Of a stretch of DNA of 64,000 nucleotides, positions 1 to 64,000 are shown piece by piece; positions within the stretch are counted from its first letter, which is position 1; each line of letters opens with the position of its first letter. The notes under the pieces are model-generated. The model did no database searches and had not been told where the DNA came from. It worked only from the letters and a program-made list of their open reading frames with translations. The stretch covers positions 1,178,001 to 1,242,000 of the forward strand of contig NZ_QRGB01000001.1 in assembly GCF_003449035.1 (NCBI RefSeq), given 5' to 3'. This DNA comes from Pedobacter indicus. Its GTDB lineage: Bacteria > Bacteroidota > Bacteroidia > Sphingobacteriales > Sphingobacteriaceae. Position numbers and translations under genes: made by a program.

Positions 1-1
1 T

Positions 2-187
2 GACCAGAATGGAGACCCAGCAAAATATGGCTTAACTGAACTTGGTTTGCAAAAAGGAGCAATTATTCGCATTGTATTACCGTCCCCATACGGATATCAA
101 TCACAGGCTCAAGGAGACGTTCCTGCGAACTCTCCACTGGATTTTTACATCGAAGTTTTGGAAGTACAACCGCCTTCACCATACTAA
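2..187 (+). CDS. FKBP-type peptidyl-prolyl isomerase, C-terminal end (partial)
   Basis: An open frame enters from the left edge and stops at 185-187. Its 61 residues end in a typical FKBP C-terminus: a GLQKGAIIRIVLPSPYGY segment matching the family signature (G-x-x-R-x-x-x-P-x-x-x-x-YG), then an NSPLDFYIEVLEV strand. The product would catalyse proline cis-trans isomerisation as a folding helper. It lies 25 bp upstream of a second FKBP gene on the same strand, so the two are probably one transcript of related isomerases. The start and N-terminus are outside the window, so localisation cannot be judged. Confidence 0.8.
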   Translation, partial: DQNGDPAKYGLTELGLQKGAIIRIVLPSPYGYQSQAQGDVPANSPLDFYIEVLEVQPPSPY

Positions 188-212
188 TAAAAATTTTAAT
201 TACAGCTCTTTA

Positions 213-1169
213 ATGAATATACGGTATAGTCGATTCTTGATTTTGTGTCTATTGGGAGTAATGATATTTAGCTCCTGCGATAAAAAAGAGTATCAAACGA
301 TTGTTGAACTTGATGAGGAAAATATACAGGCTTACATCAGGAAGAATAATTTGACGAACGTTGTTCCGTTCGGAAATACGGGAATGTACTATCAGGTTCT
401 TGAAGAGGGCACCGGTGCCCCGCTAAATTATGATAGCAAGATTCCATTAGTATATTCATTTATCACCCACGATGGTAGTTACCAGGCTATAGATACTTTT
501 AGCATGGCCAACCGATATGCTGATTTTTTAGGTTATTTTCCCTATGGATCCTCTGTGGCAAATGGTAATTCGGGCTCGCCGCTAGATAAAGAAGAGGGTT
601 TAAAGTTGGTATTGCACGATGCTTTGAAGAATGCGGGCGGAAAGATACGTGTGCTCGTCCCTTCTCGTTTAGCATATGGACGCAATGGTTCTAAGTTGGT
701 CGGTTCAAACATGAGCTTAGATTATACAATCCATGCGATCGATCCCGAGACTTTGCCAGAATATGAATCGTACGTCATCGAAAAATATATTCCCACGATC
801 AACGGCATGCAGGTAGCTGATTTCGAAAAAAGTGAGACAGGAGTATATTATAATATTTTGGAGCCAGGAACTGGGGATGTCGTGTCTGAGACCTCAACGG
901 TTAAATTGGGATATGCGTTGAGATTATTGAATGGTAATATCTTAGAAGAATCTTCAACAGACTCGACCTCATTAACATTATCCAATACAATTGATGGCTG
1001 GAAGGAAGTACTCCCAAAACTGAAAGCAGGAGGTAAGGTTCGTATGATTGTGCCTTCGAGCCAAGCCTATGGGACAGCAGGTAATTCAGGTAGTAGTAGC
1101 GGTGGTGGAGGTATACCTCCCTTTTCACCTTTAGACTTTGAAGTGAAAATTAAATCGGTCAACGATTAA
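213..1169 (+). CDS. FKBP-type peptidyl-prolyl isomerase lipoprotein, two FKBP domains
   Basis: The 318-residue product begins with a lipoprotein signal peptide: basic MNIRYSR, a hydrophobic stretch, and lipobox FSSC with Cys22. An in-frame upstream extension to 42 would read through the preceding gene and hide the signal, so the ATG at 213 is chosen. Two FKBP-like repeats follow, roughly residues 60-175 and 205-318, each with the diagnostic loop: GGKIRVLVPSRLAYG and GGKVRMIVPSSQAYG. The protein is expected to be anchored in the envelope and to assist folding of exported proteins; this is inference from the family. Gliding-associated GldI-like proteins share this architecture, but nothing else from a gliding locus is nearby. 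Confidence 0.85.
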   Translation: MNIRYSRFLILCLLGVMIFSSCDKKEYQTIVELDEENIQAYIRKNNLTNVVPFGNTGMYYQVLEEGTGAPLNYDSKIPLVYSFITHDGSYQAIDTFSMANRYADFLGYFPYGSSVANGNSGSPLDKEEGLKLVLHDALKNAGGKIRVLVPSRLAYGRNGSKLVGSNMSLDYTIHAIDPETLPEYESYVIEKYIPTINGMQVADFEKSETGVYYNILEPGTGDVVSETSTVKLGYALRLLNGNILEESSTDSTSLTLSNTIDGWKEVLPKLKAGGKVRMIVPSSQAYGTAGNSGSSSGGGGIPPFSPLDFEVKIKSVND

Positions 1170-1187
1170 TCGTAGAGAATTTGGTTG

Positions 1188-2054
1188 CTAGGAAATAGCT
1201 TCTAAAACAGCTTCTTTAAACGTTAAGCATGTGTGGGGAAAAAGGTCATGAATCTTATTGTCCTCGCATAGCAGATCACCTTGAATATTTTTACTAAAAG
1301 CTCCGGCAATTTTTTTAGGTAAACCGCCACTTGTACTTAGCCAAAAGGTGGAAAAGAATGTATGAACAAACGGTAGAGTTATGACTGTTCGTTTTACTTT
1401 TGAAAGTTTCATGAACTCCAACAACATCTCTTTATAACTTAATATTTCTGGGCCTCCGATATCGAAACTTTGATTGAATACTGCCGGATTAAATGAGATA
1501 AAGTCCAGATAAGCAATGGCATCAGATAGTGCTATGGGCTGGCATCGGCTTTTAGCCAATTTTGTATTTGAAACTATTGTCAGATTTTTAGTCATCTTTT
1601 TAAAAATCTGCATTAAGAGTGAATCTTTCCCTACAATATTACTGGTTCTAATAATTGTATAAGGAATATAGCTTTCCTCGAGTAAGTCCTTCACCTCATC
1701 GATTACTGGAGAGCGCAGAGGTAGCACGTAAATTAAATGCGAACAATTGACGCGTCTTGCTTTCTTTATGTAATTTTGTAAGGATAACAGTTCGAGTTCT
1801 TGATAAATATCACCTCGTTCTGCTATATAATAGCTAAAGTAAAATGCGACATCAAGATCTTCAGGGAAGTTTTTAGAATATTTTTCGCGAATTAGATCTC
1901 CTTGTATCGTTGATAAATTTTTCTCAGTTTTCTTGTTGGCATAAAAAAGTGTTTCACTCCGTATCAAACACGTAACCCAATAATCTTTCTTAAGAAAATA
2001 CGATACTAATTCCTGTCCTAAATAGTTGTTGACGCCGGTTAATAATATGTTCAT
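1188..2054 (-). CDS. NAD(P)-binding SDR-like / NmrA-like protein
   Basis: The 288-residue product starts with a Rossmann-type dinucleotide-binding segment, MNILLTGVNNYLGQELVSYF. Its glycine motif is relaxed (G-V-N-N-Y-L-G) as in atypical short-chain dehydrogenases that act as epimerase-like or regulatory proteins. A YSY sequence occurs but no clear YxxxK catalytic pair is seen, so catalysis is uncertain. The C-terminal part (DIGGPEILSYKEMLLEFMKL) resembles the substrate-side region of NAD-dependent epimerase/complex I NDUFA9-like members. It converges on the FKBP gene with an 18-bp gap and diverges from the photolyase-like gene. Substrate unknown. Confidence 0.65.
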   Translation of the reverse strand: MNILLTGVNNYLGQELVSYFLKKDYWVTCLIRSETLFYANKKTEKNLSTIQGDLIREKYSKNFPEDLDVAFYFSYYIAERGDIYQELELLSLQNYIKKARRVNCSHLIYVLPLRSPVIDEVKDLLEESYIPYTIIRTSNIVGKDSLLMQIFKKMTKNLTIVSNTKLAKSRCQPIALSDAIAYLDFISFNPAVFNQSFDIGGPEILSYKEMLLEFMKLSKVKRTVITLPFVHTFFSTFWLSTSGGLPKKIAGAFSKNIQGDLLCEDNKIHDLFPHTCLTFKEAVLEAIS

Positions 2055-2200
2055 TTTAGAAAAATTCGTATTCCTTTATACTACTACAAATTAATAGCGT
2101 CAAAAGTTTCTTTTGCATGTATTTAATATAGGGTATTGTAAATAGAATGTAAATATCTCCATTATAGTCGAATTGTTGAAAAGAACGTTCAAATATGAAG

Positions 2201-2208
2201 TATATTTG
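2201..2208 (+). promoter_or_regulatory. Bacteroidota -7 promoter element (TATATTTG)
   Basis: TATATTTG matches the TAnnTTTG -7 consensus of Bacteroidota housekeeping promoters and ends 23 bp before the photolyase-like ATG. A TTG at 2176-2178 could be the -33 element, at a slightly long 22-bp spacing. Confidence 0.55.
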
Positions 2209-2231
2209 TTTTACACGAATTACTTCTAAGA

Positions 2232-3428
2232 ATGGATAAAAGGACCATATTACTTTGGTTTAGAAACGACTTACGAATTTGTGATAATGAAATGATTAGT
2301 CTGGCAACGGAAAAAGCCAGTTTAATCTTGCCTGTCTATATTTATGACACTCGTTTGTTTACCGTAACAAATCAACAGTTTAAAAAAACTGGTGTCATGC
2401 GTGCAAAGTTTATCAACGATAGCGTTCGCGATTTACAACAATCTTTTCGTGCGATGGGTGGGAATCTGATTATAGAGCATGGTTTGCCAGAAGAGATACT
2501 GCCTGTCCTTGCCAAAAAATATAATGTCGATGAAGTTTATCATCATCGTGAGGTAGCTCAGGAAGAAACCAAGGTGTCGGGTCTTGTAGAAGAGGCTTTG
2601 TGGAAACTTCAATTAAATCTACGTCACTTTATTGGACACACTTTGTACCATAAGGAGGATTTGCCTTTTCCCATTAGAGATATTCCCAATGATTTCAATG
2701 TTTTTAAACGAAAGACAATAAAAGAAGGGGTTATTAGGCCTAGTATTGAAGTCGGCTCGAATATGAATTTTGTCGAAGTTGCTGAAAGTAGTGATGTGCC
2801 CGATCTGACAGTATTGGGTTTTGATAAGCATGAAATTGCACAGGCTTTAGCATCTCCGATTAAAGGTGGAGAAGGAGAAGCAGTTTTACGTCTAAATAAT
2901 TTGATTAAAAGCATGGATAGTGACTGGCCTGAATCAGGTTTGTCTCCGTGGTTGAACTTAGGCTGCCTTTCCGTCCATACCTTCTACCATGCTCTTGTAA
3001 AGCAGACTAATTTCTCGAAAGCAACCCTTAACAGGTTAATGGATGAGCTGTGGTGGCATGATTATTACCGATTCATGTTCAAGAAGCATAAAAATCAATT
3101 TTTTAAACTTGAAGGGTTTGCGTCTCAGGCTCCCGTCTATACTGGCACCGACCAGGATTTTGAGAAATGGAAAAATGGGACGACAGAAAATGTTGAAGTA
3201 AATGAAATTATGAAATCCCTTAATGAAACTGGCTATATAGATCGTCAAAAAAAGCTAATTGCCGCATCGTATCTCGTGCATGACCTAAATGTGAATTGGC
3301 TTTTGGGAGCTGCTTATTTTGAGGAAAAATTAATCGATTATAGTCCAGCAAATAACTATGGGAGCTGGGCTCATGTGGCGGGTGTTGGTAGTAGCTCTAA
3401 ACATAATCAGAATTATATTGTTAGTTAA
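2232..3428 (+). CDS. cryptochrome DASH-like photolyase family protein (short)
   Basis: The 398-residue protein has the N-terminal alpha/beta domain of the photolyase/cryptochrome family (ILLWFRNDLRICDNEMI; about residues 1-130). It also has the DASH-like stretch HTLYHKEDLPFPIRDIPNDF and a C-terminal helical FAD domain (WWHDYYRFMFKKH, then IDYSPANNYGSW). It would bind FAD and act in blue-light sensing or single-stranded-DNA photolesion repair, by family. The chain ends about nine residues after the GSWAHVAGVGS segment. DASH proteins usually continue with a DPR..RYFN motif and a further 30 or so residues, and the usual TGIPFVDA segment reads TTENVEVNE here. It may therefore be a diverged or shortened subfamily. 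Confidence 0.8.
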   Translation: MDKRTILLWFRNDLRICDNEMISLATEKASLILPVYIYDTRLFTVTNQQFKKTGVMRAKFINDSVRDLQQSFRAMGGNLIIEHGLPEEILPVLAKKYNVDEVYHHREVAQEETKVSGLVEEALWKLQLNLRHFIGHTLYHKEDLPFPIRDIPNDFNVFKRKTIKEGVIRPSIEVGSNMNFVEVAESSDVPDLTVLGFDKHEIAQALASPIKGGEGEAVLRLNNLIKSMDSDWPESGLSPWLNLGCLSVHTFYHALVKQTNFSKATLNRLMDELWWHDYYRFMFKKHKNQFFKLEGFASQAPVYTGTDQDFEKWKNGTTENVEVNEIMKSLNETGYIDRQKKLIAASYLVHDLNVNWLLGAAYFEEKLIDYSPANNYGSWAHVAGVGSSSKHNQNYIVS

Positions 3429-3472
3429 TTAAAAAAATCCTAGATTCCTTACTGCCACAATCATTTAATTTA

Positions 3473-3480
3473 TAACTTTG
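3473..3480 (+). promoter_or_regulatory. -7 promoter element for sucA (TAACTTTG)
   Basis: TAACTTTG fits TAnnTTTG and ends 18 bp before the sucA ATG, giving a very short leader. No convincing TTTG lies 19-21 bp upstream, so the call rests on the -7 element alone. Confidence 0.5.
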
Positions 3481-3498
3481 CTTTATACGTATAAAAAC

Positions 3499-6294
3499 AT
3501 GAATAAGCTTTCTTTTTTGAGTAACGCTGACTCACGTTATATTGATTCAATGTATGAGTCATATAAAAATGATCCAGAGTCTGTTGATTTTGGGTGGCAA
3601 AAATTCTTTGAAGGGTTTGATTTCGGTTCATCATCTCAAGGAACCGGTACACCTACCACCGCTGAAACTCCTGAACATATTTTAAAGGAAATCAATGTAT
3701 TAAATATGATAAATGGCTACCGAGAAAGAGGCCATTTATTTACAAAGACTAATCCAGTCCGTGAACGTCGACAATATTTTCCAGGCAAAGAGCTTGCTAC
3801 ATTTGGTCTGGAGGAATCGGATATGGATACCGTATTTAATGCGGGTGTTGAAGTGGGATTAGGCCCTGCTAAGCTCCGGGATATTCGTCAACTAATTGAA
3901 GATACCTATTGCGATACAATTGGTGCAGAATTTAAATATATTCGTCATCCGGAAAAAATAGCATGGCTTCAGAGTAGAATGGAGGGTGAGCGGAATGAGC
4001 CTAACTTTGATATCGAGACAAAAAAGCGGATACTTCAGAAACTGAATGAAGCCGTTGTGTTCGAAAATTTTTTAGGTACGAAGTTTTTGGGTCAGAAGCG
4101 TTTTTCACTCGAGGGTGCTGAAAGTTTAATACCTGCTTTGGATTCTGTAATTCAGAAAGGAGCTGACTTAGGTATTGAAGAATTTGTGATTGGTATGGCG
4201 CATCGGGGAAGGTTGAACGTATTAGCCAACATATTGGGTAAAACATATGAAACTTTATTTAGTGAATTCGAGGGTAAGACCACGGAAGATACTGAATTTG
4301 GAGGCGATGTTAAATACCATTTGGGTTTCTCGACTGATGTGACTACTGCAAGTAACAAAAGCGTTCATTTAAGCTTGTGCCCAAATCCATCTCACTTGGA
4401 AACTGTCAACCCGGTGGTTGAGGGAATTGTCCGTTCAAAGATTGATATGAAGTATGATGGGCAAAGCTCTAAAATTGCTCCTATCCTCATCCATGGAGAT
4501 GCAGCGGTAGCAGGACAGGGAATTATGTATGAAGTTATTCAAATGTCGAAATTGAGTGGCTACAAAACCGGAGGTACAATTCATGTAGTGATAAATAACC
4601 AAGTTGGATTTACCACAAATTATAAAGATGCTCGGTCATCCACATACTGTACCGATATTGCCAAAGTAACCCTTTCACCTGTATTTCATGTAAATGGAGA
4701 TGATGTGGAGGCTTTGGTCTATGCGATTAATATGGCTGTGGAGTATCGTCAAAAATATCATACTGATGTATTTATCGATATGCTTTGCTATCGTCGCTAT
4801 GGGCACAATGAAGCAGATGAGCCGAAATTTACGCAGCCTTTGCTATACAAGGCAATAGAGAAACATCTTAATCCACGCGAAATATATAACAAAAAACTTC
4901 TTGAGCAAGGGAGTGTTGATGCTAGCCTTGCGAAAGAAATGGAGAAAAACTTTAGAGCATTATTACAAGAGCGGCTGGATGAGTCTAAAGATGACGAGAA
5001 TATTCCGGATGTTAATCCGATGTATTCCGGTGCATGGAACGGTTTAAGAAAAGCAAAATACGAGGATATATTTGTTCCCGCTGATACTGCTGTCTCCGAG
5101 AAGGACTTTATAAAGATAGCCAAAGAAATTACACAGTTACCTGAGGATAAGAAGTTCTTCAGAAAAATTGAACGTCTATTTGCTGAGCGACGGAAAATGG
5201 TTGAGAACAAAACGTTTGACTGGGCTATGGGTGAATTGATGGCTTATGGTACCTTATTGAATGAGGGCAAAAGGGTGCGTATTTCAGGTCAAGATGTTGA
5301 GCGAGGTACCTTCTCTCATCGGCATGCCATATTGACCTTGGAAGATTCTGAAGAAGAGTACGTGCCCCTCGCACAGTTGAATGACGGAACCGCGAGGTTT
5401 GATATTTATAATTCTCATCTTTCGGAATATGGAGTTTTGGGTTTTGAATATGGTTATGCGTTAGCAAATCCACACTCACTAACCATATGGGAGGCCCAGT
5501 TCGGGGACTTTGTTAATGGCGCACAAATCATTATCGACCAATACATAGCCAGTGCCGAAGCAAAATGGCGGCGTTCGAATGGATTGGTAATGTTGCTTCC
5601 TCATGGCTACGAGGGACAAGGGCCTGAACATTCTTCCGCTCGTCTAGAGCGTTTTCTGGAGTTATGCGCGGAGAATAATATGCAGGTAGCAAATTGTACG
5701 ACTCCCGCCAGCTTTTTCCATATTTTAAGAAGACAACTGCACCGAGATTTTAGAAAACCTCTAATTGTATTTACACCGAAAAGCTTATTGCGCCATCCAT
5801 TGGTGATGTCAAAATTAGAAGAGTTTACAAAAGGAAAGTTCCGAGAAGTTATCGATGATAATTATGTACGCTCTGCTAATGTCAAACGAGTTCTGTTTTG
5901 TACCGGTAAAGTTTATTATGATTTATTGGATAAACAGCAAACGGCCAAACGTAAAGATGTGGCAATCGTTAGAGTTGAGCAGTTATATCCGATTCCTATG
6001 GATAAGCTCCGCGCTATAAAAACAAAATATAAGAACGCTGAAGAGTTTCTCTGGGTACAGGAAGAGCCAGAGAACATGGGGGCTTGGCCGTACATATGTC
6101 GGAAGTTACGTAAATCAAGAATTAGCTTGGAAGTAATTTGCCGTAAAGAAGGAAGTAGTCCGGCAACAGGTTATCAAAAACAGCACATTGCCCAACAGCT
6201 GGTTATCGTCGAAAAAGCTTTCGAAACCAAGGTTGGCACAGAGGTCAAGGAGACTATCAAGAAAACAACCAAAGAGGCAGCAAAAGTAGATTAA
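3499..6294 (+). CDS. sucA: 2-oxoglutarate dehydrogenase E1 component
   Basis: The 931-residue thiamine-diphosphate enzyme decarboxylates 2-oxoglutarate and passes the succinyl group to the E2 lipoyl arm. Landmarks are the N-terminal E2-docking-like segment (SNADSRYIDSMYESYKNDP), MAHRGRLNVLANI, the ThDP-binding region GDAAVAGQGIMYE with INNQVGFTT, and the C-terminal transketolase half (PHGYEGQGPEHSSARLERFL). An upstream in-frame TTG at 3478 lies inside the -7 element, so the ATG at 3499 is preferred. odhB follows after 15 bp, forming the usual E1-E2 operon; the E3 gene lies separately at 10576. Confidence 0.97.
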   Translation: MNKLSFLSNADSRYIDSMYESYKNDPESVDFGWQKFFEGFDFGSSSQGTGTPTTAETPEHILKEINVLNMINGYRERGHLFTKTNPVRERRQYFPGKELATFGLEESDMDTVFNAGVEVGLGPAKLRDIRQLIEDTYCDTIGAEFKYIRHPEKIAWLQSRMEGERNEPNFDIETKKRILQKLNEAVVFENFLGTKFLGQKRFSLEGAESLIPALDSVIQKGADLGIEEFVIGMAHRGRLNVLANILGKTYETLFSEFEGKTTEDTEFGGDVKYHLGFSTDVTTASNKSVHLSLCPNPSHLETVNPVVEGIVRSKIDMKYDGQSSKIAPILIHGDAAVAGQGIMYEVIQMSKLSGYKTGGTIHVVINNQVGFTTNYKDARSSTYCTDIAKVTLSPVFHVNGDDVEALVYAINMAVEYRQKYHTDVFIDMLCYRRYGHNEADEPKFTQPLLYKAIEKHLNPREIYNKKLLEQGSVDASLAKEMEKNFRALLQERLDESKDDENIPDVNPMYSGAWNGLRKAKYEDIFVPADTAVSEKDFIKIAKEITQLPEDKKFFRKIERLFAERRKMVENKTFDWAMGELMAYGTLLNEGKRVRISGQDVERGTFSHRHAILTLEDSEEEYVPLAQLNDGTARFDIYNSHLSEYGVLGFEYGYALANPHSLTIWEAQFGDFVNGAQIIIDQYIASAEAKWRRSNGLVMLLPHGYEGQGPEHSSARLERFLELCAENNMQVANCTTPASFFHILRRQLHRDFRKPLIVFTPKSLLRHPLVMSKLEEFTKGKFREVIDDNYVRSANVKRVLFCTGKVYYDLLDKQQTAKRKDVAIVRVEQLYPIPMDKLRAIKTKYKNAEEFLWVQEEPENMGAWPYICRKLRKSRISLEVICRKEGSSPATGYQKQHIAQQLVIVEKAFETKVGTEVKETIKKTTKEAAKVD

Positions 6295-6309
6295 CAAAAC
6301 GAAGCATTT

Positions 6310-7575
6310 ATGAGTTTAGAAATGAAAGTGCCTACCGTAGGCGAGTCAATTACAGAGGTAACCGTGGCCGAGTGGCTAAAGAATGACGGTGATTATGTTG
6401 AGATGGATGAGGTTATTGCCGAGCTTGAGTCAGACAAAGCAACTTTTGAGTTACCAGCAGAAAAGGCGGGTATTTTACGGCATGTAGCCAGTGAGGGAGA
6501 TACACTGGAAATCGGTGCTATTATCTGTAAGATTGAAGAAGGCGGTAAATCCGAAGGATCTGCGGAAAAAACAGATAATGAAAAACCGGCTGAAGAGGCT
6601 AAGGATGAACCGAAAAGTGATTCCCAAGCCAGTGCAAGTACACAAACAGAGACTCAAGATACTTATGCATCAGGAACTGCTTCTCCCGCTGCTGCTAAGA
6701 TATTGAAAGAAAAAGGTATTGACCCGCAATCTGTTAAAGGTACAGGCAAGGACGGTCGAATCACGAAAGAAGATGCTTTAAATGCTTCACCTGCTAAATC
6801 GGAAGCAAAAGCCGATAATCAACAAGCATCTGCTTCTGCAAGTCCGGCAACTTCGACCGCGGCGTCAAGCGGAGCTAGAGAAGAAAAGAGAGAAAAAATG
6901 TCCTCTTTGCGTAAAACAATAGCGAAGCGATTGGTTACGGTGAAGAACGAAACGGCGATGTTAACAACATTTAATGAAGTTGACATGAAACCTATCATGG
7001 ATATTAGATCGAAGTATAAGGATAAGTTTAAGGAAAAACATGGTATTGGACTTGGGTTCATGTCATTTTTTGCCAAAGCAGTTTGTATGGCACTAAAAGA
7101 GTGGCCATCTGTCAACGCAAGAATTGAGGAAAATGAAATTGTATTCAGTAACTTCGTTGACATCTCAATTGCTGTTTCTGCACCTAAAGGGCTTGTTGTT
7201 CCGATTATTCGGAATGCAGAATCAAAGTCTCTTCAAGATATTGAGAAGAGTGTTGCTGAACTGGCAGGTAAAGCTCGAGATAATAAACTGACAATCGAAG
7301 AGATGACGGGTGGAACCTTTACGATTACCAATGGCGGTGTGTTCGGTTCAATGATGTCAACTCCAATTATTAATGCACCTCAATCGGCAATCTTAGGAAT
7401 GCATAACATTATCCAAAGACCGGTAGCCATAAATGGCGAGGTAGTGATCCGACCGATGATGTATGTTGCATTGTCTTATGATCACAGAATTATCGACGGA
7501 CGAGAGTCTGTGAGTTTCCTGGTTCGGGTTAAAGAACTACTCGAAGATCCAACGAGACTCCTATTGGATGTTTAA
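6310..7575 (+). CDS. odhB: dihydrolipoamide succinyltransferase E2 of the 2-oxoglutarate dehydrogenase complex
   Basis: The 421-residue protein shows the full E2 order. An N-terminal lipoyl domain carries Lys43 in the ESDKATF context as the lipoylated residue. An acidic/alanine linker is followed by an E3/E1-binding domain near residues 123-160 ([20 protein letters not shown]). Another linker leads to a C-terminal acyltransferase domain with the catalytic DHRIIDG at about 391-397. It transfers succinyl groups from lipoamide to CoA. It sits 15 bp after sucA and is followed by a terminator-like hairpin, so the operon probably ends here. Confidence 0.97.
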
Positions 7576-7586
7576 TTTTACAAATA

Positions 7587-7614
7587 AAGAGGGATTACGA
7601 CGTTAATCCCTCTT
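7587..7614 (+). terminator. hairpin after odhB
   Basis: An 11-bp inverted repeat (7587-7597 pairing with 7604-7614, arms AAGAGGGATTA/TAATCCCTCTT) with a 6-nt loop follows the odhB stop by 11 bp. It lacks a long T-run, so termination would be weak or the hairpin may act as a 3' end stabiliser. Confidence 0.55.
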
Positions 7615-7645
7615 CAATTATAGGTCCTCTCTAGAAAATTATTCC

Positions 7646-8659
7646 TTGAAAAGATTTTATCTCACGGTCATCCTTATGTTATGCCTTATCCAGATAAAGG
7701 CACAGATGCTGGAGTGGGATGTAGGCTTCTTCGGGTTTGTTGATAATAGGGAGTACGCTGCTTCGGGTAGGGAGTCAGCTACCTTTCTAGGCACCCAATT
7801 GAGTCCGGAAGTTGGCTTGCTGGTAGATAGTACACATCGAATCCGTTTTGGGATGAATCTTTTACACGAGTTCGGAACCAAGCAATTTAGTAATAAGATT
7901 AGCCCCACAGTTTATTATAATTATCAAAAAGATCACATCAGCTTCTATATGGGGGCCTTTCCTCGTAGAGGCTTAACAGATGACTTTTCAAGGGCGCTAC
8001 TGAGTGACACGCTTATCTATTTTCGTCCGAATCATACTGGACTACTCTTTAAAGTTGAAAAGCCCCTGCTTAATCAAAATATATGGATTGACTGGGTTAG
8101 TAAACAATCAGTTGATCAACGTGAACAGTTTATGGTCGGGGCTTCCGGTAAGGTTCAGCTAGGAATGTTCTTTGTTGCTCATGATGCGTTGCTTTGGCAC
8201 AATGCACTTCCTGATAATCCCCCAGAGGACATGCATCTTCAAGATAATGTCGCTATTACAGCACAAGTGGGCATAGACATGACGAAGATTTCTGATTTAG
8301 ACTCTTTAACTTTCGGAGTTGGGGGTATTTTATCAGCCGACCGTTTACGCGGTGTTTACGATTGGAAAGGGGCGCGGGGTGCTTTGATTGAAGTTCATGG
8401 AGCTTATCGTTCATTTTTCGTTCACAATACATTTTATGTCGGCGACCGACAAGCTCTTGCACTTGGTGACGATTTTTATTCAGAAAAGCTATACAATCGC
8501 TTAGATTTAGGTTGGTCACCGTTGAGAAATAAGCGGTTTTCGGCAAAATTGATCGCGAGTTTTCATTTTACAGCGGGTGCGATAGATAATCAACAGACCC
8601 TATTACTCCGCTATAATATCGGGTCAGCACATCTTTTAAAAAACACAAGGTTTAAGTAG
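7646..8659 (+). CDS. unknown secreted protein, probably outer-membrane beta-barrel
   Basis: The family is not recognised. The 337-residue product begins with a clean signal peptide (MKRFYLTVILMLCLIQIKAQ) only if the TTG at 7646 is used as start; the next ATG would cut the signal short. After cleavage the chain is rich in alternating hydrophobic/aromatic stretches typical of outer-membrane strands (GVGGILSADRLRGVYDW, KLIASFHFTAGAI). It carries no enzyme motif that can be identified. It is followed 9 bp later by the GNAT-like gene, suggesting co-transcription. Confidence 0.6.
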   Translation: MKRFYLTVILMLCLIQIKAQMLEWDVGFFGFVDNREYAASGRESATFLGTQLSPEVGLLVDSTHRIRFGMNLLHEFGTKQFSNKISPTVYYNYQKDHISFYMGAFPRRGLTDDFSRALLSDTLIYFRPNHTGLLFKVEKPLLNQNIWIDWVSKQSVDQREQFMVGASGKVQLGMFFVAHDALLWHNALPDNPPEDMHLQDNVAITAQVGIDMTKISDLDSLTFGVGGILSADRLRGVYDWKGARGALIEVHGAYRSFFVHNTFYVGDRQALALGDDFYSEKLYNRLDLGWSPLRNKRFSAKLIASFHFTAGAIDNQQTLLLRYNIGSAHLLKNTRFK

Positions 8660-8668
8660 TTTTACGGT

Positions 8669-9832
8669 ATGAATTTAATTGAAGTAAATAGTGTTGAGCT
8701 GAGCCGGGATTTTATCGAGATGGCACCTCAATTCTATAAGGGAGATTCCAATTACATCAGACCACTCGATTCGGACGTAGAGAAAGTATTTCAACCATCA
8801 CAGAACAATTTTTTTAATGACGGCGAATGCATACGCTGGTTGCTTAAAGGTGCCTCTGGAAGGTATATCGGCAGAATAGCCGCATTTTATACCAAGCAAG
8901 AGCCTAGGGGCGCCGACCGTCCCGCAGGTGGATGTGGTTTTTTTGAATGTATAAACGACCAAAAAGCCGCTGATATCCTGTTTGACGCTGCGAAAGAATG
9001 GCTCCAATCAAAAGGTTTGGAAGCCATGGATGGTCCTATCAATTTTGGTGAAAGAAATAACTGGTGGGGGCTGCTGGTGGATGGTTTTTACAAGCCTTGT
9101 TATATGTGTAACTATAACCCCGCTTATTACCAAACATTATTTGAAAATTATGGCTTTCAGGTTTATTATAAGCAATATACCTATTGGCGTGATGTTCAAG
9201 AAAAACTCGATACGCGTTATGCCGAGCGTGCCAAAAAGATCTTACAACATAAAGGTTATACCTTTTCACATGTCGATAGGGCCAATCTCGAAAAAGCTGC
9301 GACAGACTTCAGAACTGTTTATAATAAAGCTTGGGTAAAACATGCAGGTGTTAGTGAAATATCTGAAAAACAGGCAAATGATCTGTTAAAAGATATGAAG
9401 CCGATATTAGACCCCAGACTTATTTGGTTTGCTTATTACGAAGAAGAGCCTATTGCTTTCTGGATTTCGCTTCCTGATGTCAATGAGCTGATTGTACAGA
9501 AGTTGAATGGGAAATTAACATTATGGGGTAAATTACTATTCCTTTGGCGTAAACTTACCAATCAATGTAAGACGATGTTTGGTGTAATTTTTGGAGTTGT
9601 GCCTGAGCATCAAAAAAAAGGTGTCGAGATCGCTTTAATTGTAGAATCTGCTCTTTTGGTGCAATCCGAATCTATGCCTTACAAAAACTTGCAAATGAAT
9701 TGGATAGGCGATTTTAATCCGAAAATGATGAGAGTAGCTGAACAAATTGGTGCAAAAATATATAAAACGCATCATACCTATCGTTTTTTATTTGATCAGA
9801 GCTTGGTTTTTGAAAGATACCCGATAATCTAA
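8669..9832 (+). CDS. GNAT-superfamily-like protein (YghO-type)
   Basis: The 387-residue cytosolic protein resembles the YghO-type family with a GNAT N-acetyltransferase-like fold. An N-terminal segment (FIEMAPQFYKGDSNYIRPLDSDVEKVF) and a conserved GPINFGERNNWWGLLV motif near residue 125 are typical. A C-terminal half carries a GVIFGVVPEHQKKGVEIALI segment that looks like an acetyl-CoA pyrophosphate loop (Q/R-x-x-G-x-x/G type). The substrate is not known. It is nine bases after the preceding membrane-like protein and has no terminator of its own before the azurin promoter region. Confidence 0.6.
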   Translation: MNLIEVNSVELSRDFIEMAPQFYKGDSNYIRPLDSDVEKVFQPSQNNFFNDGECIRWLLKGASGRYIGRIAAFYTKQEPRGADRPAGGCGFFECINDQKAADILFDAAKEWLQSKGLEAMDGPINFGERNNWWGLLVDGFYKPCYMCNYNPAYYQTLFENYGFQVYYKQYTYWRDVQEKLDTRYAERAKKILQHKGYTFSHVDRANLEKAATDFRTVYNKAWVKHAGVSEISEKQANDLLKDMKPILDPRLIWFAYYEEEPIAFWISLPDVNELIVQKLNGKLTLWGKLLFLWRKLTNQCKTMFGVIFGVVPEHQKKGVEIALIVESALLVQSESMPYKNLQMNWIGDFNPKMMRVAEQIGAKIYKTHHTYRFLFDQSLVFERYPII

Positions 9833-9898
9833 ATCACTTCTTTGTAAAAAAATACAAAAACATCTTCTTTAAAATCTTCGAAACATTCGCTAAATGTG

Positions 9899-9906
9899 TA
9901 TGTTTG
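9899..9906 (+). promoter_or_regulatory. -7 promoter element for azurin gene (TATGTTTG)
   Basis: TATGTTTG matches TAnnTTTG and lies 38 bp before the azurin ATG, leaving a leader of about 30 nt. The -33 region is not well matched. Confidence 0.5.
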
Positions 9907-9944
9907 TATTGTTAAACTTGATTTAATCTAAAATAAAAAACAAA

Positions 9945-10466
9945 ATGAAAAAACTATTTTTAGTGCCAGCGGCTGCGGTTGCTTTATTTTTGGCATCATG
10001 TGGAGGTAGTAACTCAAATACCACTGAAACTGCAACAACTGATGAGTCAGCTCCAGCAACTGAAACCGTTGCTTCTGGCGAAGCCTTAGAAACTGCTGTA
10101 TTTGAAATTGAAGCTAATGACCAAATGAAATTTGACAAAGATCTTTTCACTGTCAAAGCCGGTCAGGAAGTTCAAATTACATTAAAAAACGTTGGAGAGT
10201 TGCCAAAAGAATCAATGGGGCATAACTTCGTCGTATTAGCGCCAGGAACAGACGTAGCTGCATTCGGTGGTGAGGCTTTCAAAGCGAAAGACGCTGAGTA
10301 CATTCCTGCTACTTTTGCATCATCAATCATCGCACATACAAAATTATTAGGACCTGGAGAAAGTGATACTATTACTTTTACTATTGACGAACCGGGTGAA
10401 TACGAGTTTGTTTGTAGCTTCCCTGGTCACTGGGGTACGATGCGTGGTAAAATTGTTGTTGAATAA
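9945..10466 (+). CDS. azurin, type 1 copper lipoprotein
   Basis: The 173-residue protein is an azurin carried on a lipoprotein signal: lipobox LASC with Cys19, then a Ser/Thr/Glu-rich linker to about residue 48. All type 1 copper ligands are visible: His93 in MGHNF, Cys157 and His162 in FVCSFPGHW, and Met166. The segment IIAHTKLLGPGESDTITF closely matches classical azurins. It would shuttle electrons at the periplasmic or outer face of the envelope. It has its own promoter and terminator, so it is a single-gene unit between the GNAT-like gene and lpd. Confidence 0.93.
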   Translation: MKKLFLVPAAAVALFLASCGGSNSNTTETATTDESAPATETVASGEALETAVFEIEANDQMKFDKDLFTVKAGQEVQITLKNVGELPKESMGHNFVVLAPGTDVAAFGGEAFKAKDAEYIPATFASSIIAHTKLLGPGESDTITFTIDEPGEYEFVCSFPGHWGTMRGKIVVE

Positions 10467-10490
10467 TACAATCACGGTTATTTTAATATA

Positions 10491-10528
10491 AAAAAGAAGG
10501 CAGTCAATTTTGGCTGCCTTCTTTTTTG
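10491..10528 (+). terminator. intrinsic terminator after azurin
   Basis: An 11-bp stem (10493-10503 with 10514-10524, core AGAAGGCAG/CTGCCTTCT) and a 10-nt loop run into a T-rich tail. It is placed 26 bp after the azurin stop. Confidence 0.85.
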
Positions 10529-10544
10529 TGCTATTTTTGATCAT

Positions 10545-10552
10545 TACCTTTG
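10545..10552 (+). promoter_or_regulatory. -7 promoter element for lpd (TACCTTTG)
   Basis: TACCTTTG matches TAnnTTTG and ends 23 bp before the lpd ATG. A TTTG at 10525-10528 is only 16 bp upstream, shorter than the usual 19-21. Confidence 0.5.
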
Positions 10553-10575
10553 TTATACAATAAGAAACAAAAAAT

Positions 10576-11979
10576 ATGGAATATGACGTAGTTATAATTG
10601 GGAGCGGACCTGGTGGATATGTTAGCGCAATTCGCTGTGGTCAGCTCGGTCTTAAGACCGCAATTATTGAAAAATACAGTACCTTTGGAGGAACCTGTCT
10701 AAATGTTGGCTGCATCCCATCAAAAGCACTTCTAGATTCGAGTGAACATTTTCACAATGCAAAGCATCGCTTTAAAGAACATGGAATCGGATTAAAAGAC
10801 CTATCTGTTGATGTTGGACAGATGATAAAAAGAAAAGACGAAGTTGTACAACAAACCACCGCTGGAATCTCGTTTTTATTCAAGAAGAATAAGGTGACAT
10901 CCTATCAGGGTGTAGGTTCTTTCGTCGATAAGAACACGATCAAGATTACCAATGAAGGCGGTAAAGAGGAAACAATAAAAGCAAAAAACGTAATTATAGC
11001 TACAGGCTCCAAGCCTTTCTCATTACCCTCCATTAAAATTGATAAGAAAAGAATTATCACTTCCACCGAGGCCCTCAATCTGAAGGAGGTTCCAGAACAT
11101 CTTGTCTTGATAGGCGGTGGGGTAATCGGCCTAGAACTAGGTTCGGTATATGCACGCTTAGGGTCAAAAGTCACCGTTTTGGAGTACGCAGACTCGATCA
11201 TCCCTACGATGGATAAAGGTCTGGGCAAAGAGTTACAAAAGTCCCTTAAAGCTTTAGGCTTTGAATTTTTACTAGGACATAAGGTAACAGGTGCTAGCGT
11301 ACGAGGTAAAAAGGTCACTGTAACCGCCGAAGATAAACAAGGCAAAGAGGTAAAAGTAGCTGGTGATTATTGCTTGGTGGCGATCGGTAGAATAGCATAT
11401 ACTGAGGGGTTAGGCCTAGAAAATATAGGCATAACGGTCGATGAAAAGGGTAAGAAAGTTCCAGTTAATGAACACCTTCAAACAAGCGTAGAAGGGGTAT
11501 ATGCAATCGGTGATGTCGTAAAAGGTGCCATGTTGGCTCATAAAGCAGAAGACGAAGGGGTTTATGTTGCTGAATATATTGCTGGTCAAAAACCCCATAT
11601 CAACTACAACCTTATTCCAGGAGTAGTTTACACATGGCCAGAAGTAGCGAGTGTAGGTAAAACAGAGGAGGAATTAAAGAAGGATGGTCAGAAGTATAAA
11701 GCAGGTTCCTTCCCGTTCAAAGCGAGTGGACGTGCGCGCGCCAGCATGGATACTGAGGGCTTTGTTAAAGTCCTCGCTGATCCAGATACCGATGAGATAT
11801 TAGGTGTTCATATGATTGGACCCCGTGTAGCTGACATGATCGCCGAGGCGGTCGTAGCAATGGAGTACAGAGCTTCCGCTGAGGATATTGCACGTATTTG
11901 TCATGCTCACCCAACCTATACAGAATCCTTTAAAGAAGCAGCGCTAGCAGCTACTGCAAACCGAGCGATACATATGTAA
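10576..11979 (+). CDS. lpdA: dihydrolipoyl dehydrogenase (E3)
   Basis: The 467-residue flavoprotein has the N-terminal FAD motif IIGSGPGGYVSAIR and the redox disulfide GGTCLNVGCIPSK (Cys41, Cys46). An NAD motif (LIGGGVIGLELGSVYARLG), the second FAD motif (VYAIGDVV) and the C-terminal active-site segment HAHPTYTESF follow. It reoxidises dihydrolipoamide for the 2-oxo acid dehydrogenase complexes, including the sucA-odhB complex encoded 4 kb upstream. It is monocistronic, with its own promoter and a terminator directly after the stop. Confidence 0.97.
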   Translation: MEYDVVIIGSGPGGYVSAIRCGQLGLKTAIIEKYSTFGGTCLNVGCIPSKALLDSSEHFHNAKHRFKEHGIGLKDLSVDVGQMIKRKDEVVQQTTAGISFLFKKNKVTSYQGVGSFVDKNTIKITNEGGKEETIKAKNVIIATGSKPFSLPSIKIDKKRIITSTEALNLKEVPEHLVLIGGGVIGLELGSVYARLGSKVTVLEYADSIIPTMDKGLGKELQKSLKALGFEFLLGHKVTGASVRGKKVTVTAEDKQGKEVKVAGDYCLVAIGRIAYTEGLGLENIGITVDEKGKKVPVNEHLQTSVEGVYAIGDVVKGAMLAHKAEDEGVYVAEYIAGQKPHINYNLIPGVVYTWPEVASVGKTEEELKKDGQKYKAGSFPFKASGRARASMDTEGFVKVLADPDTDEILGVHMIGPRVADMIAEAVVAMEYRASAEDIARICHAHPTYTESFKEAALAATANRAIHM

Positions 11980-11986
11980 GATTTAC

Positions 11987-12014
11987 GAGCGGAATTTATT
12001 TCCGCTCTTTTTTT
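11987..12014 (+). terminator. intrinsic terminator after lpdA
   Basis: An 8-bp stem (GAGCGGAA 11987-11994, TTCCGCTC 12000-12007) with a 5-nt loop is followed by a T-run. It begins 8 bp after the lpdA stop. Confidence 0.85.
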
Positions 12015-12022
12015 GACTTTCT

Positions 12023-12400
12023 ATGAATTTTTACACACGTAAGTGGGTTAAACCCGAAGATCTGAATCCTAACGGCACCTTGTTTGGTGGAACATTATTA
12101 CGATGGATAGATGAAGAAGCGGTAATTTACGCTATAATTCAACTTGGTAATCCAAGGGTTGTTACCAAATATATATCGGAAATCAATTTCGTAAGTTCAG
12201 CCCGGCAAGGCGATATTGTTGAACTGGGGATAACTGCAACACATTTCGGGCGGACATCAATTACCTTGACTTGTGAAGTACGGAACAAAATAACTAAAAA
12301 GAGCATCCTTACAATCGACCAGCTCGTTTTTGTAAATGTAGATGAAAATGGAACTCCCGTTCCCCATGGTAAAACCGAAATTACTTACGCCTACCGATAG
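12023..12400 (+). CDS. hotdog-fold acyl-CoA thioesterase (YciA/BACH-like)
   Basis: The 125-residue single hotdog domain starts with the family pattern NPNGTLFGGTLLRWIDEEAV, including the conserved Asn/Gly turn and Asp of the active site. It continues with YISEINFVSSARQGDIVELG. It should hydrolyse acyl-CoA thioesters; chain-length preference cannot be read. It starts right after the lpdA terminator. Confidence 0.85.
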   Translation: MNFYTRKWVKPEDLNPNGTLFGGTLLRWIDEEAVIYAIIQLGNPRVVTKYISEINFVSSARQGDIVELGITATHFGRTSITLTCEVRNKITKKSILTIDQLVFVNVDENGTPVPHGKTEITYAYR

Positions 12401-12490
12401 CCTCTTGGTAGTCGAACTTAAACATATTGTTAAATCAATATGAATATAATGTAAAAATAGATATTTTTGCTGCTACCCTTTAACGCAGCA

Positions 12491-14419
12491 ATGTCGGCAA
12501 ACAAAACTTTTAAAACGAATATTTACGGTAAGGTTCTGTACCTTTTTATTATTCTCCTTTTGGTATATGCACTCTTGCGATTAGGGTTTTATTGGTCAAA
12601 TCGGTCGTTATTTCCGGGTGTAGACACATCCAGCTTGCTAACGATGATGCTTGGCGGCGTCAAATTCGATATTGCAGCACTGATCTATATTAATTCGCTC
12701 TATATTTTAACGCAGAGTATTCCATTTACATTTCGCTACAAACAATTGTACCAGAACGTAAGTAAATGGATATTCATCATTACAAATACGGTCGGTATTA
12801 TATTGAACCTGATCGACTTTGGTTATTATAAATTCACGTTAAAAAGAACGACAGGAACCATATTTCAGCAGTTTTCAAATGAAGAGAATATGCTCAAGCT
12901 ATCAATTGATTTTCTCGTTGATTATTGGTATTTGCTAATTGCTCTAGTATTACTCGTCGTTTTGCTCCACTGGCTGTACAATCATATAGAGATCGTGAAG
13001 CCAGTCAGGTTCCGAACTGCTCAGTACCTTGTTCACAGCGCTCTTTTTGTTGTCATCGTTCTTTTAAGCATAGTAGGTGTCAGAGGCGGGTGGCGACACA
13101 GCACGCGGCCAATTACCCTGAATAATGCAGGTGATTTTGTTGAAAGACCGGAACAAATGTATATCGTTCTTAACACACCATTTTCTATCATCAGGACTTT
13201 GGGCTCGGTAGACCTCAAGCCGGTTGAATATTTCACTGAGTCCGAGCTTTCAGAAATATACAATCCTATCCATCAACCAAGCAATACAGAGGAGTTTAAG
13301 CCCCTAAATATTGTGTTATTGATTATAGAAAGCTTAGGGAAGGAACATATTGGTACCTTGAATAAAGATTTAGATAATGGCAAATACAAGGGTTACACGC
13401 CATTTCTGGATTCACTGATTACCGAGAGCTATACATTTACCAGAACGTTCGCTAATGGTCGTAAATCAATAGACGCCCTACCGGCTATTATTTCAGGGGT
13501 TCCGAGTATCAAAGAACCTTATGTTTTGTCTATTTATTCGGGTAATAAGATAAATAGTTTGCCCAGTATATTGAAAGGAAAAGGGTATGAGACTGCATTT
13601 TTCCATGGAGCTCCGAACGGATCAATGGGCTTTTCAGCTTATGCCAAGTTAGCTGGATTTGATCATTATTTTGGAAAAAATGAATATAATAATAACAAGG
13701 ACTTCGATGGTATTTGGGGAATATGGGATGAACCTTTCCTCCAATACGTTGCCAATGAAACTGGGACATTGAAAGAACCGTTTTTGTCTGCATTTTTCTC
13801 ATTGTCTTCCCATCATCCGTTTCAAGTGCCAGATCAATATGCAGGGAAATTCCCAAAGGGGAACCTTCCTGTTCAAGAAGTCATCGGTTATACTGATTTA
13901 GCGCTCCGGAAGTTCTTCGAAACAGCAAAAGAGCAATCTTGGTATGATCGTACATTATTTGTTCTTTGTGCCGATCATGCAACGGTATCCTATTATCCCG
14001 AATACCAAACACCGCTTGGGGCATATTCGATACCTATTGTATTTTACTATCCGGGTGGTGAGCTGAAAGGAATGTCAGATAAGTTAGTTCAGCAGATCGA
14101 TATAATGCCTACTGTATTGAACTTTTTAAACTACGAGAAGCCATACTTCGCATTCGGTTTTGATGCTTTTTCAAGTGACACAACCAACTTCGTTGTCAAT
14201 AACAACGGTAGTGCTTTTAGCTTTATTCAGGGGGACTATCTTTTAATCGGTGATATAGATCACAGCACCGGCTTGTTCAACATTAAGCAGGATCCTTTAT
14301 TGAAAAACAATCTGATTAGGAAACATAAAGGGACACAAGACTCACTTCAAAGACATCTGCAAGCCTTTATTCAACAGTACAATAACCGCATGATTAATAA
14401 TAATCTAACTGTTCACTGA
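12491..14419 (+). CDS. LTA-synthase-like membrane phosphoglycerol transferase / sulfatase-fold protein
   Basis: The 642-residue protein has about five transmembrane segments in residues 1-220 and then an extracytoplasmic alkaline-phosphatase/sulfatase-fold domain. The metal site is indicated by IVLLIIESLGKEHIG (Glu), FANGRKSIDALPAI and FVLCADHAT near the end. The nucleophile position, usually Thr in LtaS, reads Ser326. Such proteins in Gram-negative bacteria transfer phosphoglycerol- or phosphoethanolamine-like groups onto envelope glycans; the acceptor here is unknown. A TTG at 12467 is possible but the ATG at 12491 gives a normal N-terminus. The 3' end overlaps the convergent DUF3817 gene by 15 bp. 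Confidence 0.85.
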   Translation: MSANKTFKTNIYGKVLYLFIILLLVYALLRLGFYWSNRSLFPGVDTSSLLTMMLGGVKFDIAALIYINSLYILTQSIPFTFRYKQLYQNVSKWIFIITNTVGIILNLIDFGYYKFTLKRTTGTIFQQFSNEENMLKLSIDFLVDYWYLLIALVLLVVLLHWLYNHIEIVKPVRFRTAQYLVHSALFVVIVLLSIVGVRGGWRHSTRPITLNNAGDFVERPEQMYIVLNTPFSIIRTLGSVDLKPVEYFTESELSEIYNPIHQPSNTEEFKPLNIVLLIIESLGKEHIGTLNKDLDNGKYKGYTPFLDSLITESYTFTRTFANGRKSIDALPAIISGVPSIKEPYVLSIYSGNKINSLPSILKGKGYETAFFHGAPNGSMGFSAYAKLAGFDHYFGKNEYNNNKDFDGIWGIWDEPFLQYVANETGTLKEPFLSAFFSLSSHHPFQVPDQYAGKFPKGNLPVQEVIGYTDLALRKFFETAKEQSWYDRTLFVLCADHATVSYYPEYQTPLGAYSIPIVFYYPGGELKGMSDKLVQQIDIMPTVLNFLNYEKPYFAFGFDAFSSDTTNFVVNNNGSAFSFIQGDYLLIGDIDHSTGLFNIKQDPLLKNNLIRKHKGTQDSLQRHLQAFIQQYNNRMINNNLTVH

Positions 14420-14737
14420 GGTTGAGGGTTTAAGTGATCCCTCTTCTTTCAATTCTAGTTTTAATTTCCGTTCAACCCAAAATGGTGCTAAAGGAATTAA
14501 AGATGCTAAAAAGAATACAGCAAGTCTTTTAAAGCTCCATTTATAAATATACCAACAGCTAATCAATAAAACTAAATATGCTATAAACAGCAGCCCGTGA
14601 GCCCAACCCACATACTTTACCCCCAAAGGCCAATCTGCTAAATACTTGAGAGGCATTGCGATAAAAAATAAAATAACTGTCGATATACCTTCAATAAAGG
14701 CTACCTGCATAAAGCGGAAAAGCGTTGAATCTTTCAT
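14405..14737 (-). CDS. DUF3817 small integral membrane protein
   Basis: The 110-residue protein has three predicted membrane helices. Its pattern RFMQVAFIEGISTVILFF..MPLKY, then WAHGLLFIAYLV, is characteristic of DUF3817 proteins. Molecular role unknown. It reads convergently into the LTA-synthase-like gene with a 15-bp overlap. Confidence 0.8.
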   Translation of the reverse strand: MKDSTLFRFMQVAFIEGISTVILFFIAMPLKYLADWPLGVKYVGWAHGLLFIAYLVLLISCWYIYKWSFKRLAVFFLASLIPLAPFWVERKLKLELKEEGSLKPSTSVNS

Positions 14738-14841
14738 ATGTATAAGCTATAAGAATCCATTAAGCCCCGAAAATACGGCTTTTGTATCCAGCTTCAGAAC
14801 TTTCTTTGTAAGCTTGACAAAAGCTTGACTATCTGCGCTGA

Positions 14842-17800
14842 CTAGTGTTCGTATTCAGGCTTCAGCTCTTTATGCTCATACTCTTCCACCATCAGCTCAT
14901 CTATCGGTAAGCCTTCTTTGTCCAGTCCCAGCTTATGTAGGATGGTGTCAAATAACATATACACCACCGGCACAACCACCAAAGTCAAGAATAAGGAACT
15001 AACCAAGCCCCCAATAATTACCCATGCCAAGCCGTTTTTCCATTCGGCTCCGGCGCCAGATGCTAAGGCGATCGGCAACATACCAAAGACCATGGCGATC
15101 GTGGTCATTAGAATCGGGCGGAGACGTGCGTGGTTCGCATTGATAAGAGCCTGTTTGGTAGTTTGTCCTTCCGCTTTCATGTGATTCGTAAAGTCAACCA
15201 ATAGAATAGCGTTTTTAGCCACCAACCCAATCAACATAATGAGTCCAAGAATAGTAAAGATATTCAAGCTGTTGTTGGTCAATGCCAACGCCAATAACGC
15301 CCCAATAATCGATAAAGGAATCGAGAACATCACCACAAAAGGGTATACAAAACTGTCGTACAAGGCTACCATAATAAAGTAAACCATAACGACTGCAATC
15401 AGTAAAGCAATACCCAATGTTCCGAAGCCCTCAGATTGATTTTCCATATCACCACTCCAGATATAATTTACACCTAAAGGTTTATGTATCTTCTCTAGCT
15501 CTGTTTCAAAGTCAGCCGCTATACTTCCGGCTGGTCGGCCTACCGTTTGTCCTTGTACTTTCACCGAAGTGCTCTTATCCCGTCGTTCCAATTGCGTAGG
15601 TCCCGAACCTTCTTTTACATCTGCAAATTGGGATAGTTTAATCAACTGCCCCTGATTATTAGCAAACAGTAAATTACTTACATCATTTACATTTCGCCGA
15701 TCATAGTCATCAAATCGAATATTGATATCGTATTCATATTCACCCTGACGGAATTTACCGTCAGTGTTTCCATTAAACGCCGTTTGCATCGTTGCACCTA
15801 CCGTTTGGAGATCCAAACCTAATGACGACATCTTGTCACGGTTCACGACTACCTCAACTTCTGGGTTTCCTCCTTCAACGGAAAGTTTCGTTCCCGTCGA
15901 CCCAGGTATGTCTGCCAAAATATCACGCGCCTTTTCTGCATAATCCATGATACTATCTAAGTTGGAACCCGTTACAATAAGTTCAATTGGCGCCTGTTCT
16001 GCAGTTCCCATAATACTGACAGGCACGGTTTTAATTTTTACGCCAACCAAAATATCGGCAAGCTCTTTCTTGATTTTAGCAGCATAAACATCGGAAGGGT
16101 CACGTTCACTCTTATCAATCAATTTGACCGTAATCTCTGCTTTATAAGGAGTAGCAAGTGTTCCCATCATCCCATCGCTCGATTGACCGACCATCGTGAT
16201 CATCGATGTGATTTCCGGTTTCGTTGACAAAAACTCTTCTGTTTTCAGAGCCACTTGGTTTGTTTGCTCGATAGACGCATCTTTTGGCAATTCCAATTGA
16301 ACTAAGAACTCCCCACGATCACTTTGTGCAAAGAACTCCCCTCCAATAAAGCCGGCGATTACCAATCCAAAAGAGCCGAAAAGCAGTAAAGTAACAACGA
16401 CTAAAGTAATCGCCTTATGGCCTAAACACCATTCCAAAATATTGGTGATCCAATTGGTAAATCGCTTCAATAGCCTTTCAAAACCCAGGATAAAACGACC
16501 ACTAATTTTCTCGGATGTAATTTTTTCCAGTTTACCGAAGCGCGATGTTAATAGCGGAACGATTGTAAACGAGACCAGTAAACTTAGTAGCGTTGAAATA
16601 ATAACCACCACACAGAATTCACGTAGAATACTGGACACCATACCTGTACTCAAGGAAATTGGCAGAAACACCACGACAATTACTAATGTAATCGAAACCA
16701 CCGTGAAGCCGATCTCTTTAGCACCGTCTATAGAAGCTCTGACTTTATTCTTTCCCATTTCCATATGTCGGTAAATATTCTCGATTACCACAATGGCATC
16801 ATCGACCAGAATACCCACGACAAGCGATAAGCCCAAAAGGGACATCAGGTTCAGCGTAAAGCCGAAAAGCAACATACCGATAAAGGTAGAGATCAAAGAA
16901 ACCGGTATAGCAACCATAACAATGACTGCATTCCTAAAGCTATGCAAAAAGAGGAGCATGATTATTGCTACCAAAATGATCGCAAGAATCAGGTCAAATA
17001 CCACAGCATTAGCTGATTCCAAGGTATAAAGCGAGCTGTCATTCGCAACTTCCAGCGATAATCCGGCAGATGCATGCTCGGTTTCCAATTGTCCCAGAAT
17101 CGCACGTACCTCCTGACTCACGGCTACCGCGTTAGCGTCTGAAGTTTTTAGAATTTGGATCGCAATTGAGGCACGACGATCAACCCTAGATAATTTTTCA
17201 ACATCTTTTTGCGTGTCCTGAACATCAGCAAGGTCTTTAACCCGTATCTGAGCCCCGTCTGCAGTCGTGGTGACAACTAGGTTGCGAAGTTCATCTACAT
17301 CTTTAAACTTCCCGGCCAAACGCACCAAAATATCCTGTTCAGTAGTTTTGATACTACCCGTTGGGAAGTCAAGATTAGAAGAAAGGATAATCTGTTGAAT
17401 TTGCAACGGCGAGATACCATAAGCTTCTAACTTGCTCGCATTTAAATTTACCTGTATTTCTCTTTCCTGCCCCCCGATTAGATTGACCTGCGCCACCCCC
17501 GGTACCTGCGATAATATCGGTTGTATGGTTTTGTCAATAAGATCATAGAACTCAGCATCCGCCATATTAGAGGTTGCCGAAAGTGTCACGATTGGCAAGT
17601 CATCAAACGAAAACTTAGCCAATGAAGGGGCATCCACATCATCAGGCAAGTCTGCGAGTATCGCATTGATTTTTCTCTGCGCATCATTCAGTGCCAGATC
17701 GACATCCGTTCCACTGTTCAATGTGATAATTACCAAAGAAAGACTCTCAAATGAGGTTGCGTCAATCTTTTTTACATTTTCCATCGATGCTACAGCATCT

Positions 17801-18003
17801 TCAATTTCTTTGGTAACCGTGTTTTCTACTTCGTTAGGAGAGGCTCCCGGGTAGACAGTCGATATAGAAACTACCTCGGGCGTGAATTTCGGTAACATCT
17901 CATAATTCAATGAAAAGTAACTCAAAATACCCATTAAACTGAGTGCAGTGAATACAACGATAACGAGTGACGGCCTTTTTATGGAGACTTCTGATATTTT
18001 CAT
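14842..18003 (-). CDS. RND multidrug efflux permease (HAE1/AcrB-like)
   Basis: The 1053-residue inner-membrane proton antiporter has the canonical start MKISEVSIKRPSLVIVVFTAL. It also has a PGASPNEVENTVTKEIEDAVASM porter segment, the membrane motif VGILVDDAIVVIENIYRHME with paired acidic residues, and a second repeat (LVAKNAILLVDFTN). It ends with a charged cytoplasmic tail. It exports hydrophobic compounds together with the adaptor and outer-membrane channel encoded just upstream in the same operon. No local regulator gene is adjacent. Confidence 0.95.
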   Translation of the reverse strand: MKISEVSIKRPSLVIVVFTALSLMGILSYFSLNYEMLPKFTPEVVSISTVYPGASPNEVENTVTKEIEDAVASMENVKKIDATSFESLSLVIITLNSGTDVDLALNDAQRKINAILADLPDDVDAPSLAKFSFDDLPIVTLSATSNMADAEFYDLIDKTIQPILSQVPGVAQVNLIGGQEREIQVNLNASKLEAYGISPLQIQQIILSSNLDFPTGSIKTTEQDILVRLAGKFKDVDELRNLVVTTTADGAQIRVKDLADVQDTQKDVEKLSRVDRRASIAIQILKTSDANAVAVSQEVRAILGQLETEHASAGLSLEVANDSSLYTLESANAVVFDLILAIILVAIIMLLFLHSFRNAVIVMVAIPVSLISTFIGMLLFGFTLNLMSLLGLSLVVGILVDDAIVVIENIYRHMEMGKNKVRASIDGAKEIGFTVVSITLVIVVVFLPISLSTGMVSSILREFCVVVIISTLLSLLVSFTIVPLLTSRFGKLEKITSEKISGRFILGFERLLKRFTNWITNILEWCLGHKAITLVVVTLLLFGSFGLVIAGFIGGEFFAQSDRGEFLVQLELPKDASIEQTNQVALKTEEFLSTKPEITSMITMVGQSSDGMMGTLATPYKAEITVKLIDKSERDPSDVYAAKIKKELADILVGVKIKTVPVSIMGTAEQAPIELIVTGSNLDSIMDYAEKARDILADIPGSTGTKLSVEGGNPEVEVVVNRDKMSSLGLDLQTVGATMQTAFNGNTDGKFRQGEYEYDINIRFDDYDRRNVNDVSNLLFANNQGQLIKLSQFADVKEGSGPTQLERRDKSTSVKVQGQTVGRPAGSIAADFETELEKIHKPLGVNYIWSGDMENQSEGFGTLGIALLIAVVMVYFIMVALYDSFVYPFVVMFSIPLSIIGALLALALTNNSLNIFTILGLIMLIGLVAKNAILLVDFTNHMKAEGQTTKQALINANHARLRPILMTTIAMVFGMLPIALASGAGAEWKNGLAWVIIGGLVSSLFLTLVVVPVVYMLFDTILHKLGLDKEGLPIDELMVEEYEHKELKPEYEH

Positions 18004-18043
18004 TAATTATACGTTTATCTTGAAAATCAAGTTTTTCAAATGT

Positions 18044-19105
18044 TTATGACTGCGGACTAACTTTTGTTCCGTTCACGAGGTTAATTTGTCCACTTGTAAT
18101 AACGGTTTCACCTTCCTTTAATCCACTTACAATTTCTACCTGCTCACCCATGATACGTCCGGCAACAACGTCTTTAAGCTGCGCAGTAGTATCTTGTCCG
18201 AGAACATAGATTTGGTTGCTGCTTACTCCACCGACAAAGGACGAGCGCGGAATAGTTATCTGTGGCGCTTGATCCGGAAAATCAAAACTGGCTGTAGCAT
18301 ACATGCCCGCACGCACTGTATTAGCTTCTGGGTTAACTAGCTCTACTTTAACAGGGTAATTAAGTGCTGCATCAGCCTTTGGTGCGATGAAAGTCACCAC
18401 CCCTGAAAATTCCTTGTCCGGAAAAGTCGTTGTTGTAATCTTTACTTGATCACCCGTTTTGATATTGGCAACTTGCGCTTCATTAACTGTAACGTTGAGT
18501 TCTAACGCGGAAATGTCAACAATGTTAAAGAGTAGTGTAGTAGGCGTTACGTAGGCCCCTTGTTCGACATTCCGCCTGTTAACCACTCCCGATATGGGTG
18601 ATTTAATGTACGTATCCTGAACTCTTCTTTTCGCCTGTTGAACCATTGTTTCCGTGTTTCGGAGGTTCAGAGCCACTTCATCCAGTTGTGCACGCGTTAC
18701 ACCGCCTGTTTCATACGAGCTTTGGTAGCGCTCCATGTCTGTTTTTGCTTTTTGATATGCAGCCTCCGCTTGTTGTAAGTCTAGGTTTGCATATTCAGGG
18801 TCAATTTTAATCAAGGTTTGCCCTTTTCGAACCTGGTCACCTTCATCAACCAGCAGTTGGGTTACACGACCGTTCGTTTCGGCTAGCAAGTCTAAATCCT
18901 GCTTAGCCGCAAAATTACCGTTCACAGAGAAATCAAGTTGCAAGCTCTGCTTCTCTGCAACCGCTGTCTTTACAACGATCGCCCCACTCTCGTCGGCAAC
19001 AATCGCGGTCCGAGCTTCGTTTTCTTTTTTATTATTGATAAGTATCCATGCAATTAATCCAACCACAACTGCGATAATACCTATGGTTAATATTCCTCTT
19101 TTCAT
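18044..19105 (-). CDS. RND efflux periplasmic adaptor (membrane fusion protein)
   Basis: The 353-residue adaptor has an N-terminal membrane anchor (ILTIGIIAVVVGLIAWILI) and a biotinyl-lipoyl-like hairpin (LLAETNGRVTQLLVDEGDQV, then YIKSPISGVVNRRNVEQGAY). A coiled-coil stretch and beta-barrel/membrane-proximal domains follow to the end. It bridges the RND pump and the TolC-like channel. Its start codon overlaps the stop of the TolC gene by one base (TAATG) and it is 40 bp from the pump gene, so the three genes form one operon. Confidence 0.93.
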   Translation of the reverse strand: MKRGILTIGIIAVVVGLIAWILINNKKENEARTAIVADESGAIVVKTAVAEKQSLQLDFSVNGNFAAKQDLDLLAETNGRVTQLLVDEGDQVRKGQTLIKIDPEYANLDLQQAEAAYQKAKTDMERYQSSYETGGVTRAQLDEVALNLRNTETMVQQAKRRVQDTYIKSPISGVVNRRNVEQGAYVTPTTLLFNIVDISALELNVTVNEAQVANIKTGDQVKITTTTFPDKEFSGVVTFIAPKADAALNYPVKVELVNPEANTVRAGMYATASFDFPDQAPQITIPRSSFVGGVSSNQIYVLGQDTTAQLKDVVAGRIMGEQVEIVSGLKEGETVITSGQINLVNGTKVSPQS

Positions 19106-20463
19106 TACTCGTTTATTAAAGATTTGATGTTTCCTTGAGATTTTATTAATTCTATTTCAGCAATTTTATAATTTAGCAGCGCCTGGTTATAGCTGTTTTG
19201 CGCCGTCACCAATTCTGTTTCTGCCGTCAAAAGATCGGTTAAGCTGGCTAGACCATTGTTATAGTTGTTTTTTGTGCTATGATAAACTTCCTCTGCTAAA
19301 ATCTTGTTCTGATTCTGGGTTTCTATGGTGATTAGACTGTTGTTGATTTGAATCTTTGCATTTTCATAAGCCATTTGCAGCCCATTGGAAGATTCTTTTA
19401 TGTCTTCCTGAAGTTTTTGTATATCTAAAGATGCCTGCTTCAACCTCGAACTTCTTGCACCGCCGTCAAAAATCGGGATTCTCAATGTCAGTGTTAACGC
19501 TGACATATCATAATTCAATGCATGTTTTGTATAGAGATTGAAGTCATTGCTTTGTGTATTATACATATAGTTAGCTCCCAGTGAGAGGCTTGGGTAAAAT
19601 TCAGCTTCAATCGCTTTTTTCTGAAAACCTAAAAGTTCTTCCTGTTCCTTTAATACCAAAAATGAACTAAGCTTATTAAGGTCAAAGTTGTTTTCAGCAA
19701 TCAGGTTAGCGGTTGTCGCTTCCAGTTCTTCAAGGCTTGTCTCCGGGATAACAATACTTTGGGTAACCGGCATACCCATATAATATTTCAAAAGGTTTTC
19801 TTGTTGGGCTACAGCATTCAGCAGCTCCTCTTTTTGTGCCTTTAGGTTACTGCTGTTCACTTTCACGCGGTCCAGATCAATTTTTCTGGCCAGGCCAACT
19901 TCATACTGGCTTGATACTGTCTTTTCCAACGTATTATTGCGTTCGATATTGGCATCGATGACCGCCAGTTGTTCCCGAGTAATAATTACCTGATAATAAT
20001 TCGAAGCCACCTGCTGCAAAAGGTTTTCTTCAGCAACCTTAGCCGCCATCAGGTAAAAATCTTTTGAGCTTTTTGCGGCCTTTAACCCTGTAAATACCTG
20101 TTGGTTAAATAGCTGTTGGTTTAGTTGAACCTGCGCCAATGAGCTCCAAGTCGTTCCTGCTTTTACAGCGATAAATTCACCCGGCTCGCCACCCATGAAT
20201 TCAGCTGGGAGGATAAACTGCTGGGCTAATATATTATTCGTCAACGTAGCGGTACCATCAATTTGAGGCAAGGCTCCTGCGCGAACCTCTTTTATTTGAT
20301 AATCACCTTTTAAGATATCTAACTTCGCTTTCCTGACCGCTTCGCTGTTGTTTAAAGCATAGTTAAGAGCATCCTGCAAGCTTAGTGTTTCTTGTGCCTG
20401 ACTAGCGCTTGTGAAAGAAAGTATAAAAATTGCGAAAAAAATAAATTGCTTTCCAAAAGTCAT
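19105..20463 (-). CDS. TolC-family outer-membrane efflux protein
   Basis: The 452-residue product has a signal peptide (FIFFAIFILSFTSASQAQ) and two internal TolC repeats rich in coiled-coil heptads (SLQDALNYALNNSEAVRKA; later LQMAYENAKIQINNSLITIE). It forms the outer-membrane exit duct for the adjacent RND pump and is the first gene of that operon. The upstream 150 bp before the SusD remnant hold the presumed promoter but no clear TAnnTTTG was found. Confidence 0.93.
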   Translation of the reverse strand: MTFGKQFIFFAIFILSFTSASQAQETLSLQDALNYALNNSEAVRKAKLDILKGDYQIKEVRAGALPQIDGTATLTNNILAQQFILPAEFMGGEPGEFIAVKAGTTWSSLAQVQLNQQLFNQQVFTGLKAAKSSKDFYLMAAKVAEENLLQQVASNYYQVIITREQLAVIDANIERNNTLEKTVSSQYEVGLARKIDLDRVKVNSSNLKAQKEELLNAVAQQENLLKYYMGMPVTQSIVIPETSLEELEATTANLIAENNFDLNKLSSFLVLKEQEELLGFQKKAIEAEFYPSLSLGANYMYNTQSNDFNLYTKHALNYDMSALTLTLRIPIFDGGARSSRLKQASLDIQKLQEDIKESSNGLQMAYENAKIQINNSLITIETQNQNKILAEEVYHSTKNNYNNGLASLTDLLTAETELVTAQNSYNQALLNYKIAEIELIKSQGNIKSLINE

Positions 20464-20617
20464 ATATAAATTACTTATTTCTTGTACCTATAAACGGTGT
20501 CACAACACAATTAATGAGCAGTTCATTTTTCAATTAAACTGCCGAATACAAGAAGGTCTTCCATTCTCGGGTATTAAGACGAGAACGGGGAGTAATTTGT
20601 TACATTTTTTTTGACTT

Positions 20618-21114
20618 TTATTCGCTTTTTTCCGTTTCTTCTATTTGTTCAAGTGGTGGAACATTGCTTTCGTATCCTGAATACCCTTTGTTTTGATTGA
20701 TATGCCCTTCTACATTTGCTCGAATAGCATCTTGGGGCATCGGCCATAGCACATGGTAAGGACTGATCGTATATACGAACAGCGTTGATGTCTTGGGCAG
20801 CTGCTGCTAGATTTCCATTCCAATAATGAGCTTCGGCTCGTAATAAATAAGTTTCTGCCAGTCTGAATACATACCAATCTGTATGCCCACCTTGCGGTGG
20901 TGTGTTTTCTAGGTCGGGTATGTTGAGTTTGTATTGAGGCCAGCCGAATGGTATCTGAAACAATAAGCTGACCTTTGTCATTGTACATTTGGAGTGGCTT
21001 CCCATAATAAGGGTTTTTGCCCTTCAAGGCAGGAGCATTATAAACCAAATCTTCCATATTAATCCAGTTTCCTTCAGCATGTCGCAAATCATTCTCATCG
21101 TCCCAAATACCCCA
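20618..21114 (-). pseudogene. decayed SusD/RagB-type outer-membrane lipoprotein fragment
   Basis: Three pieces of a SusD-like C-terminal half are recognisable on the minus strand in different frames. The first is [19 protein letters not shown] up to VSDTI, with a stop just upstream at 21115-21117. The second is [14 protein letters not shown] through [17 protein letters not shown] to DINAVR. The third is [20 protein letters not shown] to a stop at 20618. A frameshift near 20955 and another near 20774, together with loss of the stretch that normally separates INAVR from the PxPQxxI tail, show it is inactive. No SusC partner or N-terminus is present. It is the relic of a nutrient-uptake locus. 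Confidence 0.85.
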
Positions 21115-21250
21115 TTAGAAGACTAGGCCTCTCAAGCGTCGGAACATGAAAATCATACTTTAGGTGTTTAGCTTGAATTAAAGGTAGAAGCTTAATATTA
21201 GATTACAACCGATTGCAATGTTAATTTTTCCAGATAGACAGATATCTTTT

Positions 21251-21258
21251 TATCTTTG
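21251..21258 (+). promoter_or_regulatory. -7 promoter element for murB (TATCTTTG)
   Basis: TATCTTTG matches TAnnTTTG and ends 18 bp before the murB ATG. It overlaps an alternative upstream start frame, which supports the ATG at 21277 as the true start. Confidence 0.5.
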
Positions 21259-21276
21259 GTTTCTTACTTTTCAAAC

Positions 21277-22296
21277 ATGGAAAACACCTGGCAGACGGAT
21301 AAGTCCCTTGTAAAATTAAATACCTTCGGCGTAGATGCTAAAGCAAAATATTATATCAAAATAGAGGATGAAGAGGCATTGAAAAGTTTAGTAGCTTTAC
21401 CAAGCTTTGGATCTCAGGCCACACTGATCCTCGGAGGTGGCAGCAACATACTCTTTACGCAAGATTTTCAGGGTCTGGTTATCCACATGTGTATCGGAGG
21501 GATAGAGGTCTTTGAAAAAGGAGATGAAATATACGTTACCGCCGGGGGAGGGGTTGTATGGAACGATTTGGTACAATACTGTGTTGACCACGGCTATGCT
21601 GGAATAGAGAACCTAAGTTTAATTCCGGGCACAGTGGGTGCAGCACCCGTTCAAAATATCGGTGCCTATGGTGTAGAACTAATGGACGTATTTGCTAATT
21701 GCCGGGCCTTCGATATCCAGGAAAAATCGATGAAAGTTTTTGATCATGATGCCTGTCAATTTTCTTATCGCGATAGTTTTTTTAAAAACGAAGGGAAGGG
21801 TCGGTATGTCATTACTCAGGTAACGCTTCGGTTGAATAAAAAACCAGATTTGAATCTAAGTTATGGGGCTATCCAGAGCGAATTGGATCGGAGAGGCATC
21901 AGTGAGCCTTCGCTGCGAGATGTTGCTGATGTTGTCTCGGAAATCCGGGTGAGTAAACTTCCCGATCCGAGAACTATCGGTAATTCAGGTAGTTTCTTTA
22001 AAAACCCGATCATTTCGGTCGAGGAATTCCGGACAATAGAGTCCAGTTTTCCAGACATCGTATATTACCCAGTACAATCTAATAGGATCAAATTGGCGGC
22101 AGGCTGGCTGATCGAAAATTGTGGTTGGAAGGGGAAGCAGGTAGGCAATACCGGTACATGGAAAAATCAGGCTTTGGTTCTTGTTAATTATGGAAATGCT
22201 TCTGGATCAGAAGTTTATGAGTTTTCTGAAAAAATCATTGAAAGTGTGTATGCGAAGTTTGGAGTGCTTTTAGAACGAGAAGTGAACACGATTTAA
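21277..22296 (+). CDS. murB: UDP-N-acetylenolpyruvoylglucosamine reductase
   Basis: The 339-residue FAD enzyme reduces enolpyruvyl-UDP-GlcNAc to UDP-MurNAc in peptidoglycan precursor synthesis. It shows the FAD-binding segment LILGGGSNILFTQDFQGLVI, ENLSLIPGTVGAAPVQNIGAYG, the YRDSFFK substrate loop, and the catalytic serine in GNSGSFFKNP. Length and the YRxSxF loop fit a type I MurB. It is a single gene between the SusD remnant and the sigma factor gene. Confidence 0.96.
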   Translation: MENTWQTDKSLVKLNTFGVDAKAKYYIKIEDEEALKSLVALPSFGSQATLILGGGSNILFTQDFQGLVIHMCIGGIEVFEKGDEIYVTAGGGVVWNDLVQYCVDHGYAGIENLSLIPGTVGAAPVQNIGAYGVELMDVFANCRAFDIQEKSMKVFDHDACQFSYRDSFFKNEGKGRYVITQVTLRLNKKPDLNLSYGAIQSELDRRGISEPSLRDVADVVSEIRVSKLPDPRTIGNSGSFFKNPIISVEEFRTIESSFPDIVYYPVQSNRIKLAAGWLIENCGWKGKQVGNTGTWKNQALVLVNYGNASGSEVYEFSEKIIESVYAKFGVLLEREVNTI

Positions 22297-22344
22297 AGTT
22301 AACTAATTCTTTATTTTATGTTAATTTAAGAAAAATTGGAACTT

Positions 22345-22360
22345 TAGCACGGTGTTTGCA
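22345..22360 (+). promoter_or_regulatory. candidate sigma-54 promoter before the ECF sigma gene
   Basis: TAGCACG, four bases, then TTGCA matches the sigma-54 consensus TGGCACG-N4-TTGCW at all fixed positions except one G of the -24 pair. It is 95 bp upstream of the ATG of the sigma factor gene. The loss of one -24 guanine is a real weakness. Confidence 0.35.
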
Positions 22361-22455
22361 AAGTTTAGGGAAAATGCATTTAAGTAATATGATTTTCTAA
22401 ACCTGAGCAGCAGGGATCCAATACGGTAACCGAATGCTCCCTAAACCCTACGCAA

Positions 22456-22998
22456 ATGACTAAGTACGAATTCAAATCAATGGTTTCAAGCCACGCCGAG
22501 TCGTTAAAAATGTATGCTTTTCATTTTACTCACGATGATGAAGATGCAAATGACTTAGTTCAGGACACAGTTTTAAAGGCAATCACGTACCACGATAAAT
22601 TTAAAGAAGGTACGAACCTGAAAGGGTGGTTATACACCATCATGAAAAACACCTTTATCAACAACTATCGTAGACTTGTAAAAATCAGTAGCATGGTGAC
22701 TAAATCAGACGAAATTTCGTCTTCCAATTTAGTCTATAGCTCAACGAATAACCGTGGTGAGAATCAATTCGTGATGGATGATATCAAAGCTGCATTAAAC
22801 GAGTTATCTGAAGAATACTATGTTCCTTTTACGATGTATTTCGAAGGATATAAGTATCACGAGATTGCCGATCATTTGGATATTCCTATCGGCACAGTGA
22901 AAACCAGAATACACGTAGCTCGTAAATCACTGAAAAAATCACTCAAGCCGTATGCATATGGCATACAATCTTCCGTATTTCCTGGAGTTAACTTCTGA
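22456..22998 (+). CDS. RNA polymerase sigma factor, sigma-70 family (ECF type)
   Basis: The 180-residue protein has region 2 (HAESLKMYAFHFTHDDEDANDLVQDTVLKA, with the GWLYTIMKNTFINNYRR promoter-melting segment) and region 4 (LNELSEEYYVPFTMYFEGYKYHEIADHLDIPIGTVKTRIHVARKSL). There is no region 1 or 3, as in ECF factors. No anti-sigma gene is adjacent, unlike many ECF loci, so control is probably transcriptional or elsewhere. Target genes cannot be inferred. Confidence 0.92.
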   Translation: MTKYEFKSMVSSHAESLKMYAFHFTHDDEDANDLVQDTVLKAITYHDKFKEGTNLKGWLYTIMKNTFINNYRRLVKISSMVTKSDEISSSNLVYSSTNNRGENQFVMDDIKAALNELSEEYYVPFTMYFEGYKYHEIADHLDIPIGTVKTRIHVARKSLKKSLKPYAYGIQSSVFPGVNF

Positions 22999-23093
22999 TT
23001 TTTTCGGAAATAAAAGTTCCAAATATCTATAAAACATGTGGTAAACACAGAGAAAAACTTGGTTTACTCCCAGATGGATTTATAGTGCAATGA

Positions 23094-23143
23094 TCCCGCA
23101 TTACATCCGCATTTTAACTCAAAAAAGCGGATATAGTGCGGGA
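23094..23143 (+). terminator. imperfect hairpin downstream of sigma factor gene
   Basis: TCCCGCA..TCCGC at 23094-23110 pairs with GCGGA..TGCGGGA at 23127-23143, with an internal mismatch and an A-rich loop; a TTTG/T-rich stretch follows. It is about 95 bp after the stop and probably ends the transcript. The other 23.0-23.2 kb sequence shows no gene. Confidence 0.45.
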
Positions 23144-23235
23144 ATATTTGTTTTTGAATCCACCCTGATGCAAAACAGTTCTTCAAGGTGGTTTAACCAT
23201 TGTCAGTTTCGGTTGTTGTCGTTGGCTATTGTCGT

Positions 23236-24156
23236 TTACGCGTCCAGCGTAAATTGGCTAAGGGCAGTGAATTGCTTGATCCGGTCTGAAATTTCTTTTT
23301 GACTCAAATTTTCTAATTTCTCAGCACCAAATTTTTCGACACAAAAGGACGCGAGGGCCGAGCCGAAAATCACCGCATTCTTCATATTGTTAAAGTTGAT
23401 GGTGCCGACCTTGGCGAGGTAGCCTATAAAGCCGCCGGCAAAGCTGTCTCCGGCACCGGTAGGATCGAATACTTCAGCGAGGGGCAAGGCCGGTGCAGAG
23501 AATATCTGGTCCTTATCAAAAAGCAGCGCCCCGTGTTCTCCTTTTTTAATAATCAGGTAACGTGGCCCCATTTCCAGTATTTTTCTTGCTGCCTTAACTA
23601 GTGAGTATTCACCAGAGAGTTGGCGTGCCTCTTCATCGTTGATGGTCAATACGTCGACATGTTTCAGTACTTTCAAAAGATCATCAAGCGCTATATTCAT
23701 CCAGAAATTCATCGTATCGAGGACAACGAGTTTAGGTTTCTTTTCTAGTCGCTCCAGCGTTTTTAATTGGATTGCTGGAGTTAAGTTGCCTAGTAGTAAG
23801 TATTCACAATCCTGATAAGAAGGCGGTATAATGGGGTCAAAATTCTCCAAGACGTTCAGCTCAGTGGTCAGTGTATCACGACTGTTCATATCATTGTGAT
23901 ACTTACCAGACCAGAAGAAGGACTTTTTCCCTTCTTTGATTTGTAGTCCTTCTACATCGATCCCTTTCGAGGTAATTTTATTGATATTCTCGTCGCCGAA
24001 GTCATCACCGATAACGCTGACTATTTTAATCTGGTCATAAAGATAGGATGCAGCAATAGATGCAAAAGTAGCAGCGCCACCCACTATTTTATCTGTTTTA
24101 CCAAAGGGTGTTTCGATGGCGTCAAAGGCTACCGTCCCGATTATAACTAAACTCAT
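23236..24156 (-). CDS. PfkB-family carbohydrate/nucleoside kinase
   Basis: The 306-residue kinase has N-terminal substrate-side glycines (GTVAFDAIETPFGKTDKIVGGAATF) and the C-terminal PfkB signature DPTGAGDSFAGGFIGYLAK with the catalytic Asp. It phosphorylates a sugar or nucleoside at a hydroxymethyl group; adenosine- or ribokinase-like substrates are equally possible. Its 5' end faces the island left junction only 58 bp away, so the island insertion may have altered its upstream context. Confidence 0.88.
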   Translation of the reverse strand: MSLVIIGTVAFDAIETPFGKTDKIVGGAATFASIAASYLYDQIKIVSVIGDDFGDENINKITSKGIDVEGLQIKEGKKSFFWSGKYHNDMNSRDTLTTELNVLENFDPIIPPSYQDCEYLLLGNLTPAIQLKTLERLEKKPKLVVLDTMNFWMNIALDDLLKVLKHVDVLTINDEEARQLSGEYSLVKAARKILEMGPRYLIIKKGEHGALLFDKDQIFSAPALPLAEVFDPTGAGDSFAGGFIGYLAKVGTINFNNMKNAVIFGSALASFCVEKFGAEKLENLSQKEISDRIKQFTALSQFTLDA

Positions 24157-24184
24157 AATGATAGATTAAAAAAATGAATATAAA

Positions 24185-24211
24185 CAAAAAAGCCGGCTAT
24201 TGGCCGGCTTT
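24185..24211 (-). terminator. terminator of the ancestral tRNA-Asn transcript
   Basis: Read on the minus strand, AAAGCCGGC (24203-24211) pairs with GCCGGCTTT (24189-24197) around a 5-nt loop and is followed by a T6 run. It lies directly after the 3' end sequence of the tRNA-Asn remnant, so it was most likely the native tRNA terminator before the island inserted. Confidence 0.7.
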
Positions 24212-24213
24212 AC

Positions 24214-24257
24214 GCTCCTGAAGCTGGGCTCGAACCAGCGACCCTCTGATTAACAGT
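24214..24257. repeat. attL: 44-bp direct repeat (partial tRNA-Asn)
   Basis: This copy holds the acceptor-3', T-arm and anticodon-side sequence of tRNA-Asn on the minus strand, then diverges abruptly after the anticodon stem. It equals 33378-33421 base for base. The missing 5' half of the tRNA is expected for a tRNA-targeted integration scar. Confidence 0.9.
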
Positions 24258-24352
24258 TATAGGGCCTATCCTTTATAAAGGAGTCAAAAATATGCCTTTC
24301 CGACTTACAGAAGCAATATATGAAGATTTTTTGGAACTGTAAAATTTTGGGC

Positions 24353-24370
24353 TGTTACATATTTGTAGCA
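24353..24370. repeat. left-end copy of island terminal palindrome
   Basis: TGTTACATATTTGTAGCA, a near-palindrome with arms TGTTACA/TGTAGCA. It matches 33221-33238 at 17 of 18 bases. It may be an arm-type recombinase or regulator binding site. Confidence 0.6.
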
Positions 24371-24603
24371 TTTTCTTGTTTTGTATCAATAAAGAAAAAG
24401 GGAGTTGCGACCTTTTTCCTACCACTGAACTACCAATCCCCATCGGGGTGTGGTTGTTCAATGGCAAGTGAGGTTTTTGTGGGCAGCACGAGGTACGAGG
24501 GTTGTACGTACAAAAACACAACTTGCAGATTGCGAAACAACAGAGAGGGGTTATACGGAAATATGCCTTAACGACACAAAAAACAGGCATTCTATTTTGA
24601 AGC

Positions 24604-24712
24604 ATCTGAACACCCAGACATCTATATCTCCATACACCTAGATATCTACACATCTAGATATACGCATATTTATACACCTATATGCCTAGGCATCTATGCA
24701 CCCAGATACCTC
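24604..24712. repeat. degenerate short-repeat cluster at island left end
   Basis: Roughly six loose copies of a 12-16 bp pattern around ACACCTAGATATCTA follow one another (for example ACACCCAGACATCTAT, ACACCTAGATATCTAC, ACATCTAGATATACGC, ACACCTATATGCCTAG). Several contain self-complementary CTAGATAT-like cores. Spacing is irregular, so this is not a CRISPR or a simple microsatellite. Confidence 0.55.
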
Positions 24713-25166
24713 CCAAAAAATAGATAAAGGCAAGTGGGTAGATTTATTTCTATAATGCTGTGTTCAGCTATCAAAGAACGGTCTGGTTTAATCAAAATTA
24801 CAACCATAAGATTAGCAACTAATCTTAAATTCAAGATAATAAAAAAATCGAAATAAAAAACTATTTAGCTAAATAATAAATCTAACCATCCTAAAGGGTA
24901 TTTTCCGTGTTGCATTTATATATTTATATTAAGCACATAAATTATTTCTCCTTGCTTTTCTAATGACCTAGGTACCTGATTCGATCAGTAAATTACTGGA
25001 TGCGCTCCTTAGTTTTTAGCTATTTTATAATAGCTAATATTTATACTGTGTTTGATTTTTTTACCCTACCTTTACTTATGATCTTATAAAGGTGGTTTCA
25101 CAAATTATTATTGTATTTTTAGCATACGGAAACAATCACCCAAACGTTCTATTTCATTTAAATACT

Positions 25167-25379
25167 TTAAAAAGGCAGCAATTCACACCCGAAACCAAGA
25201 TTGAATAAAAGAGAAGCAATCTCATCTTCCTTATAATTATCCCCTTCGATTATCAGCATATTATCAACATCTTCGAGGTCAAATTCGATATTGATTTTAG
25301 GATACATACATTCTAAATGATTGATAACAAGTCTCGATTCTTGATTATTAGTCACGTTGGTCTTAAATACTGATACCAT
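25167..25379 (-). CDS. small conserved protein, ferredoxin-like alpha/beta (HMA-like without CxxC)
   Basis: The 70-residue acidic product reads MVSVFKTNVTNNQESRLVIN, then a CMYPKINIEFDLEDVDNMLI stretch and LLFNLGFGCELLPF. This gives a beta-alpha-beta-beta-alpha-beta pattern like heavy-metal-associated domains but lacks the CxxC metal site. It is of unknown function. It is the last of the leftward island genes, 63 bp after the HdeD-like gene. Confidence 0.65.
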   Translation of the reverse strand: MVSVFKTNVTNNQESRLVINHLECMYPKINIEFDLEDVDNMLIIEGDNYKEDEIASLLFNLGFGCELLPF

Positions 25380-25442
25380 AATATTATTTTAAAATATAAG
25401 TCTGTATATTAATCTATTTGTTGTCCTCTATTAACGAAAAAA

Positions 25443-26087
25443 TTAATTTTTATCGCCATTAATTACTTCGTAATACTCCTCTTTCAAATCTTCGATTTTG
25501 TCTTTTAGCTCTTTTCTTAATTTGCCGGGAAGTGTTTTCAGTTTTTTCAATTGGAAAGCCAATACAATAGCAGATATTCCAGCAAAAATAAACGATAAAG
25601 CTGTTAATACGACCAATGACATTCCTGTAAAAATCGGATTAGCGATTAGTAGAAACGAGAATATTATCCCCAATACGCTCAAAATTGCCAGATTACCCCA
25701 TTTGATGACACCGTAATTTTTCAGTTCAAAGGCAAATCCTAATCCTTGGAAAGAACGGAACAGCAAACTAAATCCTACGAAAAACGGCAGTGTAGTTGCA
25801 GCAACTTCGGGTTTTGCAACTAAAACAAGACCAATCAGTAAACCAAAAATTCCACTCGTCAGGTACCAGCCCCAACCTTCGAGTTCGTCTTTGTTCTGAA
25901 CAGAAAACACGATTTCTAAAATCCCAGAAAACAAGAAAGTCAAACTGAAAAATATAGTCAGTGTTAAATAAGTCGCTGCTGGAACTGTGAATAAATAGCC
26001 TCCAAGGAGAATGAATAACGCACCAATGATTGCCGGAATATACCAGTGTTTTACGGTGTTGCGAATGGTTTTGAGAAATGTTGCCAT
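25443..26087 (-). CDS. HdeD-family (DUF308) membrane protein
   Basis: The 214-residue protein has six membrane segments and the repeated HdeD pattern (YIPAIIGALFILLGGYLF; LEGWGWYLTSGIFGLLIGLVL). It ends in a charged coiled tail rich in Lys/Glu (KLRKELKDKIEDLKEEYYE). HdeD proteins are tied to acid-stress resistance in enterobacteria; in Bacteroidota the role is not defined. It lies 64 bp after the universal stress protein in the island cargo. Confidence 0.8.
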   Translation of the reverse strand: MATFLKTIRNTVKHWYIPAIIGALFILLGGYLFTVPAATYLTLTIFFSLTFLFSGILEIVFSVQNKDELEGWGWYLTSGIFGLLIGLVLVAKPEVAATTLPFFVGFSLLFRSFQGLGFAFELKNYGVIKWGNLAILSVLGIIFSFLLIANPIFTGMSLVVLTALSFIFAGISAIVLAFQLKKLKTLPGKLRKELKDKIEDLKEEYYEVINGDKN

Positions 26088-26151
26088 AATAATCTATTTT
26101 GAATTAAAAATTTTGTTAAAAATAACTATAAAATTTGGTACTAAATCGAAA

Positions 26152-27006
26152 TCAGTTACTGTTATAAATCAGTAAAGCGGTGTTTGAATATTGTAGCAAA
26201 CGCTTGCTGTAATTGGCTCTGAACAGCCATTGCATAAAACTCTTGTGCCGATGAATCACACACAACACATCAGTTGGGTTGCTGTTCATAAAATCGTTTA
26301 ATCCGTCGATTACATCGGGATTTATGACGATTTCCAACGAAAATTCAGGGTTACTGATATTCGATTTCCATTGTTCTATCTTCGTCTCGACTTTCTCTAT
26401 TTCCTGTTCACTTCCTGCCACATACACACATTTTAGCTGATTTCCTCCAAAAGTCTGCAAACTTTCGTTCAAACGATTTACGATTTTATATTCGTCGTCG
26501 TTCAGCATTACAGCGAGGGTAAAATTCCGTACTTCGGAAAAAGCTATATCCGCTGGAATGGCAAGCAAAGGGATTTCCAAATGATTCATCAATTTTTCGG
26601 TATTAGAACCAAACAGTTTTTTATCGACCGTATTCGCTCCGGAAGTCCCCATCACGACGACATCAATACCCAATTCATCAATATAATCATCTACAACCTC
26701 TTGAAAATAGCCTTTCTCAAAATGAAATTCTACAGGAATTCCCAGTTTGTTATTGTCCTCTGCAATCTTTTCCAATTTCTCAGCCTCGACTTTGAAATCA
26801 GACCGTTCGTCGGATTCCAGTTGTTCGTTATAGAAGGCAGCAAAAGGATGTATGCGACTCTGTTCCTCTTCATCTTTCGTCTCTATAATGTGTGTAACGT
26901 GAAGAATGTGAACTTCTGCCTTTATTTTCTCCGCAGCGGACAATGCATAGATAAAAGCATTTTCGGCTACTTTAGAAAAATCCGTTAAAAACAATATTTT
27001 TTTCAT
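26152..27006 (-). CDS. universal stress protein, tandem UspA-type
   Basis: The 284-residue cytosolic protein starts MKKILFLTDFSKVAENAFIY, the classic Usp N-terminus. The first domain ends with the nucleotide-binding GTSGANTVDKKLFGSNTEKL segment, near residues 127-146. A second, more diverged Usp-like half follows. The ATG at 27006 is preferred to the TTG at 27021 because it matches the family start. It lies 20 bp after the MFS gene, so the stress protein rides on the exporter operon. Confidence 0.88.
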   Translation of the reverse strand: MKKILFLTDFSKVAENAFIYALSAAEKIKAEVHILHVTHIIETKDEEEQSRIHPFAAFYNEQLESDERSDFKVEAEKLEKIAEDNNKLGIPVEFHFEKGYFQEVVDDYIDELGIDVVVMGTSGANTVDKKLFGSNTEKLMNHLEIPLLAIPADIAFSEVRNFTLAVMLNDDEYKIVNRLNESLQTFGGNQLKCVYVAGSEQEIEKVETKIEQWKSNISNPEFSLEIVINPDVIDGLNDFMNSNPTDVLCVIHRHKSFMQWLFRANYSKRLLQYSNTALLIYNSN

Positions 27007-27026
27007 TTTATTAGTTTTCAAAATTT

Positions 27027-28568
27027 CTAAAACCTATATCCTTTAATGGAGTCTCCTCTAATCTTTTTACGTAATAACACCACTCGTTTGTAATGGAAAC
27101 TACCGTAAGAATGTGTTGCTATGAAAATCAATATCGGCACAACCAACCAAGTCAATGTTCCCAATACGATTTTTCCTGAAGCCATTAACGCGTTCAGACT
27201 AATGTTTTGGTAAATTGCCATACCGTTCGGAATAGCTCCTGCATCGAGATACATCGAAATATCGTTCAAGCTTTGCCATTGTGATTGATAACTTGCCCAC
27301 CCGATAATGGCACCACCAAGAGCTGTAGCCAGAAAAGACCTAACGACAATCAATACAGCAATCATTCCCATCATCTCATTCATTCCCAGGTTGAGCGAGG
27401 CATAAAACCATATCCCAATAAACAGAATACCCATTCCCAGACCTTTTAATATGGACGCATATTCAAGGTAACGTATGTCCATTTGAGGTTGAATAATCAG
27501 ATAAAGACAAAGCGTATGCAGTGCAAAAAATACAAATCCTAAAGCAATGTAATACTTGAGATACCATTTATTTTTGAAGCCGTAAAACGCCAGTATTCCT
27601 GCGATGACGATACCAGGTATCATCCAAAGATTGGTGTGTGCATTAACTAGATTGTTGTATCCCAAGACACCAATCGCATACTGTGTATAAACCGAGGAAC
27701 TTGCCAGATATAAGCCCAAAAACAGCAACAATATTAACGAATGACTGACATTTCTCTTTTTGAAAACCGAAAAATCAAGCATCTTCCGCTTGAGGGAATT
27801 TTGTCTGTATATTAAGGCAATAAATAGTCCCACGCCAATCATCAGCGAACCAACAATATTGGGTGAATGAAACCAGTTTTGCTGTTTCATAAACACAAAG
27901 AAATAATTCAGCGACATCATCGAAGCTGCGAATACAACCAGTGAAAACCAGTCAATTTGATACAGTGGCATCTTAAAACCAAAACGTTGATTGTGCTGAA
28001 AAATAAGTGATAGTGCTGCAATCACCAACATTATTGCGGACATAAACAAATACGGTGTCTGCCAACTGCCGTCGAATACCATCTGAGCAAAATAATACGC
28101 CGAAAGTTGTGCAAACCCAATAGACAACGGATAGAATATCGCATAGAATTTCCCTCGGTCACCTGTTGGAGAAAGAATGAACATCACTGGCAAAACCATT
28201 TCAATCAACGGAAACATCTTGAAAAAGCCTATAAGTAAGCTACATACTATCAACACAACAGGGCTGTCCGTTGTTCCGCACATATAGGATAATATGGCGA
28301 GGATAATTGCTGAACCGGCAATGATTTCTTTGGTACGGAAACGCATCTTGATGCGCATCAGTATCATAATGGCACAGCCCATCCCGATGGCTCCAGCGTT
28401 ATTAGCCATCGAGATATATTCTGTATAAGTTGCTAAAGCTCCCGAAATATCCGTGATGTTGCTCGTATATACGCCCGAAACGGTCATCACTGGGAATAAT
28501 ATTCCCAAAATCAATAACAACATCACAGGTTTAGGAACCCAACTTGCAAAAGGTGCTTTATTGTACAT
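27027..28568 (-). CDS. MFS transporter, DHA2 / EmrB-like
   Basis: The 513-residue integral membrane protein has about 14 hydrophobic helices, as in EmrB-type drug:proton antiporters. Motifs are diverged from enterobacterial EmrB (for example GAIGMGCAIMILMRIKMRFRTKE in place of motif A). It lies directly downstream of an HlyD/EmrA-like adaptor and a TolC homologue, so the three form an export path across both membranes. Substrate unknown; MarR linkage suggests drugs or toxic organic acids. Confidence 0.88.
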   Translation of the reverse strand: MYNKAPFASWVPKPVMLLLILGILFPVMTVSGVYTSNITDISGALATYTEYISMANNAGAIGMGCAIMILMRIKMRFRTKEIIAGSAIILAILSYMCGTTDSPVVLIVCSLLIGFFKMFPLIEMVLPVMFILSPTGDRGKFYAIFYPLSIGFAQLSAYYFAQMVFDGSWQTPYLFMSAIMLVIAALSLIFQHNQRFGFKMPLYQIDWFSLVVFAASMMSLNYFFVFMKQQNWFHSPNIVGSLMIGVGLFIALIYRQNSLKRKMLDFSVFKKRNVSHSLILLLFLGLYLASSSVYTQYAIGVLGYNNLVNAHTNLWMIPGIVIAGILAFYGFKNKWYLKYYIALGFVFFALHTLCLYLIIQPQMDIRYLEYASILKGLGMGILFIGIWFYASLNLGMNEMMGMIAVLIVVRSFLATALGGAIIGWASYQSQWQSLNDISMYLDAGAIPNGMAIYQNISLNALMASGKIVLGTLTWLVVPILIFIATHSYGSFHYKRVVLLRKKIRGDSIKGYRF

Positions 28569-28579
28569 AAATTTTGTTT

Positions 28580-28616
28580 TTCCTCACCCCAACCCTCTCC
28601 AAAGGAGAGGGAGGAG
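28580..28616. repeat. short palindromic intergenic repeat (REP-like)
   Basis: Between the HlyD and MFS genes, CCCTCTCC (28593-28600) and GGAGAGGG (28604-28611) form a perfect 8-bp stem with a 3-nt loop inside a C-rich then G-rich context. Such CCTCTCC-AAA-GGAGAGG palindromes look like dispersed REP-type units. Confidence 0.5.
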
Positions 28617-28627
28617 TGATGAGTTAA

Positions 28628-29785
28628 CTATTTCAATGTTACTTCCACGTTCATACCGGTGCGAAGTTGCTTGATTTCTTCGGGTTTATTGTTTTCAGTA
28701 AATTCGATACGAACAGGAATACGTTGCTGTACTTTCACGAAATTACCCGTTGAATTATCTACCGGAACAGCTGCATATCTTGCTCCAGTAGCTCCCGAAA
28801 CTGCGGTAATTTTTCCTTCAAAGGCTTTTCCGCCCAAGGCATCTACTTTGATAGTAGCCAAACCGCCGATTTCTACATTACCCATTTGTTTTTCACGGTA
28901 ATTTGCCGTAATCCAAATGTTTTCTGTATCTACAATCGTAGCGACCTGTTGACTTGGATTCAACAATTGTCCGACATTAACAGTTCTCCTACCCATTATT
29001 CCGTCGTGTGGAGCGGTAATCACGGTGTACGAAAGATTTAGCTTTGCCATTTCCAACGCATTTTCGGCACGTTTGATTTCGGCATCGTTCATACTTAATC
29101 TTGCCTGCACTTCGTTTACCGACAATTCGCTCGTCGTTTTGGAGTTAATCACAGATTGATATTGTGAAATCTGAGCTTCCAGTTGTGCTTTTTGTGCCTC
29201 GAAATCCGATTTTATCTGGTCGAATTGTTGGCGAGTTACAGCTTCGTCTTCCAATAAGTTTTGGTAACGGTTGAAGTTTTGCTCGGCATTCCACAACCGT
29301 GCTTTGGTCGCTTCGATATTTGCTTTAGCTGCTTCCACATTTGCACCGACCGTATTGACATTGTTGGCTGCTGTCTTGACCGAAGTTGACGTCGCATTTT
29401 TAGATGCTACAGCCGCCATATAAGCTGCCTCTGCTTGTCCTAATTGTGTGATGATTTCACGGTCATCCAAAATCATTAAGGTATCGCCTTTTTTCACGTA
29501 TTGATGTTCTACAAAATGAATTTCTTTGATATACGCTGAAACCCGTGTGTTAATCGGGTTGATGAACGACTCTACCTGTGCAGCATTGGTATATTTATCA
29601 TTCCCAACATTGAAATAAGTTTTTACTACAAAATAAAGCCCACCCAAAACCAAAATAAGTATAAAAATATTGAGGATTTTGGTCTTTTTCTGCTTAGACT
29701 TTTGCTTGTTTTCCTTTCTCGTTTCCGCAGATTGTTGAACATCTTGCGGTGTGTTTTCTTGGTTGTTATTTGTATTTTCTGACAT
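28628..29785 (-). CDS. HlyD/EmrA-family membrane fusion protein
   Basis: The 385-residue adaptor has a short Asn/Gln/Lys-rich cytoplasmic N-tail, one membrane anchor (ILNIFILILVLGGLYFVV, residues about 39-56), and a split lipoyl hairpin (YIKEIHFVEHQYVKKGDTL with VITAPHDGIMGRRTVNVGQL). A long coiled coil lies between the hairpin halves. It couples the MFS pump at 27027 to the TolC-like channel at 29864. The C-terminus (RTGMNVEVTLK) is typical. Confidence 0.9.
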   Translation of the reverse strand: MSENTNNNQENTPQDVQQSAETRKENKQKSKQKKTKILNIFILILVLGGLYFVVKTYFNVGNDKYTNAAQVESFINPINTRVSAYIKEIHFVEHQYVKKGDTLMILDDREIITQLGQAEAAYMAAVASKNATSTSVKTAANNVNTVGANVEAAKANIEATKARLWNAEQNFNRYQNLLEDEAVTRQQFDQIKSDFEAQKAQLEAQISQYQSVINSKTTSELSVNEVQARLSMNDAEIKRAENALEMAKLNLSYTVITAPHDGIMGRRTVNVGQLLNPSQQVATIVDTENIWITANYREKQMGNVEIGGLATIKVDALGGKAFEGKITAVSGATGARYAAVPVDNSTGNFVKVQQRIPVRIEFTENNKPEEIKQLRTGMNVEVTLK

Positions 29786-29863
29786 TTTAGTATTTATTTA
29801 AATCCCCAAATGGGAAATATTATCCTTGTTATTTTATCTTAATTCCTTACTCTTTGTTTCTTT

Positions 29864-31171
29864 TTACAAATTCCCGCTTTCTTTCAACAATTTGTAGTAT
29901 GCATATACAATACTGATTTCCGAATTGGCAAACTGCAATTCCGCATCTAATTTCTGATTACTTGCATCAATCAAATCCAGCAAAATCGCTAACTGATTGT
30001 TGTATTTACTGTTCATAATCCTGTAATTTTCATCTGCCAAATTTTTGTTTGTACCCAATGTGTTGTTTTGCGTCAATGCCTCGTTGTATTTGACATAAGC
30101 GGCATTCACAGCAACATCAATCATTTGTTCAGTTTCAATTGCCTGAGCAACAGCTTTGTCTTTTTCAAAACGTGCCTGCTTCATTTTCTTCGGTGCTTTG
30201 TATAGGGCATCGATGTTGAAATTCAGCGAAAGTCCGGCACTCCAACCGTGGTTGTACATATCTAACACAGGCGAAGATGTCGTAATCGGGCGAGCCAATT
30301 GATTCCCTGCAAATGCCGAAAGTGAAGGCATCATATCTGCACGTGCAATTTTTTCGGAAGTTTCGTAAATATCCACCGCCTTTTTGGTCATCAATACCGT
30401 TGGATGATTCTGAGCAAACGTTCTGTAATCGTCCATCAACAATGCTTTTGGAACGTCGTTCAGCAAGGTTTCGTCAGGCACAATTTGTGTACTTTCTGGC
30501 AATCCCAACGCCGTGGTAAGCTGTTTATTGAGTATTTGACGGTTATTTTCTACTACTTGCAATGCCAAGTTGAGGTTAGACAATTGCAATTCGCCACGGA
30601 TAACATCATTCCGAGTGACCATTCCTTCGTTAAAAAACTTATTGATGTTGTCGATACGTTGCTCTGCCAACTGGATATTCTGTTGATAGACATCTTTTTG
30701 ATTGAGCAACTTGTACAAATCCAAGTAATAACCCAAGACCAAAAGTTTGATATTCTGCTCGTTCGATTGATAATTGAGCTCCATCAATTCCTCTTGCAAA
30801 GTTTGCGCTTTGATACCATTTTTGACCAAACCACCTTTCCAAATCAATTGGCTTGCCTCCACGGAAAACGTATTCCCGAAGTGCGGCATATCTACTCGTG
30901 TAGAGTTGGAAAAATCTTTGTCGATGATATGTGCATCGCCCAAATAATATGCTTGCAATCCGGCACTGAATGAAGGAAGTTGTGCGTTTTTAGCAACTTC
31001 AACACCTTGCCTTGCAATATCAATATCTGCTTTTGACACTGCCAGATTTGGGTGGTTTTCTTTAGCAAGCTCAAACAATTCATCCACAGAAATCTTGCGT
31101 TCCTGTCCGTACATTGTGCTTATCGACAATATACCTGCTATCAGCATCGGACCTAATTTTCTAATCTTCAT
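29864..31171 (-). CDS. TolC-family outer-membrane channel
   Basis: The 435-residue product has a signal peptide (KLGPMLIAGILSISTMYGQ) and TolC-type repeats (SVDELFELAKENHPNLAVSKADIDIA; DVIRGELQLSNLNLALQVV). The ATG at 31171 is chosen over an upstream TTG at 31195 because it gives a normal signal peptide and leaves the AATTCAAACTATTT motif outside the gene. It lies 52 bp downstream of the MarR gene on the same strand and begins the exporter operon. Confidence 0.9.
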   Translation of the reverse strand: MKIRKLGPMLIAGILSISTMYGQERKISVDELFELAKENHPNLAVSKADIDIARQGVEVAKNAQLPSFSAGLQAYYLGDAHIIDKDFSNSTRVDMPHFGNTFSVEASQLIWKGGLVKNGIKAQTLQEELMELNYQSNEQNIKLLVLGYYLDLYKLLNQKDVYQQNIQLAEQRIDNINKFFNEGMVTRNDVIRGELQLSNLNLALQVVENNRQILNKQLTTALGLPESTQIVPDETLLNDVPKALLMDDYRTFAQNHPTVLMTKKAVDIYETSEKIARADMMPSLSAFAGNQLARPITTSSPVLDMYNHGWSAGLSLNFNIDALYKAPKKMKQARFEKDKAVAQAIETEQMIDVAVNAAYVKYNEALTQNNTLGTNKNLADENYRIMNSKYNNQLAILLDLIDASNQKLDAELQFANSEISIVYAYYKLLKESGNL

Positions 31172-31189
31172 TAATTTTATATTAAACTG

Positions 31190-31213
31190 TTTCAATTCAA
31201 ACTATTTATTCAA
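31190..31213. promoter_or_regulatory. candidate second MarR operator, before tolC-like gene
   Basis: AATTCAAACTATTT at 31194-31207 is an exact 14-bp copy of the motif in the marR promoter palindrome. It is extended leftward by AAACTGTTTC to give an imperfect inverted repeat centred on AATT. It lies in the 52-bp gap between marR and the TolC gene. Confidence 0.5.
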
Positions 31214-31223
31214 AAAAATAGAC

Positions 31224-31676
31224 TTAGTCATTAATTCTATTACGCATCTTATTGAGTATATCAACTGTATTACTCATTTCTTCAGCAGAAATATCCACTT
31301 GAAAAGATTGATATACTTCATCGAGAATCGGAATTAATTTTTCTTGATAGCTTCTACCTTGTTCGGTCAATACAATCAAATTATTACGTCTATCGGTCGG
31401 GTCAGGTTTTCTTTCAACCAAACCACGATTTGTCAAATTATCAATCAACGAAGTAAGACTTGCCTTATTTCGGTTTGTCTTATCAACGATTTCCTGTTGA
31501 TTGACATTGTCTTTATTCCACAGAACATACAGTACCTCAAGCATTTCCATAGTAACATCGAGTTTGTATTCCTTCACTTTCTGTGAAAAATGTAAATACA
31601 AAGCTTTCCGGATATCCCGCATAACTTCCATCAATTCTGCTATTTTAGCTATTTCTGTAGCTTCTTTAATTTTCAT
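31224..31676 (-). CDS. MarR-family transcriptional regulator
   Basis: The 150-residue winged-helix repressor has the MarR DNA-binding region NQQEIVDKTNRNKASLTSLIDNLTNRGLVERKPDPTDRRNNLIVLTEQG. The Asp-Arg-Arg wing motif is intact. The ATG at 31676 is chosen because a TACATTTG -7 element ends four bases upstream, which would give an essentially leaderless mRNA. It heads the TolC-HlyD-MFS operon and probably represses it and itself through the palindrome at 31694-31715. The ligand is unknown. Confidence 0.92.
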   Translation of the reverse strand: MKIKEATEIAKIAELMEVMRDIRKALYLHFSQKVKEYKLDVTMEMLEVLYVLWNKDNVNQQEIVDKTNRNKASLTSLIDNLTNRGLVERKPDPTDRRNNLIVLTEQGRSYQEKLIPILDEVYQSFQVDISAEEMSNTVDILNKMRNRIND

Positions 31677-31680
31677 TGTG

Positions 31681-31710
31681 CAAATGTAAAACAAATAATT
31701 TGAATTCAAA
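31681..31710 (-). promoter_or_regulatory. marR promoter (TTTG-N18-TACATTTG)
   Basis: On the minus strand TTTG (31707-31710) is followed after 18 bp by TACATTTG (31681-31688), four bases before the marR ATG. The -33 element falls inside the proposed operator. Confidence 0.55.
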
Positions 31711-31715
31711 CTATT
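31694..31715. promoter_or_regulatory. MarR-type palindromic operator
   Basis: A 22-bp near-perfect palindrome centred on GAATTC (half-site AATAATTTGAA / TTCAAACTATT, one mismatched pair) overlaps the -33 element of the marR promoter. Its size and placement fit an autoregulatory MarR site. Confidence 0.65.
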
Positions 31716-31910
31716 TTCTAAAAAAAAGTTTTATATCGAACTGTTTTCTATCAGTCGTAGTAATTGTAAACTTGATTTAGTGAACAGAAGACAAAGATTA
31801 GAAAACGATTATTTGGGATAAACTCTATCTGCAAAATAATCCTATTTTAACACATTTATCATTGACCTCTAGTATTTTTAGTTCCTTAATCGTAACGTTT
31901 TACACAATTT

Positions 31911-33191
31911 TTACAACAAAAAAAGGATTCCCATCAGCTTTGCTTCAGCTTTTCTTAGCCGTGCAATGACTTTCCCTTGCACATCATCCACAATCTTCCA
32001 ATCCTTGGCGATATAAATATCAGTTGTACGGTTGCCCTCATCAACGTGGTTCAGTGCAAGGGCTACATCATCTTTGGACATACGGCAATCATTCCTTGCG
32101 GTATTGGCAAAGGTGTGCCTTGCCCAATAGAATGTTACGCCCGCCAGCCCCGTCATACGGCATACCTGCTCCATTCCTTTGCTCAAAGCTTTGTTCAGGC
32201 ATCCGATAGTGGAATAACGTGCTGCCAGCTTGCCGATATACTTTTCCAATAAGGGTTTCGCTTCATCCGTGATTTTGATACTGATAAAGGCATTGTCCTT
32301 TCTCCGTTCCGTAGTTTTTGAACGGTTGTATTCAAGCCGTCCGTTTCTGATGTTCTGTTGGCCTATCTGATAAAAATCTACAGCATTTGTACCACAGAGA
32401 TAAAACGAAAGCATATACAGTTCTTTGGCAAGTTCTGCACGGCTACCGGATTTTGTAACACAATTCTTGATAGCCACAACTTCTGCAAGGGTGTTGTGCT
32501 TCTCTTTCGTCCGTGGCGGTGGCGAACCGACCTTGTATTTTTTGAACGGATAATGCTTGATGCGGAATATACCAATATCCTCTTCGTTGTAACGGTTTCT
32601 TGCACCGTTGAACAAGGTGCGGAGGTCTCGCATATAGTTATGTACCGCCGAACTGCTCACACCTTTTACCGTTGTCGTGACAGGATTGCCAAATTGATTT
32701 ATTCGGGTCATGGTACGTTCGGATTTCAAGTAGCGTTCATACGACAGGAGCATCGTGTAATGAATTTGATTTATAGAAAAGGAGTCCGTCTTGAAGTAGT
32801 CCACGAGACTGTTACGCACAACATTGAAATTTTCTGCGCTCTTGATTCTTCCAACCTCTTTTAGTCCCTTGATATGCTCGTCACAGAATTTAACGAAATC
32901 AACATCTTCGTCCATATCCCTTAGAAAATCCCGCAGGGTTTCCGCAGAGAAATGGTCGAGCTTTGTCTCCAGATCGCTGATCGTTTTTCGGCAGTCCCGC
33001 AACTGTCGCTCGACGACATCCGCAACAAACGGATCTTTGATCTTGAAATCTTTGGTCAGTTGCTTTCTGACCACGTAATGGGTCGTGTCAATGTACTTTC
33101 TTTTACCTTTGTGATAGACACAGATTTTCACATTGTAAGTGCCATCAGCTTTCTTGTGATGTTCATAAATTTTTGCGCTTACGGTTGCCAT
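31911..33191 (-). CDS. tyrosine recombinase / integrase of the island (IntDOT-like)
   Basis: The 426-residue protein has an N-terminal Arm-type region (AKIYEHHKKADGTYNVKICVYHKGKRKY), a SAM-like core-binding domain around residues 90-200, and a C-terminal catalytic domain. Visible catalytic residues are His-Arg region WARHTFANTAR, then LNHVDEGNRTTDIYIA with His and the nucleophile Tyr. The first catalytic Arg position reads Asn in FYLCGTNAVDFYQI, as in the Bacteroidota IntDOT group that lacks Arg I. The ATG at 33191 is preferred to a TTG at 33239 that lies in the terminal palindrome. It would integrate and excise the island at tRNA-Asn. Confidence 0.92.
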   Translation of the reverse strand: MATVSAKIYEHHKKADGTYNVKICVYHKGKRKYIDTTHYVVRKQLTKDFKIKDPFVADVVERQLRDCRKTISDLETKLDHFSAETLRDFLRDMDEDVDFVKFCDEHIKGLKEVGRIKSAENFNVVRNSLVDYFKTDSFSINQIHYTMLLSYERYLKSERTMTRINQFGNPVTTTVKGVSSSAVHNYMRDLRTLFNGARNRYNEEDIGIFRIKHYPFKKYKVGSPPPRTKEKHNTLAEVVAIKNCVTKSGSRAELAKELYMLSFYLCGTNAVDFYQIGQQNIRNGRLEYNRSKTTERRKDNAFISIKITDEAKPLLEKYIGKLAARYSTIGCLNKALSKGMEQVCRMTGLAGVTFYWARHTFANTARNDCRMSKDDVALALNHVDEGNRTTDIYIAKDWKIVDDVQGKVIARLRKAEAKLMGILFLL

Positions 33192-33220
33192 AATTTTTTC
33201 CTTAAGCACGCCAGAATTTC

Positions 33221-33238
33221 TGTTACATATTTGTAACA
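33221..33238. repeat. right-end copy of island terminal palindrome
   Basis: TGTTACATATTTGTAACA is an inverted repeat (TGTTACA/TGTAACA), 30 bp upstream of the integrase ATG. It matches 24353-24370 at 17 of 18 bases. It could be an arm site or an integrase-gene operator. Confidence 0.6.
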
Positions 33239-33335
33239 AAATGACGTGAAGTTCAACAAAAAACTATGTAAATCACACCGAACCGGAGAACCCGATCGGC
33301 CAAGCGAAGATGTCTCTAATCCTCGTTTAAAAAGC

Positions 33336-33373
33336 AAAAAAGCTGTTTTTCTTATCGAAAAACAGCTTTTTTT
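33336..33373. terminator. bidirectional terminator at island right end
   Basis: A 15-bp stem (33336-33350 with about 33359-33373, core AAAGCTGTTTTT/AAAAACAGCTTT) has A/T runs on both sides. It sits between the integrase gene and the tRNA-Asn 3' end. On the minus strand it can terminate the tRNA transcripts, replacing the native terminator now stranded at 24185-24211. Confidence 0.75.
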
Positions 33374-33377
33374 GTTT

Positions 33378-33421
33378 GCTCCTGAAGCTGGGCTCGAACC
33401 AGCGACCCTCTGATTAACAGT
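33378..33421. repeat. attR: 44-bp direct repeat within tRNA-Asn
   Basis: This repeat is identical to 24214-24257 and comprises the acceptor-3', T-arm and anticodon-proximal part of the intact tRNA-Asn at 33379-33452. Two more copies occur in the downstream tRNA-Asn genes at 33532 and 33686. Confidence 0.9.
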
Positions 33422-33452
33422 CAGATGCTCTAACCAGCTGAGCTATTCAGGA
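33379..33452 (-). tRNA. tRNA-Asn(GTT), copy adjacent to island
   Basis: A 74-nt cloverleaf is read on the minus strand: acceptor TCCTGAA/TTCAGGA, D-arm AGCTCAGCTGGTTAGAGC, anticodon loop CTGTTAA (anticodon GTT), T-arm CTGGTTCGAGCCCAG. No CCA is encoded. This copy is intact although the island inserted in it, because attR restores the 3' half. Confidence 0.95.
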
Positions 33453-33532
33453 ATTTCTTTATACTGGTTATTCGTTATGTCAAATCGTACGCAGTGGTCT
33501 TTTTATAACACGTTGTACGGGTAAAAATTTTG

Positions 33533-33606
33533 CTCCTGAAGCTGGGCTCGAACCAGCGACCCTCTGATTAACAGTCAGATGCTCTAACCAGCTGAGCTAT
33601 TCAGGA
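33533..33606 (-). tRNA. tRNA-Asn(GTT), middle copy
   Basis: Identical in sequence to the tRNA-Asn at 33379-33452, with anticodon GTT and 74 nt. It is co-transcribed leftward with its neighbours from the promoter near 33818-33849. Confidence 0.95.
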
Positions 33607-33686
33607 ATTTCTTTATACTGGTTATTCGTTATGTCAAATCGTACGCAGTGGTCTTTTTATAACACGTTGTACGGGTAAAAATTTTG

Positions 33687-33760
33687 CTCCTGAAGCTGGG
33701 CTCGAACCAGCGACCCTCTGATTAACAGTCAGATGCTCTAACCAGCTGAGCTATTCAGGA
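33687..33760 (-). tRNA. tRNA-Asn(GTT), promoter-proximal copy
   Basis: Identical to the other two copies (anticodon GTT, 74 nt). Its 5' side differs from the other two because it borders unique sequence, consistent with being the first gene of the array. Confidence 0.95.
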
Positions 33761-33817
33761 GTGTTTTTTATCTGGTTAAGGCGGTTATCCGCATTAATTC
33801 CTCTTTTTAAAGGACTG

Positions 33818-33849
33818 CAATATTCGGAATTTTGTTCTGAATAAGCAAA
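33818..33849 (-). promoter_or_regulatory. promoter of the tRNA-Asn array
   Basis: On the minus strand TTTG (33846-33849), a 20-bp spacer and GAATATTG (33818-33825) are followed by CAGTCC. The -7 is imperfect, but the spacing is ideal and the TTGCAGTCC tail equals that of the tRNA-Gln promoter. Confidence 0.55.
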
Positions 33850-34195
33850 AAAATTGTAATATTTTTTGTGATGCATATAGCGATGCGTATAAATGATATA
33901 AAAGCTGGGGTGCCTGAAGTATGTAACCGCGAGGAGCGTACTTAGGTAAACGGAAATCTTTTGAGAGTTGTTTTCATTGAGACTTGTATAGGACTTGTTA
34001 TGGGTGTCTCCTTGGTGGTACCCCAATGCTCCCGATGTGGACTCGGTCAAACGGCTATTCCACCGAGTAGATTTGGGTTCAACCGGCATAGCTTTAAGGA
34101 AAATAGCAATACAAGCTATTGACAGCGTTTGTTAGGAATTCATAAAAAATACCTAATTTAGCAGCCCTGTTTGTAAATAGGTTAAATACGAAAAA
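33850..34195. other. intergenic stretch without a recognised gene
   Basis: Between the tRNA-Asn promoter and accA there are about 345 bp. A small hairpin with arms ACTCGGT (about 34040) and ACCGAGT is present. A leftward open frame across the stretch starts in low-complexity sequence and ends inside a tRNA gene, so it is not believed. accA's promoter must lie in the right part, but no clean TAnnTTTG is seen. Confidence 0.5.
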
Positions 34196-35152
34196 ATGAA
34201 AACATCGTTCGATTTTGAGAAACCCATAGATGATTTACTTGGTCAGCTTGATAAGGTAAAACAAGTTGCTGAGAAGACAAAGGTTGACATGTCAGCTACC
34301 ATCAGTGAGCTTGAAGCTGAATTGCAAAGGACGCGTGAGCATATTTATGGCAATCTTACGGGTTGGCAAAAGGTGCAAATGTCAAGGCACCCAGATCGGC
34401 CGCAGACCTTGGATTATATCTCGATGATGTGTGATAACTTTTTGGAACTTCACGGCGATCGGACGGTGAAAGATGATAAGGCGATTGTTGGCGGGTGGGC
34501 AAATATTGATGATCAGTCGGTTATGGTTATCGGTCACCAAAAAGGCAAAAACACAAAAGAACGTCAGTTTCGCAATTTTGGTATGGCTAACCCTGAAGGA
34601 TATCGGAAGGCTTTGCGCCTGATGAAAATGGCGGAAAAATTCAATAAGCCGATTGTTACCTTGATTGACACCATGGGTGCGTATCCTGGTCTGGAAGCAG
34701 AGGAGCGGGGGCAAGGCGAGGCAATAGCCAGGAATTTGTTGGAAATGTCCGTTCTGAAGGTTCCGATTATCTGCATAATCATTGGTGAGGGTGCATCTGG
34801 CGGTGCCTTGGGTATCGGTATTGGCGATCGTGTTTATATGTTAGAACATACCTGGTATTCTGTAATTTCACCAGAATCGTGCTCTTCTATTTTATGGAGG
34901 AGTTGGGATTATAAAGAGCGCGCTGCTGAATCTCTAAAATTGACGTCAGAGAATATGCTGGCTAATGGTTTGATTGATGGGATTATCCCTGAACCGTTTG
35001 GTGGTGCTCATCAAGACCCTGCATTGATAGGGCAGACAGTTAAACAGCAAATATTGACCGACCTGGAGTTGCTAATAGCTAAGAATACGGATGAAATGGT
35101 GGCAGAACGTATTGATAAGTTCTGCAAGATGGGTGTCGTGGTGGAGCAGTAG
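34196..35152 (+). CDS. accA: acetyl-CoA carboxylase carboxyltransferase subunit alpha
   Basis: The 318-residue protein has an N-terminal coiled coil ([20 protein letters not shown]) typical of AccA and the crotonase-like carboxyltransferase core. The core is shown by [54 protein letters not shown] and [14 protein letters not shown]. With AccD it transfers the carboxyl group from biotin to acetyl-CoA in fatty-acid synthesis. It is monocistronic and separated from the convergent gene by a long hairpin. Confidence 0.97.
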
Positions 35153-35171
35153 GATAAACGATAGGTACATT

Positions 35172-35226
35172 CCTCTATAAACATGAACAGCATCGAGATT
35201 CTCGATGCTGTTCATGTTTATAGAGG
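35172..35226. terminator. 26-bp perfect inverted repeat between convergent genes
   Basis: Positions 35172-35197 are the exact reverse complement of 35201-35226 around a 3-nt loop, the longest perfect hairpin in the window. It lies 19 bp after accA and 12 bp beyond the stop of the convergent DUF2723 gene. It has no strong T-run; a bidirectional terminator or RNase-blocking 3' end is likely. Confidence 0.75.
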
Positions 35227-35238
35227 TTTAAATAAATT

Positions 35239-38200
35239 TTAATTCAGCCCCGACATCTGATAGCGTGTCTCAAAACTTTTGAAGAGTTCTTTGAGGCGTG
35301 TGTTTTCTTCGGTTTGCTTGTATTCTGCTGTAAGCTGATCCAAGGCGTGAAGTACATACATGCCTAATTGCATGTTATTCATCTCCAGGTTGGGTTTGGT
35401 TTCAGCAATGGTGAAGAAATAATTGAGGTTATCTTCAATGTAGTCCGTTGTATTGGTCACGATCCGATTTGCATTTTCGATGTCGCCTACCATGTAAAGA
35501 CTTTCGGCCATGGATTGCTTCTGAATCGTCTCGCGCATCGCATAGATCTTGTCAGGAACTACTTCCAGGCTACGTGCCATTACTTTCTTTGCTTTATCCA
35601 TTTGGCCTTCTTTTACAAGCTCATTGCTCAACGTGTTGAAGTTGTTCATAATCAGATTCAACATTCCATAGGATTCCGGATCAAGATATTTCGCATTCTT
35701 TAGATTACCCCATACAAACTTGTCCACTGTGTTGGTGTACATAGCTTCCGTATTAATCTTTTCTACCATTTGATCAGGACTCTGAGTTGTGTCTGGGGTT
35801 AAAGGCATCAAACGATAGGTAAAACCTTCAGATACAAGATAGTTGTCAAGACCCAGGTAATTGTCACTTGGTACCGTCCGCGCGAAATAAATAGGTCTTT
35901 CCCAATTGTTGTGGACAAGTATATCCATAATAGCCAACTCAGTACGGCTGACATAGTTTCTAGGGTAAGTCCACACCAACGAATCTGCAATTTGGTTTTG
36001 CCAGGTGCTGGGAACAACATTATTTTTTATTACATCATCGGAATTTACCGTTAATTTGAAATTTTTGGTAGGCAGGAAGTTTTCACGACTGCCATCTTGC
36101 ATTGGCTGTTTATCCTGTGGGTTATCGGATAGTAAGATGTTGAGTATATTTTGTAGCTCAATATGACCTTGGATACCGTAATCGGTATAGCGGATAATAT
36201 CTCGTACACCTTGAACGAATTGCTCGTTCTTCATGCTGATTGGTAGTGCATCGGCCTCGTTAACCTTTTCTTTCATTTGTCTTAAGTACCAGTCGGCACT
36301 CAATAGACTCAGGTTTACAACGCGTATATCTGGTCGGATGTTCTCCACTTCCTGAGCATACCATAATGGGTAAGTATCATTGTCTCCATAGGTGAACAGG
36401 ATGGCATTTGGTGCACAGCTCTCTAGGTAGTTAATAGCTAAATCACGTGCGGTAGTTTTCCCAGACCGGTTATGATCATCCCAGTTTTGGGAGGCCATGA
36501 GTACTGGTGCGGCCAGTAAACCGATTACAGTAGCAGCAATAGCAGCATTTTTTGGATTGGCTTTCTTCTTGATAAAATCGCTAATTGCCAAAACTCCAAA
36601 CCCGATCCAGATAGCAAAGGCGTAGAATGATCCCGCGAAGGCGTAATCACGTTCTCTTGGCTGCATCGGGTTTTGGTTGAGATACAGTACAATAGCTATA
36701 CCTGTGAAAAAGAAGAGCAGACCTACGATCCCTGCATCTTTTTGATTGTATTTAAAATGCCAGAAAGCGCCAAGCAAGCCCAGGATCAATGGTAAAAAGA
36801 AATAGGTATTTCTTGATGGATTATTTTTCTGTGAATCAGGGAGAGCGTTCTGTCCACCCAATCGCATCTGATCAATAAATGAGATACCACTGATCCAATT
36901 TCCGTCTGTAAAATTGCCATGGCCCTGCTGGTCGTTTTGTCTACCAGCAAAATTCCACATAAAATACCGGGCGTACATATGTCCGATCTGGTAAGAAAAC
37001 AAGAAGCTAAGGTTATCTCCAAAGCTGGGTTGTTCACCTTCGCCAAGGTTTAACCAGTTACGATAGACCTGTGCATGTTCGGAACTATAAATCCGCGGCA
37101 AAAAGGTTTCACGGTCATATTTGTATTTGGGTTTATTGCCTACTTTAATGTAATTGTCTTCGCCTTTTCTGTAAATAGCGGAACCTTCGACATATTCAAT
37201 GGGTTGTGAATCGAAGTACGGACCTTTGAATAGCGGATCATCACCATATTGTTCACGATTTAAATAACCTAAAATGGAAAATGTGTCGTCTGGGTCGCTG
37301 TTGTTTAAGGTTGGGTCAGCATTGGCACGAACGACTACCATAGCGAAAGAGCTGTAACCGATCAGGATAAAAGAAACACACAGCAACATAATATTCAGCA
37401 TTGGTTTGTGGTGTTTTATCGAATAGATAATACCGTACGTCAGTCCCCCGATCACCAAAACGGCAAAAAGAATGATGCCTGACCCGAATCCAAGTCCAAG
37501 TGAGTTGACAAAGAAAAGGTCGATATAGGCAGCTGCTTTAATTGAGTATTGGATGATGCCCCATAAAATAAGGGCTAGGATAACGCAGCCTAATAGCAGC
37601 GCCTTGATGGTGCCACTGTTGGTTGGTTTCGTCGACTTCCGGAAATAAACAACAAGTGCAAGTGCAGGAATAGTCAGTAAGTTCAATAAATGGACACCGA
37701 TTGACAGGCCCATTACATAGGCTATTAAGATCAGCCATCTTTCTGAATAAGGCTCATCTGCATGGTAGTCCCATTTGAGTATCGCCCAGAATACAACTGC
37801 GGTACACAGAGACGCCATGGCGTATACTTCAGACTCAACCGCTGAGAACCAAAATGTATCGGAAAAGGTATAGGCCAATGCGCCAACCAGTCCCGCACCC
37901 ATGATCTGGATCAGTTGTGTTTGGGTTAGTTCAGCATCCCGGGGTGCGATGACTTTACGGGCGAGTGCTGTAATTGTCCAAAAAAGAAATAAGATCGTTA
38001 GACCGCTGGAAACCGCCGAGCCTACGTTCATCCAATAGGCGATGAGCGCCGGATTTCCCATAGCAAAGTTAGAAAAGAGGTTTTGGAGCATGAGGAAAAG
38101 CGGGGCTCCGGGTTGGTGAACAATCTGCATTTTATAGGCTGCAGCGATAAATTCACCACAATCCCAAAAACTTGCTGTTGGTTCTAACGTTAATATGTAA

Positions 38201-38265
38201 GTTGTTGTCGCTATTAAGAAACTTAACCAACCCAACAGGTTGTTCACTTTGCTATAAGTCATCAT
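35239..38265 (-). CDS. DUF2723 polytopic membrane protein (GT-C/TMEM260-like)
   Basis: The 1008-residue protein carries the DUF2723 signature near its N-terminus (LEPTASFWDCGEFIAAAY, then HQPGAPLFLML) with the Asp/Glu pair of GT-C glycosyltransferases. About 12-14 membrane helices follow to residue 590. A large soluble C-terminal domain contains a TYGDNDTYPLWYAQEV segment and helical-repeat-like sequence. The eukaryotic homologue TMEM260 is an O-mannosyltransferase, so a protein-glycosylation role is possible but inferred. Confidence 0.85.
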   Translation of the reverse strand: MMTYSKVNNLLGWLSFLIATTTYILTLEPTASFWDCGEFIAAAYKMQIVHQPGAPLFLMLQNLFSNFAMGNPALIAYWMNVGSAVSSGLTILFLFWTITALARKVIAPRDAELTQTQLIQIMGAGLVGALAYTFSDTFWFSAVESEVYAMASLCTAVVFWAILKWDYHADEPYSERWLILIAYVMGLSIGVHLLNLLTIPALALVVYFRKSTKPTNSGTIKALLLGCVILALILWGIIQYSIKAAAYIDLFFVNSLGLGFGSGIILFAVLVIGGLTYGIIYSIKHHKPMLNIMLLCVSFILIGYSSFAMVVVRANADPTLNNSDPDDTFSILGYLNREQYGDDPLFKGPYFDSQPIEYVEGSAIYRKGEDNYIKVGNKPKYKYDRETFLPRIYSSEHAQVYRNWLNLGEGEQPSFGDNLSFLFSYQIGHMYARYFMWNFAGRQNDQQGHGNFTDGNWISGISFIDQMRLGGQNALPDSQKNNPSRNTYFFLPLILGLLGAFWHFKYNQKDAGIVGLLFFFTGIAIVLYLNQNPMQPRERDYAFAGSFYAFAIWIGFGVLAISDFIKKKANPKNAAIAATVIGLLAAPVLMASQNWDDHNRSGKTTARDLAINYLESCAPNAILFTYGDNDTYPLWYAQEVENIRPDIRVVNLSLLSADWYLRQMKEKVNEADALPISMKNEQFVQGVRDIIRYTDYGIQGHIELQNILNILLSDNPQDKQPMQDGSRENFLPTKNFKLTVNSDDVIKNNVVPSTWQNQIADSLVWTYPRNYVSRTELAIMDILVHNNWERPIYFARTVPSDNYLGLDNYLVSEGFTYRLMPLTPDTTQSPDQMVEKINTEAMYTNTVDKFVWGNLKNAKYLDPESYGMLNLIMNNFNTLSNELVKEGQMDKAKKVMARSLEVVPDKIYAMRETIQKQSMAESLYMVGDIENANRIVTNTTDYIEDNLNYFFTIAETKPNLEMNNMQLGMYVLHALDQLTAEYKQTEENTRLKELFKSFETRYQMSGLN

Positions 38266-38372
38266 ATATGTCTCAAATAAAAATCGAAAATAAGTATTTG
38301 AATTGAATTACCTATATTTTCTTTAAATATCGAGCGGATTTAGAGCTGTTTGGAGAAAAAAAATAAAATATG

Positions 38373-38404
38373 TTTGCAACATATAAAATATCGCTCTATA
38401 TTTG
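38373..38404 (+). promoter_or_regulatory. promoter of tRNA-Gln (TTTG-N20-TATATTTG)
   Basis: TTTG (38373-38376) and TATATTTG (38397-38404) are separated by exactly 20 bp, a full match to the Bacteroidota consensus. The downstream CAGTCC also occurs at the tRNA-Asn promoter. Confidence 0.8.
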
Positions 38405-38442
38405 CAGTCCGATAACGGAGATGCCTTAAATAAGAGGTATTT

Positions 38443-38513
38443 TGCCCGATAGTATAAAGGTAGTACATCTGATTTTGGTTCAGATTGTCTAGGTTCGAAT
38501 CCTGGTCGGGCAA
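38443..38513 (+). tRNA. tRNA-Gln(TTG)
   Basis: A 71-nt cloverleaf with acceptor TGCCCGA/TCGGGCA, anticodon stem CTGAT/GTTCAG region with anticodon TTG, and T-arm AGGTTCGAATCCT. No CCA is encoded. It has a consensus promoter 40 bp upstream and a terminator after it. Confidence 0.95.
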
Positions 38514-38523
38514 CTGAAATAAG

Positions 38524-38561
38524 AACTCGGGTTGTTGCTAACAGCCCGAGTTTGTTTTTTT
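38524..38561 (+). terminator. intrinsic terminator after tRNA-Gln
   Basis: A 13-bp stem (38524-38536 with 38540-38552, one G-T pair), a 3-nt loop and a T-rich tail. Confidence 0.9.
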
Positions 38562-38578
38562 AAAATGAGTATAGCGCC

Positions 38579-39523
38579 ATGCCTTTACAATTTAACACAG
38601 TAAAACTTTTTTCCGGGTCAAGTAATGTTGAACTGGCTGAAAAGATTGCTGAGTCCTACGGGAAAAAGCTAGGAGAAAAAACCCTCTCGCGCTTCAGCGA
38701 TGGTGAAATGCAGCCCTTTTATAATGAATCTGTTCGCGGTAGCGATGTTTTTGTTATTCAGTCGACGAATACGCCGGCAGATAATATTATGGAGCTCTTG
38801 CTGATGATTGATGCGGCAAAGCGTGCTTCAGCGCATTATATTACTGCGGTGGTTCCTTATTTCGGTTACGCTCGCCAAGATCGGAAAGACAAACCAAGGG
38901 TAGCTATCGGCGCAAAGATGATCGCTAATCTAATAACTGCAGCAGGTGCACACCGTATTATGACGATGGATTTGCATGCGGCGCAGATTCAGGGTTTTTT
39001 TGATATCCCGGTTGACCATTTGGATGCTTCTGTAATTTTTGTTCCTCATATAAAGGCGTTGAACCTACCGAACTTGACGATTGCATCGCCGGATATGGGT
39101 GGGTCACACAGAGCACGTACGTTTGCAAAGTATTTTAATGCGGAGGTGGTGATTTGTGACAAACAAAGGAAGCGTGCCAATGAGATCGAATCGATGTCAA
39201 TTATCGGGGATGTAACTGGACAAGACATTGTATTGATCGACGATATTTGTGACACGGCCGGTACCTTATCTAAAGCTGCGTCATTGATTATGGAGAAAGG
39301 GGCAAATAGTGTTCGCGCGGTGTGTACACATCCGGTTTTATCAGGCAATGCTTATGAAACGATCGAAAAATCTGCTTTGACAGAGTTGATCGTAACGGAT
39401 ACCATCCAGTTGAAACACGAGAGTGAAAAGATTAAAGTATTATCGACTGCAGAATTGTTTGCCGAGGCAATAAAAAATGTAAATGAGCACGGGTCGATCA
39501 GTAATCTTTTTAATATTCAGTAG
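38579..39523 (+). CDS. prs: ribose-phosphate pyrophosphokinase
   Basis: The 314-residue enzyme makes PRPP from ribose 5-phosphate and ATP. It shows LFSGSSNVELAEKIAESYG, the flexible loop YARQDRKDKPR, DLHAAQIQGFFDIPVDHL, and the PRPP-binding loop VLIDDICDTAGTL. Length and motifs fit class I PRPP synthetases. rplY follows 23 bp later, so prs-rplY form the common ribosomal-side operon. Confidence 0.97.
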   Translation: MPLQFNTVKLFSGSSNVELAEKIAESYGKKLGEKTLSRFSDGEMQPFYNESVRGSDVFVIQSTNTPADNIMELLLMIDAAKRASAHYITAVVPYFGYARQDRKDKPRVAIGAKMIANLITAAGAHRIMTMDLHAAQIQGFFDIPVDHLDASVIFVPHIKALNLPNLTIASPDMGGSHRARTFAKYFNAEVVICDKQRKRANEIESMSIIGDVTGQDIVLIDDICDTAGTLSKAASLIMEKGANSVRAVCTHPVLSGNAYETIEKSALTELIVTDTIQLKHESEKIKVLSTAELFAEAIKNVNEHGSISNLFNIQ

Positions 39524-39546
39524 TAAATTAATAAATAATAATAAAT

Positions 39547-40131
39547 ATGAAATCAATTGCTATTAGCGGTTCCCTAAGAGGGAACGTAGGGAAAAGAGAC
39601 GCTAAGGAATTGCGTTATGAAGGCAAAGTGCCTGCAGTTCTTTACGGTGGGAAGGAACAGTACCACTTTGCAGTGTCCGCAGCTGATTTGAAATCGTTGG
39701 TGTATACACCCGATGTTCATTTCGTAGATTTAGACTTGGATGGTAAAAAGTTCCAAGCTATTGTTCAGGAAATACAGTTTCACCCATTGAACGATCAAAT
39801 TCGTCATATCGATTTCTTAGAATTAAATGATAAGAAAGAAGTGACTATGCTTATTCCGGTTAAGTTGACCGGAACATCGCCAGGTGTACGTGCTGGTGGT
39901 AAATTAATACAGAAGCTTCGTACGCTTCGTGTTAAATCATTGCCGGCTAATATGCCTCAAGTTATTGAAGTTAGCTTAAATAGCTTAGAAGTTGGTAAGT
40001 CTGTGCGCGTTAGAGAAGTGAAACTTGATGATGCGAAAGTATTGAACAACAGTGACGATACCATTGTATCGGTAGTGATGTCTCGTGCGCTTCGTCAGGC
40101 AGAGCAAGAAGCAAAAGCTGCAGCGAAGTAA
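39547..40131 (+). CDS. rplY: 50S ribosomal protein L25 / Ctc
   Basis: The 194-residue protein is the long Ctc-type L25. It has an N-terminal 5S-rRNA-binding domain (LRYEGKVPAVLYGGKEQYHF, then VQEIQFHPLNDQIRHIDFLEL) and a C-terminal TL5-like beta domain (VKLTGTSPGVRAGGKL). It ends in an Ala/Glu/Lys tail. It binds 5S rRNA in the large subunit and lies directly after prs. Confidence 0.96.
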   Translation: MKSIAISGSLRGNVGKRDAKELRYEGKVPAVLYGGKEQYHFAVSAADLKSLVYTPDVHFVDLDLDGKKFQAIVQEIQFHPLNDQIRHIDFLELNDKKEVTMLIPVKLTGTSPGVRAGGKLIQKLRTLRVKSLPANMPQVIEVSLNSLEVGKSVRVREVKLDDAKVLNNSDDTIVSVVMSRALRQAEQEAKAAAK

Positions 40132-40150
40132 TATTTTTGCAATAAACTTT

Positions 40151-40191
40151 AAAAAAGAGGGTAGTGATCCACAATCACTGCCCTTTTTTTA
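40151..40191 (+). terminator. intrinsic terminator after rplY
   Basis: A stem with core GGTAGTGAT/ATCACTGCC (one mismatch or wobble), a 5-nt loop and a T7 tail, starting 20 bp after the rplY stop. Confidence 0.85.
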
Positions 40192-40211
40192 TGTGCTTTA
40201 TTATTATTTGT

Positions 40212-40219
40212 TATTTTTG
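40212..40219 (+). promoter_or_regulatory. -7 promoter element for pth (TATTTTTG)
   Basis: TATTTTTG matches TAnnTTTG, 20 bp before the pth ATG and after the rplY terminator. Confidence 0.45.
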
Positions 40220-40239
40220 AATCTAATTAAACCCAGTAG

Positions 40240-40800
40240 ATGAAATACCTAATTGTTGGTCTTGGTAATATTGGCCAGGAATATGCAGATACGCGACATA
40301 ATATTGGTTTTATGATTGCCGATGAGCTGGTGAAGAAGGCAGGTGCTTCCTATTCAACGTTGAAATATGCGTATTACTCAGAATTTAAATTTAGAAGCAG
40401 GGTTGTCCACGTTATTAAACCGACGACATACATGAACCTGAGCGGTAAGGCTGTAAACTACTGGATGAAGGAATTGAAAATTCCGATGGAAAATGTTCTG
40501 GTGATTGTCGATGATATTGCAATTCCGTTTGGTAAGGTACGTTTGAAACCGAAAGGCAGTAGCGCGGGGCATAACGGATTGAAGAATATAGAAGCGTTAT
40601 GCGGGGGGCAGAACTACCCCCGGCTGCGTTTTGGAGTAGGGGACAATTTTCCACGAGGGCGTCAGGTAGATTATGTACTGAGTGGGTTTGACGAAGAGGA
40701 GTTGCCGGAACTGCCGTCGCTTATTGAACATGCCGTAGAGATGACACAAAGTTTTGTATCTGTCGGTCTGGAACTGACAATGACTCGCTTTAATAAATAA
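40240..40800 (+). CDS. pth: peptidyl-tRNA hydrolase
   Basis: The 186-residue enzyme frees tRNA from stalled peptidyl-tRNA. It has the N-terminal LIVGLGNIGQEYADTRHNIG with the catalytic His, PTTYMNLSGKAV, and the DDIAIPFGKVRLKPKGSSAGHNGLKNI region with the active Asp and the tRNA-contacting loop. The ArsC/YffB-like gene starts 12 bp later. Confidence 0.97.
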   Translation: MKYLIVGLGNIGQEYADTRHNIGFMIADELVKKAGASYSTLKYAYYSEFKFRSRVVHVIKPTTYMNLSGKAVNYWMKELKIPMENVLVIVDDIAIPFGKVRLKPKGSSAGHNGLKNIEALCGGQNYPRLRFGVGDNFPRGRQVDYVLSGFDEEELPELPSLIEHAVEMTQSFVSVGLELTMTRFNK

Positions 40801-40812
40801 TTAAACAAGGAT

Positions 40813-41160
40813 ATGTTAAAAGTTTATGGTATAAAAAACTGCAATACGGTTAAAAAGGCTCTCGATTGGCTAGAGGAAAATGGAAAGGAATATGAATTTC
40901 ATGATTATAAAAAGTCTGGGATTGCAGGAGATAAAATTACTGAGTGGCAAGATGAAGTGGGATGGGAGCCGTTAATAAATAAAAGAGGGACAACTTGGCG
41001 TAAACTGGACAAAGAGGTACAGGAAGGGGTCAACGGACCTGAAACTGCAAGTCAATTAATGCAGAATCATACCTCCCTGATTAAGAGACCAATCATCGAA
41101 GGGAAGGGGCCTATTATTTTAGGGTTCGATAACGAAGAATACACAGATAAATTATTATAA
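40813..41160 (+). CDS. ArsC/Spx-family thioredoxin-fold protein (YffB-like)
   Basis: The 115-residue thioredoxin-like protein has one N-terminal active Cys in YGIKNCNTVKKALDWLEENG (Cys10) and the family C-terminal KRPIIEGKGPIILGF segment. The second arsenate-reductase cysteines are absent, so it resembles YffB rather than a true ArsC. Reductase or regulator activity is not established. It lies between pth and the M1 peptidase, 19 bp before the latter. Confidence 0.85.
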   Translation: MLKVYGIKNCNTVKKALDWLEENGKEYEFHDYKKSGIAGDKITEWQDEVGWEPLINKRGTTWRKLDKEVQEGVNGPETASQLMQNHTSLIKRPIIEGKGPIILGFDNEEYTDKLL

Positions 41161-41179
41161 ACTAAGCAATCTTGAGAAT

Positions 41180-43117
41180 ATGAGATTATCAAACACTTTA
41201 CCATTGAAGGCTTTGGTGGGTATGCTATGTCTTTCGGGCGTGGCTTTCGCTCAAACAGAAAGCAATTATGACTATGTGGAGGCATTTAGACCAGGCTTTT
41301 ATCAGACAAACGGGAACGAATACCGTTCGGCGTCGGGTAAACCGGGACCAAAGTATTGGCAAAATGCCGCTGACTATAAGCTGAGAGCTACATTGAATGA
41401 CGAAAATAGAACAGTTACTGCTTCAGTAACAATAGATTATACAAATAACAGTCCGGAAGCGCTTGATTTTTTGTGGATCCAGCTGGATCAGAATATGTTC
41501 AAAGAAGATGCGATTGGAAATAAGATAATCCCGCTAACAGATAGCCGCTACGGTGCGAAAGGGGAAGAGTTTGACGGAGGTTACAATATAAAGTCTGTGA
41601 GGTTGGGCAGTAGTGATGTTGAATATACCATCAGCGATACGCGAATGCAGGTTGACCTTCCTGAAGCTTTAAAGGAGAACGGAGGGAAAGCGCAATTGAC
41701 AATAGACTACAGCTATGTTGTTCCAAAGTACGGATCTGACCGTACGGGTATCTTGGAGACTAAGAATGGTGATATCTATTCGATAGCGCAGTGGTACCCT
41801 CGGATGGCGGTATTTGACGATGTGCTTGGCTGGAATACAGATCCTTATTTAGGACCTGGAGAGTTTTATTTGAACTATGGTAATATCGATGTGGAAATTA
41901 CGGCACCTAGTAATCATTTTGTTGTTTTGGGCGGTGAGCTACTAAACCCGGATGAGGTATTAACAGCAGAACAATTAAAGAGATGGAACAAGGCACAAAG
42001 CAGTGATGAAACCGTTATTATTCGTTCTCAGGAAGAAGTGCGTCAGGGTGCAAGTCAATCGAAATCAAAGACGCTTACATGGAAGTACCGGTTAGAGAAT
42101 ACAAGGGATGTTGCGTGGGCGTCATCCGCTGCGTTTATCATCGATGGGGCTAAAATTAATCTCAAAGACGGGAAGACTTCTTTTGCATTATCTGCTTATC
42201 CAGAAGAAAGTAATGGGGGTAATGCATGGGAGCGGTCGACTGAATATGTTAAGGCATCTGTAGAACATTATTCTGAAAAATGGTTCAACTATCCTTATCC
42301 GGTTGCGGTCAATGTAGCTTCAAATGTGGGAGGTATGGAATATCCGGCGATTGTATTCTGTGGATATAAGGCGAAAGGAGCAAGCTTATGGGGGGTTACC
42401 GATCATGAGTTTGGTCATATTTGGTTTCCGATGATTGTGGGCAGTAACGAGCGCCTTCATGCATGGATGGATGAAGGTTTTAACACCTTTCTAAACGGAA
42501 TTTCTACTGAAGAATTTAATAACGGCGAATATTATCGCGGCAAACAAGATGCAAATAAGATGGCGGCTTTGTTAACAAATCCTGCGCTTGAACCTGTTAT
42601 GACTGCGCCGAGTGTTATGAACGAGCGTCACATGGGGATTCTGGCATACTATAAGCCTGGGTTTGGAATGAAGTTACTTCGGGATGTGATTTTAGGACCG
42701 GAGCGATTCGATAAAGCTTTGCGTGCTTATATCAATGAGTGGGCGTATAAACACCCAACACCAGATGATTTCTTTAGAACAATGGAGAATGTGTCGGGTC
42801 AAAAGTTATCTTGGTTCTGGAGGGGCTGGTTTGAAAATAATTGGCAATTTGATCAGGCGGTAACCAATGTAGCACAGAAGTCTGAGGGTGCCGTAATTAG
42901 CATTATTAATTTGGAAAAGCTGCCGATGCCGGTAATAGCTGATGTGACGACTGCGAGTGGCAAGACGACTCGCGTAACACTACCGGTTGAGGTCTGGGAG
43001 AGAAATATTACATGGGATTTTCTATTTGAAACGTCTGAAGATGTTGTGAAGGTAGAACTCGATCCGGACAAAGTATTACCGGACTCAAATCCGAGTAATA
43101 ATACCTGGAAGAAATAA
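41180..43117 (+). CDS. M1-family aminopeptidase-like metalloprotease, exported
   Basis: The 645-residue product has a signal peptide (LKALVGMLCLSGVAFAQ) and an N-terminal beta domain. Its gluzincin domain has zinc ligands His409 and His413 in HEFGH and Glu432 in MDEGFNTF, preceded by the GGMEYP exopeptidase-like motif. A C-terminal beta region follows. It should cleave peptides in the periplasm or at the surface. Gln/Glu at the free N-terminus-binding GxMEN site reads MEYP, as in cold-active or leukotriene-hydrolase-like relatives. It ends before a clear terminator. Confidence 0.9.
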   Translation: MRLSNTLPLKALVGMLCLSGVAFAQTESNYDYVEAFRPGFYQTNGNEYRSASGKPGPKYWQNAADYKLRATLNDENRTVTASVTIDYTNNSPEALDFLWIQLDQNMFKEDAIGNKIIPLTDSRYGAKGEEFDGGYNIKSVRLGSSDVEYTISDTRMQVDLPEALKENGGKAQLTIDYSYVVPKYGSDRTGILETKNGDIYSIAQWYPRMAVFDDVLGWNTDPYLGPGEFYLNYGNIDVEITAPSNHFVVLGGELLNPDEVLTAEQLKRWNKAQSSDETVIIRSQEEVRQGASQSKSKTLTWKYRLENTRDVAWASSAAFIIDGAKINLKDGKTSFALSAYPEESNGGNAWERSTEYVKASVEHYSEKWFNYPYPVAVNVASNVGGMEYPAIVFCGYKAKGASLWGVTDHEFGHIWFPMIVGSNERLHAWMDEGFNTFLNGISTEEFNNGEYYRGKQDANKMAALLTNPALEPVMTAPSVMNERHMGILAYYKPGFGMKLLRDVILGPERFDKALRAYINEWAYKHPTPDDFFRTMENVSGQKLSWFWRGWFENNWQFDQAVTNVAQKSEGAVISIINLEKLPMPVIADVTTASGKTTRVTLPVEVWERNITWDFLFETSEDVVKVELDPDKVLPDSNPSNNTWKK

Positions 43118-43124
43118 TAAAACG

Positions 43125-43163
43125 AAAAGCCTGCTAATCTGTTAATACGATAGCAGGCTTTTT
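43125..43163 (+). terminator. intrinsic terminator after the M1 peptidase gene
   Basis: A 12-bp stem (AAAAGCCTGCTA 43125-43136 with TAGCAGGCTTTT 43151-43162). The next ATG starts three bases later, so the following gene must depend on readthrough or on a promoter inside this gene end. Confidence 0.85.
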
Positions 43164-43165
43164 AA

Positions 43166-43888
43166 ATGTTTGGAATGAAGAGGGTAGTCGTATTTTTCTT
43201 GTTCATCCTACTCGTGTCTGGAGCGCAAGCGCAGACACTGAAAGGGATTGTTATGGAGTTGGATAGTTCGAAACCTATTCAGCAAGTTGAAGTAAAAAAT
43301 GTGCGTACCGATGTGCTTGTTGAAACGACAGCATCAGGAGAGTTTTCGATAGATGCCAATGTGAACGATCTATTGACATTTGGTTATCCCGGATATCGCT
43401 TAGATACCCTGGTTGTAGTTGACCACGAGCTGAAGCGGGTCTATATGACACCGTTGAAAGACTTTAACATCCTGGAAGATGTTGAAATAACCGATTTGTC
43501 TGATGTACAGCTGGAAGAAGAGATTCGGCTTGCGCGGGAGCGTGGCAAATCGGTTCACACGGCTCAAGGTGGAGGGATTGCGATTTCTCCGTCCCGGTTA
43601 TTTGGGAGGGAGGCGAAGGAAGCCCGAAGGCGTTATGAATTGTTGATTGAAGAAAAAGAGAACCGGGTAATTAATGCTAGGTTTAATGAAGGTATTATCA
43701 CACCGATTATACCTCTAAAAGGGCGTGATTTGGACTTGTTTATGGTGAAATTTCGACCGTCTTATGAATTTGTTGAGCAGTCGGACGATGAACAGATCCG
43801 TTTGTATATCATGGATTCCTACAAAGAATTCAAGAATATGAGTCAGGCCGAAAAGGATAAAATTAAGTTAATTAAACAAACAGAGTGA
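43166..43888 (+). CDS. exported protein with carboxypeptidase-regulatory-like domain
   Basis: The 240-residue product has a signal peptide ending SGAQAQ, then a beta-sandwich segment of the CarboxypepD_reg-like kind (LKGIVMELDSSKPIQQVEVKN..ASGEFSIDAN..FGYPGYRLDTLVV). A charged helical C-terminal half (SRLFGREAKEARRRYELLIEE) follows, with no enzyme motif. Proteins of this type are common in Bacteroidota with unknown function. The ATG at 43175 would serve equally well as start. Its 3' end overlaps folC by 17 bp in convergent orientation. Confidence 0.65.
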   Translation: MFGMKRVVVFFLFILLVSGAQAQTLKGIVMELDSSKPIQQVEVKNVRTDVLVETTASGEFSIDANVNDLLTFGYPGYRLDTLVVVDHELKRVYMTPLKDFNILEDVEITDLSDVQLEEEIRLARERGKSVHTAQGGGIAISPSRLFGREAKEARRRYELLIEEKENRVINARFNEGIITPIIPLKGRDLDLFMVKFRPSYEFVEQSDDEQIRLYIMDSYKEFKNMSQAEKDKIKLIKQTE

Positions 43889-45200
43889 GTGCCTCTGCGA
43901 CAATAAAAGTACTGCCACCGATAAAAATCAAATCTTTTTTACCTGCATTTTGCAGGGCAGATTGAACCGCATCAGTAACCGACGCGTAAGCTTGGCCCTG
44001 AAGTTCAGAAGCCTGGCTTAACCGGGCTAGTTCGCATGCAGGAAGGGCGCGATCGAAAGCCGCATTGCAGAAGTAATAGGTGGCATTTGTCGGTAAAAGT
44101 GAAAGGAGTGCTGTTATATCTTTATCTTTCATAATCCCTATCACCATATGGAGGTGTTGGTATTTTGCGTCGTGTAAGTTGCTTATAACTGCCTTCCAAC
44201 CGGCTTCATTATGCCCTGTATCACATATAACGCGTGGTTCTTTCCTGAGTGTTTGCCAGCGTCCCATGAGTCCGGTTAAATCCTTAACATGAGCAAGCGC
44301 GTCAACTATATTGGTTTTTGAGATTTGATAACCTTGATGATTTAACTCGTTAACAGCTGATAGGACAGACAAGATGTTCTTTTCTTGATAGCTACCGGGC
44401 AGATCCAGCTTAATGTTGAAGGTTGTTGGGAGTGAAGTTGAAGCTGCTTCTGCAGTTTTATGTTTAAGATTTTCTGCCTGTAAGCTTAGATATTCATCAT
44501 TTTTATTCTCAACTGTGACTGTCCATTCATCTTGCGCAAAAATAACTTCGCTGCCGGTGTTTGCGGCGGTGTCAAGAAAAATACTGGTTGTATCTTGGTG
44601 TTTCTCGCCGATAATAACAGGGGTTCCAGGTTTGATGATCCCCGCTTTTTCGCGCGCTATCAGCGGTAATGTATTGCCCAACATATGGGTATGATCGAGG
44701 CTGATATTGGTAATAACCGATAGTGTAGGATGGATAACGTTGGTAGAATCTAACCGCCCACCTAAGCCTGTTTCGATAATCGCGATATCTACATTGTGTT
44801 CGGAAAAGTGATGAAACGCCATAGCAACCGTAACCTCAAAAAAGGATGGTTGAAGAGTTTCGATAAAATCTTGCTGTTTTTCAACGAAGTCCACAACCTC
44901 TTGTTGGGATATCATTTCTCCGTCAATCCGTATCCGTTCTCTAAAATCTAAGAGGTGAGGCGAGGTATAGATTCCTGTTTTGTAGCCAGCCTGCTGAAGT
45001 ACTGCGGCTAGCATATTGGAAACAGAACCCTTTCCATTCGTTCCAGCGATGTGAATTGACCTGAAGTTCTTTTGTGGATTGCCTAAGGCTTCGCAGATCT
45101 TTAAGGTATTCGATAAATCCTTTTTTATAGCGGCATCGCCTATCCGACTAAACAGAGGAAGTCTGTTATAGAGATAATCCAGAGTCTCTTGGTATTGCAT
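43872..45200 (-). CDS. folC: bifunctional dihydrofolate/folylpolyglutamate synthase
   Basis: The 442-residue Mur-ligase-type enzyme has the P-loop AGTNGKGSVSNMLAAVL and IYTSPHLLDFRERIRIDGE. It also has ETGLGGRLDSTNV and the C-terminal ligase domain (ICDTGHNEAGWKAVISNL). It adds glutamates to folates and may also make dihydrofolate from dihydropteroate. It is the last gene of the leftward TonB/ExbBD cluster, 18 bp after tonB, a genomic companionship rather than an obvious functional one. Confidence 0.94.
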   Translation of the reverse strand: MQYQETLDYLYNRLPLFSRIGDAAIKKDLSNTLKICEALGNPQKNFRSIHIAGTNGKGSVSNMLAAVLQQAGYKTGIYTSPHLLDFRERIRIDGEMISQQEVVDFVEKQQDFIETLQPSFFEVTVAMAFHHFSEHNVDIAIIETGLGGRLDSTNVIHPTLSVITNISLDHTHMLGNTLPLIAREKAGIIKPGTPVIIGEKHQDTTSIFLDTAANTGSEVIFAQDEWTVTVENKNDEYLSLQAENLKHKTAEAASTSLPTTFNIKLDLPGSYQEKNILSVLSAVNELNHQGYQISKTNIVDALAHVKDLTGLMGRWQTLRKEPRVICDTGHNEAGWKAVISNLHDAKYQHLHMVIGIMKDKDITALLSLLPTNATYYFCNAAFDRALPACELARLSQASELQGQAYASVTDAVQSALQNAGKKDLIFIGGSTFIVAEALTLFV

Positions 45201-45218
45201 GGATTAAGCTTGATTAAG

Positions 45219-46037
45219 CTATTTCAACTTGAAGTTAAAGACAATGACACCCGTTTGTACAGGAGGTGCTTTTTCGAGACGGTTTAATTGTGCGCCAAGT
45301 GCTGCCCGTTCGCATTTTTCATATAGGGCATTATTCGAAATTGTAGTACCGCGGACACCTGCTCTGGCAGATATAATTTTTCCATCACGGTCTACGCGGA
45401 CTTCAACAGCTATTTTTCCTGACTGTTGGCCGTTGTCTTCAATTTGAGGAGCAACAACAAAGCGCCTGTTTTCCAAACTAAGAGCCGCATCACCAAAGCC
45501 TGATCCTCCTTCGCCATAATCGGCAGCAAGAGGGTCTCCTTGCCTGCTCCCTTGATTTCCAGCTGTAGTGCCTGTTCCATCACCTGTTCCCGATGCATTA
45601 TTTTTCTTGCCGGTATATAAGGCATTGGGGTTTACGGTAGGTTTACTTTCTTTTTTTTCTGGTGTTGCTACCGGCGTTGGGTTTGGGCTGTTTTCCTTCG
45701 TGACAACTGCGGGTGCATCTTCCATATCTTGAGTAACGATGGCTTTGTCGCTTGTTTGTTGCGAGGCTACGGGCTCAGGAGATGCATCGGGAACGACACG
45801 GTCTGGCCTCGTTTCATTAGCATTCGGATCCATCGAAGGCTCGTCAATACTCATATAATCATCACCCATACCAACTGGTGAGGTTCCATAGTTTACAATG
45901 ATGCCTCCAGTTCCAAATTGAGGCATCGGATTCCCAAGGATAATAAAGTAGCTAATAATAAAAAGAACTACCATGATTCCCGCCGAAATCCCAATTGCTT
46001 TTGGGTAATAATTGTCCTCTTGTTGGTGAAAACTCAT
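45219..46037 (-). CDS. TonB-family energy transducer
   Basis: The 272-residue protein has one N-terminal membrane helix (residues about 13-35: KAIGISAGIMVVLFIISYFIIL). A long Pro/Thr/Asn/Glu-rich periplasmic spacer (about 40-190) leads to a C-terminal TonB-like domain (SGKIAVEVRVDRDGKIISARAGVRG..YEKCERAALGAQ). It carries proton-motive-force energy from ExbB/ExbD to outer-membrane partners. It is directly preceded by exbD (12-bp gap). A TolA-like role is also possible from gene order. Confidence 0.9.
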   Translation of the reverse strand: MSFHQQEDNYYPKAIGISAGIMVVLFIISYFIILGNPMPQFGTGGIIVNYGTSPVGMGDDYMSIDEPSMDPNANETRPDRVVPDASPEPVASQQTSDKAIVTQDMEDAPAVVTKENSPNPTPVATPEKKESKPTVNPNALYTGKKNNASGTGDGTGTTAGNQGSRQGDPLAADYGEGGSGFGDAALSLENRRFVVAPQIEDNGQQSGKIAVEVRVDRDGKIISARAGVRGTTISNNALYEKCERAALGAQLNRLEKAPPVQTGVIVFNFKLK

Positions 46038-46049
46038 CTTATTAAATCC

Positions 46050-46457
46050 TTATTGTGGTTTTGGTTCGGTTGCCAATACCAATTTTATCCGTAATTGATT
46101 AGCCGCATCCATTACTTCGATCACATCTCTGATAGAAACACTCCGATCGACATATAGCATAATTGTCAGTTCTTCTCCCGGTTGAACGTATGCCTGTAAA
46201 GCAGGTAATAAATTCTCTACGGGTACAGGTTCCTTCTCTATGAAATATTCCAGGTTTTCAGTGATTGACACTGTAATCGTCTTCTTTGCCAACGACTGCT
46301 CGCCCGAGCTGGATCTTGGCAATAAGAGTTTTACTACCTGTGGATTGGCCACAGCCGAAGCTAAGAGGAAGAACAGCATCAAAAAGAACATGATATCGTT
46401 CAATGCTGCGGTGTGCACCTCTGCTTTCGGCTTTTCCCTTCTTCGTCTAATTTTCAT
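46050..46457 (-). CDS. ExbD/TolR-family biopolymer transport protein
   Basis: The 135-residue protein has a basic cytoplasmic start (MKIRRRREKPKAEVHTAAL). One membrane helix carries the motif LNDIMFFLMLFFLLASAV with the conserved Asp, then a periplasmic domain (MLYVDRSVSIRDVIEVMDAANQ). It forms the proton channel with ExbB. Located between exbB and tonB. Confidence 0.93.
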   Translation of the reverse strand: MKIRRRREKPKAEVHTAALNDIMFFLMLFFLLASAVANPQVVKLLLPRSSSGEQSLAKKTITVSITENLEYFIEKEPVPVENLLPALQAYVQPGEELTIMLYVDRSVSIRDVIEVMDAANQLRIKLVLATEPKPQ

Positions 46458-46509
46458 TTACTTGCTATTATAACAAAGTTACTAAATTCTAAATAAAACA
46501 AATTGACCG

Positions 46510-47205
46510 CTAAGATACAGGCTCATCAAGGAGGTCGATAAACTCAATTGCATCTGTTTCCATACGAAGGATGATACGTTCAACCATTTCATTTAGGATA
46601 TGATAACCAATATAGGCGATGATACCGATAATTAATCCGGTTGCTGACGATACCATTTTTACATAGAGTCCGCCAGATACGGTACCAATATCAATCACAC
46701 CAGCGAGCTCCACTTCATGGAAAATTGCAATTACACCGATAATCGTACCAACAAACCCCATCATCGGAGCGATCCCGGCAATAATTCCTAAAATATTGAT
46801 GTTCTTTTCAAGTTTAGCAACTTCAAGTTTACCCACATTTTCAATAGCACCTTCAATTTCTTTAATTGGGCGACCGATTCTTAGAAGTCCTTTCTGGAGC
46901 ATACGCCCGAGAGGGCCGTTGTTGTTTCTGCAAATTGCTAATGCTGATTCCAGTTTTCCGGAGAGGATGCTTTGTTTCACCTGAACCATCAGATTCTTTT
47001 CAAAGCGGTTTGCTTTGCGGATGGTGAGGTATCTTTCAATGAAGATAACTAAGCCTATTAAGAGCAAAAGTGCCAAGGGTAGCATTACCCACCCTCCTTT
47101 AATTAGGAGATCAATAAAACGCAGTTTTTCTGGTTCTTGAACTACTTGTTCTGCCGCCGTCATCATCGTATCCAATGGTAGGGTGGTGTCAATTTGTAAT
47201 AGCAT
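46510..47205 (-). CDS. ExbB/TolQ/MotA-family proton channel protein
   Basis: The 231-residue inner-membrane protein has three helices: WVMLPLALLLLIGLVIFIERYL, then two near the end (ILGIIAGIAPMMGFVGTIIGVI; KMVSSATGLIIGIIAYIGYHIL) with the MotA/ExbB Gly/Pro pattern. It energises TonB by proton flow. It lies 15 bp after the HU-SPOR gene and 52 bp before exbD. Confidence 0.94.
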   Translation of the reverse strand: MLLQIDTTLPLDTMMTAAEQVVQEPEKLRFIDLLIKGGWVMLPLALLLLIGLVIFIERYLTIRKANRFEKNLMVQVKQSILSGKLESALAICRNNNGPLGRMLQKGLLRIGRPIKEIEGAIENVGKLEVAKLEKNINILGIIAGIAPMMGFVGTIIGVIAIFHEVELAGVIDIGTVSGGLYVKMVSSATGLIIGIIAYIGYHILNEMVERIILRMETDAIEFIDLLDEPVS

Positions 47206-47220
47206 AGGTGTTATTATTCT

Positions 47221-48306
47221 TTAGTTTTGATTATTGATATTATAGTTCTTATTTTCCCATAGCCAAGCTTCTTTGGCTAATTCTTCTCTTACCCGTGAAA
47301 GTGATTCAGATGCTTCTGCCGAGGTATTGAACGTAGCATAACTTATCTTATTCATATTACCGGGTCTATTATTTTGCAATATATAAACATTATAGCCTTT
47401 TGCATTTGTTTTGTTAACAAAATCTTTTGCTTCTGTCATGGTTTCGAATGCAGCGATAATGATTTCATATCTTCCGCTAGGTTTTCTGATGATTTCTTCG
47501 GGATTGTTGTTCGCAACGGCGTCGGTGACGGTTGATGTGTCCGATACGGTCAGTGCGGTGGCACCTTCTCCTTGTAGCGTTGAAAGAGAGTCTTGATCGT
47601 TCTCTGTCTGAGCCGTAGCAACCGGTTGGTTTATTGCCGGCTGTTCCTTTCCTCTTGGCATCAGAAACCATATTCCCGCAATTATGATGCATGCGGCAAT
47701 GCCAATAACAGGCCAAAGCCATCTTTTGGAGTCTCTTTCTAATGCTGAATCATCCAGCTCATTGTCTAACACAATCGGTTCGAATGTATCTTCATCAACT
47801 GTTTCGGTCTCTGAATTATCTGTATTGTTGGTTGTTTCAATTTCAGAAGAAGTTTCTGCTACTAAAGCTTCTAAGCTTTTTTCCTGTTTTCTTATGGGTA
47901 GTATTTCGGCTTCCTCGATAGGGTCGTATAAGCTAAACTCTGATGTTTCTTCCTCGGGAATGATGACTAGCTCGTCTTGAGGATTTACGAAGCAGTCGCC
48001 TAATCCCTCGATATACGCTTTCTGTTTGCTGGAAATACAATCTTCTAATTTATCGACTATTGACGATGAAACCTTTTTACTTTCGCTCAGAGATAAATTG
48101 TGATTCCCCGTTATAAACTCTGTAAGAGCATTACGGTCAATCTTCTGATTGCTAATAAGAAGTGCGTGTGAGGGCGGAATGAAAAGCTGTTTGTCTTCAT
48201 CAAAATAAGCTGGCCTATATTCTTTTTTGAACATGCCAACGCCAGGCAGATAAAATGTTTCTTTATTTGCTAGTTCTCTTCTTATAATTGAACCTATATT
48301 GACCAT
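47221..48306 (-). CDS. HU-CCDC81-like and SPOR domain membrane protein
   Basis: The 361-residue protein has two CCDC81-type HU-like halves in residues 1-120 (GSIIRRELANKETFYLPGVG; KQKAYIEGLGDCFVNPQDELVIIP) on the cytoplasmic side. One membrane helix at 195-216 (RWLWPVIGIAACIIIAGIWFLM) and a C-terminal SPOR domain at about 283-361 (GRYEIIIAAFETMTEAKDFV) complete it. SPOR domains bind septal peptidoglycan stripped of side peptides, so the protein may connect the cytoplasm with the division site. It lies in the TPR/TonB cluster, 23 bp after the barrel gene. Confidence 0.88.
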   Translation of the reverse strand: MVNIGSIIRRELANKETFYLPGVGMFKKEYRPAYFDEDKQLFIPPSHALLISNQKIDRNALTEFITGNHNLSLSESKKVSSSIVDKLEDCISSKQKAYIEGLGDCFVNPQDELVIIPEEETSEFSLYDPIEEAEILPIRKQEKSLEALVAETSSEIETTNNTDNSETETVDEDTFEPIVLDNELDDSALERDSKRWLWPVIGIAACIIIAGIWFLMPRGKEQPAINQPVATAQTENDQDSLSTLQGEGATALTVSDTSTVTDAVANNNPEEIIRKPSGRYEIIIAAFETMTEAKDFVNKTNAKGYNVYILQNNRPGNMNKISYATFNTSAEASESLSRVREELAKEAWLWENKNYNINNQN

Positions 48307-48329
48307 CTTTGCGACGCAAAGTTATTTAT

Positions 48330-50042
48330 TTAAAATGAATAATTTAATCCGCCGATAATATTGAAACCTAGATGAGGATAGTAGAGGTATTTCTCATACG
48401 CATCGTTCACTAAGTTGTTAGCTTGAACGAAAATGCCAAACTGATTGGTGATTCGATATTCCGCGCCGGCATTCAGGTTAACGAATGCTGGGATCTTCCG
48501 TACTGAGAATGGAGGTTCACCGCCGAAATCTATCAGTGGATCGAGGTACCTGGCGGAAGTTTCTCCGTTAAAGAAAACCTCTCCTGTTAAAAATAACTTT
48601 TCGCTAATATTAATTCTGGCGTCAGACGATATGCGAACCGTTGGCATAAACCAAGGCTCATCTTCTGTAGATAGTTTGTAATCGCTGATATTTAACTTTC
48701 CTCCAATATTTACAGTCTGAGATACACGCACGTTGATCTCGCCTTCAAAGCCTGAAATTGTGGTGGCATCTTCGGTGCCTGGATCGTAAATGACGTCAAA
48801 GCGTGTTGGGTCATCGATGTTGTTAACAAATAACGGCATATCTTCGATTTTACGGTAGAAGAAATTAGCTTTGTAACCAAAAGTAGCTCCTAAATTACCT
48901 TTTACCCCTGCGAAAATATTCAAACGATCAACCATATTATTTATATTGATGTTTTCGTTCAAATAAGGATTGTCTTGCGCCAGCGTACGTAATGACGTTT
49001 TTGTAACATCTCCATTAACGCCCCCGAATATCGTCGCAAATTGTGGGACAATATCTAATTCGAAATCGGCTGAAGGGAAGAGGTTGGTCCGGCTGGTATC
49101 ATTACTTTCGGCGACGAAATTGGCTCCCAAAGTCAATTTGTAGTTTTCTCCTTGGAAACGGATATAGGGATTTAATCGCACTATATTATTCGGTGTGCTG
49201 TAATCGGTTCCTTTCACTGTCGTCAAGTCGGCCGATACGTTTGCTCCGAGGTTAAACGCTTGAATAGTTTTATTGAAATACCCACTGATCGCAAATGAAT
49301 TTTCTTTTGCATTGAACGCATCACTGAATAGATAGGCATCTGCCTTCAATGAATAACTCACATCATCTGCGTTTGGATCATAATTTTTTAGCAACTCACC
49401 TGAAAGGTAGAAATCATTGAAGGTTTGATTTTCTGGAGTAAGTGCAGCGGCGTAAAGCTCAGGTATATAACCATAAAACGCAGTTCCATAACGATTATAA
49501 CCCACTTCGCCTTTTAAGGTAAAAGCATCCATAAAACGTTTTCCAAATACGCCTATCTTCTGTTCAGAAAACTTTTGGCCTTCCAAATCGCCTTTCTGAC
49601 CAAGATGCTTAGCGTAAAAGCCGGCTTGGTAGATATCTGCTGTGCCAGTATTCACGTACACCTCACCGAGAATCGTATTAAAATTGCCTATACCCAATTT
49701 CGCATAGTTATTTGTCATGATGTCAGGGCGTGTCGATTGTACCTCCTGAATATTCAACTGTCCCATACCCGAAGGCAGGTTAAGTCGCTTATCCATGATG
49801 TTATAGTTCAGCGACGGTTGAAATGTGCGTGTGTCACTGAGGTTGGGACTGCGCCGGATTTTAACCGCGTCCGCCAGAATCGGTCGATAGTCGCGTATAA
49901 CTTCAACTTCTTCGATTGTGGTCGATTGTTGCGTATTGCTTTCAGGTGTCTTCGTTGTATCTACCTGCGCAAAGGTGTTCAGCGACAAAACACCCAATCC
50001 GATCATAAATGTATATTTAAGCATTGAAATCTTCAATATCAT
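48330..50042 (-). CDS. TonB-receptor-like outer-membrane beta-barrel without plug domain
   Basis: The 570-residue product has a signal peptide (LKYTFMIGLGVLSLNTFAQ). It continues with a short TIEEVEVIRDYRPILADAVKI segment that resembles a TonB-box/linker, and then goes straight into beta-barrel strands ending in the aromatic GFNIIGGLNYSF. A normal plug domain of about 130 residues is not visible. Start at the ATG at 50042 or at 50024; the latter gives a more usual signal peptide. It is four bases from the TPR gene stop, so translation is probably coupled. Confidence 0.8.
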   Translation of the reverse strand: MILKISMLKYTFMIGLGVLSLNTFAQVDTTKTPESNTQQSTTIEEVEVIRDYRPILADAVKIRRSPNLSDTRTFQPSLNYNIMDKRLNLPSGMGQLNIQEVQSTRPDIMTNNYAKLGIGNFNTILGEVYVNTGTADIYQAGFYAKHLGQKGDLEGQKFSEQKIGVFGKRFMDAFTLKGEVGYNRYGTAFYGYIPELYAAALTPENQTFNDFYLSGELLKNYDPNADDVSYSLKADAYLFSDAFNAKENSFAISGYFNKTIQAFNLGANVSADLTTVKGTDYSTPNNIVRLNPYIRFQGENYKLTLGANFVAESNDTSRTNLFPSADFELDIVPQFATIFGGVNGDVTKTSLRTLAQDNPYLNENININNMVDRLNIFAGVKGNLGATFGYKANFFYRKIEDMPLFVNNIDDPTRFDVIYDPGTEDATTISGFEGEINVRVSQTVNIGGKLNISDYKLSTEDEPWFMPTVRISSDARINISEKLFLTGEVFFNGETSARYLDPLIDFGGEPPFSVRKIPAFVNLNAGAEYRITNQFGIFVQANNLVNDAYEKYLYYPHLGFNIIGGLNYSF

Positions 50043-50045
50043 GAC

Positions 50046-53000
50046 TTATTCTTTGTTATTAAGTTTGTCTAAACGTTCGGTAGCTTCGGGGATGATGTCA
50101 TCCTCTTTGTTTTCATAATTTTCTAAGATGCTCTCCAATGTACTTTTTGCCTGGAACTCATCTTTCAGAGCAACGTACGTGTCGGCTAAGAGTATAAAGC
50201 TTTTGGCTACCCAGTAATCATGCGATGGCATGTTTTTAATCAGATCAAAAGCGGTAGCCTGAGCAGCCTTAATCCCTTTTTCTTCAAACTGCAGACGTCC
50301 AAAATTATATTTAGCTTCAGCGCCTACGACAGTTTGACTACCGTTGGCTGCAGCCTCGAATTCTTTTTTAGCAGCGGCCTTGTTTTCTTGAGCTAAATAT
50401 GCTTTTCCAGAATACAAATGTGCTCGCGCGATATCCTCTTCAGAAGATTTTTCATAGCCTTTTACGAAGCCTGCATATTTTAACGTCTCATCCATTTCAC
50501 CCATCATGTAGTATGATTTCATAAGGTTGTTTACAGCAAAACCGTAATTGGCTACATAGTCAGAAGTTAATTCAAGTTTTTTCAGCGGAGCGATTGCTTC
50601 GTTGTATTGCTCCAGATCTAAGTGTAATTGAGATACGCTGATTAAGGTACGTTCCGTATAAGGGCTCGTCCAGTCATTCAGAATAATGTTATAATCATGT
50701 AAAGCTTCTTTCGGTTTTCCTGTTTTCCAAAGGCTTTCAGCTCGGATAAAGCGAGCATATTTCTCTTGGATTGGTTTTGGAAACTTATCGAAATATGCGT
50801 TGATTGCTTCAACTGCAGCTTCGTATTCGCCACGAGCAAATAGTCCGTTTGCCGCTTGGAATGTAATATTATCTTGCTCTGCAGTTGAAAGGTTACCAAT
50901 ATTTGTCGTTTGCGCATAGCTTAGATAGCCTTGCGCATCACCTTGGTCTATGTAAATGTTCTGTATGGTTTTCAGAGCTAACTTCGCTTCATCGGTTGTA
51001 GAATAGTCTTCAACAACACGTTGAAATGTTTTTATTGCTTCGTCATTCTCCTGTTTATTATATTGAACGAGTCCAATCGTAATCAAAGCTCTTGGTACAT
51101 AGCTACTGCGAGGATATTCTTCAATCATTTCTTGAAGTCCGGTAATCGAAGTTTCATAATCCCCCTGCAAAAAGCGCGAATATGGGATCTCAAATGCAGC
51201 GTCATCTGAGTAGTTGGAATTAGGGAATTGTTCTTGAAGCTCGATCAGTGTCGCGATCTTAGTCTCGATATCACCTTGTAAGCCTTGTATAATACCTCTT
51301 TGATAGAGCGCATAATCTTCACCCTTCACTTTTGCACTGATCAATTTATTGTACTGTGTCATTGCCCGGTCGTAGCTTCTCAGCGAGAAGTAAGAATCTC
51401 CCAAACGGGCAATCGCATCGTTACGGGTATTTTGATCAGAATCACTACTTGCTAAGAAACGTTCGAAGTAGTTTGCTGCTGTTGAAAATGATGAATTTCG
51501 GTAAGCTGCATAGGCAAGGGCATAATTAGCATAGCTGTAAACTGATGTGCTTTTTGCAACTGGATAACGAAGGAATTTATCAAAATTAACGACAGCTTCA
51601 CCGTATTTACGCACCTCGTACATAGCTTCAGCTTTCCAGTAAGTCGCTAATGCTTGTATATTGGGGTCAGCAGGCACACTTTCCGAACGCATAAATAATG
51701 AAATTGCATTTTCAAATGCACGCTCGTTGTAATGTTCTAAGCCTCTGAAATATGTAACTTTTTGGTAGGCGGCGTTGGCCTCCCTACCCCGGTTAGGGAT
51801 TGTTTCTAATATATTGACAGCCTCACTGTAATTTTTGGTCGTTAATAGAATCTCTGCAAGCAAAGTCTTCGCCTCATCTGTATTTTCTGAATTCGGATAG
51901 GTTTTTAGGAAACTTTGCGTCGCCTCTAACGCCACTTGATGGAACTCGAGTTCGTATGATAGTTTTGCATAATTCAGTGCACCTTCTTCTTGAAGCTCGG
52001 GATCGAAATCAAGTTTAGAAGCTCTAAAGAAGGCATTACGGGCGCTTTGTTTATTGCCTTTTTGCAAGAAAGCATCACCTAGGGTAATCATACCAGCCTG
52101 ATAGTATGCTTCAGGTTGGTCCATTTTCTCAAGTTCAGCAATCGCTTTGTCGAGATCTCCTTCAGTATAGGCTATATAACCGATGTTGTAGGTGTCCTGA
52201 TTGCTTTGTGTCGCACCCTGATCTGCCGCCTGATACCTATCATAGTAGATCTTGGAGTTTTCTAAATCCCCTTTTGAGAAATATGTCGCACCGACAATAC
52301 GGAGCAGGTCGGTTTCACTTTCTTGTTTCGTTGTTTCTAATATTGGAATTGCATAAGCTAGTACATCATCATAGCGTTTGTCCAAGTAATAGAGAGATGC
52401 GATGTAGTAGGGGTAGCTGCTTTCAAATTGTTTTGATCCTTTTAATCTTTCAAATTCTGATAAAGCTGTTTTGTATTCGCCATCTAAGTATGCTAAATAA
52501 GCATAGTAGTAAATAGCAGACTCATTATAAGGAGAGCGTTCGTTTTTAAGACGTTCAAGCATAGGTTTGGCCTCTTGAAGCCGATCCTTTTTGAAATACG
52601 AATAGGCGAGTTTGAAACGGTACTCAGAACTTTCTAGGCCACTCAAAGCACCTGCATCTAACTTCTCAAACCATTCAATAGCTTTATCGTAATTCTTTTG
52701 ACCAAAATAAGATCTTCCCACCTGGTAATATGCTGCTTTGGTACTAGAACTTGTCGGATAATCTTTGATGAATTTAAGGAACAGGTTTTCTGCATCTATA
52801 TTGCCCATTTCTAAGGCGCATACCGCTTGGTAAAAACGGGCTTTTTCTTTCAATAAGCTTGCCTGAGCCTGTTCATCTTCTTGAATAACAGATCTTATCC
52901 GTGTGTTCTCAACTTTGTCGAACTGTTTTGAGGCAGCAACATATTTTCCACGCTCGTACAGTTCCATTCCACTTTTATAAGCTTCGTCTATCTCTTGCCA

Positions 53001-53075
53001 GGCTCCTTGCTGTGCATAAGCTCCGCCAGCAAGTAAGCTAAGAGCAAGACTGATTTGAGTGAATTTTTTAAACAT
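50046..53075 (-). CDS. large TPR-repeat exported protein
   Basis: The 1009-residue protein has a signal peptide (FTQISLALSLLAGGAYAQ) followed by about 20 tetratricopeptide-like repeats over nearly its whole length. Examples are YYQVGRSYFGQKNYDKAIEWFEKL, YFSLRSYDRAMTQYNKLI, and PRALITIGLVQYNKQENDEAI. It is a periplasmic scaffold. It heads the leftward cluster with the barrel, HU-SPOR, ExbB, ExbD, TonB and FolC, much as CpoB/YbgF (also TPR) accompanies Tol-Pal in proteobacteria; that parallel is inference. Confidence 0.9.
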   Translation of the reverse strand: MFKKFTQISLALSLLAGGAYAQQGAWQEIDEAYKSGMELYERGKYVAASKQFDKVENTRIRSVIQEDEQAQASLLKEKARFYQAVCALEMGNIDAENLFLKFIKDYPTSSSTKAAYYQVGRSYFGQKNYDKAIEWFEKLDAGALSGLESSEYRFKLAYSYFKKDRLQEAKPMLERLKNERSPYNESAIYYYAYLAYLDGEYKTALSEFERLKGSKQFESSYPYYIASLYYLDKRYDDVLAYAIPILETTKQESETDLLRIVGATYFSKGDLENSKIYYDRYQAADQGATQSNQDTYNIGYIAYTEGDLDKAIAELEKMDQPEAYYQAGMITLGDAFLQKGNKQSARNAFFRASKLDFDPELQEEGALNYAKLSYELEFHQVALEATQSFLKTYPNSENTDEAKTLLAEILLTTKNYSEAVNILETIPNRGREANAAYQKVTYFRGLEHYNERAFENAISLFMRSESVPADPNIQALATYWKAEAMYEVRKYGEAVVNFDKFLRYPVAKSTSVYSYANYALAYAAYRNSSFSTAANYFERFLASSDSDQNTRNDAIARLGDSYFSLRSYDRAMTQYNKLISAKVKGEDYALYQRGIIQGLQGDIETKIATLIELQEQFPNSNYSDDAAFEIPYSRFLQGDYETSITGLQEMIEEYPRSSYVPRALITIGLVQYNKQENDEAIKTFQRVVEDYSTTDEAKLALKTIQNIYIDQGDAQGYLSYAQTTNIGNLSTAEQDNITFQAANGLFARGEYEAAVEAINAYFDKFPKPIQEKYARFIRAESLWKTGKPKEALHDYNIILNDWTSPYTERTLISVSQLHLDLEQYNEAIAPLKKLELTSDYVANYGFAVNNLMKSYYMMGEMDETLKYAGFVKGYEKSSEEDIARAHLYSGKAYLAQENKAAAKKEFEAAANGSQTVVGAEAKYNFGRLQFEEKGIKAAQATAFDLIKNMPSHDYWVAKSFILLADTYVALKDEFQAKSTLESILENYENKEDDIIPEATERLDKLNNKE

Positions 53076-53236
53076 ATTGTCTAATATTCTTTTTGTGCTA
53101 AGATAAGATGATTATTAATTTTTTAAACAATTTATGCCTTGAATATAAACAGGCCGACATTAAAATAACGTTAATAATTGTTAAAAAATACAATTGTTAA
53201 TGCATAATTGCCGATAGACATAAATCGATCTGTGTT

Positions 53237-54178
53237 TTACCCCCTTTTGGCAGCTAGTAAATACAATACAGCCATTCGGACTGCTACTCCATTTTCAACC
53301 TGCTCTAGAATGATCGAGTGTTTACTGTCGGCTACATCGCTGGTAATTTCCACACCTCGGTTGATGGGCCCGGGGTGCATAATGGTAATTTCCCGATCTA
53401 AGGAATCCACTATTTTTTTATTCAAACCATACAACATAGAATATTCACGTAAAGAAGGGAAATAAGAGATGTCTTGTCGTTCTAATTGAATTCGGAGCAT
53501 ATTAGCCACATCGCACCAATTGAGTGCCGCCATAAGATTATGCTCTACTTTTACGCCCAGTGACTGGATATGCTTTGGGATAAGTGTAGTTGGTCCGCAA
53601 ACCATTACTTCTGCACCTAGCTTCTTTAAACAAAGAATATTTGACAGCGCTACACGGGAATGAAGGATATCGCCGATAATCGCTATCTTTTTCCCAGCAA
53701 CATCACCCAGGTGCTCACGAATCGAGAATGAATCAAGTAATGCTTGTGTAGGGTGTTCATGAGCTCCATCTCCAGCATTAACAATTTGAGCATCAACATG
53801 GTTCTTTAAAAACACGCCGGCACCGGGATAGGGGTGGCGCATGACAATCATATCAACTTTCATCGCCAAGATATTGTTGACTGTGTCAATCAACGTTTCA
53901 CCTTTGCTAACGGATGAAGAAGACGCAGAGAAATTCACAATATCAGCCGATAATCGCTTTTCCGCTAGTTCAAAAGAAAGACGGGTTCGGGTCGAGTTTT
54001 CAAAGAAAATATTCGCAATTGTGATATCTCTTAGTGATGGGACCTTCTTGATCGGTCTGTTCAAAACATCTTTAAACGTCTGTGCAGTGTCCAGGATTAA
54101 GTTGATATCTCCCTGAGTCAGATCTTTTATCCCTAATATGTGTCTGGTACTGAGTTGTTCTGCAGCTGCCTCTTTCAT
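53237..54178 (-). CDS. pyrB: aspartate carbamoyltransferase catalytic subunit
   Basis: The 313-residue enzyme forms carbamoyl aspartate in pyrimidine synthesis. It shows the carbamoyl-phosphate loop NSTRTRLSFELAEKRL, the SSSVSKGET loop, HPYPGAG, DGAHEHPTQALLD, and PGPINRGVEI. It lies 21 bp downstream of pyrR in one operon. Confidence 0.97.
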   Translation of the reverse strand: MKEAAAEQLSTRHILGIKDLTQGDINLILDTAQTFKDVLNRPIKKVPSLRDITIANIFFENSTRTRLSFELAEKRLSADIVNFSASSSSVSKGETLIDTVNNILAMKVDMIVMRHPYPGAGVFLKNHVDAQIVNAGDGAHEHPTQALLDSFSIREHLGDVAGKKIAIIGDILHSRVALSNILCLKKLGAEVMVCGPTTLIPKHIQSLGVKVEHNLMAALNWCDVANMLRIQLERQDISYFPSLREYSMLYGLNKKIVDSLDREITIMHPGPINRGVEITSDVADSKHSIILEQVENGVAVRMAVLYLLAAKRG

Positions 54179-54199
54179 GCTCTTTTTACTTAGACGACT

Positions 54200-54751
54200 T
54201 TAATTTTTCTCTTCATTTACTAATAAGACCTGATCCTTTTTATCTGTTTCCGCCCAACTTACAATTACTTTCTGTGAATTGATGGAATCTATCGGTAATC
54301 CAACATAGTCAGGTTCAATCGGCAAGTGCCTTGCAAATCTTCTGTCTACTAAAACAAGCAACTCGACTTTTTCAGGACGTCCGAAAGATTGGATAGCATC
54401 TAACGCAGAACGGATGGTTCTGCCTGTCCATAACACGTCGTCCACAAGAATCACTTTTTTGTTTTCTACGATAAAGTTCATGTTCGTGCTGCTCGGGGAA
54501 AGAGGAAGGCTCCCCTTCATTCTAAAGTCATCGCGAAAAAAAGTAATATCCAAATCGCCAGATGGTACATTTTCAACTTTAAGAATCTTTTTCAATTCTT
54601 GAACGATTCGGTTGGCAAGGTAGACACCACGAGGTTGTATGCCTATAATAACCGAATTTGAGAAATCCTGATGATTTTCAATTAATTGATGACAAAGGCG
54701 TTGGATTGTTATTGTGAATTTGGCTCCGCTTAACAGAATTGAATTTTGCAT
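54200..54751 (-). CDS. pyrR: PyrR-type uracil phosphoribosyltransferase / pyr regulator
   Basis: The 183-residue protein has a PRTase fold with the PRPP loop VILVDDVLWTGRTIRSALDAI and an upstream GIQPRGVYLANRI segment typical of PyrR. In Firmicutes PyrR binds mRNA attenuators; no attenuator-like anti-terminator is seen upstream here, so regulation in this organism may be enzymatic or different. Gene order pyrR-pyrB is conserved. Confidence 0.92.
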   Translation of the reverse strand: MQNSILLSGAKFTITIQRLCHQLIENHQDFSNSVIIGIQPRGVYLANRIVQELKKILKVENVPSGDLDITFFRDDFRMKGSLPLSPSSTNMNFIVENKKVILVDDVLWTGRTIRSALDAIQSFGRPEKVELLVLVDRRFARHLPIEPDYVGLPIDSINSQKVIVSWAETDKKDQVLLVNEEKN

Positions 54752-54767
54752 CGAGGTATTATTTGGT

Positions 54768-54811
54768 CAAAAATAGCATTTTTTTTAGAACCTACATAAA
54801 ATTGCTATTTT
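54768..54811. promoter_or_regulatory. divergent promoter region pyrR / M49-like gene
   Basis: On the minus strand TATTTTTG (54768-54775) is a full TAnnTTTG -7 for pyrR. On the plus strand TATTTTCG at about 54806-54813 is one base off for the peptidase gene. The two form the 9-bp arms AAAATAGCA/TGCTATTTT of an inverted repeat 24 bp apart, so the symmetry is explained by back-to-back -7 elements. Confidence 0.45.
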
Positions 54812-54851
54812 CGATTTGTACCTTTATGTTTACCTCAAAATTGGAATCTTT

Positions 54852-56507
54852 ATGAGAATCAATCATTATAGATCATGCTTTATGGTTCTTCTGGCAGGGA
54901 TTGCCTGCAGCATGAGTTTTTGTAATCAAACTGCCACAAATGATACTGCGTCTGCAGACTCATTGCAGCAATATGTTGATGATAGAATTCAGATATATGA
55001 AGTCGTTGAGCTGACTACAGATTTAACTGCTCTCTCCGATAATGACAAAGAGGTATTACCATTGCTGATTAAAGCAGCACAGGTGATGGACGATCTATTT
55101 TGGTTACAGGCATACCCTCAGCGTGATAGTTTGTTAGCAACAATCACTGATGAGCATACCAAAGCATTTATTGATATTAATTATGGACCGTGGGATCGGC
55201 TCAACGGGGATAAACCTTTCATCGAAGGGGTAGGGACTAAGCCGCTTGGAGCTTTTTTTTATCCTCCTGACATGACAAAAGAAGAATTTGAGAATTCGGG
55301 TCTGGAGCATGATATGTATTCAGTGATTCGAAGAAATCCGGAAGGGAATTTAATTGCTATTCCTTATTCTGAGGCTTTTAATTTGCAGTTGAATACAGCC
55401 GCAGATTATCTACGTCAGGCGGCAGAGAAAACAAACAACGAGCAGCTACGCAAGTACTTGGTATTACGTGCCGCGGCTTTGGTAAGCGATGATTATGATT
55501 TGAGTGATCGAGCGTGGTTAGATATGAAGACCAATGGTTTGGATATTATTATTGGACCCATTGAAAATTATGAAGATAAATTGTTTAACTCCAAGGCCGC
55601 TTTTGAATCTTATGTACTGGTGAAAGACAAAGAATGGAGTGCTCGGCTGGCAAAATACGTGAGTATGTTGCCAGGTTTACAAAAAGGGTTGCCGGTTGAC
55701 CCTCTATATAAAAAGGAAAATCCGGGGACAGATTCTGAATTAAATGCCTACGATGTCGTTTATTATGCCGGTGACTGTAACTCCGGATCTAAGACAATAG
55801 CTGTAAATCTCCCTAATAGTGAAGTTATTCAGCAAGAAAAGGGCACGAGAAGATCACAGCTTAAAAATGCGATGAGAGCTAAATTCGACAAAATTTTATT
55901 GCCGATTTCTAATGTTCTGATTGACCCAGAGCAAAGAGAGTATATTAACTTTGATGCATTCTTCTCGAATGTTATGTTTCACGAAGTGGCTCATGGTCTT
56001 GGTGTTAAACAGACAATCAATGGGAAAGGCTTTGTTAGGGAGGCTCTGCAAGAACAGTATTCGTGGCTAGAGGAATGTAAAGCGGATGTCCTTGGGCTTT
56101 ACATGGTTACGAAGCTTTTGGAAGAAGGAGAGCTGGATGGGTCAATCGAAGACTACTATACAACATTTATGGCGGGAATCCTTCGGTCTGTTCGATTTGG
56201 AGCTTCAAGTGCACATGGAAAAGCGAATATGATGAGTTTTAACTTTTTTCAAGAGAAGGGTGCTTTTAAGAAGAATGATAAAGGTTATTATCAAGTTGAC
56301 TATAATGTGTTTAGACAGGCAATGGATGAGCTTGGTGAAATGATTTTGGTGGCTCAAGGTGATGGGGATAAAGCTAAGGTTGAGTCTTACCAGAGGGAAT
56401 ATGGTATTATTCAGCGTGATCTTCAAGGCGATTTGAATCGGTTGACAAAGAATAATATTCCGGTGGATATCGTTTTTGAGCAAGGTGTCGAAGTTTTAGG
56501 TTTATAG
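54852..56507 (+). CDS. M49-like (dipeptidyl peptidase III-related) zinc hydrolase, lipoprotein
   Basis: The 551-residue protein has an N-terminal signal with candidate lipobox (GIAC or MSFC; residues about 14-27). It contains the M49-like pair HEVAHG (His377, Glu378, His381) and EECKAD (Glu407, Glu408). The zinc motif is a plain five-residue HEXXH, unlike the six-residue HEXXGH of classical DPP III; the pentapeptide form has been described in Caldithrix abyssi DPP III. Often misnamed dihydrofolate reductase in databases. The upstream TTG at 54816 is unlikely because the ATG at 54852 gives the signal peptide. Confidence 0.8.
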   Translation: MRINHYRSCFMVLLAGIACSMSFCNQTATNDTASADSLQQYVDDRIQIYEVVELTTDLTALSDNDKEVLPLLIKAAQVMDDLFWLQAYPQRDSLLATITDEHTKAFIDINYGPWDRLNGDKPFIEGVGTKPLGAFFYPPDMTKEEFENSGLEHDMYSVIRRNPEGNLIAIPYSEAFNLQLNTAADYLRQAAEKTNNEQLRKYLVLRAAALVSDDYDLSDRAWLDMKTNGLDIIIGPIENYEDKLFNSKAAFESYVLVKDKEWSARLAKYVSMLPGLQKGLPVDPLYKKENPGTDSELNAYDVVYYAGDCNSGSKTIAVNLPNSEVIQQEKGTRRSQLKNAMRAKFDKILLPISNVLIDPEQREYINFDAFFSNVMFHEVAHGLGVKQTINGKGFVREALQEQYSWLEECKADVLGLYMVTKLLEEGELDGSIEDYYTTFMAGILRSVRFGASSAHGKANMMSFNFFQEKGAFKKNDKGYYQVDYNVFRQAMDELGEMILVAQGDGDKAKVESYQREYGIIQRDLQGDLNRLTKNNIPVDIVFEQGVEVLGL

Positions 56508-56552
56508 TATAGAAAACTTTTTTCCTACTATGTTGTTATTCATCAGAAAAAA

Positions 56553-56717
56553 ATGAGAAACACACTAATAATCATTGGATCAATATTGCTGGTATGCTGG
56601 GTGGTTGGTTTAATCTTTAAAGTTATCGGCCTTGCTATTCACTCGTTACTAATCGTTGGTTTATTCTTAATTATAGCGAGTTTGATCAGGGGAAAACGAA
56701 GAGAGGGAGGAAATTAA
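56553..56717 (+). CDS. small lmo0937-type hydrophobic membrane protein
   Basis: A 54-residue ORF (MRNTLIIIGSILLVCWVVGL, then IFKVIGLAIHSLLIVGLFLI and a basic tail LIRGKRREGGN) encodes two short membrane helices with the pattern of the lmo0937/DUF5670 family. It begins 45 bp after the M49-like gene and is followed at once by a terminator that starts at its stop codon. Function unknown. Confidence 0.75.
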   Translation: MRNTLIIIGSILLVCWVVGLIFKVIGLAIHSLLIVGLFLIIASLIRGKRREGGN

Positions 56718-56748
56718 AAAAGCCCGGCATGCCGGGCTTTTTCTTTTA
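56716..56748. terminator. terminator after the small membrane protein
   Basis: AAAGCCCGGC/GCCGGGCTTT form a perfect stem with a 2-nt loop at about 56718-56740, followed by a T-rich run. It overlaps the stop codon of the 54-residue gene. Confidence 0.88.
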
Positions 56749-56781
56749 TTAAAATCTTTATAAATAATTAAAAGCTCAAGT

Positions 56782-57111
56782 CTAAAAGCTCAAGTCGTCA
56801 GCCTTATTAGGTTCAGAATTAGAAAAACCATTCTCAGAGAACTCATAGCGTTTTTCAACGACCTCTTGGTTTTCCTTGATGTAGTTAACCGTTTCGGCTA
56901 GCCCTTCTGCAAACTTTTCAAAATCTTCTTTGTATAAAAAGATTTTATGTTTGATAAATACACCATCTTCAAGTCTCTTTTTGCTTTCTGTGATCGTTAG
57001 GTAATAATCGTTTGCACGAGTAGCTTTTACATCAAAAAAATAGGTGCGTTTTCCTGCTCTCACTTTTCTTGAAAAGACTTCTTCACGTTCTCTTTTGTCA
57101 AAATCTCCCAT
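56782..57111 (-). CDS. DUF3276 (PUR-alpha-like) protein
   Basis: The 109-residue protein reads MGDFDKREREEVFSRKVRAG, then RTYFFDVKATRANDYYLTITE and a DGVFIKHKIFLYKEDFEKF segment. This is the DUF3276 single-stranded nucleic-acid-binding PUR-domain pattern conserved across Bacteroidota. The ATG at 57111 is preferred to a TTG at 57117. A direct duplication of about 14 bp (GACTTGAGCTTTTA) covers the C-terminal codons and the sequence after the stop. Confidence 0.88.
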   Translation of the reverse strand: MGDFDKREREEVFSRKVRAGKRTYFFDVKATRANDYYLTITESKKRLEDGVFIKHKIFLYKEDFEKFAEGLAETVNYIKENQEVVEKRYEFSENGFSNSEPNKADDLSF

Positions 57112-57239
57112 TTCCAAATATTAGTTTAAGTTTTATTTACGGCATAAATATAAATGAATATATTTAAAATATGCAAATAAACCTTTATTAAATGGAGAAA
57201 AAATTCATAAAAAGTCCTTATCCATTAGCCTCTTAGCAA

Positions 57240-57452
57240 TTATTTTTCAGACAAGTGATCGAATGAATCGACAAAATGATCGGCAGTTCTGCTGCGCACA
57301 TCACCATCTGTTTCATGGTCTATTAGTGTAAAAGGAGCGTAATCGTACTGAATTCTTTTTATTACATTTTCAATCATTCCGATCGTATAGGTGCTGCGGT
57401 CTAGTTTGATTACAAATTCCTTGTCAGAGATCTCTAAGTTTAATCTGCTCAT
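57240..57452 (-). CDS. small conserved hypothetical protein
   Basis: A 70-residue ORF starting MSRLNLEISDKEFVIKLDRS, with a VIKRIQYDYAPFTLIDHETD stretch, has a well-formed protein pattern of mixed charged and hydrophobic residues. It shows no signal or membrane segment. The ATG at 57452 is preferred to an upstream TTG at 57488. It lies between DUF3276 and the aconitase terminator. Function unknown. Confidence 0.55.
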   Translation of the reverse strand: MSRLNLEISDKEFVIKLDRSTYTIGMIENVIKRIQYDYAPFTLIDHETDGDVRSRTADHFVDSFDHLSEK

Positions 57453-57536
57453 GATATATGAATTTAATTGGACTGTAAGGTAGAACATGCAGATTAACAG
57501 AATGTTAAATAGAAATTATCTTTATAATAAATAAAA

Positions 57537-57577
57537 AAAGAGAGACGCTTCATGCATATGAAAGCGTCTCTCTTTTT
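57537..57577 (-). terminator. terminator of acnA
   Basis: A 14-15 bp stem (57537-57550 with 57562-57576, core GAGAGACGCTT/AAGCGTCTCTC) with an 11-nt loop. On the minus strand it follows the aconitase stop by 21 bp and ends in a T-run. Confidence 0.88.
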
Positions 57578-57597
57578 AGAATCTATAGAAATGAAAT

Positions 57598-59862
57598 TTA
57601 GCTTTGGCTTTGTCTTATAATGTTAAGAGCACCACCTGCTTTAAACCATTCAATTTGCTGTTCATTGTAAGTATGGTTCACTTGGAAAGAATCTTTTGTG
57701 CCATCAGCATGATTTAAAACAACTGTCAACGGTTTGCCAACTGCGAATTCTGTTAAACCTATTACGTCTATTCGATCATCTTCCTGAATCAAATCATAGT
57801 CGTTAGGATTGTCGAATGTGATAGCCAGCATTCCCTGTTTTTTAAGGTTGGTTTCGTGAATCCGGGCAAAAGATTTAACTAAGATCGCGCGAACCCCTAA
57901 ATGTCTCGGCTCCATTGCTGCATGCTCACGTGAAGAACCTTCACCATAGTTTTCATCACCCACTACAATGGTGTCAATGCCTGCAGCTTTGTATGCACGT
58001 TGCGTCGCAGGAACAGCGCCATATTCTCCGGTTAATTGATTTTTAACAGTATCAGCTTTGTCGTTTACAAAGTTAATAGCTCCAATTAACATGTTATTGG
58101 AAATATTGTCTAAATGACCGCGGTACTTTAGCCAAGGGCCGGCCATAGAGATATGGTCTGTTGTACATTTTCCTTTTGCTTTAATCAATAAAACCATGTT
58201 TGTCAGATCTTGGCCATTCCAAGGTTTGAAAGGTTCAAGTAACTGCAAACGATCGGATTCTGGATTAACTACTACTTGCACTCCCGCGCCATCTTTGGCT
58301 GGAGCCTGATATCCCGCATCTTCCACAGCGAAACCTTTTGTAGGCAATTCTAAACCAGTTGGCTCATCCAATTTAACCTGTTCTCCTTTTGAGTTTGTTA
58401 ATGTATCTACCATCGGGTTGAAAGATAACTTTCCTGCAATGGCGAGAGCAGTGGTAATTTCCGGAGAAGCAACAAAGGCATGGGTATTCGGGTTACCGTC
58501 ATTACGCTTGGCAAAGTTTCTGTTAAACGATGTTACGATAGAGTTCTTTTCTTTTTTATCTGCACCATGACGAGCCCATTGTCCTATACAAGGTCCGCAT
58601 GCATTCGCCAATACGGTACCACCAATTTGTTCAAATGTGTTCAGGAATCCATCGCGTTCAATAGTATAGCGAACAAGTTCGGAACCAGGAGTAACTGTAT
58701 ATTCGGATTGTACCTGAAGGTCTTTATCTACAGCTTGCTGTGCTAAAGAGGCGGCGCGGCTGATATCCTCATAAGAAGAGTTTGTACATGACCCGATCAA
58801 GCCAACTTCTAATTTGTCGGGCCAATTGTTTTCTTTTACCGCTTCGGCGAATTTTGAAATTGGCCAAGCTAAGTCAGGCGTAAAAGGTCCGTTTACGTGA
58901 GGTTCTAGTTCCGAAAGGTTGATTTCAATAACCTGATCAAAATAGTTTTCAGGGTTAGCGTAAACCTCCGCATCACCTGTTAAGTGTTCTTTGATCTGGT
59001 TCGCGAGATCTGCAACATCCGATCGGTCCGTTCCTCTTAAGTAAGCCTCAGACTTTTCGTCGTATCCAAAAATAGAAGTGGTGGCACCGATTTCAGCACC
59101 CATATTACAAATAGTTCCTTTTCCAGTTGCAGAAAGAGTACGAGCACCCTCACCAAAATATTCAACGATTGCCCCTGTACCACCTTTTACCGTTAATATT
59201 CCCGCAACCTTCAAGATTACGTCTTTCGCAGATGTCCAGCCAGAAAGCTTTCCTGTCAACTTCACGCCAATTAATTTAGGGAATTTAAGCTCCCAAGGCA
59301 GCCCTGCCATTACATCACAGGCATCTGCACCACCAACACCGATTGCAACCATTCCCAGTCCTCCCGCATTTGGTGTATGTGAATCCGTTCCAATCATCAT
59401 ACCACCTGGGAAGGCATAGTTTTCCAATACTACTTGGTGAATAATGCCAGCACCTGGCTTCCAGAACCCGATACCATATTTGTTAGATACAGAAGAGAGA
59501 AAGTCATAAACTTCGCGATTCTGTTCATTTGCAATTTCCAGGTCAGCATCGGCTCCAATTTTAGCTTGGATTAAGTGGTCACAGTGCACCGTTGACGGTA
59601 CCGCTACTTGTGGACGACCAGCCTGCATAAATTGCAATAATGCCATTTGTGCAGTTGCATCCTGCATCGCAACGCGATCTGGAGCAAAATCTACATAGTC
59701 CTGTCCTCTTTTGTAAGCAGTTTTGGTTTCACCATCCCAGAGATGGGCATAAAGTATTTTTTCGGTAAGTGTAAGTGGTTTACCAACTGATTCACGAGCT
59801 GCATTAATGCGAGTCTCAAATCGTTGATAAACATCTTTTATCATTTCGATATCAAATGCCAT
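57598..59862 (-). CDS. acnA: aconitate hydratase
   Basis: The 754-residue iron-sulfur enzyme isomerises citrate to isocitrate. Cluster-binding cysteines appear in [14 protein letters not shown] and [11 protein letters not shown]; the C-terminal swivel domain includes [22 protein letters not shown]. It is of the mitochondrial-type length. The ATG at 59862 ([16 protein letters not shown]) is chosen over an in-frame start at 59919 because the extension is hydrophobic and unrelated. It is monocistronic. Confidence 0.96.
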
Positions 59863-59926
59863 AATTATGTTTTTGTTTTGTTTATATGAAAATATCAGGG
59901 TTAACAGCTGAATCTGCATTTAAATG

Positions 59927-59960
59927 CAAAATTATCTGAAAATTGGTGCGAATTTACAAA
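59927..59960 (-). promoter_or_regulatory. candidate acnA promoter
   Basis: On the minus strand TAATTTTG (59927-59934) matches TAnnTTTG and a TTTG at 59957-59960 lies 22 bp upstream of it. The leader would be about 60 nt. Confidence 0.5.
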
Positions 59961-60128
59961 AAAATAAAATAAAAAAGTAATGACGGATGTAGATCGAAAG
60001 TCATTTTCTATCGAAGTTGCATTATTAAAGACAAGTCTTGGAGTTTAGTGTGTTTTCTTGACCTAAGATACTGATCTATAGCAGATTGGTTTTCCTGCTA
60101 ACATATACGTAATATTTAAATAACCTAA

Positions 60129-60159
60129 ATGTAATGTTAGCGTAATATTAACATTACAT
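60129..60159. promoter_or_regulatory. operator-like 11-bp inverted repeat before the beta-helix lipoprotein
   Basis: ATGTAATGTTA (60129-60139) and TAACATTACAT (60149-60159) are perfect inverted arms with a 9-bp spacer. The 9-mer CGTAATATT at 60141-60149 also occurs at 60108-60116, 33 bp upstream. The site lies about 90-120 bp before the lipoprotein ATG in a 388-bp gene-free stretch. Confidence 0.6.
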
Positions 60160-60250
60160 CAATAGGCGTTCTTTGTAGCAAAATTTAAGGGTCGACAAAC
60201 TAAAAACACGATTTAATTTAATAAAGACCATAAATAACTGAAAAATCAAA

Positions 60251-61480
60251 ATGAAAAACATGAAAAATTTCTTCTTATCCCTATGTGCTGTAGCAGTATT
60301 GGGGTTTGCAGCTGGATGTAGCGATGATCCTGAAGGGCCAACGCCTGTAGAACCAGGAGAAGAGCTTACTAAAAGTGGAATTTTAGCTGAGAACGAAACT
60401 TGGACAGCAAACAACATTTATATCTTAGAAGGTAAAGTAGTAGTTGGCGATGGAACAACCTTAACAATTGAGCCAGGCACCATCATAAAAGGCGCGAAAG
60501 GCCAAGAGGCGGCAGCATCTGCCTTAGTTGTGGATCAAGGAGGTAAGTTGATTGCTAATGGAACTGCAGAATCTCCGATAATCTTTACTTCGGTTGATGA
60601 TAATATCCAGCCTGGTGAAAAAGCAGGTACTAGCCTTGACGAAAATGCAAATGGACTTTGGGGTGGTGTTATTATTTTAGGAAAAGCACCGATTTCTGTT
60701 GGTAATGATGCGGGTGTAGCACAAATTGAAGGTATTCCTGCTACTGAATCATACGGCCAATATGGAGGTGATCAACCCAATGATAACTCAGGATCGTTAA
60801 AGTTTGTTTCCATTCGTCATGGTGGTATCACAATCGGACAGGATAATGAAATTAATGGGTTAACCCTAGGTGGTGTTGGATCAGGTACAGTTATCCAGAA
60901 TATCGAAATCGTTGCTAATCAGGATGATGGTATCGAGTGGTTTGGTGGTACTGTAAATTCTTCAAACCTTCTTACCTGGGCTCATGGAGATGATGGTTTA
61001 GACGTAGATCAACAGTACACTGGAACGATCTCTAATGCAGTTGTTATCCAAGGTGATGAGCCAGGAAGCGCATTTGAATTAGATGGTCCGGAAGGTACTA
61101 CAAATGGTACACCATTTATCATGAAAGATATCACAGTTTTCGGAAACGGAAAAGATGCTTTGGTTGCTGATTTAAGAGATGGTGTTGTCGTTGAGTTTGA
61201 AAATATTCTTGTATTGAACCCGGGTGCTGGATCAGCAGTAAAGATTAACGGTGCAGATTCGCAAAAAGAGTTAGTTGATGGAAGAATTAAATTTGCTAAA
61301 TGGGAACTTCTTTTGCCAGGCGCATTAACGGTTGCTGATTTCTTTACTGGCGCTACGCCTGGTTCAGAAAGTAAATTTACTGACAACGCAGTTAAAATTG
61401 CTAGTGAAGATGCAGCTACAGTAGGTGCTAACTTAGCAGACTTCTCTTGGACTTATGCAGCCGAGAAAGGTGCTTTTTAA
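60251..61480 (+). CDS. secreted beta-helix-like lipoprotein
   Basis: The 409-residue protein has lipobox AAGC (Cys23) after MKNMKNFFLSLCAVAVLGF. A long Gly/Asn/Asp-rich repeated-strand region resembles a right-handed parallel beta-helix (for example GVGSGTVIQNIEIVANQDDGIEWFGGT, and NGTPFIMKDITVFGNGKDAL). Such proteins often accompany TonB-dependent receptors in Bacteroidota and may bind the receptor's substrate at the surface. The adjacent downstream receptor supports this; the ligand is unknown. Confidence 0.75.
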   Translation: MKNMKNFFLSLCAVAVLGFAAGCSDDPEGPTPVEPGEELTKSGILAENETWTANNIYILEGKVVVGDGTTLTIEPGTIIKGAKGQEAAASALVVDQGGKLIANGTAESPIIFTSVDDNIQPGEKAGTSLDENANGLWGGVIILGKAPISVGNDAGVAQIEGIPATESYGQYGGDQPNDNSGSLKFVSIRHGGITIGQDNEINGLTLGGVGSGTVIQNIEIVANQDDGIEWFGGTVNSSNLLTWAHGDDGLDVDQQYTGTISNAVVIQGDEPGSAFELDGPEGTTNGTPFIMKDITVFGNGKDALVADLRDGVVVEFENILVLNPGAGSAVKINGADSQKELVDGRIKFAKWELLLPGALTVADFFTGATPGSESKFTDNAVKIASEDAATVGANLADFSWTYAAEKGAF

Positions 61481-61499
61481 TTAGAGCAATGTAAAACAT

Positions 61500-61540
61500 T
61501 AAATGTCCATCATCACCGTCAGGGAGGATGGACATTTTTG
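61500..61540 (+). terminator. hairpin between lipoprotein and receptor genes (terminator/attenuator)
   Basis: AAATGTCCATC (61501-61511) pairs with GATGGACATTT (61527-61537), followed by T's, 24 bp before the receptor ATG. Because no promoter is evident in that gap, partial readthrough would give less receptor than lipoprotein mRNA. Confidence 0.7.
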
Positions 61541-61564
61541 ATTAAGAACAATAATTTATTGATA

Positions 61565-64000
61565 ATGATAAAGAAATTTTTTCTTTTATTCGTTACACTG
61601 GGTTTTTCACTATCGCTCTATGCAGATCGTGTAGTAGGAACGGTGATCGATGGTGGAAACAATGAACCGTTGGCCTATGCTAGCGTGCTTGTGAAGGGGA
61701 CTCAAACAGCGGTAAATACTGATTTTGAGGGTGATTATTCTTTGGAACTGAAAGAAGGGGTATATACATTGGTTTATACATTTGTTGGATATGAAACCAA
61801 GGAAGTCGCTGATGTGGTCGTTGAAAACGGGAAAGTGACAGAGATCGATCTTACGCTCAACCCCTTGAATGATATGCTGGATGCTGTAGTGATTACAACA
61901 ACAGCGAGGAAAAATACGGATGTCTCATTACTCACCATGCAAAAAAACGCCGGTATTTTGATGGATGGGCTATCCATGCAAAGTATTAAAAGAGCAGGAG
62001 CGAGCGATATCGCGTCTGCGGTAAAATCTGTTCCAGGCGTGTCAGTTCAGGGAGGGAAATACGTTTACGTCAGAGGGTTAGGTGATCGCTATACCAAGTC
62101 TATCCTGAATGGTATGGATATTCCGGGATTAGATCCAGATAAAAATACCATCCAAATGGATATTTTCCCAACCAATATTTTAGAGAATATCGTGGTGGTT
62201 AAATCGGCTTCAGCCGAGTTGCCAGCTGATTTTACTGGAGGAGTTGTTGATATAGTAACGAAAGACTTTCCGACACAAAAACAGTTTGGTGTTTCTATTT
62301 CAGGGGATTTTAACCCCGATATGCATTTTAAAGATAATTTTCTGTCGTATCAAGGCGGTGGAACGGATTTTCTGGGTTTTGATGATGGAACGAGGAAATT
62401 GCCAGTTTCAAAAGAATTGGACATTCCCTCCCCATACGGTTCGAATCGTGACCAATTGGAAGGAATCACTCGCTCCTTTAATCCGACAATGGCTGCTTTG
62501 ACAAAAAACAGCATGCCCGATTTTTCAGTGGGTCTTAATTATGGAAATCAGTTTGATGTGGGCGATCATAGACTAGGCTTCATCGCTTCCATTGACTATA
62601 AAAATAGTACCTCATTTTATGAAGGTTTCGAAAATGGTATCTACCAAAGACCGGTTTCAAAGAGTGACTATGAGCTCAGGTTTGACAGAAGACAACGAGG
62701 AAATCTGGGAGAAAATAATGTTCTTGCATCCATATTGACAGGTCTGGCCTATAAAACCGATCGCTCTAAATATGTACTTAATCTTTTGCGAATCCAAAAT
62801 GGTGAAACTCGTGCCGCTATATTCGATCAGCGTACTGAAATTTCGAACACCATCGATGTTGTCAAAGATAATCTGGAGTATACTCAACGATCGATTTCTA
62901 ATTTGCTGTTAAGCGGTAAGCATACGAACGAAGATGCATCTTTTACAACCGAGTGGAAGATTTCACCGACCTTGTCAAAGGTGCATGATAAAGATGTGAG
63001 GTTAACAACATTTATTAAGAACAATAACGGTAGCCTAACAATCGGGTCAGATGCTGGTTTTCCTACACGTATATGGAGGGATCTCGAAGAAATAAATTTG
63101 GTGGGAAAGATTGATCTAGCGAAGAAATATCAATTAATGGATCAAAATGCCACTTTGAAATTCGGTGGTCTGTATAGCTATAAGCAACGTGATTTTGGTA
63201 TCTATAAATACAATATTGCTAATCGAAATGTGAATACATCTGATTTGGATGGTGATCCGAATGCTATTTTAGCTGATGACAATATCTGGACAACAGGGAG
63301 TGACAGAGGTTATTATATTGAAGGTAGCTACCAGCCATCAAATACTTTTGATGCCGCGCAGCATACTGCGGCTGTCTATGTTTCAAACGAATTTAAAGTA
63401 GGTGAGAAATTAAGAACAATTCTAGGTGTACGTGCAGAAAAATTTATGACCTTCTTTACCGGACAAAATGCTAGTGGTAGTCAGGTCTATGATAATGAAA
63501 AAACCATTGATAGGTTGGATTTCTTTCCTTCTGCTAATTTGATTTATGCACTGAAAGATAATAATAATCTACGTCTTTCATATTCGAGAACGACGGCTCG
63601 TCCAACGTTTAAAGAATTATCCGTAGTTCAGATTCAGGATCTTTTGACCGGTGTCATGTTTTTGGGAAATCTGGATTTAGTTCCGACGTATATCAACAAT
63701 TTTGATTTACGTTATGAACTTTTTGGTGATCAAGCTCAAATGTTCGCGGTAAGTGGTTTCTATAAGAAATTTAAGAATCCGATCGAGTTGGTGGTTTATT
63801 CTGATATTACACCAAATCAATTCACGCCGAAAAATGCTCCGGAAGCTGATGTATTCGGAGTTGAATTCGAAGCTCGAAAAAATTTCGGCTTTATTTCGGA
63901 TGATCTTGAAAAGTTGAGCCTTAATGTAAACCTCTCTCTTATTGAGTCAAAAATCAAGATGAGTGATAGTGAGTATCAGTCACGCCTTACCGCAGCAAGA
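61565..64000 (+). CDS. TonB-dependent receptor with carboxypeptidase-regulatory-like N-domain (partial)
   Basis: An open frame of 812 codons runs to the right edge. It has a signal peptide (FFLLFVTLGFSLSLYA) and a CarboxypepD_reg-like beta-sandwich (VVGTVIDGGNNEPLAYASVL through FVGYETKEV). A TonB-box-like stretch (LDAVVITTTARKNTD) leads to a plug domain (IASAVKSVPGVSVQGGKYVYVRGLGDRY) and outer-membrane barrel strands. It imports or exports a substrate using TonB energy and is paired with the upstream lipoprotein. Only the final barrel strands are missing. Confidence 0.93.
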   Translation, partial: MIKKFFLLFVTLGFSLSLYADRVVGTVIDGGNNEPLAYASVLVKGTQTAVNTDFEGDYSLELKEGVYTLVYTFVGYETKEVADVVVENGKVTEIDLTLNPLNDMLDAVVITTTARKNTDVSLLTMQKNAGILMDGLSMQSIKRAGASDIASAVKSVPGVSVQGGKYVYVRGLGDRYTKSILNGMDIPGLDPDKNTIQMDIFPTNILENIVVVKSASAELPADFTGGVVDIVTKDFPTQKQFGVSISGDFNPDMHFKDNFLSYQGGGTDFLGFDDGTRKLPVSKELDIPSPYGSNRDQLEGITRSFNPTMAALTKNSMPDFSVGLNYGNQFDVGDHRLGFIASIDYKNSTSFYEGFENGIYQRPVSKSDYELRFDRRQRGNLGENNVLASILTGLAYKTDRSKYVLNLLRIQNGETRAAIFDQRTEISNTIDVVKDNLEYTQRSISNLLLSGKHTNEDASFTTEWKISPTLSKVHDKDVRLTTFIKNNNGSLTIGSDAGFPTRIWRDLEEINLVGKIDLAKKYQLMDQNATLKFGGLYSYKQRDFGIYKYNIANRNVNTSDLDGDPNAILADDNIWTTGSDRGYYIEGSYQPSNTFDAAQHTAAVYVSNEFKVGEKLRTILGVRAEKFMTFFTGQNASGSQVYDNEKTIDRLDFFPSANLIYALKDNNNLRLSYSRTTARPTFKELSVVQIQDLLTGVMFLGNLDLVPTYINNFDLRYELFGDQAQMFAVSGFYKKFKNPIELVVYSDITPNQFTPKNAPEADVFGVEFEARKNFGFISDDLEKLSLNVNLSLIESKIKMSDSEYQSRLTAAR

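Follow-up and report, generated by a model that had tools for sequence, protein, structure and literature searches.

A conserved motor, barrel, TPR and SPOR gene unit in Bacteroidota as a candidate Tol-like trans-envelope machine made from Ton parts

An article of 2025, of which a part was available to us, raises the question of how the outer membrane is kept stable and constricted in Bacteroidota, where no Tol-Pal system can be identified (PMC12204202). In that part, PorE, a CpoB-TolB-carboxypeptidase-Pal fusion lipoprotein, is proposed as an outer-membrane/peptidoglycan tether of Bacteroidetes answering the missing tol-pal, and putative TolB-Pal fusions are also recorded in Bacteroidetes (PMC12204202). 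Like PorE, the gene cluster considered here may be offered for the missing tol-pal of the same phylum, but the PorE fusion lipoprotein differs from the cluster's parts. The vWA force transducers encoded with TPR and TolQR genes, as presented in the same part, share with the cluster a TPR protein, a TolQ/TolR-like motor and a new transducer, but that transducer is vWA and the gene set is another one (PMC12204202). The available text does not discuss the cluster, and ‘HU domain’ occurs in it 0 times (PMC12204202).

Tol-Pal itself (TolQ-TolR-TolA-TolB-Pal-CpoB) resembles the cluster in its proton motor (the cluster's ExbB subunit being nearer TolQ), its bitopic transducer with a long disordered linker, its TPR protein, its peptidoglycan-binding part and its conserved multi-gene order. 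However, the cluster is without TolB or Pal, it has an integral barrel lacking a plug as outer-membrane partner, its transducer fold is nearer TonB, its HU-SPOR protein is without Tol-Pal counterpart, and its TPR protein has approximately 1000 residues, compared with 273 for the CpoB-like protein of locus L326 in family f16 of our sample. The Ton system shares ExbD, a TonB-type C-terminal fold, a TonB-dependent transporter (TBDT)-type barrel and a TonB-box-like motif, whereas the cluster barrel is plug-less and its gene is grouped with those of the TPR, SPOR and motor proteins, and the cluster motor belongs to a different lineage from the genome's Ton motor. Finally, HU-CCDC81 proteins with SPOR (Pfam PF18174/PF18175) show the same domain pairing as the HU-SPOR protein, which in the cluster sits in a conserved motor-barrel-TPR context. 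HU/IHF clades were reportedly covered by a survey in 2017.

The window, i.e. the whole stretch of DNA analysed (64,000 nucleotides of Pedobacter indicus), holds the cluster as seven ORFs on the minus strand at 43872-53075 (table 1), lying 3-52 bases apart (3, 23, 15, 52, 12 and 18 bases in transcription order, from the TPR gene to folC), which bears out the leftward run of seven genes with tiny gaps claimed in a preliminary description. The parts named there were likewise recovered: the 1009-residue TPR protein, by an ORF of that length with many Pfam TPR models; the plug-less barrel, by its AlphaFold2 (AF2) model; the TonB-box-like start of the barrel, in 61 of 61 aligned barrels; the HU-SPOR pairing, by Pfam matches of 29.4 bits for SPOR and, barely over the cut-off of 26, of 26.7 bits for HU-CCDC81_bac_1 (PF18174, residues 1-49); and the complete motor, by a transducer whose transmembrane-type helix is joined through a disordered linker to a C-terminal fold of TonB type (a match weak by E-value). 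We found no description of the cluster in the open-licence literature, as judged by titles and the starts of abstracts.

Table 1. Positions in the window of the cluster genes and of the segments discussed in the text.
Feature	Coordinates	Strand	Size or residues	Basis and remarks
TPR protein	50046-53075	-	1009 aa	many Pfam TPR models; first gene of the conserved unit
Outer-membrane beta-barrel without plug	48330-50042	-	570 aa	AF2 model, Foldseek, profile
TonB-box-like segment of barrel	49845-49916	-	residues 43-66	IEEVEVIRDYRPILADAVKIRRSP
HU-like domain(s), transmembrane segment, SPOR protein	47221-48306	-	361 aa	Pfam
HU-like (CCDC81-type) N-terminal region	47983-48306	-	residues 1-108	Pfam, barely over cut-off
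SPOR domain	47281-47481	-	residues 276-342	PF05036, 29.4 bits, cut-off 21
ExbB/TolQ-type proton-channel subunit	46510-47205	-	231 aa	Pfam PF01618 MotA_ExbB, 78 bits
ExbD/TolR-type subunit	46050-46457	-	135 aa	Pfam PF02472, 91 bits; motor Asp is residue 21
TonB-like force transducer	45219-46037	-	272 aa	AF2, Foldseek
TonB-type C-terminal domain of transducer	45225-45470	-	residues 190-271	AF2, Foldseek
folC	43872-45200	-	442 aa	Pfam Mur ligase domains; TIGR01499, 367.7 bits, cut-off 162.65

Counts from two promoter scans were near chance (31 versus 26.8 expected, and 6 versus 3.9 expected over the whole window); a promoter-like match of the second scan on the minus strand in the ExbB-ExbD gap (46474-46502) was counted against one single transcript. 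Terminator-like sites numbered 15 versus 8.9 expected (s.d. 3.1), and such a site lies at the end of folC (minus strand, 43898-43880). Several neighbours were rejected as working parts, not being conserved: pyrR and pyrB, found upstream on the same strand at 161 bases from the TPR gene; genes of approximately 340 codons directly before the TPR gene (f8) or the barrel gene (f22), called HolA-like and YbhN-like from a look at their sequences; and folC, which lies beside the motor genes in named loci and in those of the same class, bears no label in the other-class maps and looks like a co-located passenger.

The ExbB profile (A2) scored 66 bits against TolQ and 45 bits against ExbB in the PDB, whereas the cluster ExbD is closer by score to ExbD than to TolR. 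Among the residues important for the channel (T145 and T178 of TolQ, D23 of TolR), T145 aligns with a Thr of the cluster ExbB, the T178 position is a Ser in the window and a Thr in each of six compared rows (cluster, folC-linked and f16), and D23 aligns with Asp 21 of ExbD, invariant in 13 rows; the motor is thus of TolQ/TolR type in its conserved channel residues, though not in the scores of its ExbD. The genome of the window has three MotA_ExbB matches, namely an ExbB-ExbD-ExbD-TonB set, the cluster motor and the ZorA of a Zorya-type locus. In a tree of 64 rows, ordinary Ton ExbB proteins form one clade of 13 rows (99/96), apart from the cluster ExbB; judged by these sequences, the cluster motor is not the uptake motor.

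Neither the transducer nor the barrel had a Pfam or NCBIfam match at E 0.001, and both were assigned by structure. The AF2 model of the transducer has a helix at residues 3-35, a mostly disordered stretch at 38-182 and a folded C-terminal part, a topology that fits the TolA type. In Foldseek, its top matches were C-terminal domains of TonB (lowest E 0.014, which is weak), and this C-terminal fold is nearer TonB (TMt up to 0.71) than TolA (0.48). In three f16 genomes, the transducer profile also picks up a protein encoded directly before TolB. As for the barrel, its model places strands between residues 112 and 569; the 50 Foldseek matches listed are all TonB-dependent receptors (best E 1e-17, TMq approx. 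0.6) and its profile matches TBDT barrels in the PDB at E 1e-7, all of which indicates a TBDT-type fold. The N-terminal plug domain is absent, residues 12-109 being disordered (pLDDT<50) and no plug match being found by Pfam or AF2. Residues 46 and 48 in its tail are hydrophobic in 61/61 aligned barrels, and the TonB-box-like pattern there may be a docking motif for a TonB-type transducer. Since a TPR paralogue carries the same segment close to its N terminus, the tail would seem to be a portable docking element.

The TPR protein carries a signal peptide ending in AYA/QQ and no lipobox, as read by eye, and is probably located in the periplasm. Against it, the YbgF/CpoB model TIGR02795 scored 185.8 bits (cut-off 90.1), but in five stretches of a 1009-aa repeat protein, so that the match is probably generic; naming the protein CpoB from this NCBIfam match alone was rejected. 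In the HU-SPOR protein, PF00216 matches residues 58-108 with 22.5 bits (cut-off 22.4), and membership of the HU fold, marginal in the window, is stronger in relatives, while membership of the SPOR family follows from PF05036. Among 19 same-class proteins of HU/SPOR type (the window's included), SPOR matched 11 and HU-CCDC81_bac_1 matched 13 at E≤0.01; those of f8 are without the HU part and three of f2 stop before SPOR. In loci of other classes, Pfam SPOR matched 37/37 post-barrel proteins at E≤0.01. The transmembrane segment was read by eye; the DNA-binding beta-arm motif of HU seems, also by eye, to be absent, and DNA binding is therefore not to be assumed.

The sample comprised 198 genomes of the phylum, of which 49 were from the same class, and 40 loci were mapped in other classes. 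The TPR protein was detected in 142 of the 198 genomes (profile A6, E≤1e-40). TPR and barrel genes are adjacent in 105 of the 135 genomes with a TPR protein and a listed barrel match (some barrel matches being partial); the other 30 genomes comprise the whole of f22 (25) and f20 (4), plus a single f4 genome. In all 16 loci fetched from f22 and f20, the barrel gene is followed by SPOR, exbB, exbD and transducer genes. A SPOR protein comes after the barrel in 37 of the 40 other-class loci (it is not next to the barrel in L136, and none is labelled in L207 and L208), and exbB-exbD are present after the barrel in 31. Both TPR protein and barrel are kept in 49/49 same-class genomes, with a transducer match in 47, even where the genes are split. 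In f4, the parts stand at separate loci, and in many relatives the motor is apart from the other cluster genes: 63 of 80 named ExbB relatives show none of the barrel, SPOR and TPR genes among the four ORFs mapped on each side, some contigs ending there. The f4 family was called Flavobacteriaceae-like because the ExbB of L156 shares 90% identity with a Croceitalea contig; f9 is Hymenobacter-like. Overall, the gene order is not random in related genomes, which speaks against the refuting case named in the preliminary description, the TPR-barrel and barrel-SPOR-ExbB-ExbD orders recurring in many families and in other classes.

As Pfam TolB_N proved too insensitive (9/198 genomes; 0/49 in the same class), TolB was sought with TIGR02800, and its partial propeller matches outside f16 were left out of the count. 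Near-full-length TolB was found in 43 of 198 genomes, which are the 43 of f16, and the TPR protein in none of these. In the other 155 genomes, no TIGR02800 match exceeded the cut-off, and 142 had the TPR protein; 13 genomes had neither at these thresholds. One f16 locus has the tol-pal layout by Pfam. The co-occurrence of the cluster with absence of tolB and pal, suggested earlier as a check, is favoured in so far as near-full-length TolB and the TPR protein never share a sampled genome. However, there is one TolB-bearing clade only, and the contrast is one family, from which the type IX secretion protein SprA is likewise absent, and one evolutionary change; moreover, the genome of the window encodes, outside the cluster, a Pal-like OmpA protein of 167 aa with a lipoprotein-like start, whereas Pfam detected no OmpA domain, and hence no Pal, among the seven cluster proteins.

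From these data, we consider with a probability of approximately one half that the unit is a phylum-wide Tol-like trans-envelope machine made from Ton parts, coupling inner membrane and wall to the outer membrane while the cell constricts. Proton flow through the TolQR-like ExbB/ExbD motor would work the TonB-like transducer, whose C-terminal domain would cross the peptidoglycan and pair with the TonB-box-like tail of the barrel. The latter being fixed in the outer membrane and having no plug to open, the outer membrane itself would take the pull. The role of periplasmic adaptor would fall to the TPR protein, and the HU-SPOR protein would place the motor at the peptidoglycan to which SPOR binds, most probably septal glycan denuded by amidases. 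What the sequences show are the domains, the predicted folds, the conserved order, a motor lineage of its own and, in genomes with the TPR protein, no TolB over cut-off; all contacts among the parts, the placement at the septum and the function in constriction are inferred, a role in division being suggested by the SPOR domain alone. The earlier likening to Tol-Pal is supported in part, but TolB and Pal are missing from the cluster, the transducer is nearer TonB and the barrel resembles TonB-dependent receptors; without TolB and with a TonB-like transducer fold, the cluster is not Tol-Pal.

Other functions were weighed against this Tol-like coupling. The unit might instead serve outer-membrane lipid or protein homeostasis with no particular function in division, motor and transducer moving or gating lipid or other cargo through the TPR-barrel pair while SPOR only anchors to peptidoglycan. 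TamB serves such homeostasis, and a gene of 1475-1588 aa precedes the orthologous exbB-exbD-tonB genes in some of the named loci, identified as TamB in the three of three tested (PF04357, 138-214 bits; one gene lies between in L245). Yet no lipid-binding family was found among the seven proteins with Pfam and NCBIfam, and the SPOR protein usual after the barrel in other classes points to the septal wall, so that we hold this role to be unlikely. An export device, in which TPR protein and open barrel form a motor-energised pore, e.g. for surface lipoproteins, is less probable still. A TPR protein with an open barrel is a known export theme (PgaA, AlgK-AlgE, Slam), the barrel is plug-less in its model, and to our knowledge the surface-lipoprotein exporter of Bacteroidota is still unsettled. 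The part available to us of one article credits B. thetaiotaomicron with 400-450 surface lipoproteins (PMC12578637). However, the listed Foldseek matches are not Omp85, Slam or AlgE, no substrate genes adjoin the cluster in the window, and SPOR and HU domains do not fit an exporter. Nutrient uptake of the ordinary TonB-dependent kind, through an unusual receptor, would explain the TBDT-type barrel, the TonB-box-like motif and ExbB/ExbD/TonB, but is very improbable given the missing plug, the retention in 49/49 same-class genomes, the separate ordinary Ton motor and the linkage with SPOR and TPR. Just as improbable is an accessory of type IX secretion or gliding: SprA occurs in 140 of the 142 TPR-bearing genomes and in none of the 43 of f16, and the TPR protein reaches 53.9 bits with the PorW/SprE model, whose cut-off, at 250, is far higher, but the idea is weakened by the window's genome and G002, which keep the whole cluster with no SprA match at E≤1e-30, and 13 SprA-positive genomes are without the TPR protein at E≤1e-40.

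With more reserve than the Tol-like coupling itself, we put forward the tentative idea that Bacteroidota replaced Tol-Pal by a TolQR-like motor pulling a plug-less barrel by its TonB box, with the HU-SPOR protein tying cytoplasm, septal wall and motor together. If so, the outer membrane would be constricted by hauling an integral barrel and not by moving a lipoprotein tether, which suggests that a receptor-type barrel may provide mechanical anchorage in place of transport. The cluster provides a concrete candidate, made of six phylum-conserved genes, for outer-membrane stability and constriction in Bacteroidota.

We consider it very probable (about 0.9) that the TPR protein, the barrel, the SPOR protein, the motor and the transducer form one functional unit. 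Their genes and folC are the seven minus-strand ORFs of the preliminary description, with which our ORF calls agree exactly, and the intergenic gaps within the cluster are 3, 23, 15, 52, 12 and 18 bases. Domain scans (Pfam, NCBIfam) recovered TPR repeats, HU-like and SPOR domains, MotA_ExbB, ExbD and FolC, and yielded no match at E 0.001 for the barrel or the transducer. The pyrR-pyrB pair upstream of the TPR gene also occurs there in four of five same-family loci.

Conservation of the gene order, which bore on the proposed division-linked envelope-energising system, was borne out: among 198 genomes of the phylum, the TPR protein was detected in 142 (E ≤ 1e-40), the barrel lay immediately downstream of it in 105 of the 135 TPR genomes having a listed barrel match (some matches being partial), and a SPOR protein followed the barrel in 37 of 40 loci from other classes. 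These comprise 20 loci fetched from barrel matches (L136-L155, two chosen partly for a nearby transducer match) and 20 from genomes with the TPR gene adjoining the barrel, one or two per family (L190-L209); SPOR proteins were found in 19/20 and 18/20 (three with intervening ORFs) and exbB-exbD in 17/20 and 14/20, respectively, the full TPR-barrel-SPOR-ExbB-ExbD-TonB order being present in eight of the second set, one with an additional ORF. At E ≤ 0.01, all 37 SPOR proteins matched Pfam SPOR and 19 the HU model PF00216. The 30 genomes without a barrel directly after the TPR gene are all those of families f22 (25/25) and f20 (4/4), plus one of the Flavobacteriaceae-like family f4; in 16 fetched f22/f20 loci, SPOR, exbB, exbD and transducer genes come after the barrel instead. 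Accordingly, across the examined loci the barrel is linked to at least one of the TPR protein and the motor. In three loci (L145, L148, L150), a 64-65-aa ORF matching the HU/SPOR profile separates the barrel from the SPOR gene, as if the first HU domain had become a stand-alone small protein.

Within the same class, the barrel and the TPR protein were found in 49/49 genomes, a transducer match in 47/49 and an HU-CCDC81_bac_1 match in 36/49. The barrel lies downstream of the TPR gene in all 40 fetched loci (one intervening ORF in six f4 loci), and the next genes are of HU/SPOR type in 19, exbB-exbD in 13, tonB in 14 and folC in 13. Nineteen HU/SPOR-type proteins (the window's and those of 18 of the 19 loci) were scanned at E ≤ 0.01, 11 matching Pfam SPOR and 13 HU-CCDC81_bac_1; those of family f8 have no HU part, and three of f2 stop before SPOR. 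In f4 the parts are scattered over separate loci, and TPR protein, barrel and transducer match are retained in 18/18 genomes.

Around the best 80 ExbB relatives on named contigs (four ORFs drawn per side), TPR, barrel, SPOR and motor genes were co-located in 14 (Pedobacter, Sphingobacterium, Mucilaginibacter, Daejeonella, Hymenobacter and two MAGs); one had barrel and SPOR, two SPOR alone and 63 none of the three. In several of these loci, the gene upstream of the motor encodes approximately 1450-1590 aa, and the three such long genes tested upstream of exbB-exbD-tonB were all TamB, so that the motor's other neighbour is likewise an envelope-homeostasis gene.

The barrel was modelled with AlphaFold2 from 33 sequences (pLDDT 79, pTM 0.75) as a disordered N-terminal tail leading into a large barrel that starts near residue 112; the model has no plug, as had been claimed. 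TonB-dependent receptors headed the best 50 of 796 Foldseek matches (BtuB: E 1e-17, TMq 0.59), and the sequence profile matched TBDT barrels at E 1e-7. A TonB-box-like pattern opens the tail after the signal peptide, and this likewise predicted feature held in 61/61 aligned barrels (the window's, 40 from the same class and 20 from other classes), hydrophobic at positions 46 and 48, although the alignment may favour agreement. The same segment occurs near the N terminus of an 851-aa TPR paralogue in the window's genome (51%, 39 columns, E 7e-10), most of the remainder being 54% identical to the cluster TPR protein. This second carrier, and another in a second genome (G002), suggest a portable docking element, by a natural domain swap.

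Against the PDB, the ExbB profile scored higher with TolQ (66 versus 45 bits for ExbB) and the ExbD profile with ExbD (62 versus 38 bits for TolR). E. coli TolQ T145 and T178 and TolR D23, which we take to be proton-path residues, are matched in the alignment by Thr, Ser and Asp21 of the window's proteins. The transducer is predicted to comprise a helix (3-35) joined by a largely disordered linker to a folded C-terminal part closest to TonB domains (E 0.014, TMt up to 0.71; TolA lower, TMt 0.48). The window's genome holds three MotA_ExbB matches: an ordinary Ton set, the cluster motor and ZorA. In a 64-row ExbB tree, whose deepest joins are unsure owing to long E. coli branches, ordinary Ton motors form a single clade (99/96) and cluster motors fall opposite, among them the exbB-exbD-tonB-folC sets from genomes in which the cluster is split; six cluster rows from other classes (L136, L191, L192, L194, L202, L204) are near-basal, their placement not firm. 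In two f5 loci (L166, L168), two exbD genes separate exbB from tonB. The C-terminal part of a separate 271-aa protein, whose start resembles a signal peptide by eye, shares 59% identity (103 columns) with the C-terminal region of the transducer; this protein is a possible decoy or regulator.

Coordinates of the cluster and related features (L, fetched locus; G, sampled genome, G000 being the window's)
Feature	Coordinates	Strand	Remark
Cluster	window:43872-53075	-	seven ORFs
pyrR-pyrB	window:53237-54751	as cluster	161-base gap to TPR gene
TPR paralogue, 851 aa	L176:7311-9866 = G000:C1:1829310-1831865		window's genome
TPR paralogue	G002:C1:1170325-1172736		TonB-box-like segment in N-terminal region
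ExbB-ExbD-ExbD-TonB set	L177		window's genome; ordinary
Zorya-type anti-phage locus	L179:2986-6652	-	consecutive ZorC, ZorA, ZorB matches
271-aa protein	L178:4716-5531	-	
TamB	L245:3250-7770		upstream of orthologous exbB-exbD-tonB, one gene between
TamB	L266:5018-9445		upstream of orthologous exbB-exbD-tonB
TamB	L286:4638-9404		upstream of orthologous exbB-exbD-tonB
64-65-aa ORF	L145:10119-10316		
64-65-aa ORF	L148:9535-9732		
64-65-aa ORF	L150:9714-9908		

The expected co-occurrence with absence of tolB and pal was upheld in part: the TPR protein (E ≤ 1e-40) and near-full-length TolB never occur together in the 198 sampled genomes, whereas a Pal-like OmpA protein (167 aa) is encoded in the window's genome. 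Near-full-length TolB was found in 43 genomes, all of family f16 (43/43), 41 exceeding the curated cut-off, and no genome of the 198 outside f16 exceeded it. The large TPR protein is present in 0/43 TolB genomes versus 142/155 others (13 genomes having neither), an exclusion confined to one clade and thus counting as one contrast. TolQ-, TolR- and TolA-like genes precede the TolB-sized gene in four of five fetched f16 loci, the fifth being cut by a contig end; in one (L326), the Pfam matches run from a TonB/TolA C-terminal domain through a propeller and two OmpA proteins to a 273-aa TPR protein. SprA is likewise missing from f16, so that T9SS confounds the contrast. A role of the cluster in T9SS is made less likely by its persistence in the window's genome and in G002, both without a SprA match at E ≤ 1e-30, while the other 153 non-f16 genomes all match SprA. 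The control genome Bacteroides ihuae matches TolB_N and HU-CCDC81_bac_1, and its TolB_N match may be a PorE-like protein.

SPOR domains bind denuded septal glycan in studied bacteria. From the SPOR domain, the missing TolB and the motor's separate lineage, we give even odds to the single unit being a Tol-like device that operates during constriction; the HU-like part should not be taken to bind DNA. The available part of a study of missing tol-pal and PorE (PMC12204202) does not discuss the cluster, and none of the papers found by searches of the open-licence literature, judged by titles and abstract beginnings, describes it. The cluster would work similarly to Tol-Pal and Ton, but it lacks TolB and Pal, which places it outside Tol-Pal, and its plugless barrel falls outside the Ton receptors; we therefore take it as a variant, new to the literature covered, of a known kind of system. 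In such a device, the transducer would pull on the barrel's tail and, because the barrel has no plug, the force would pass to the outer membrane.
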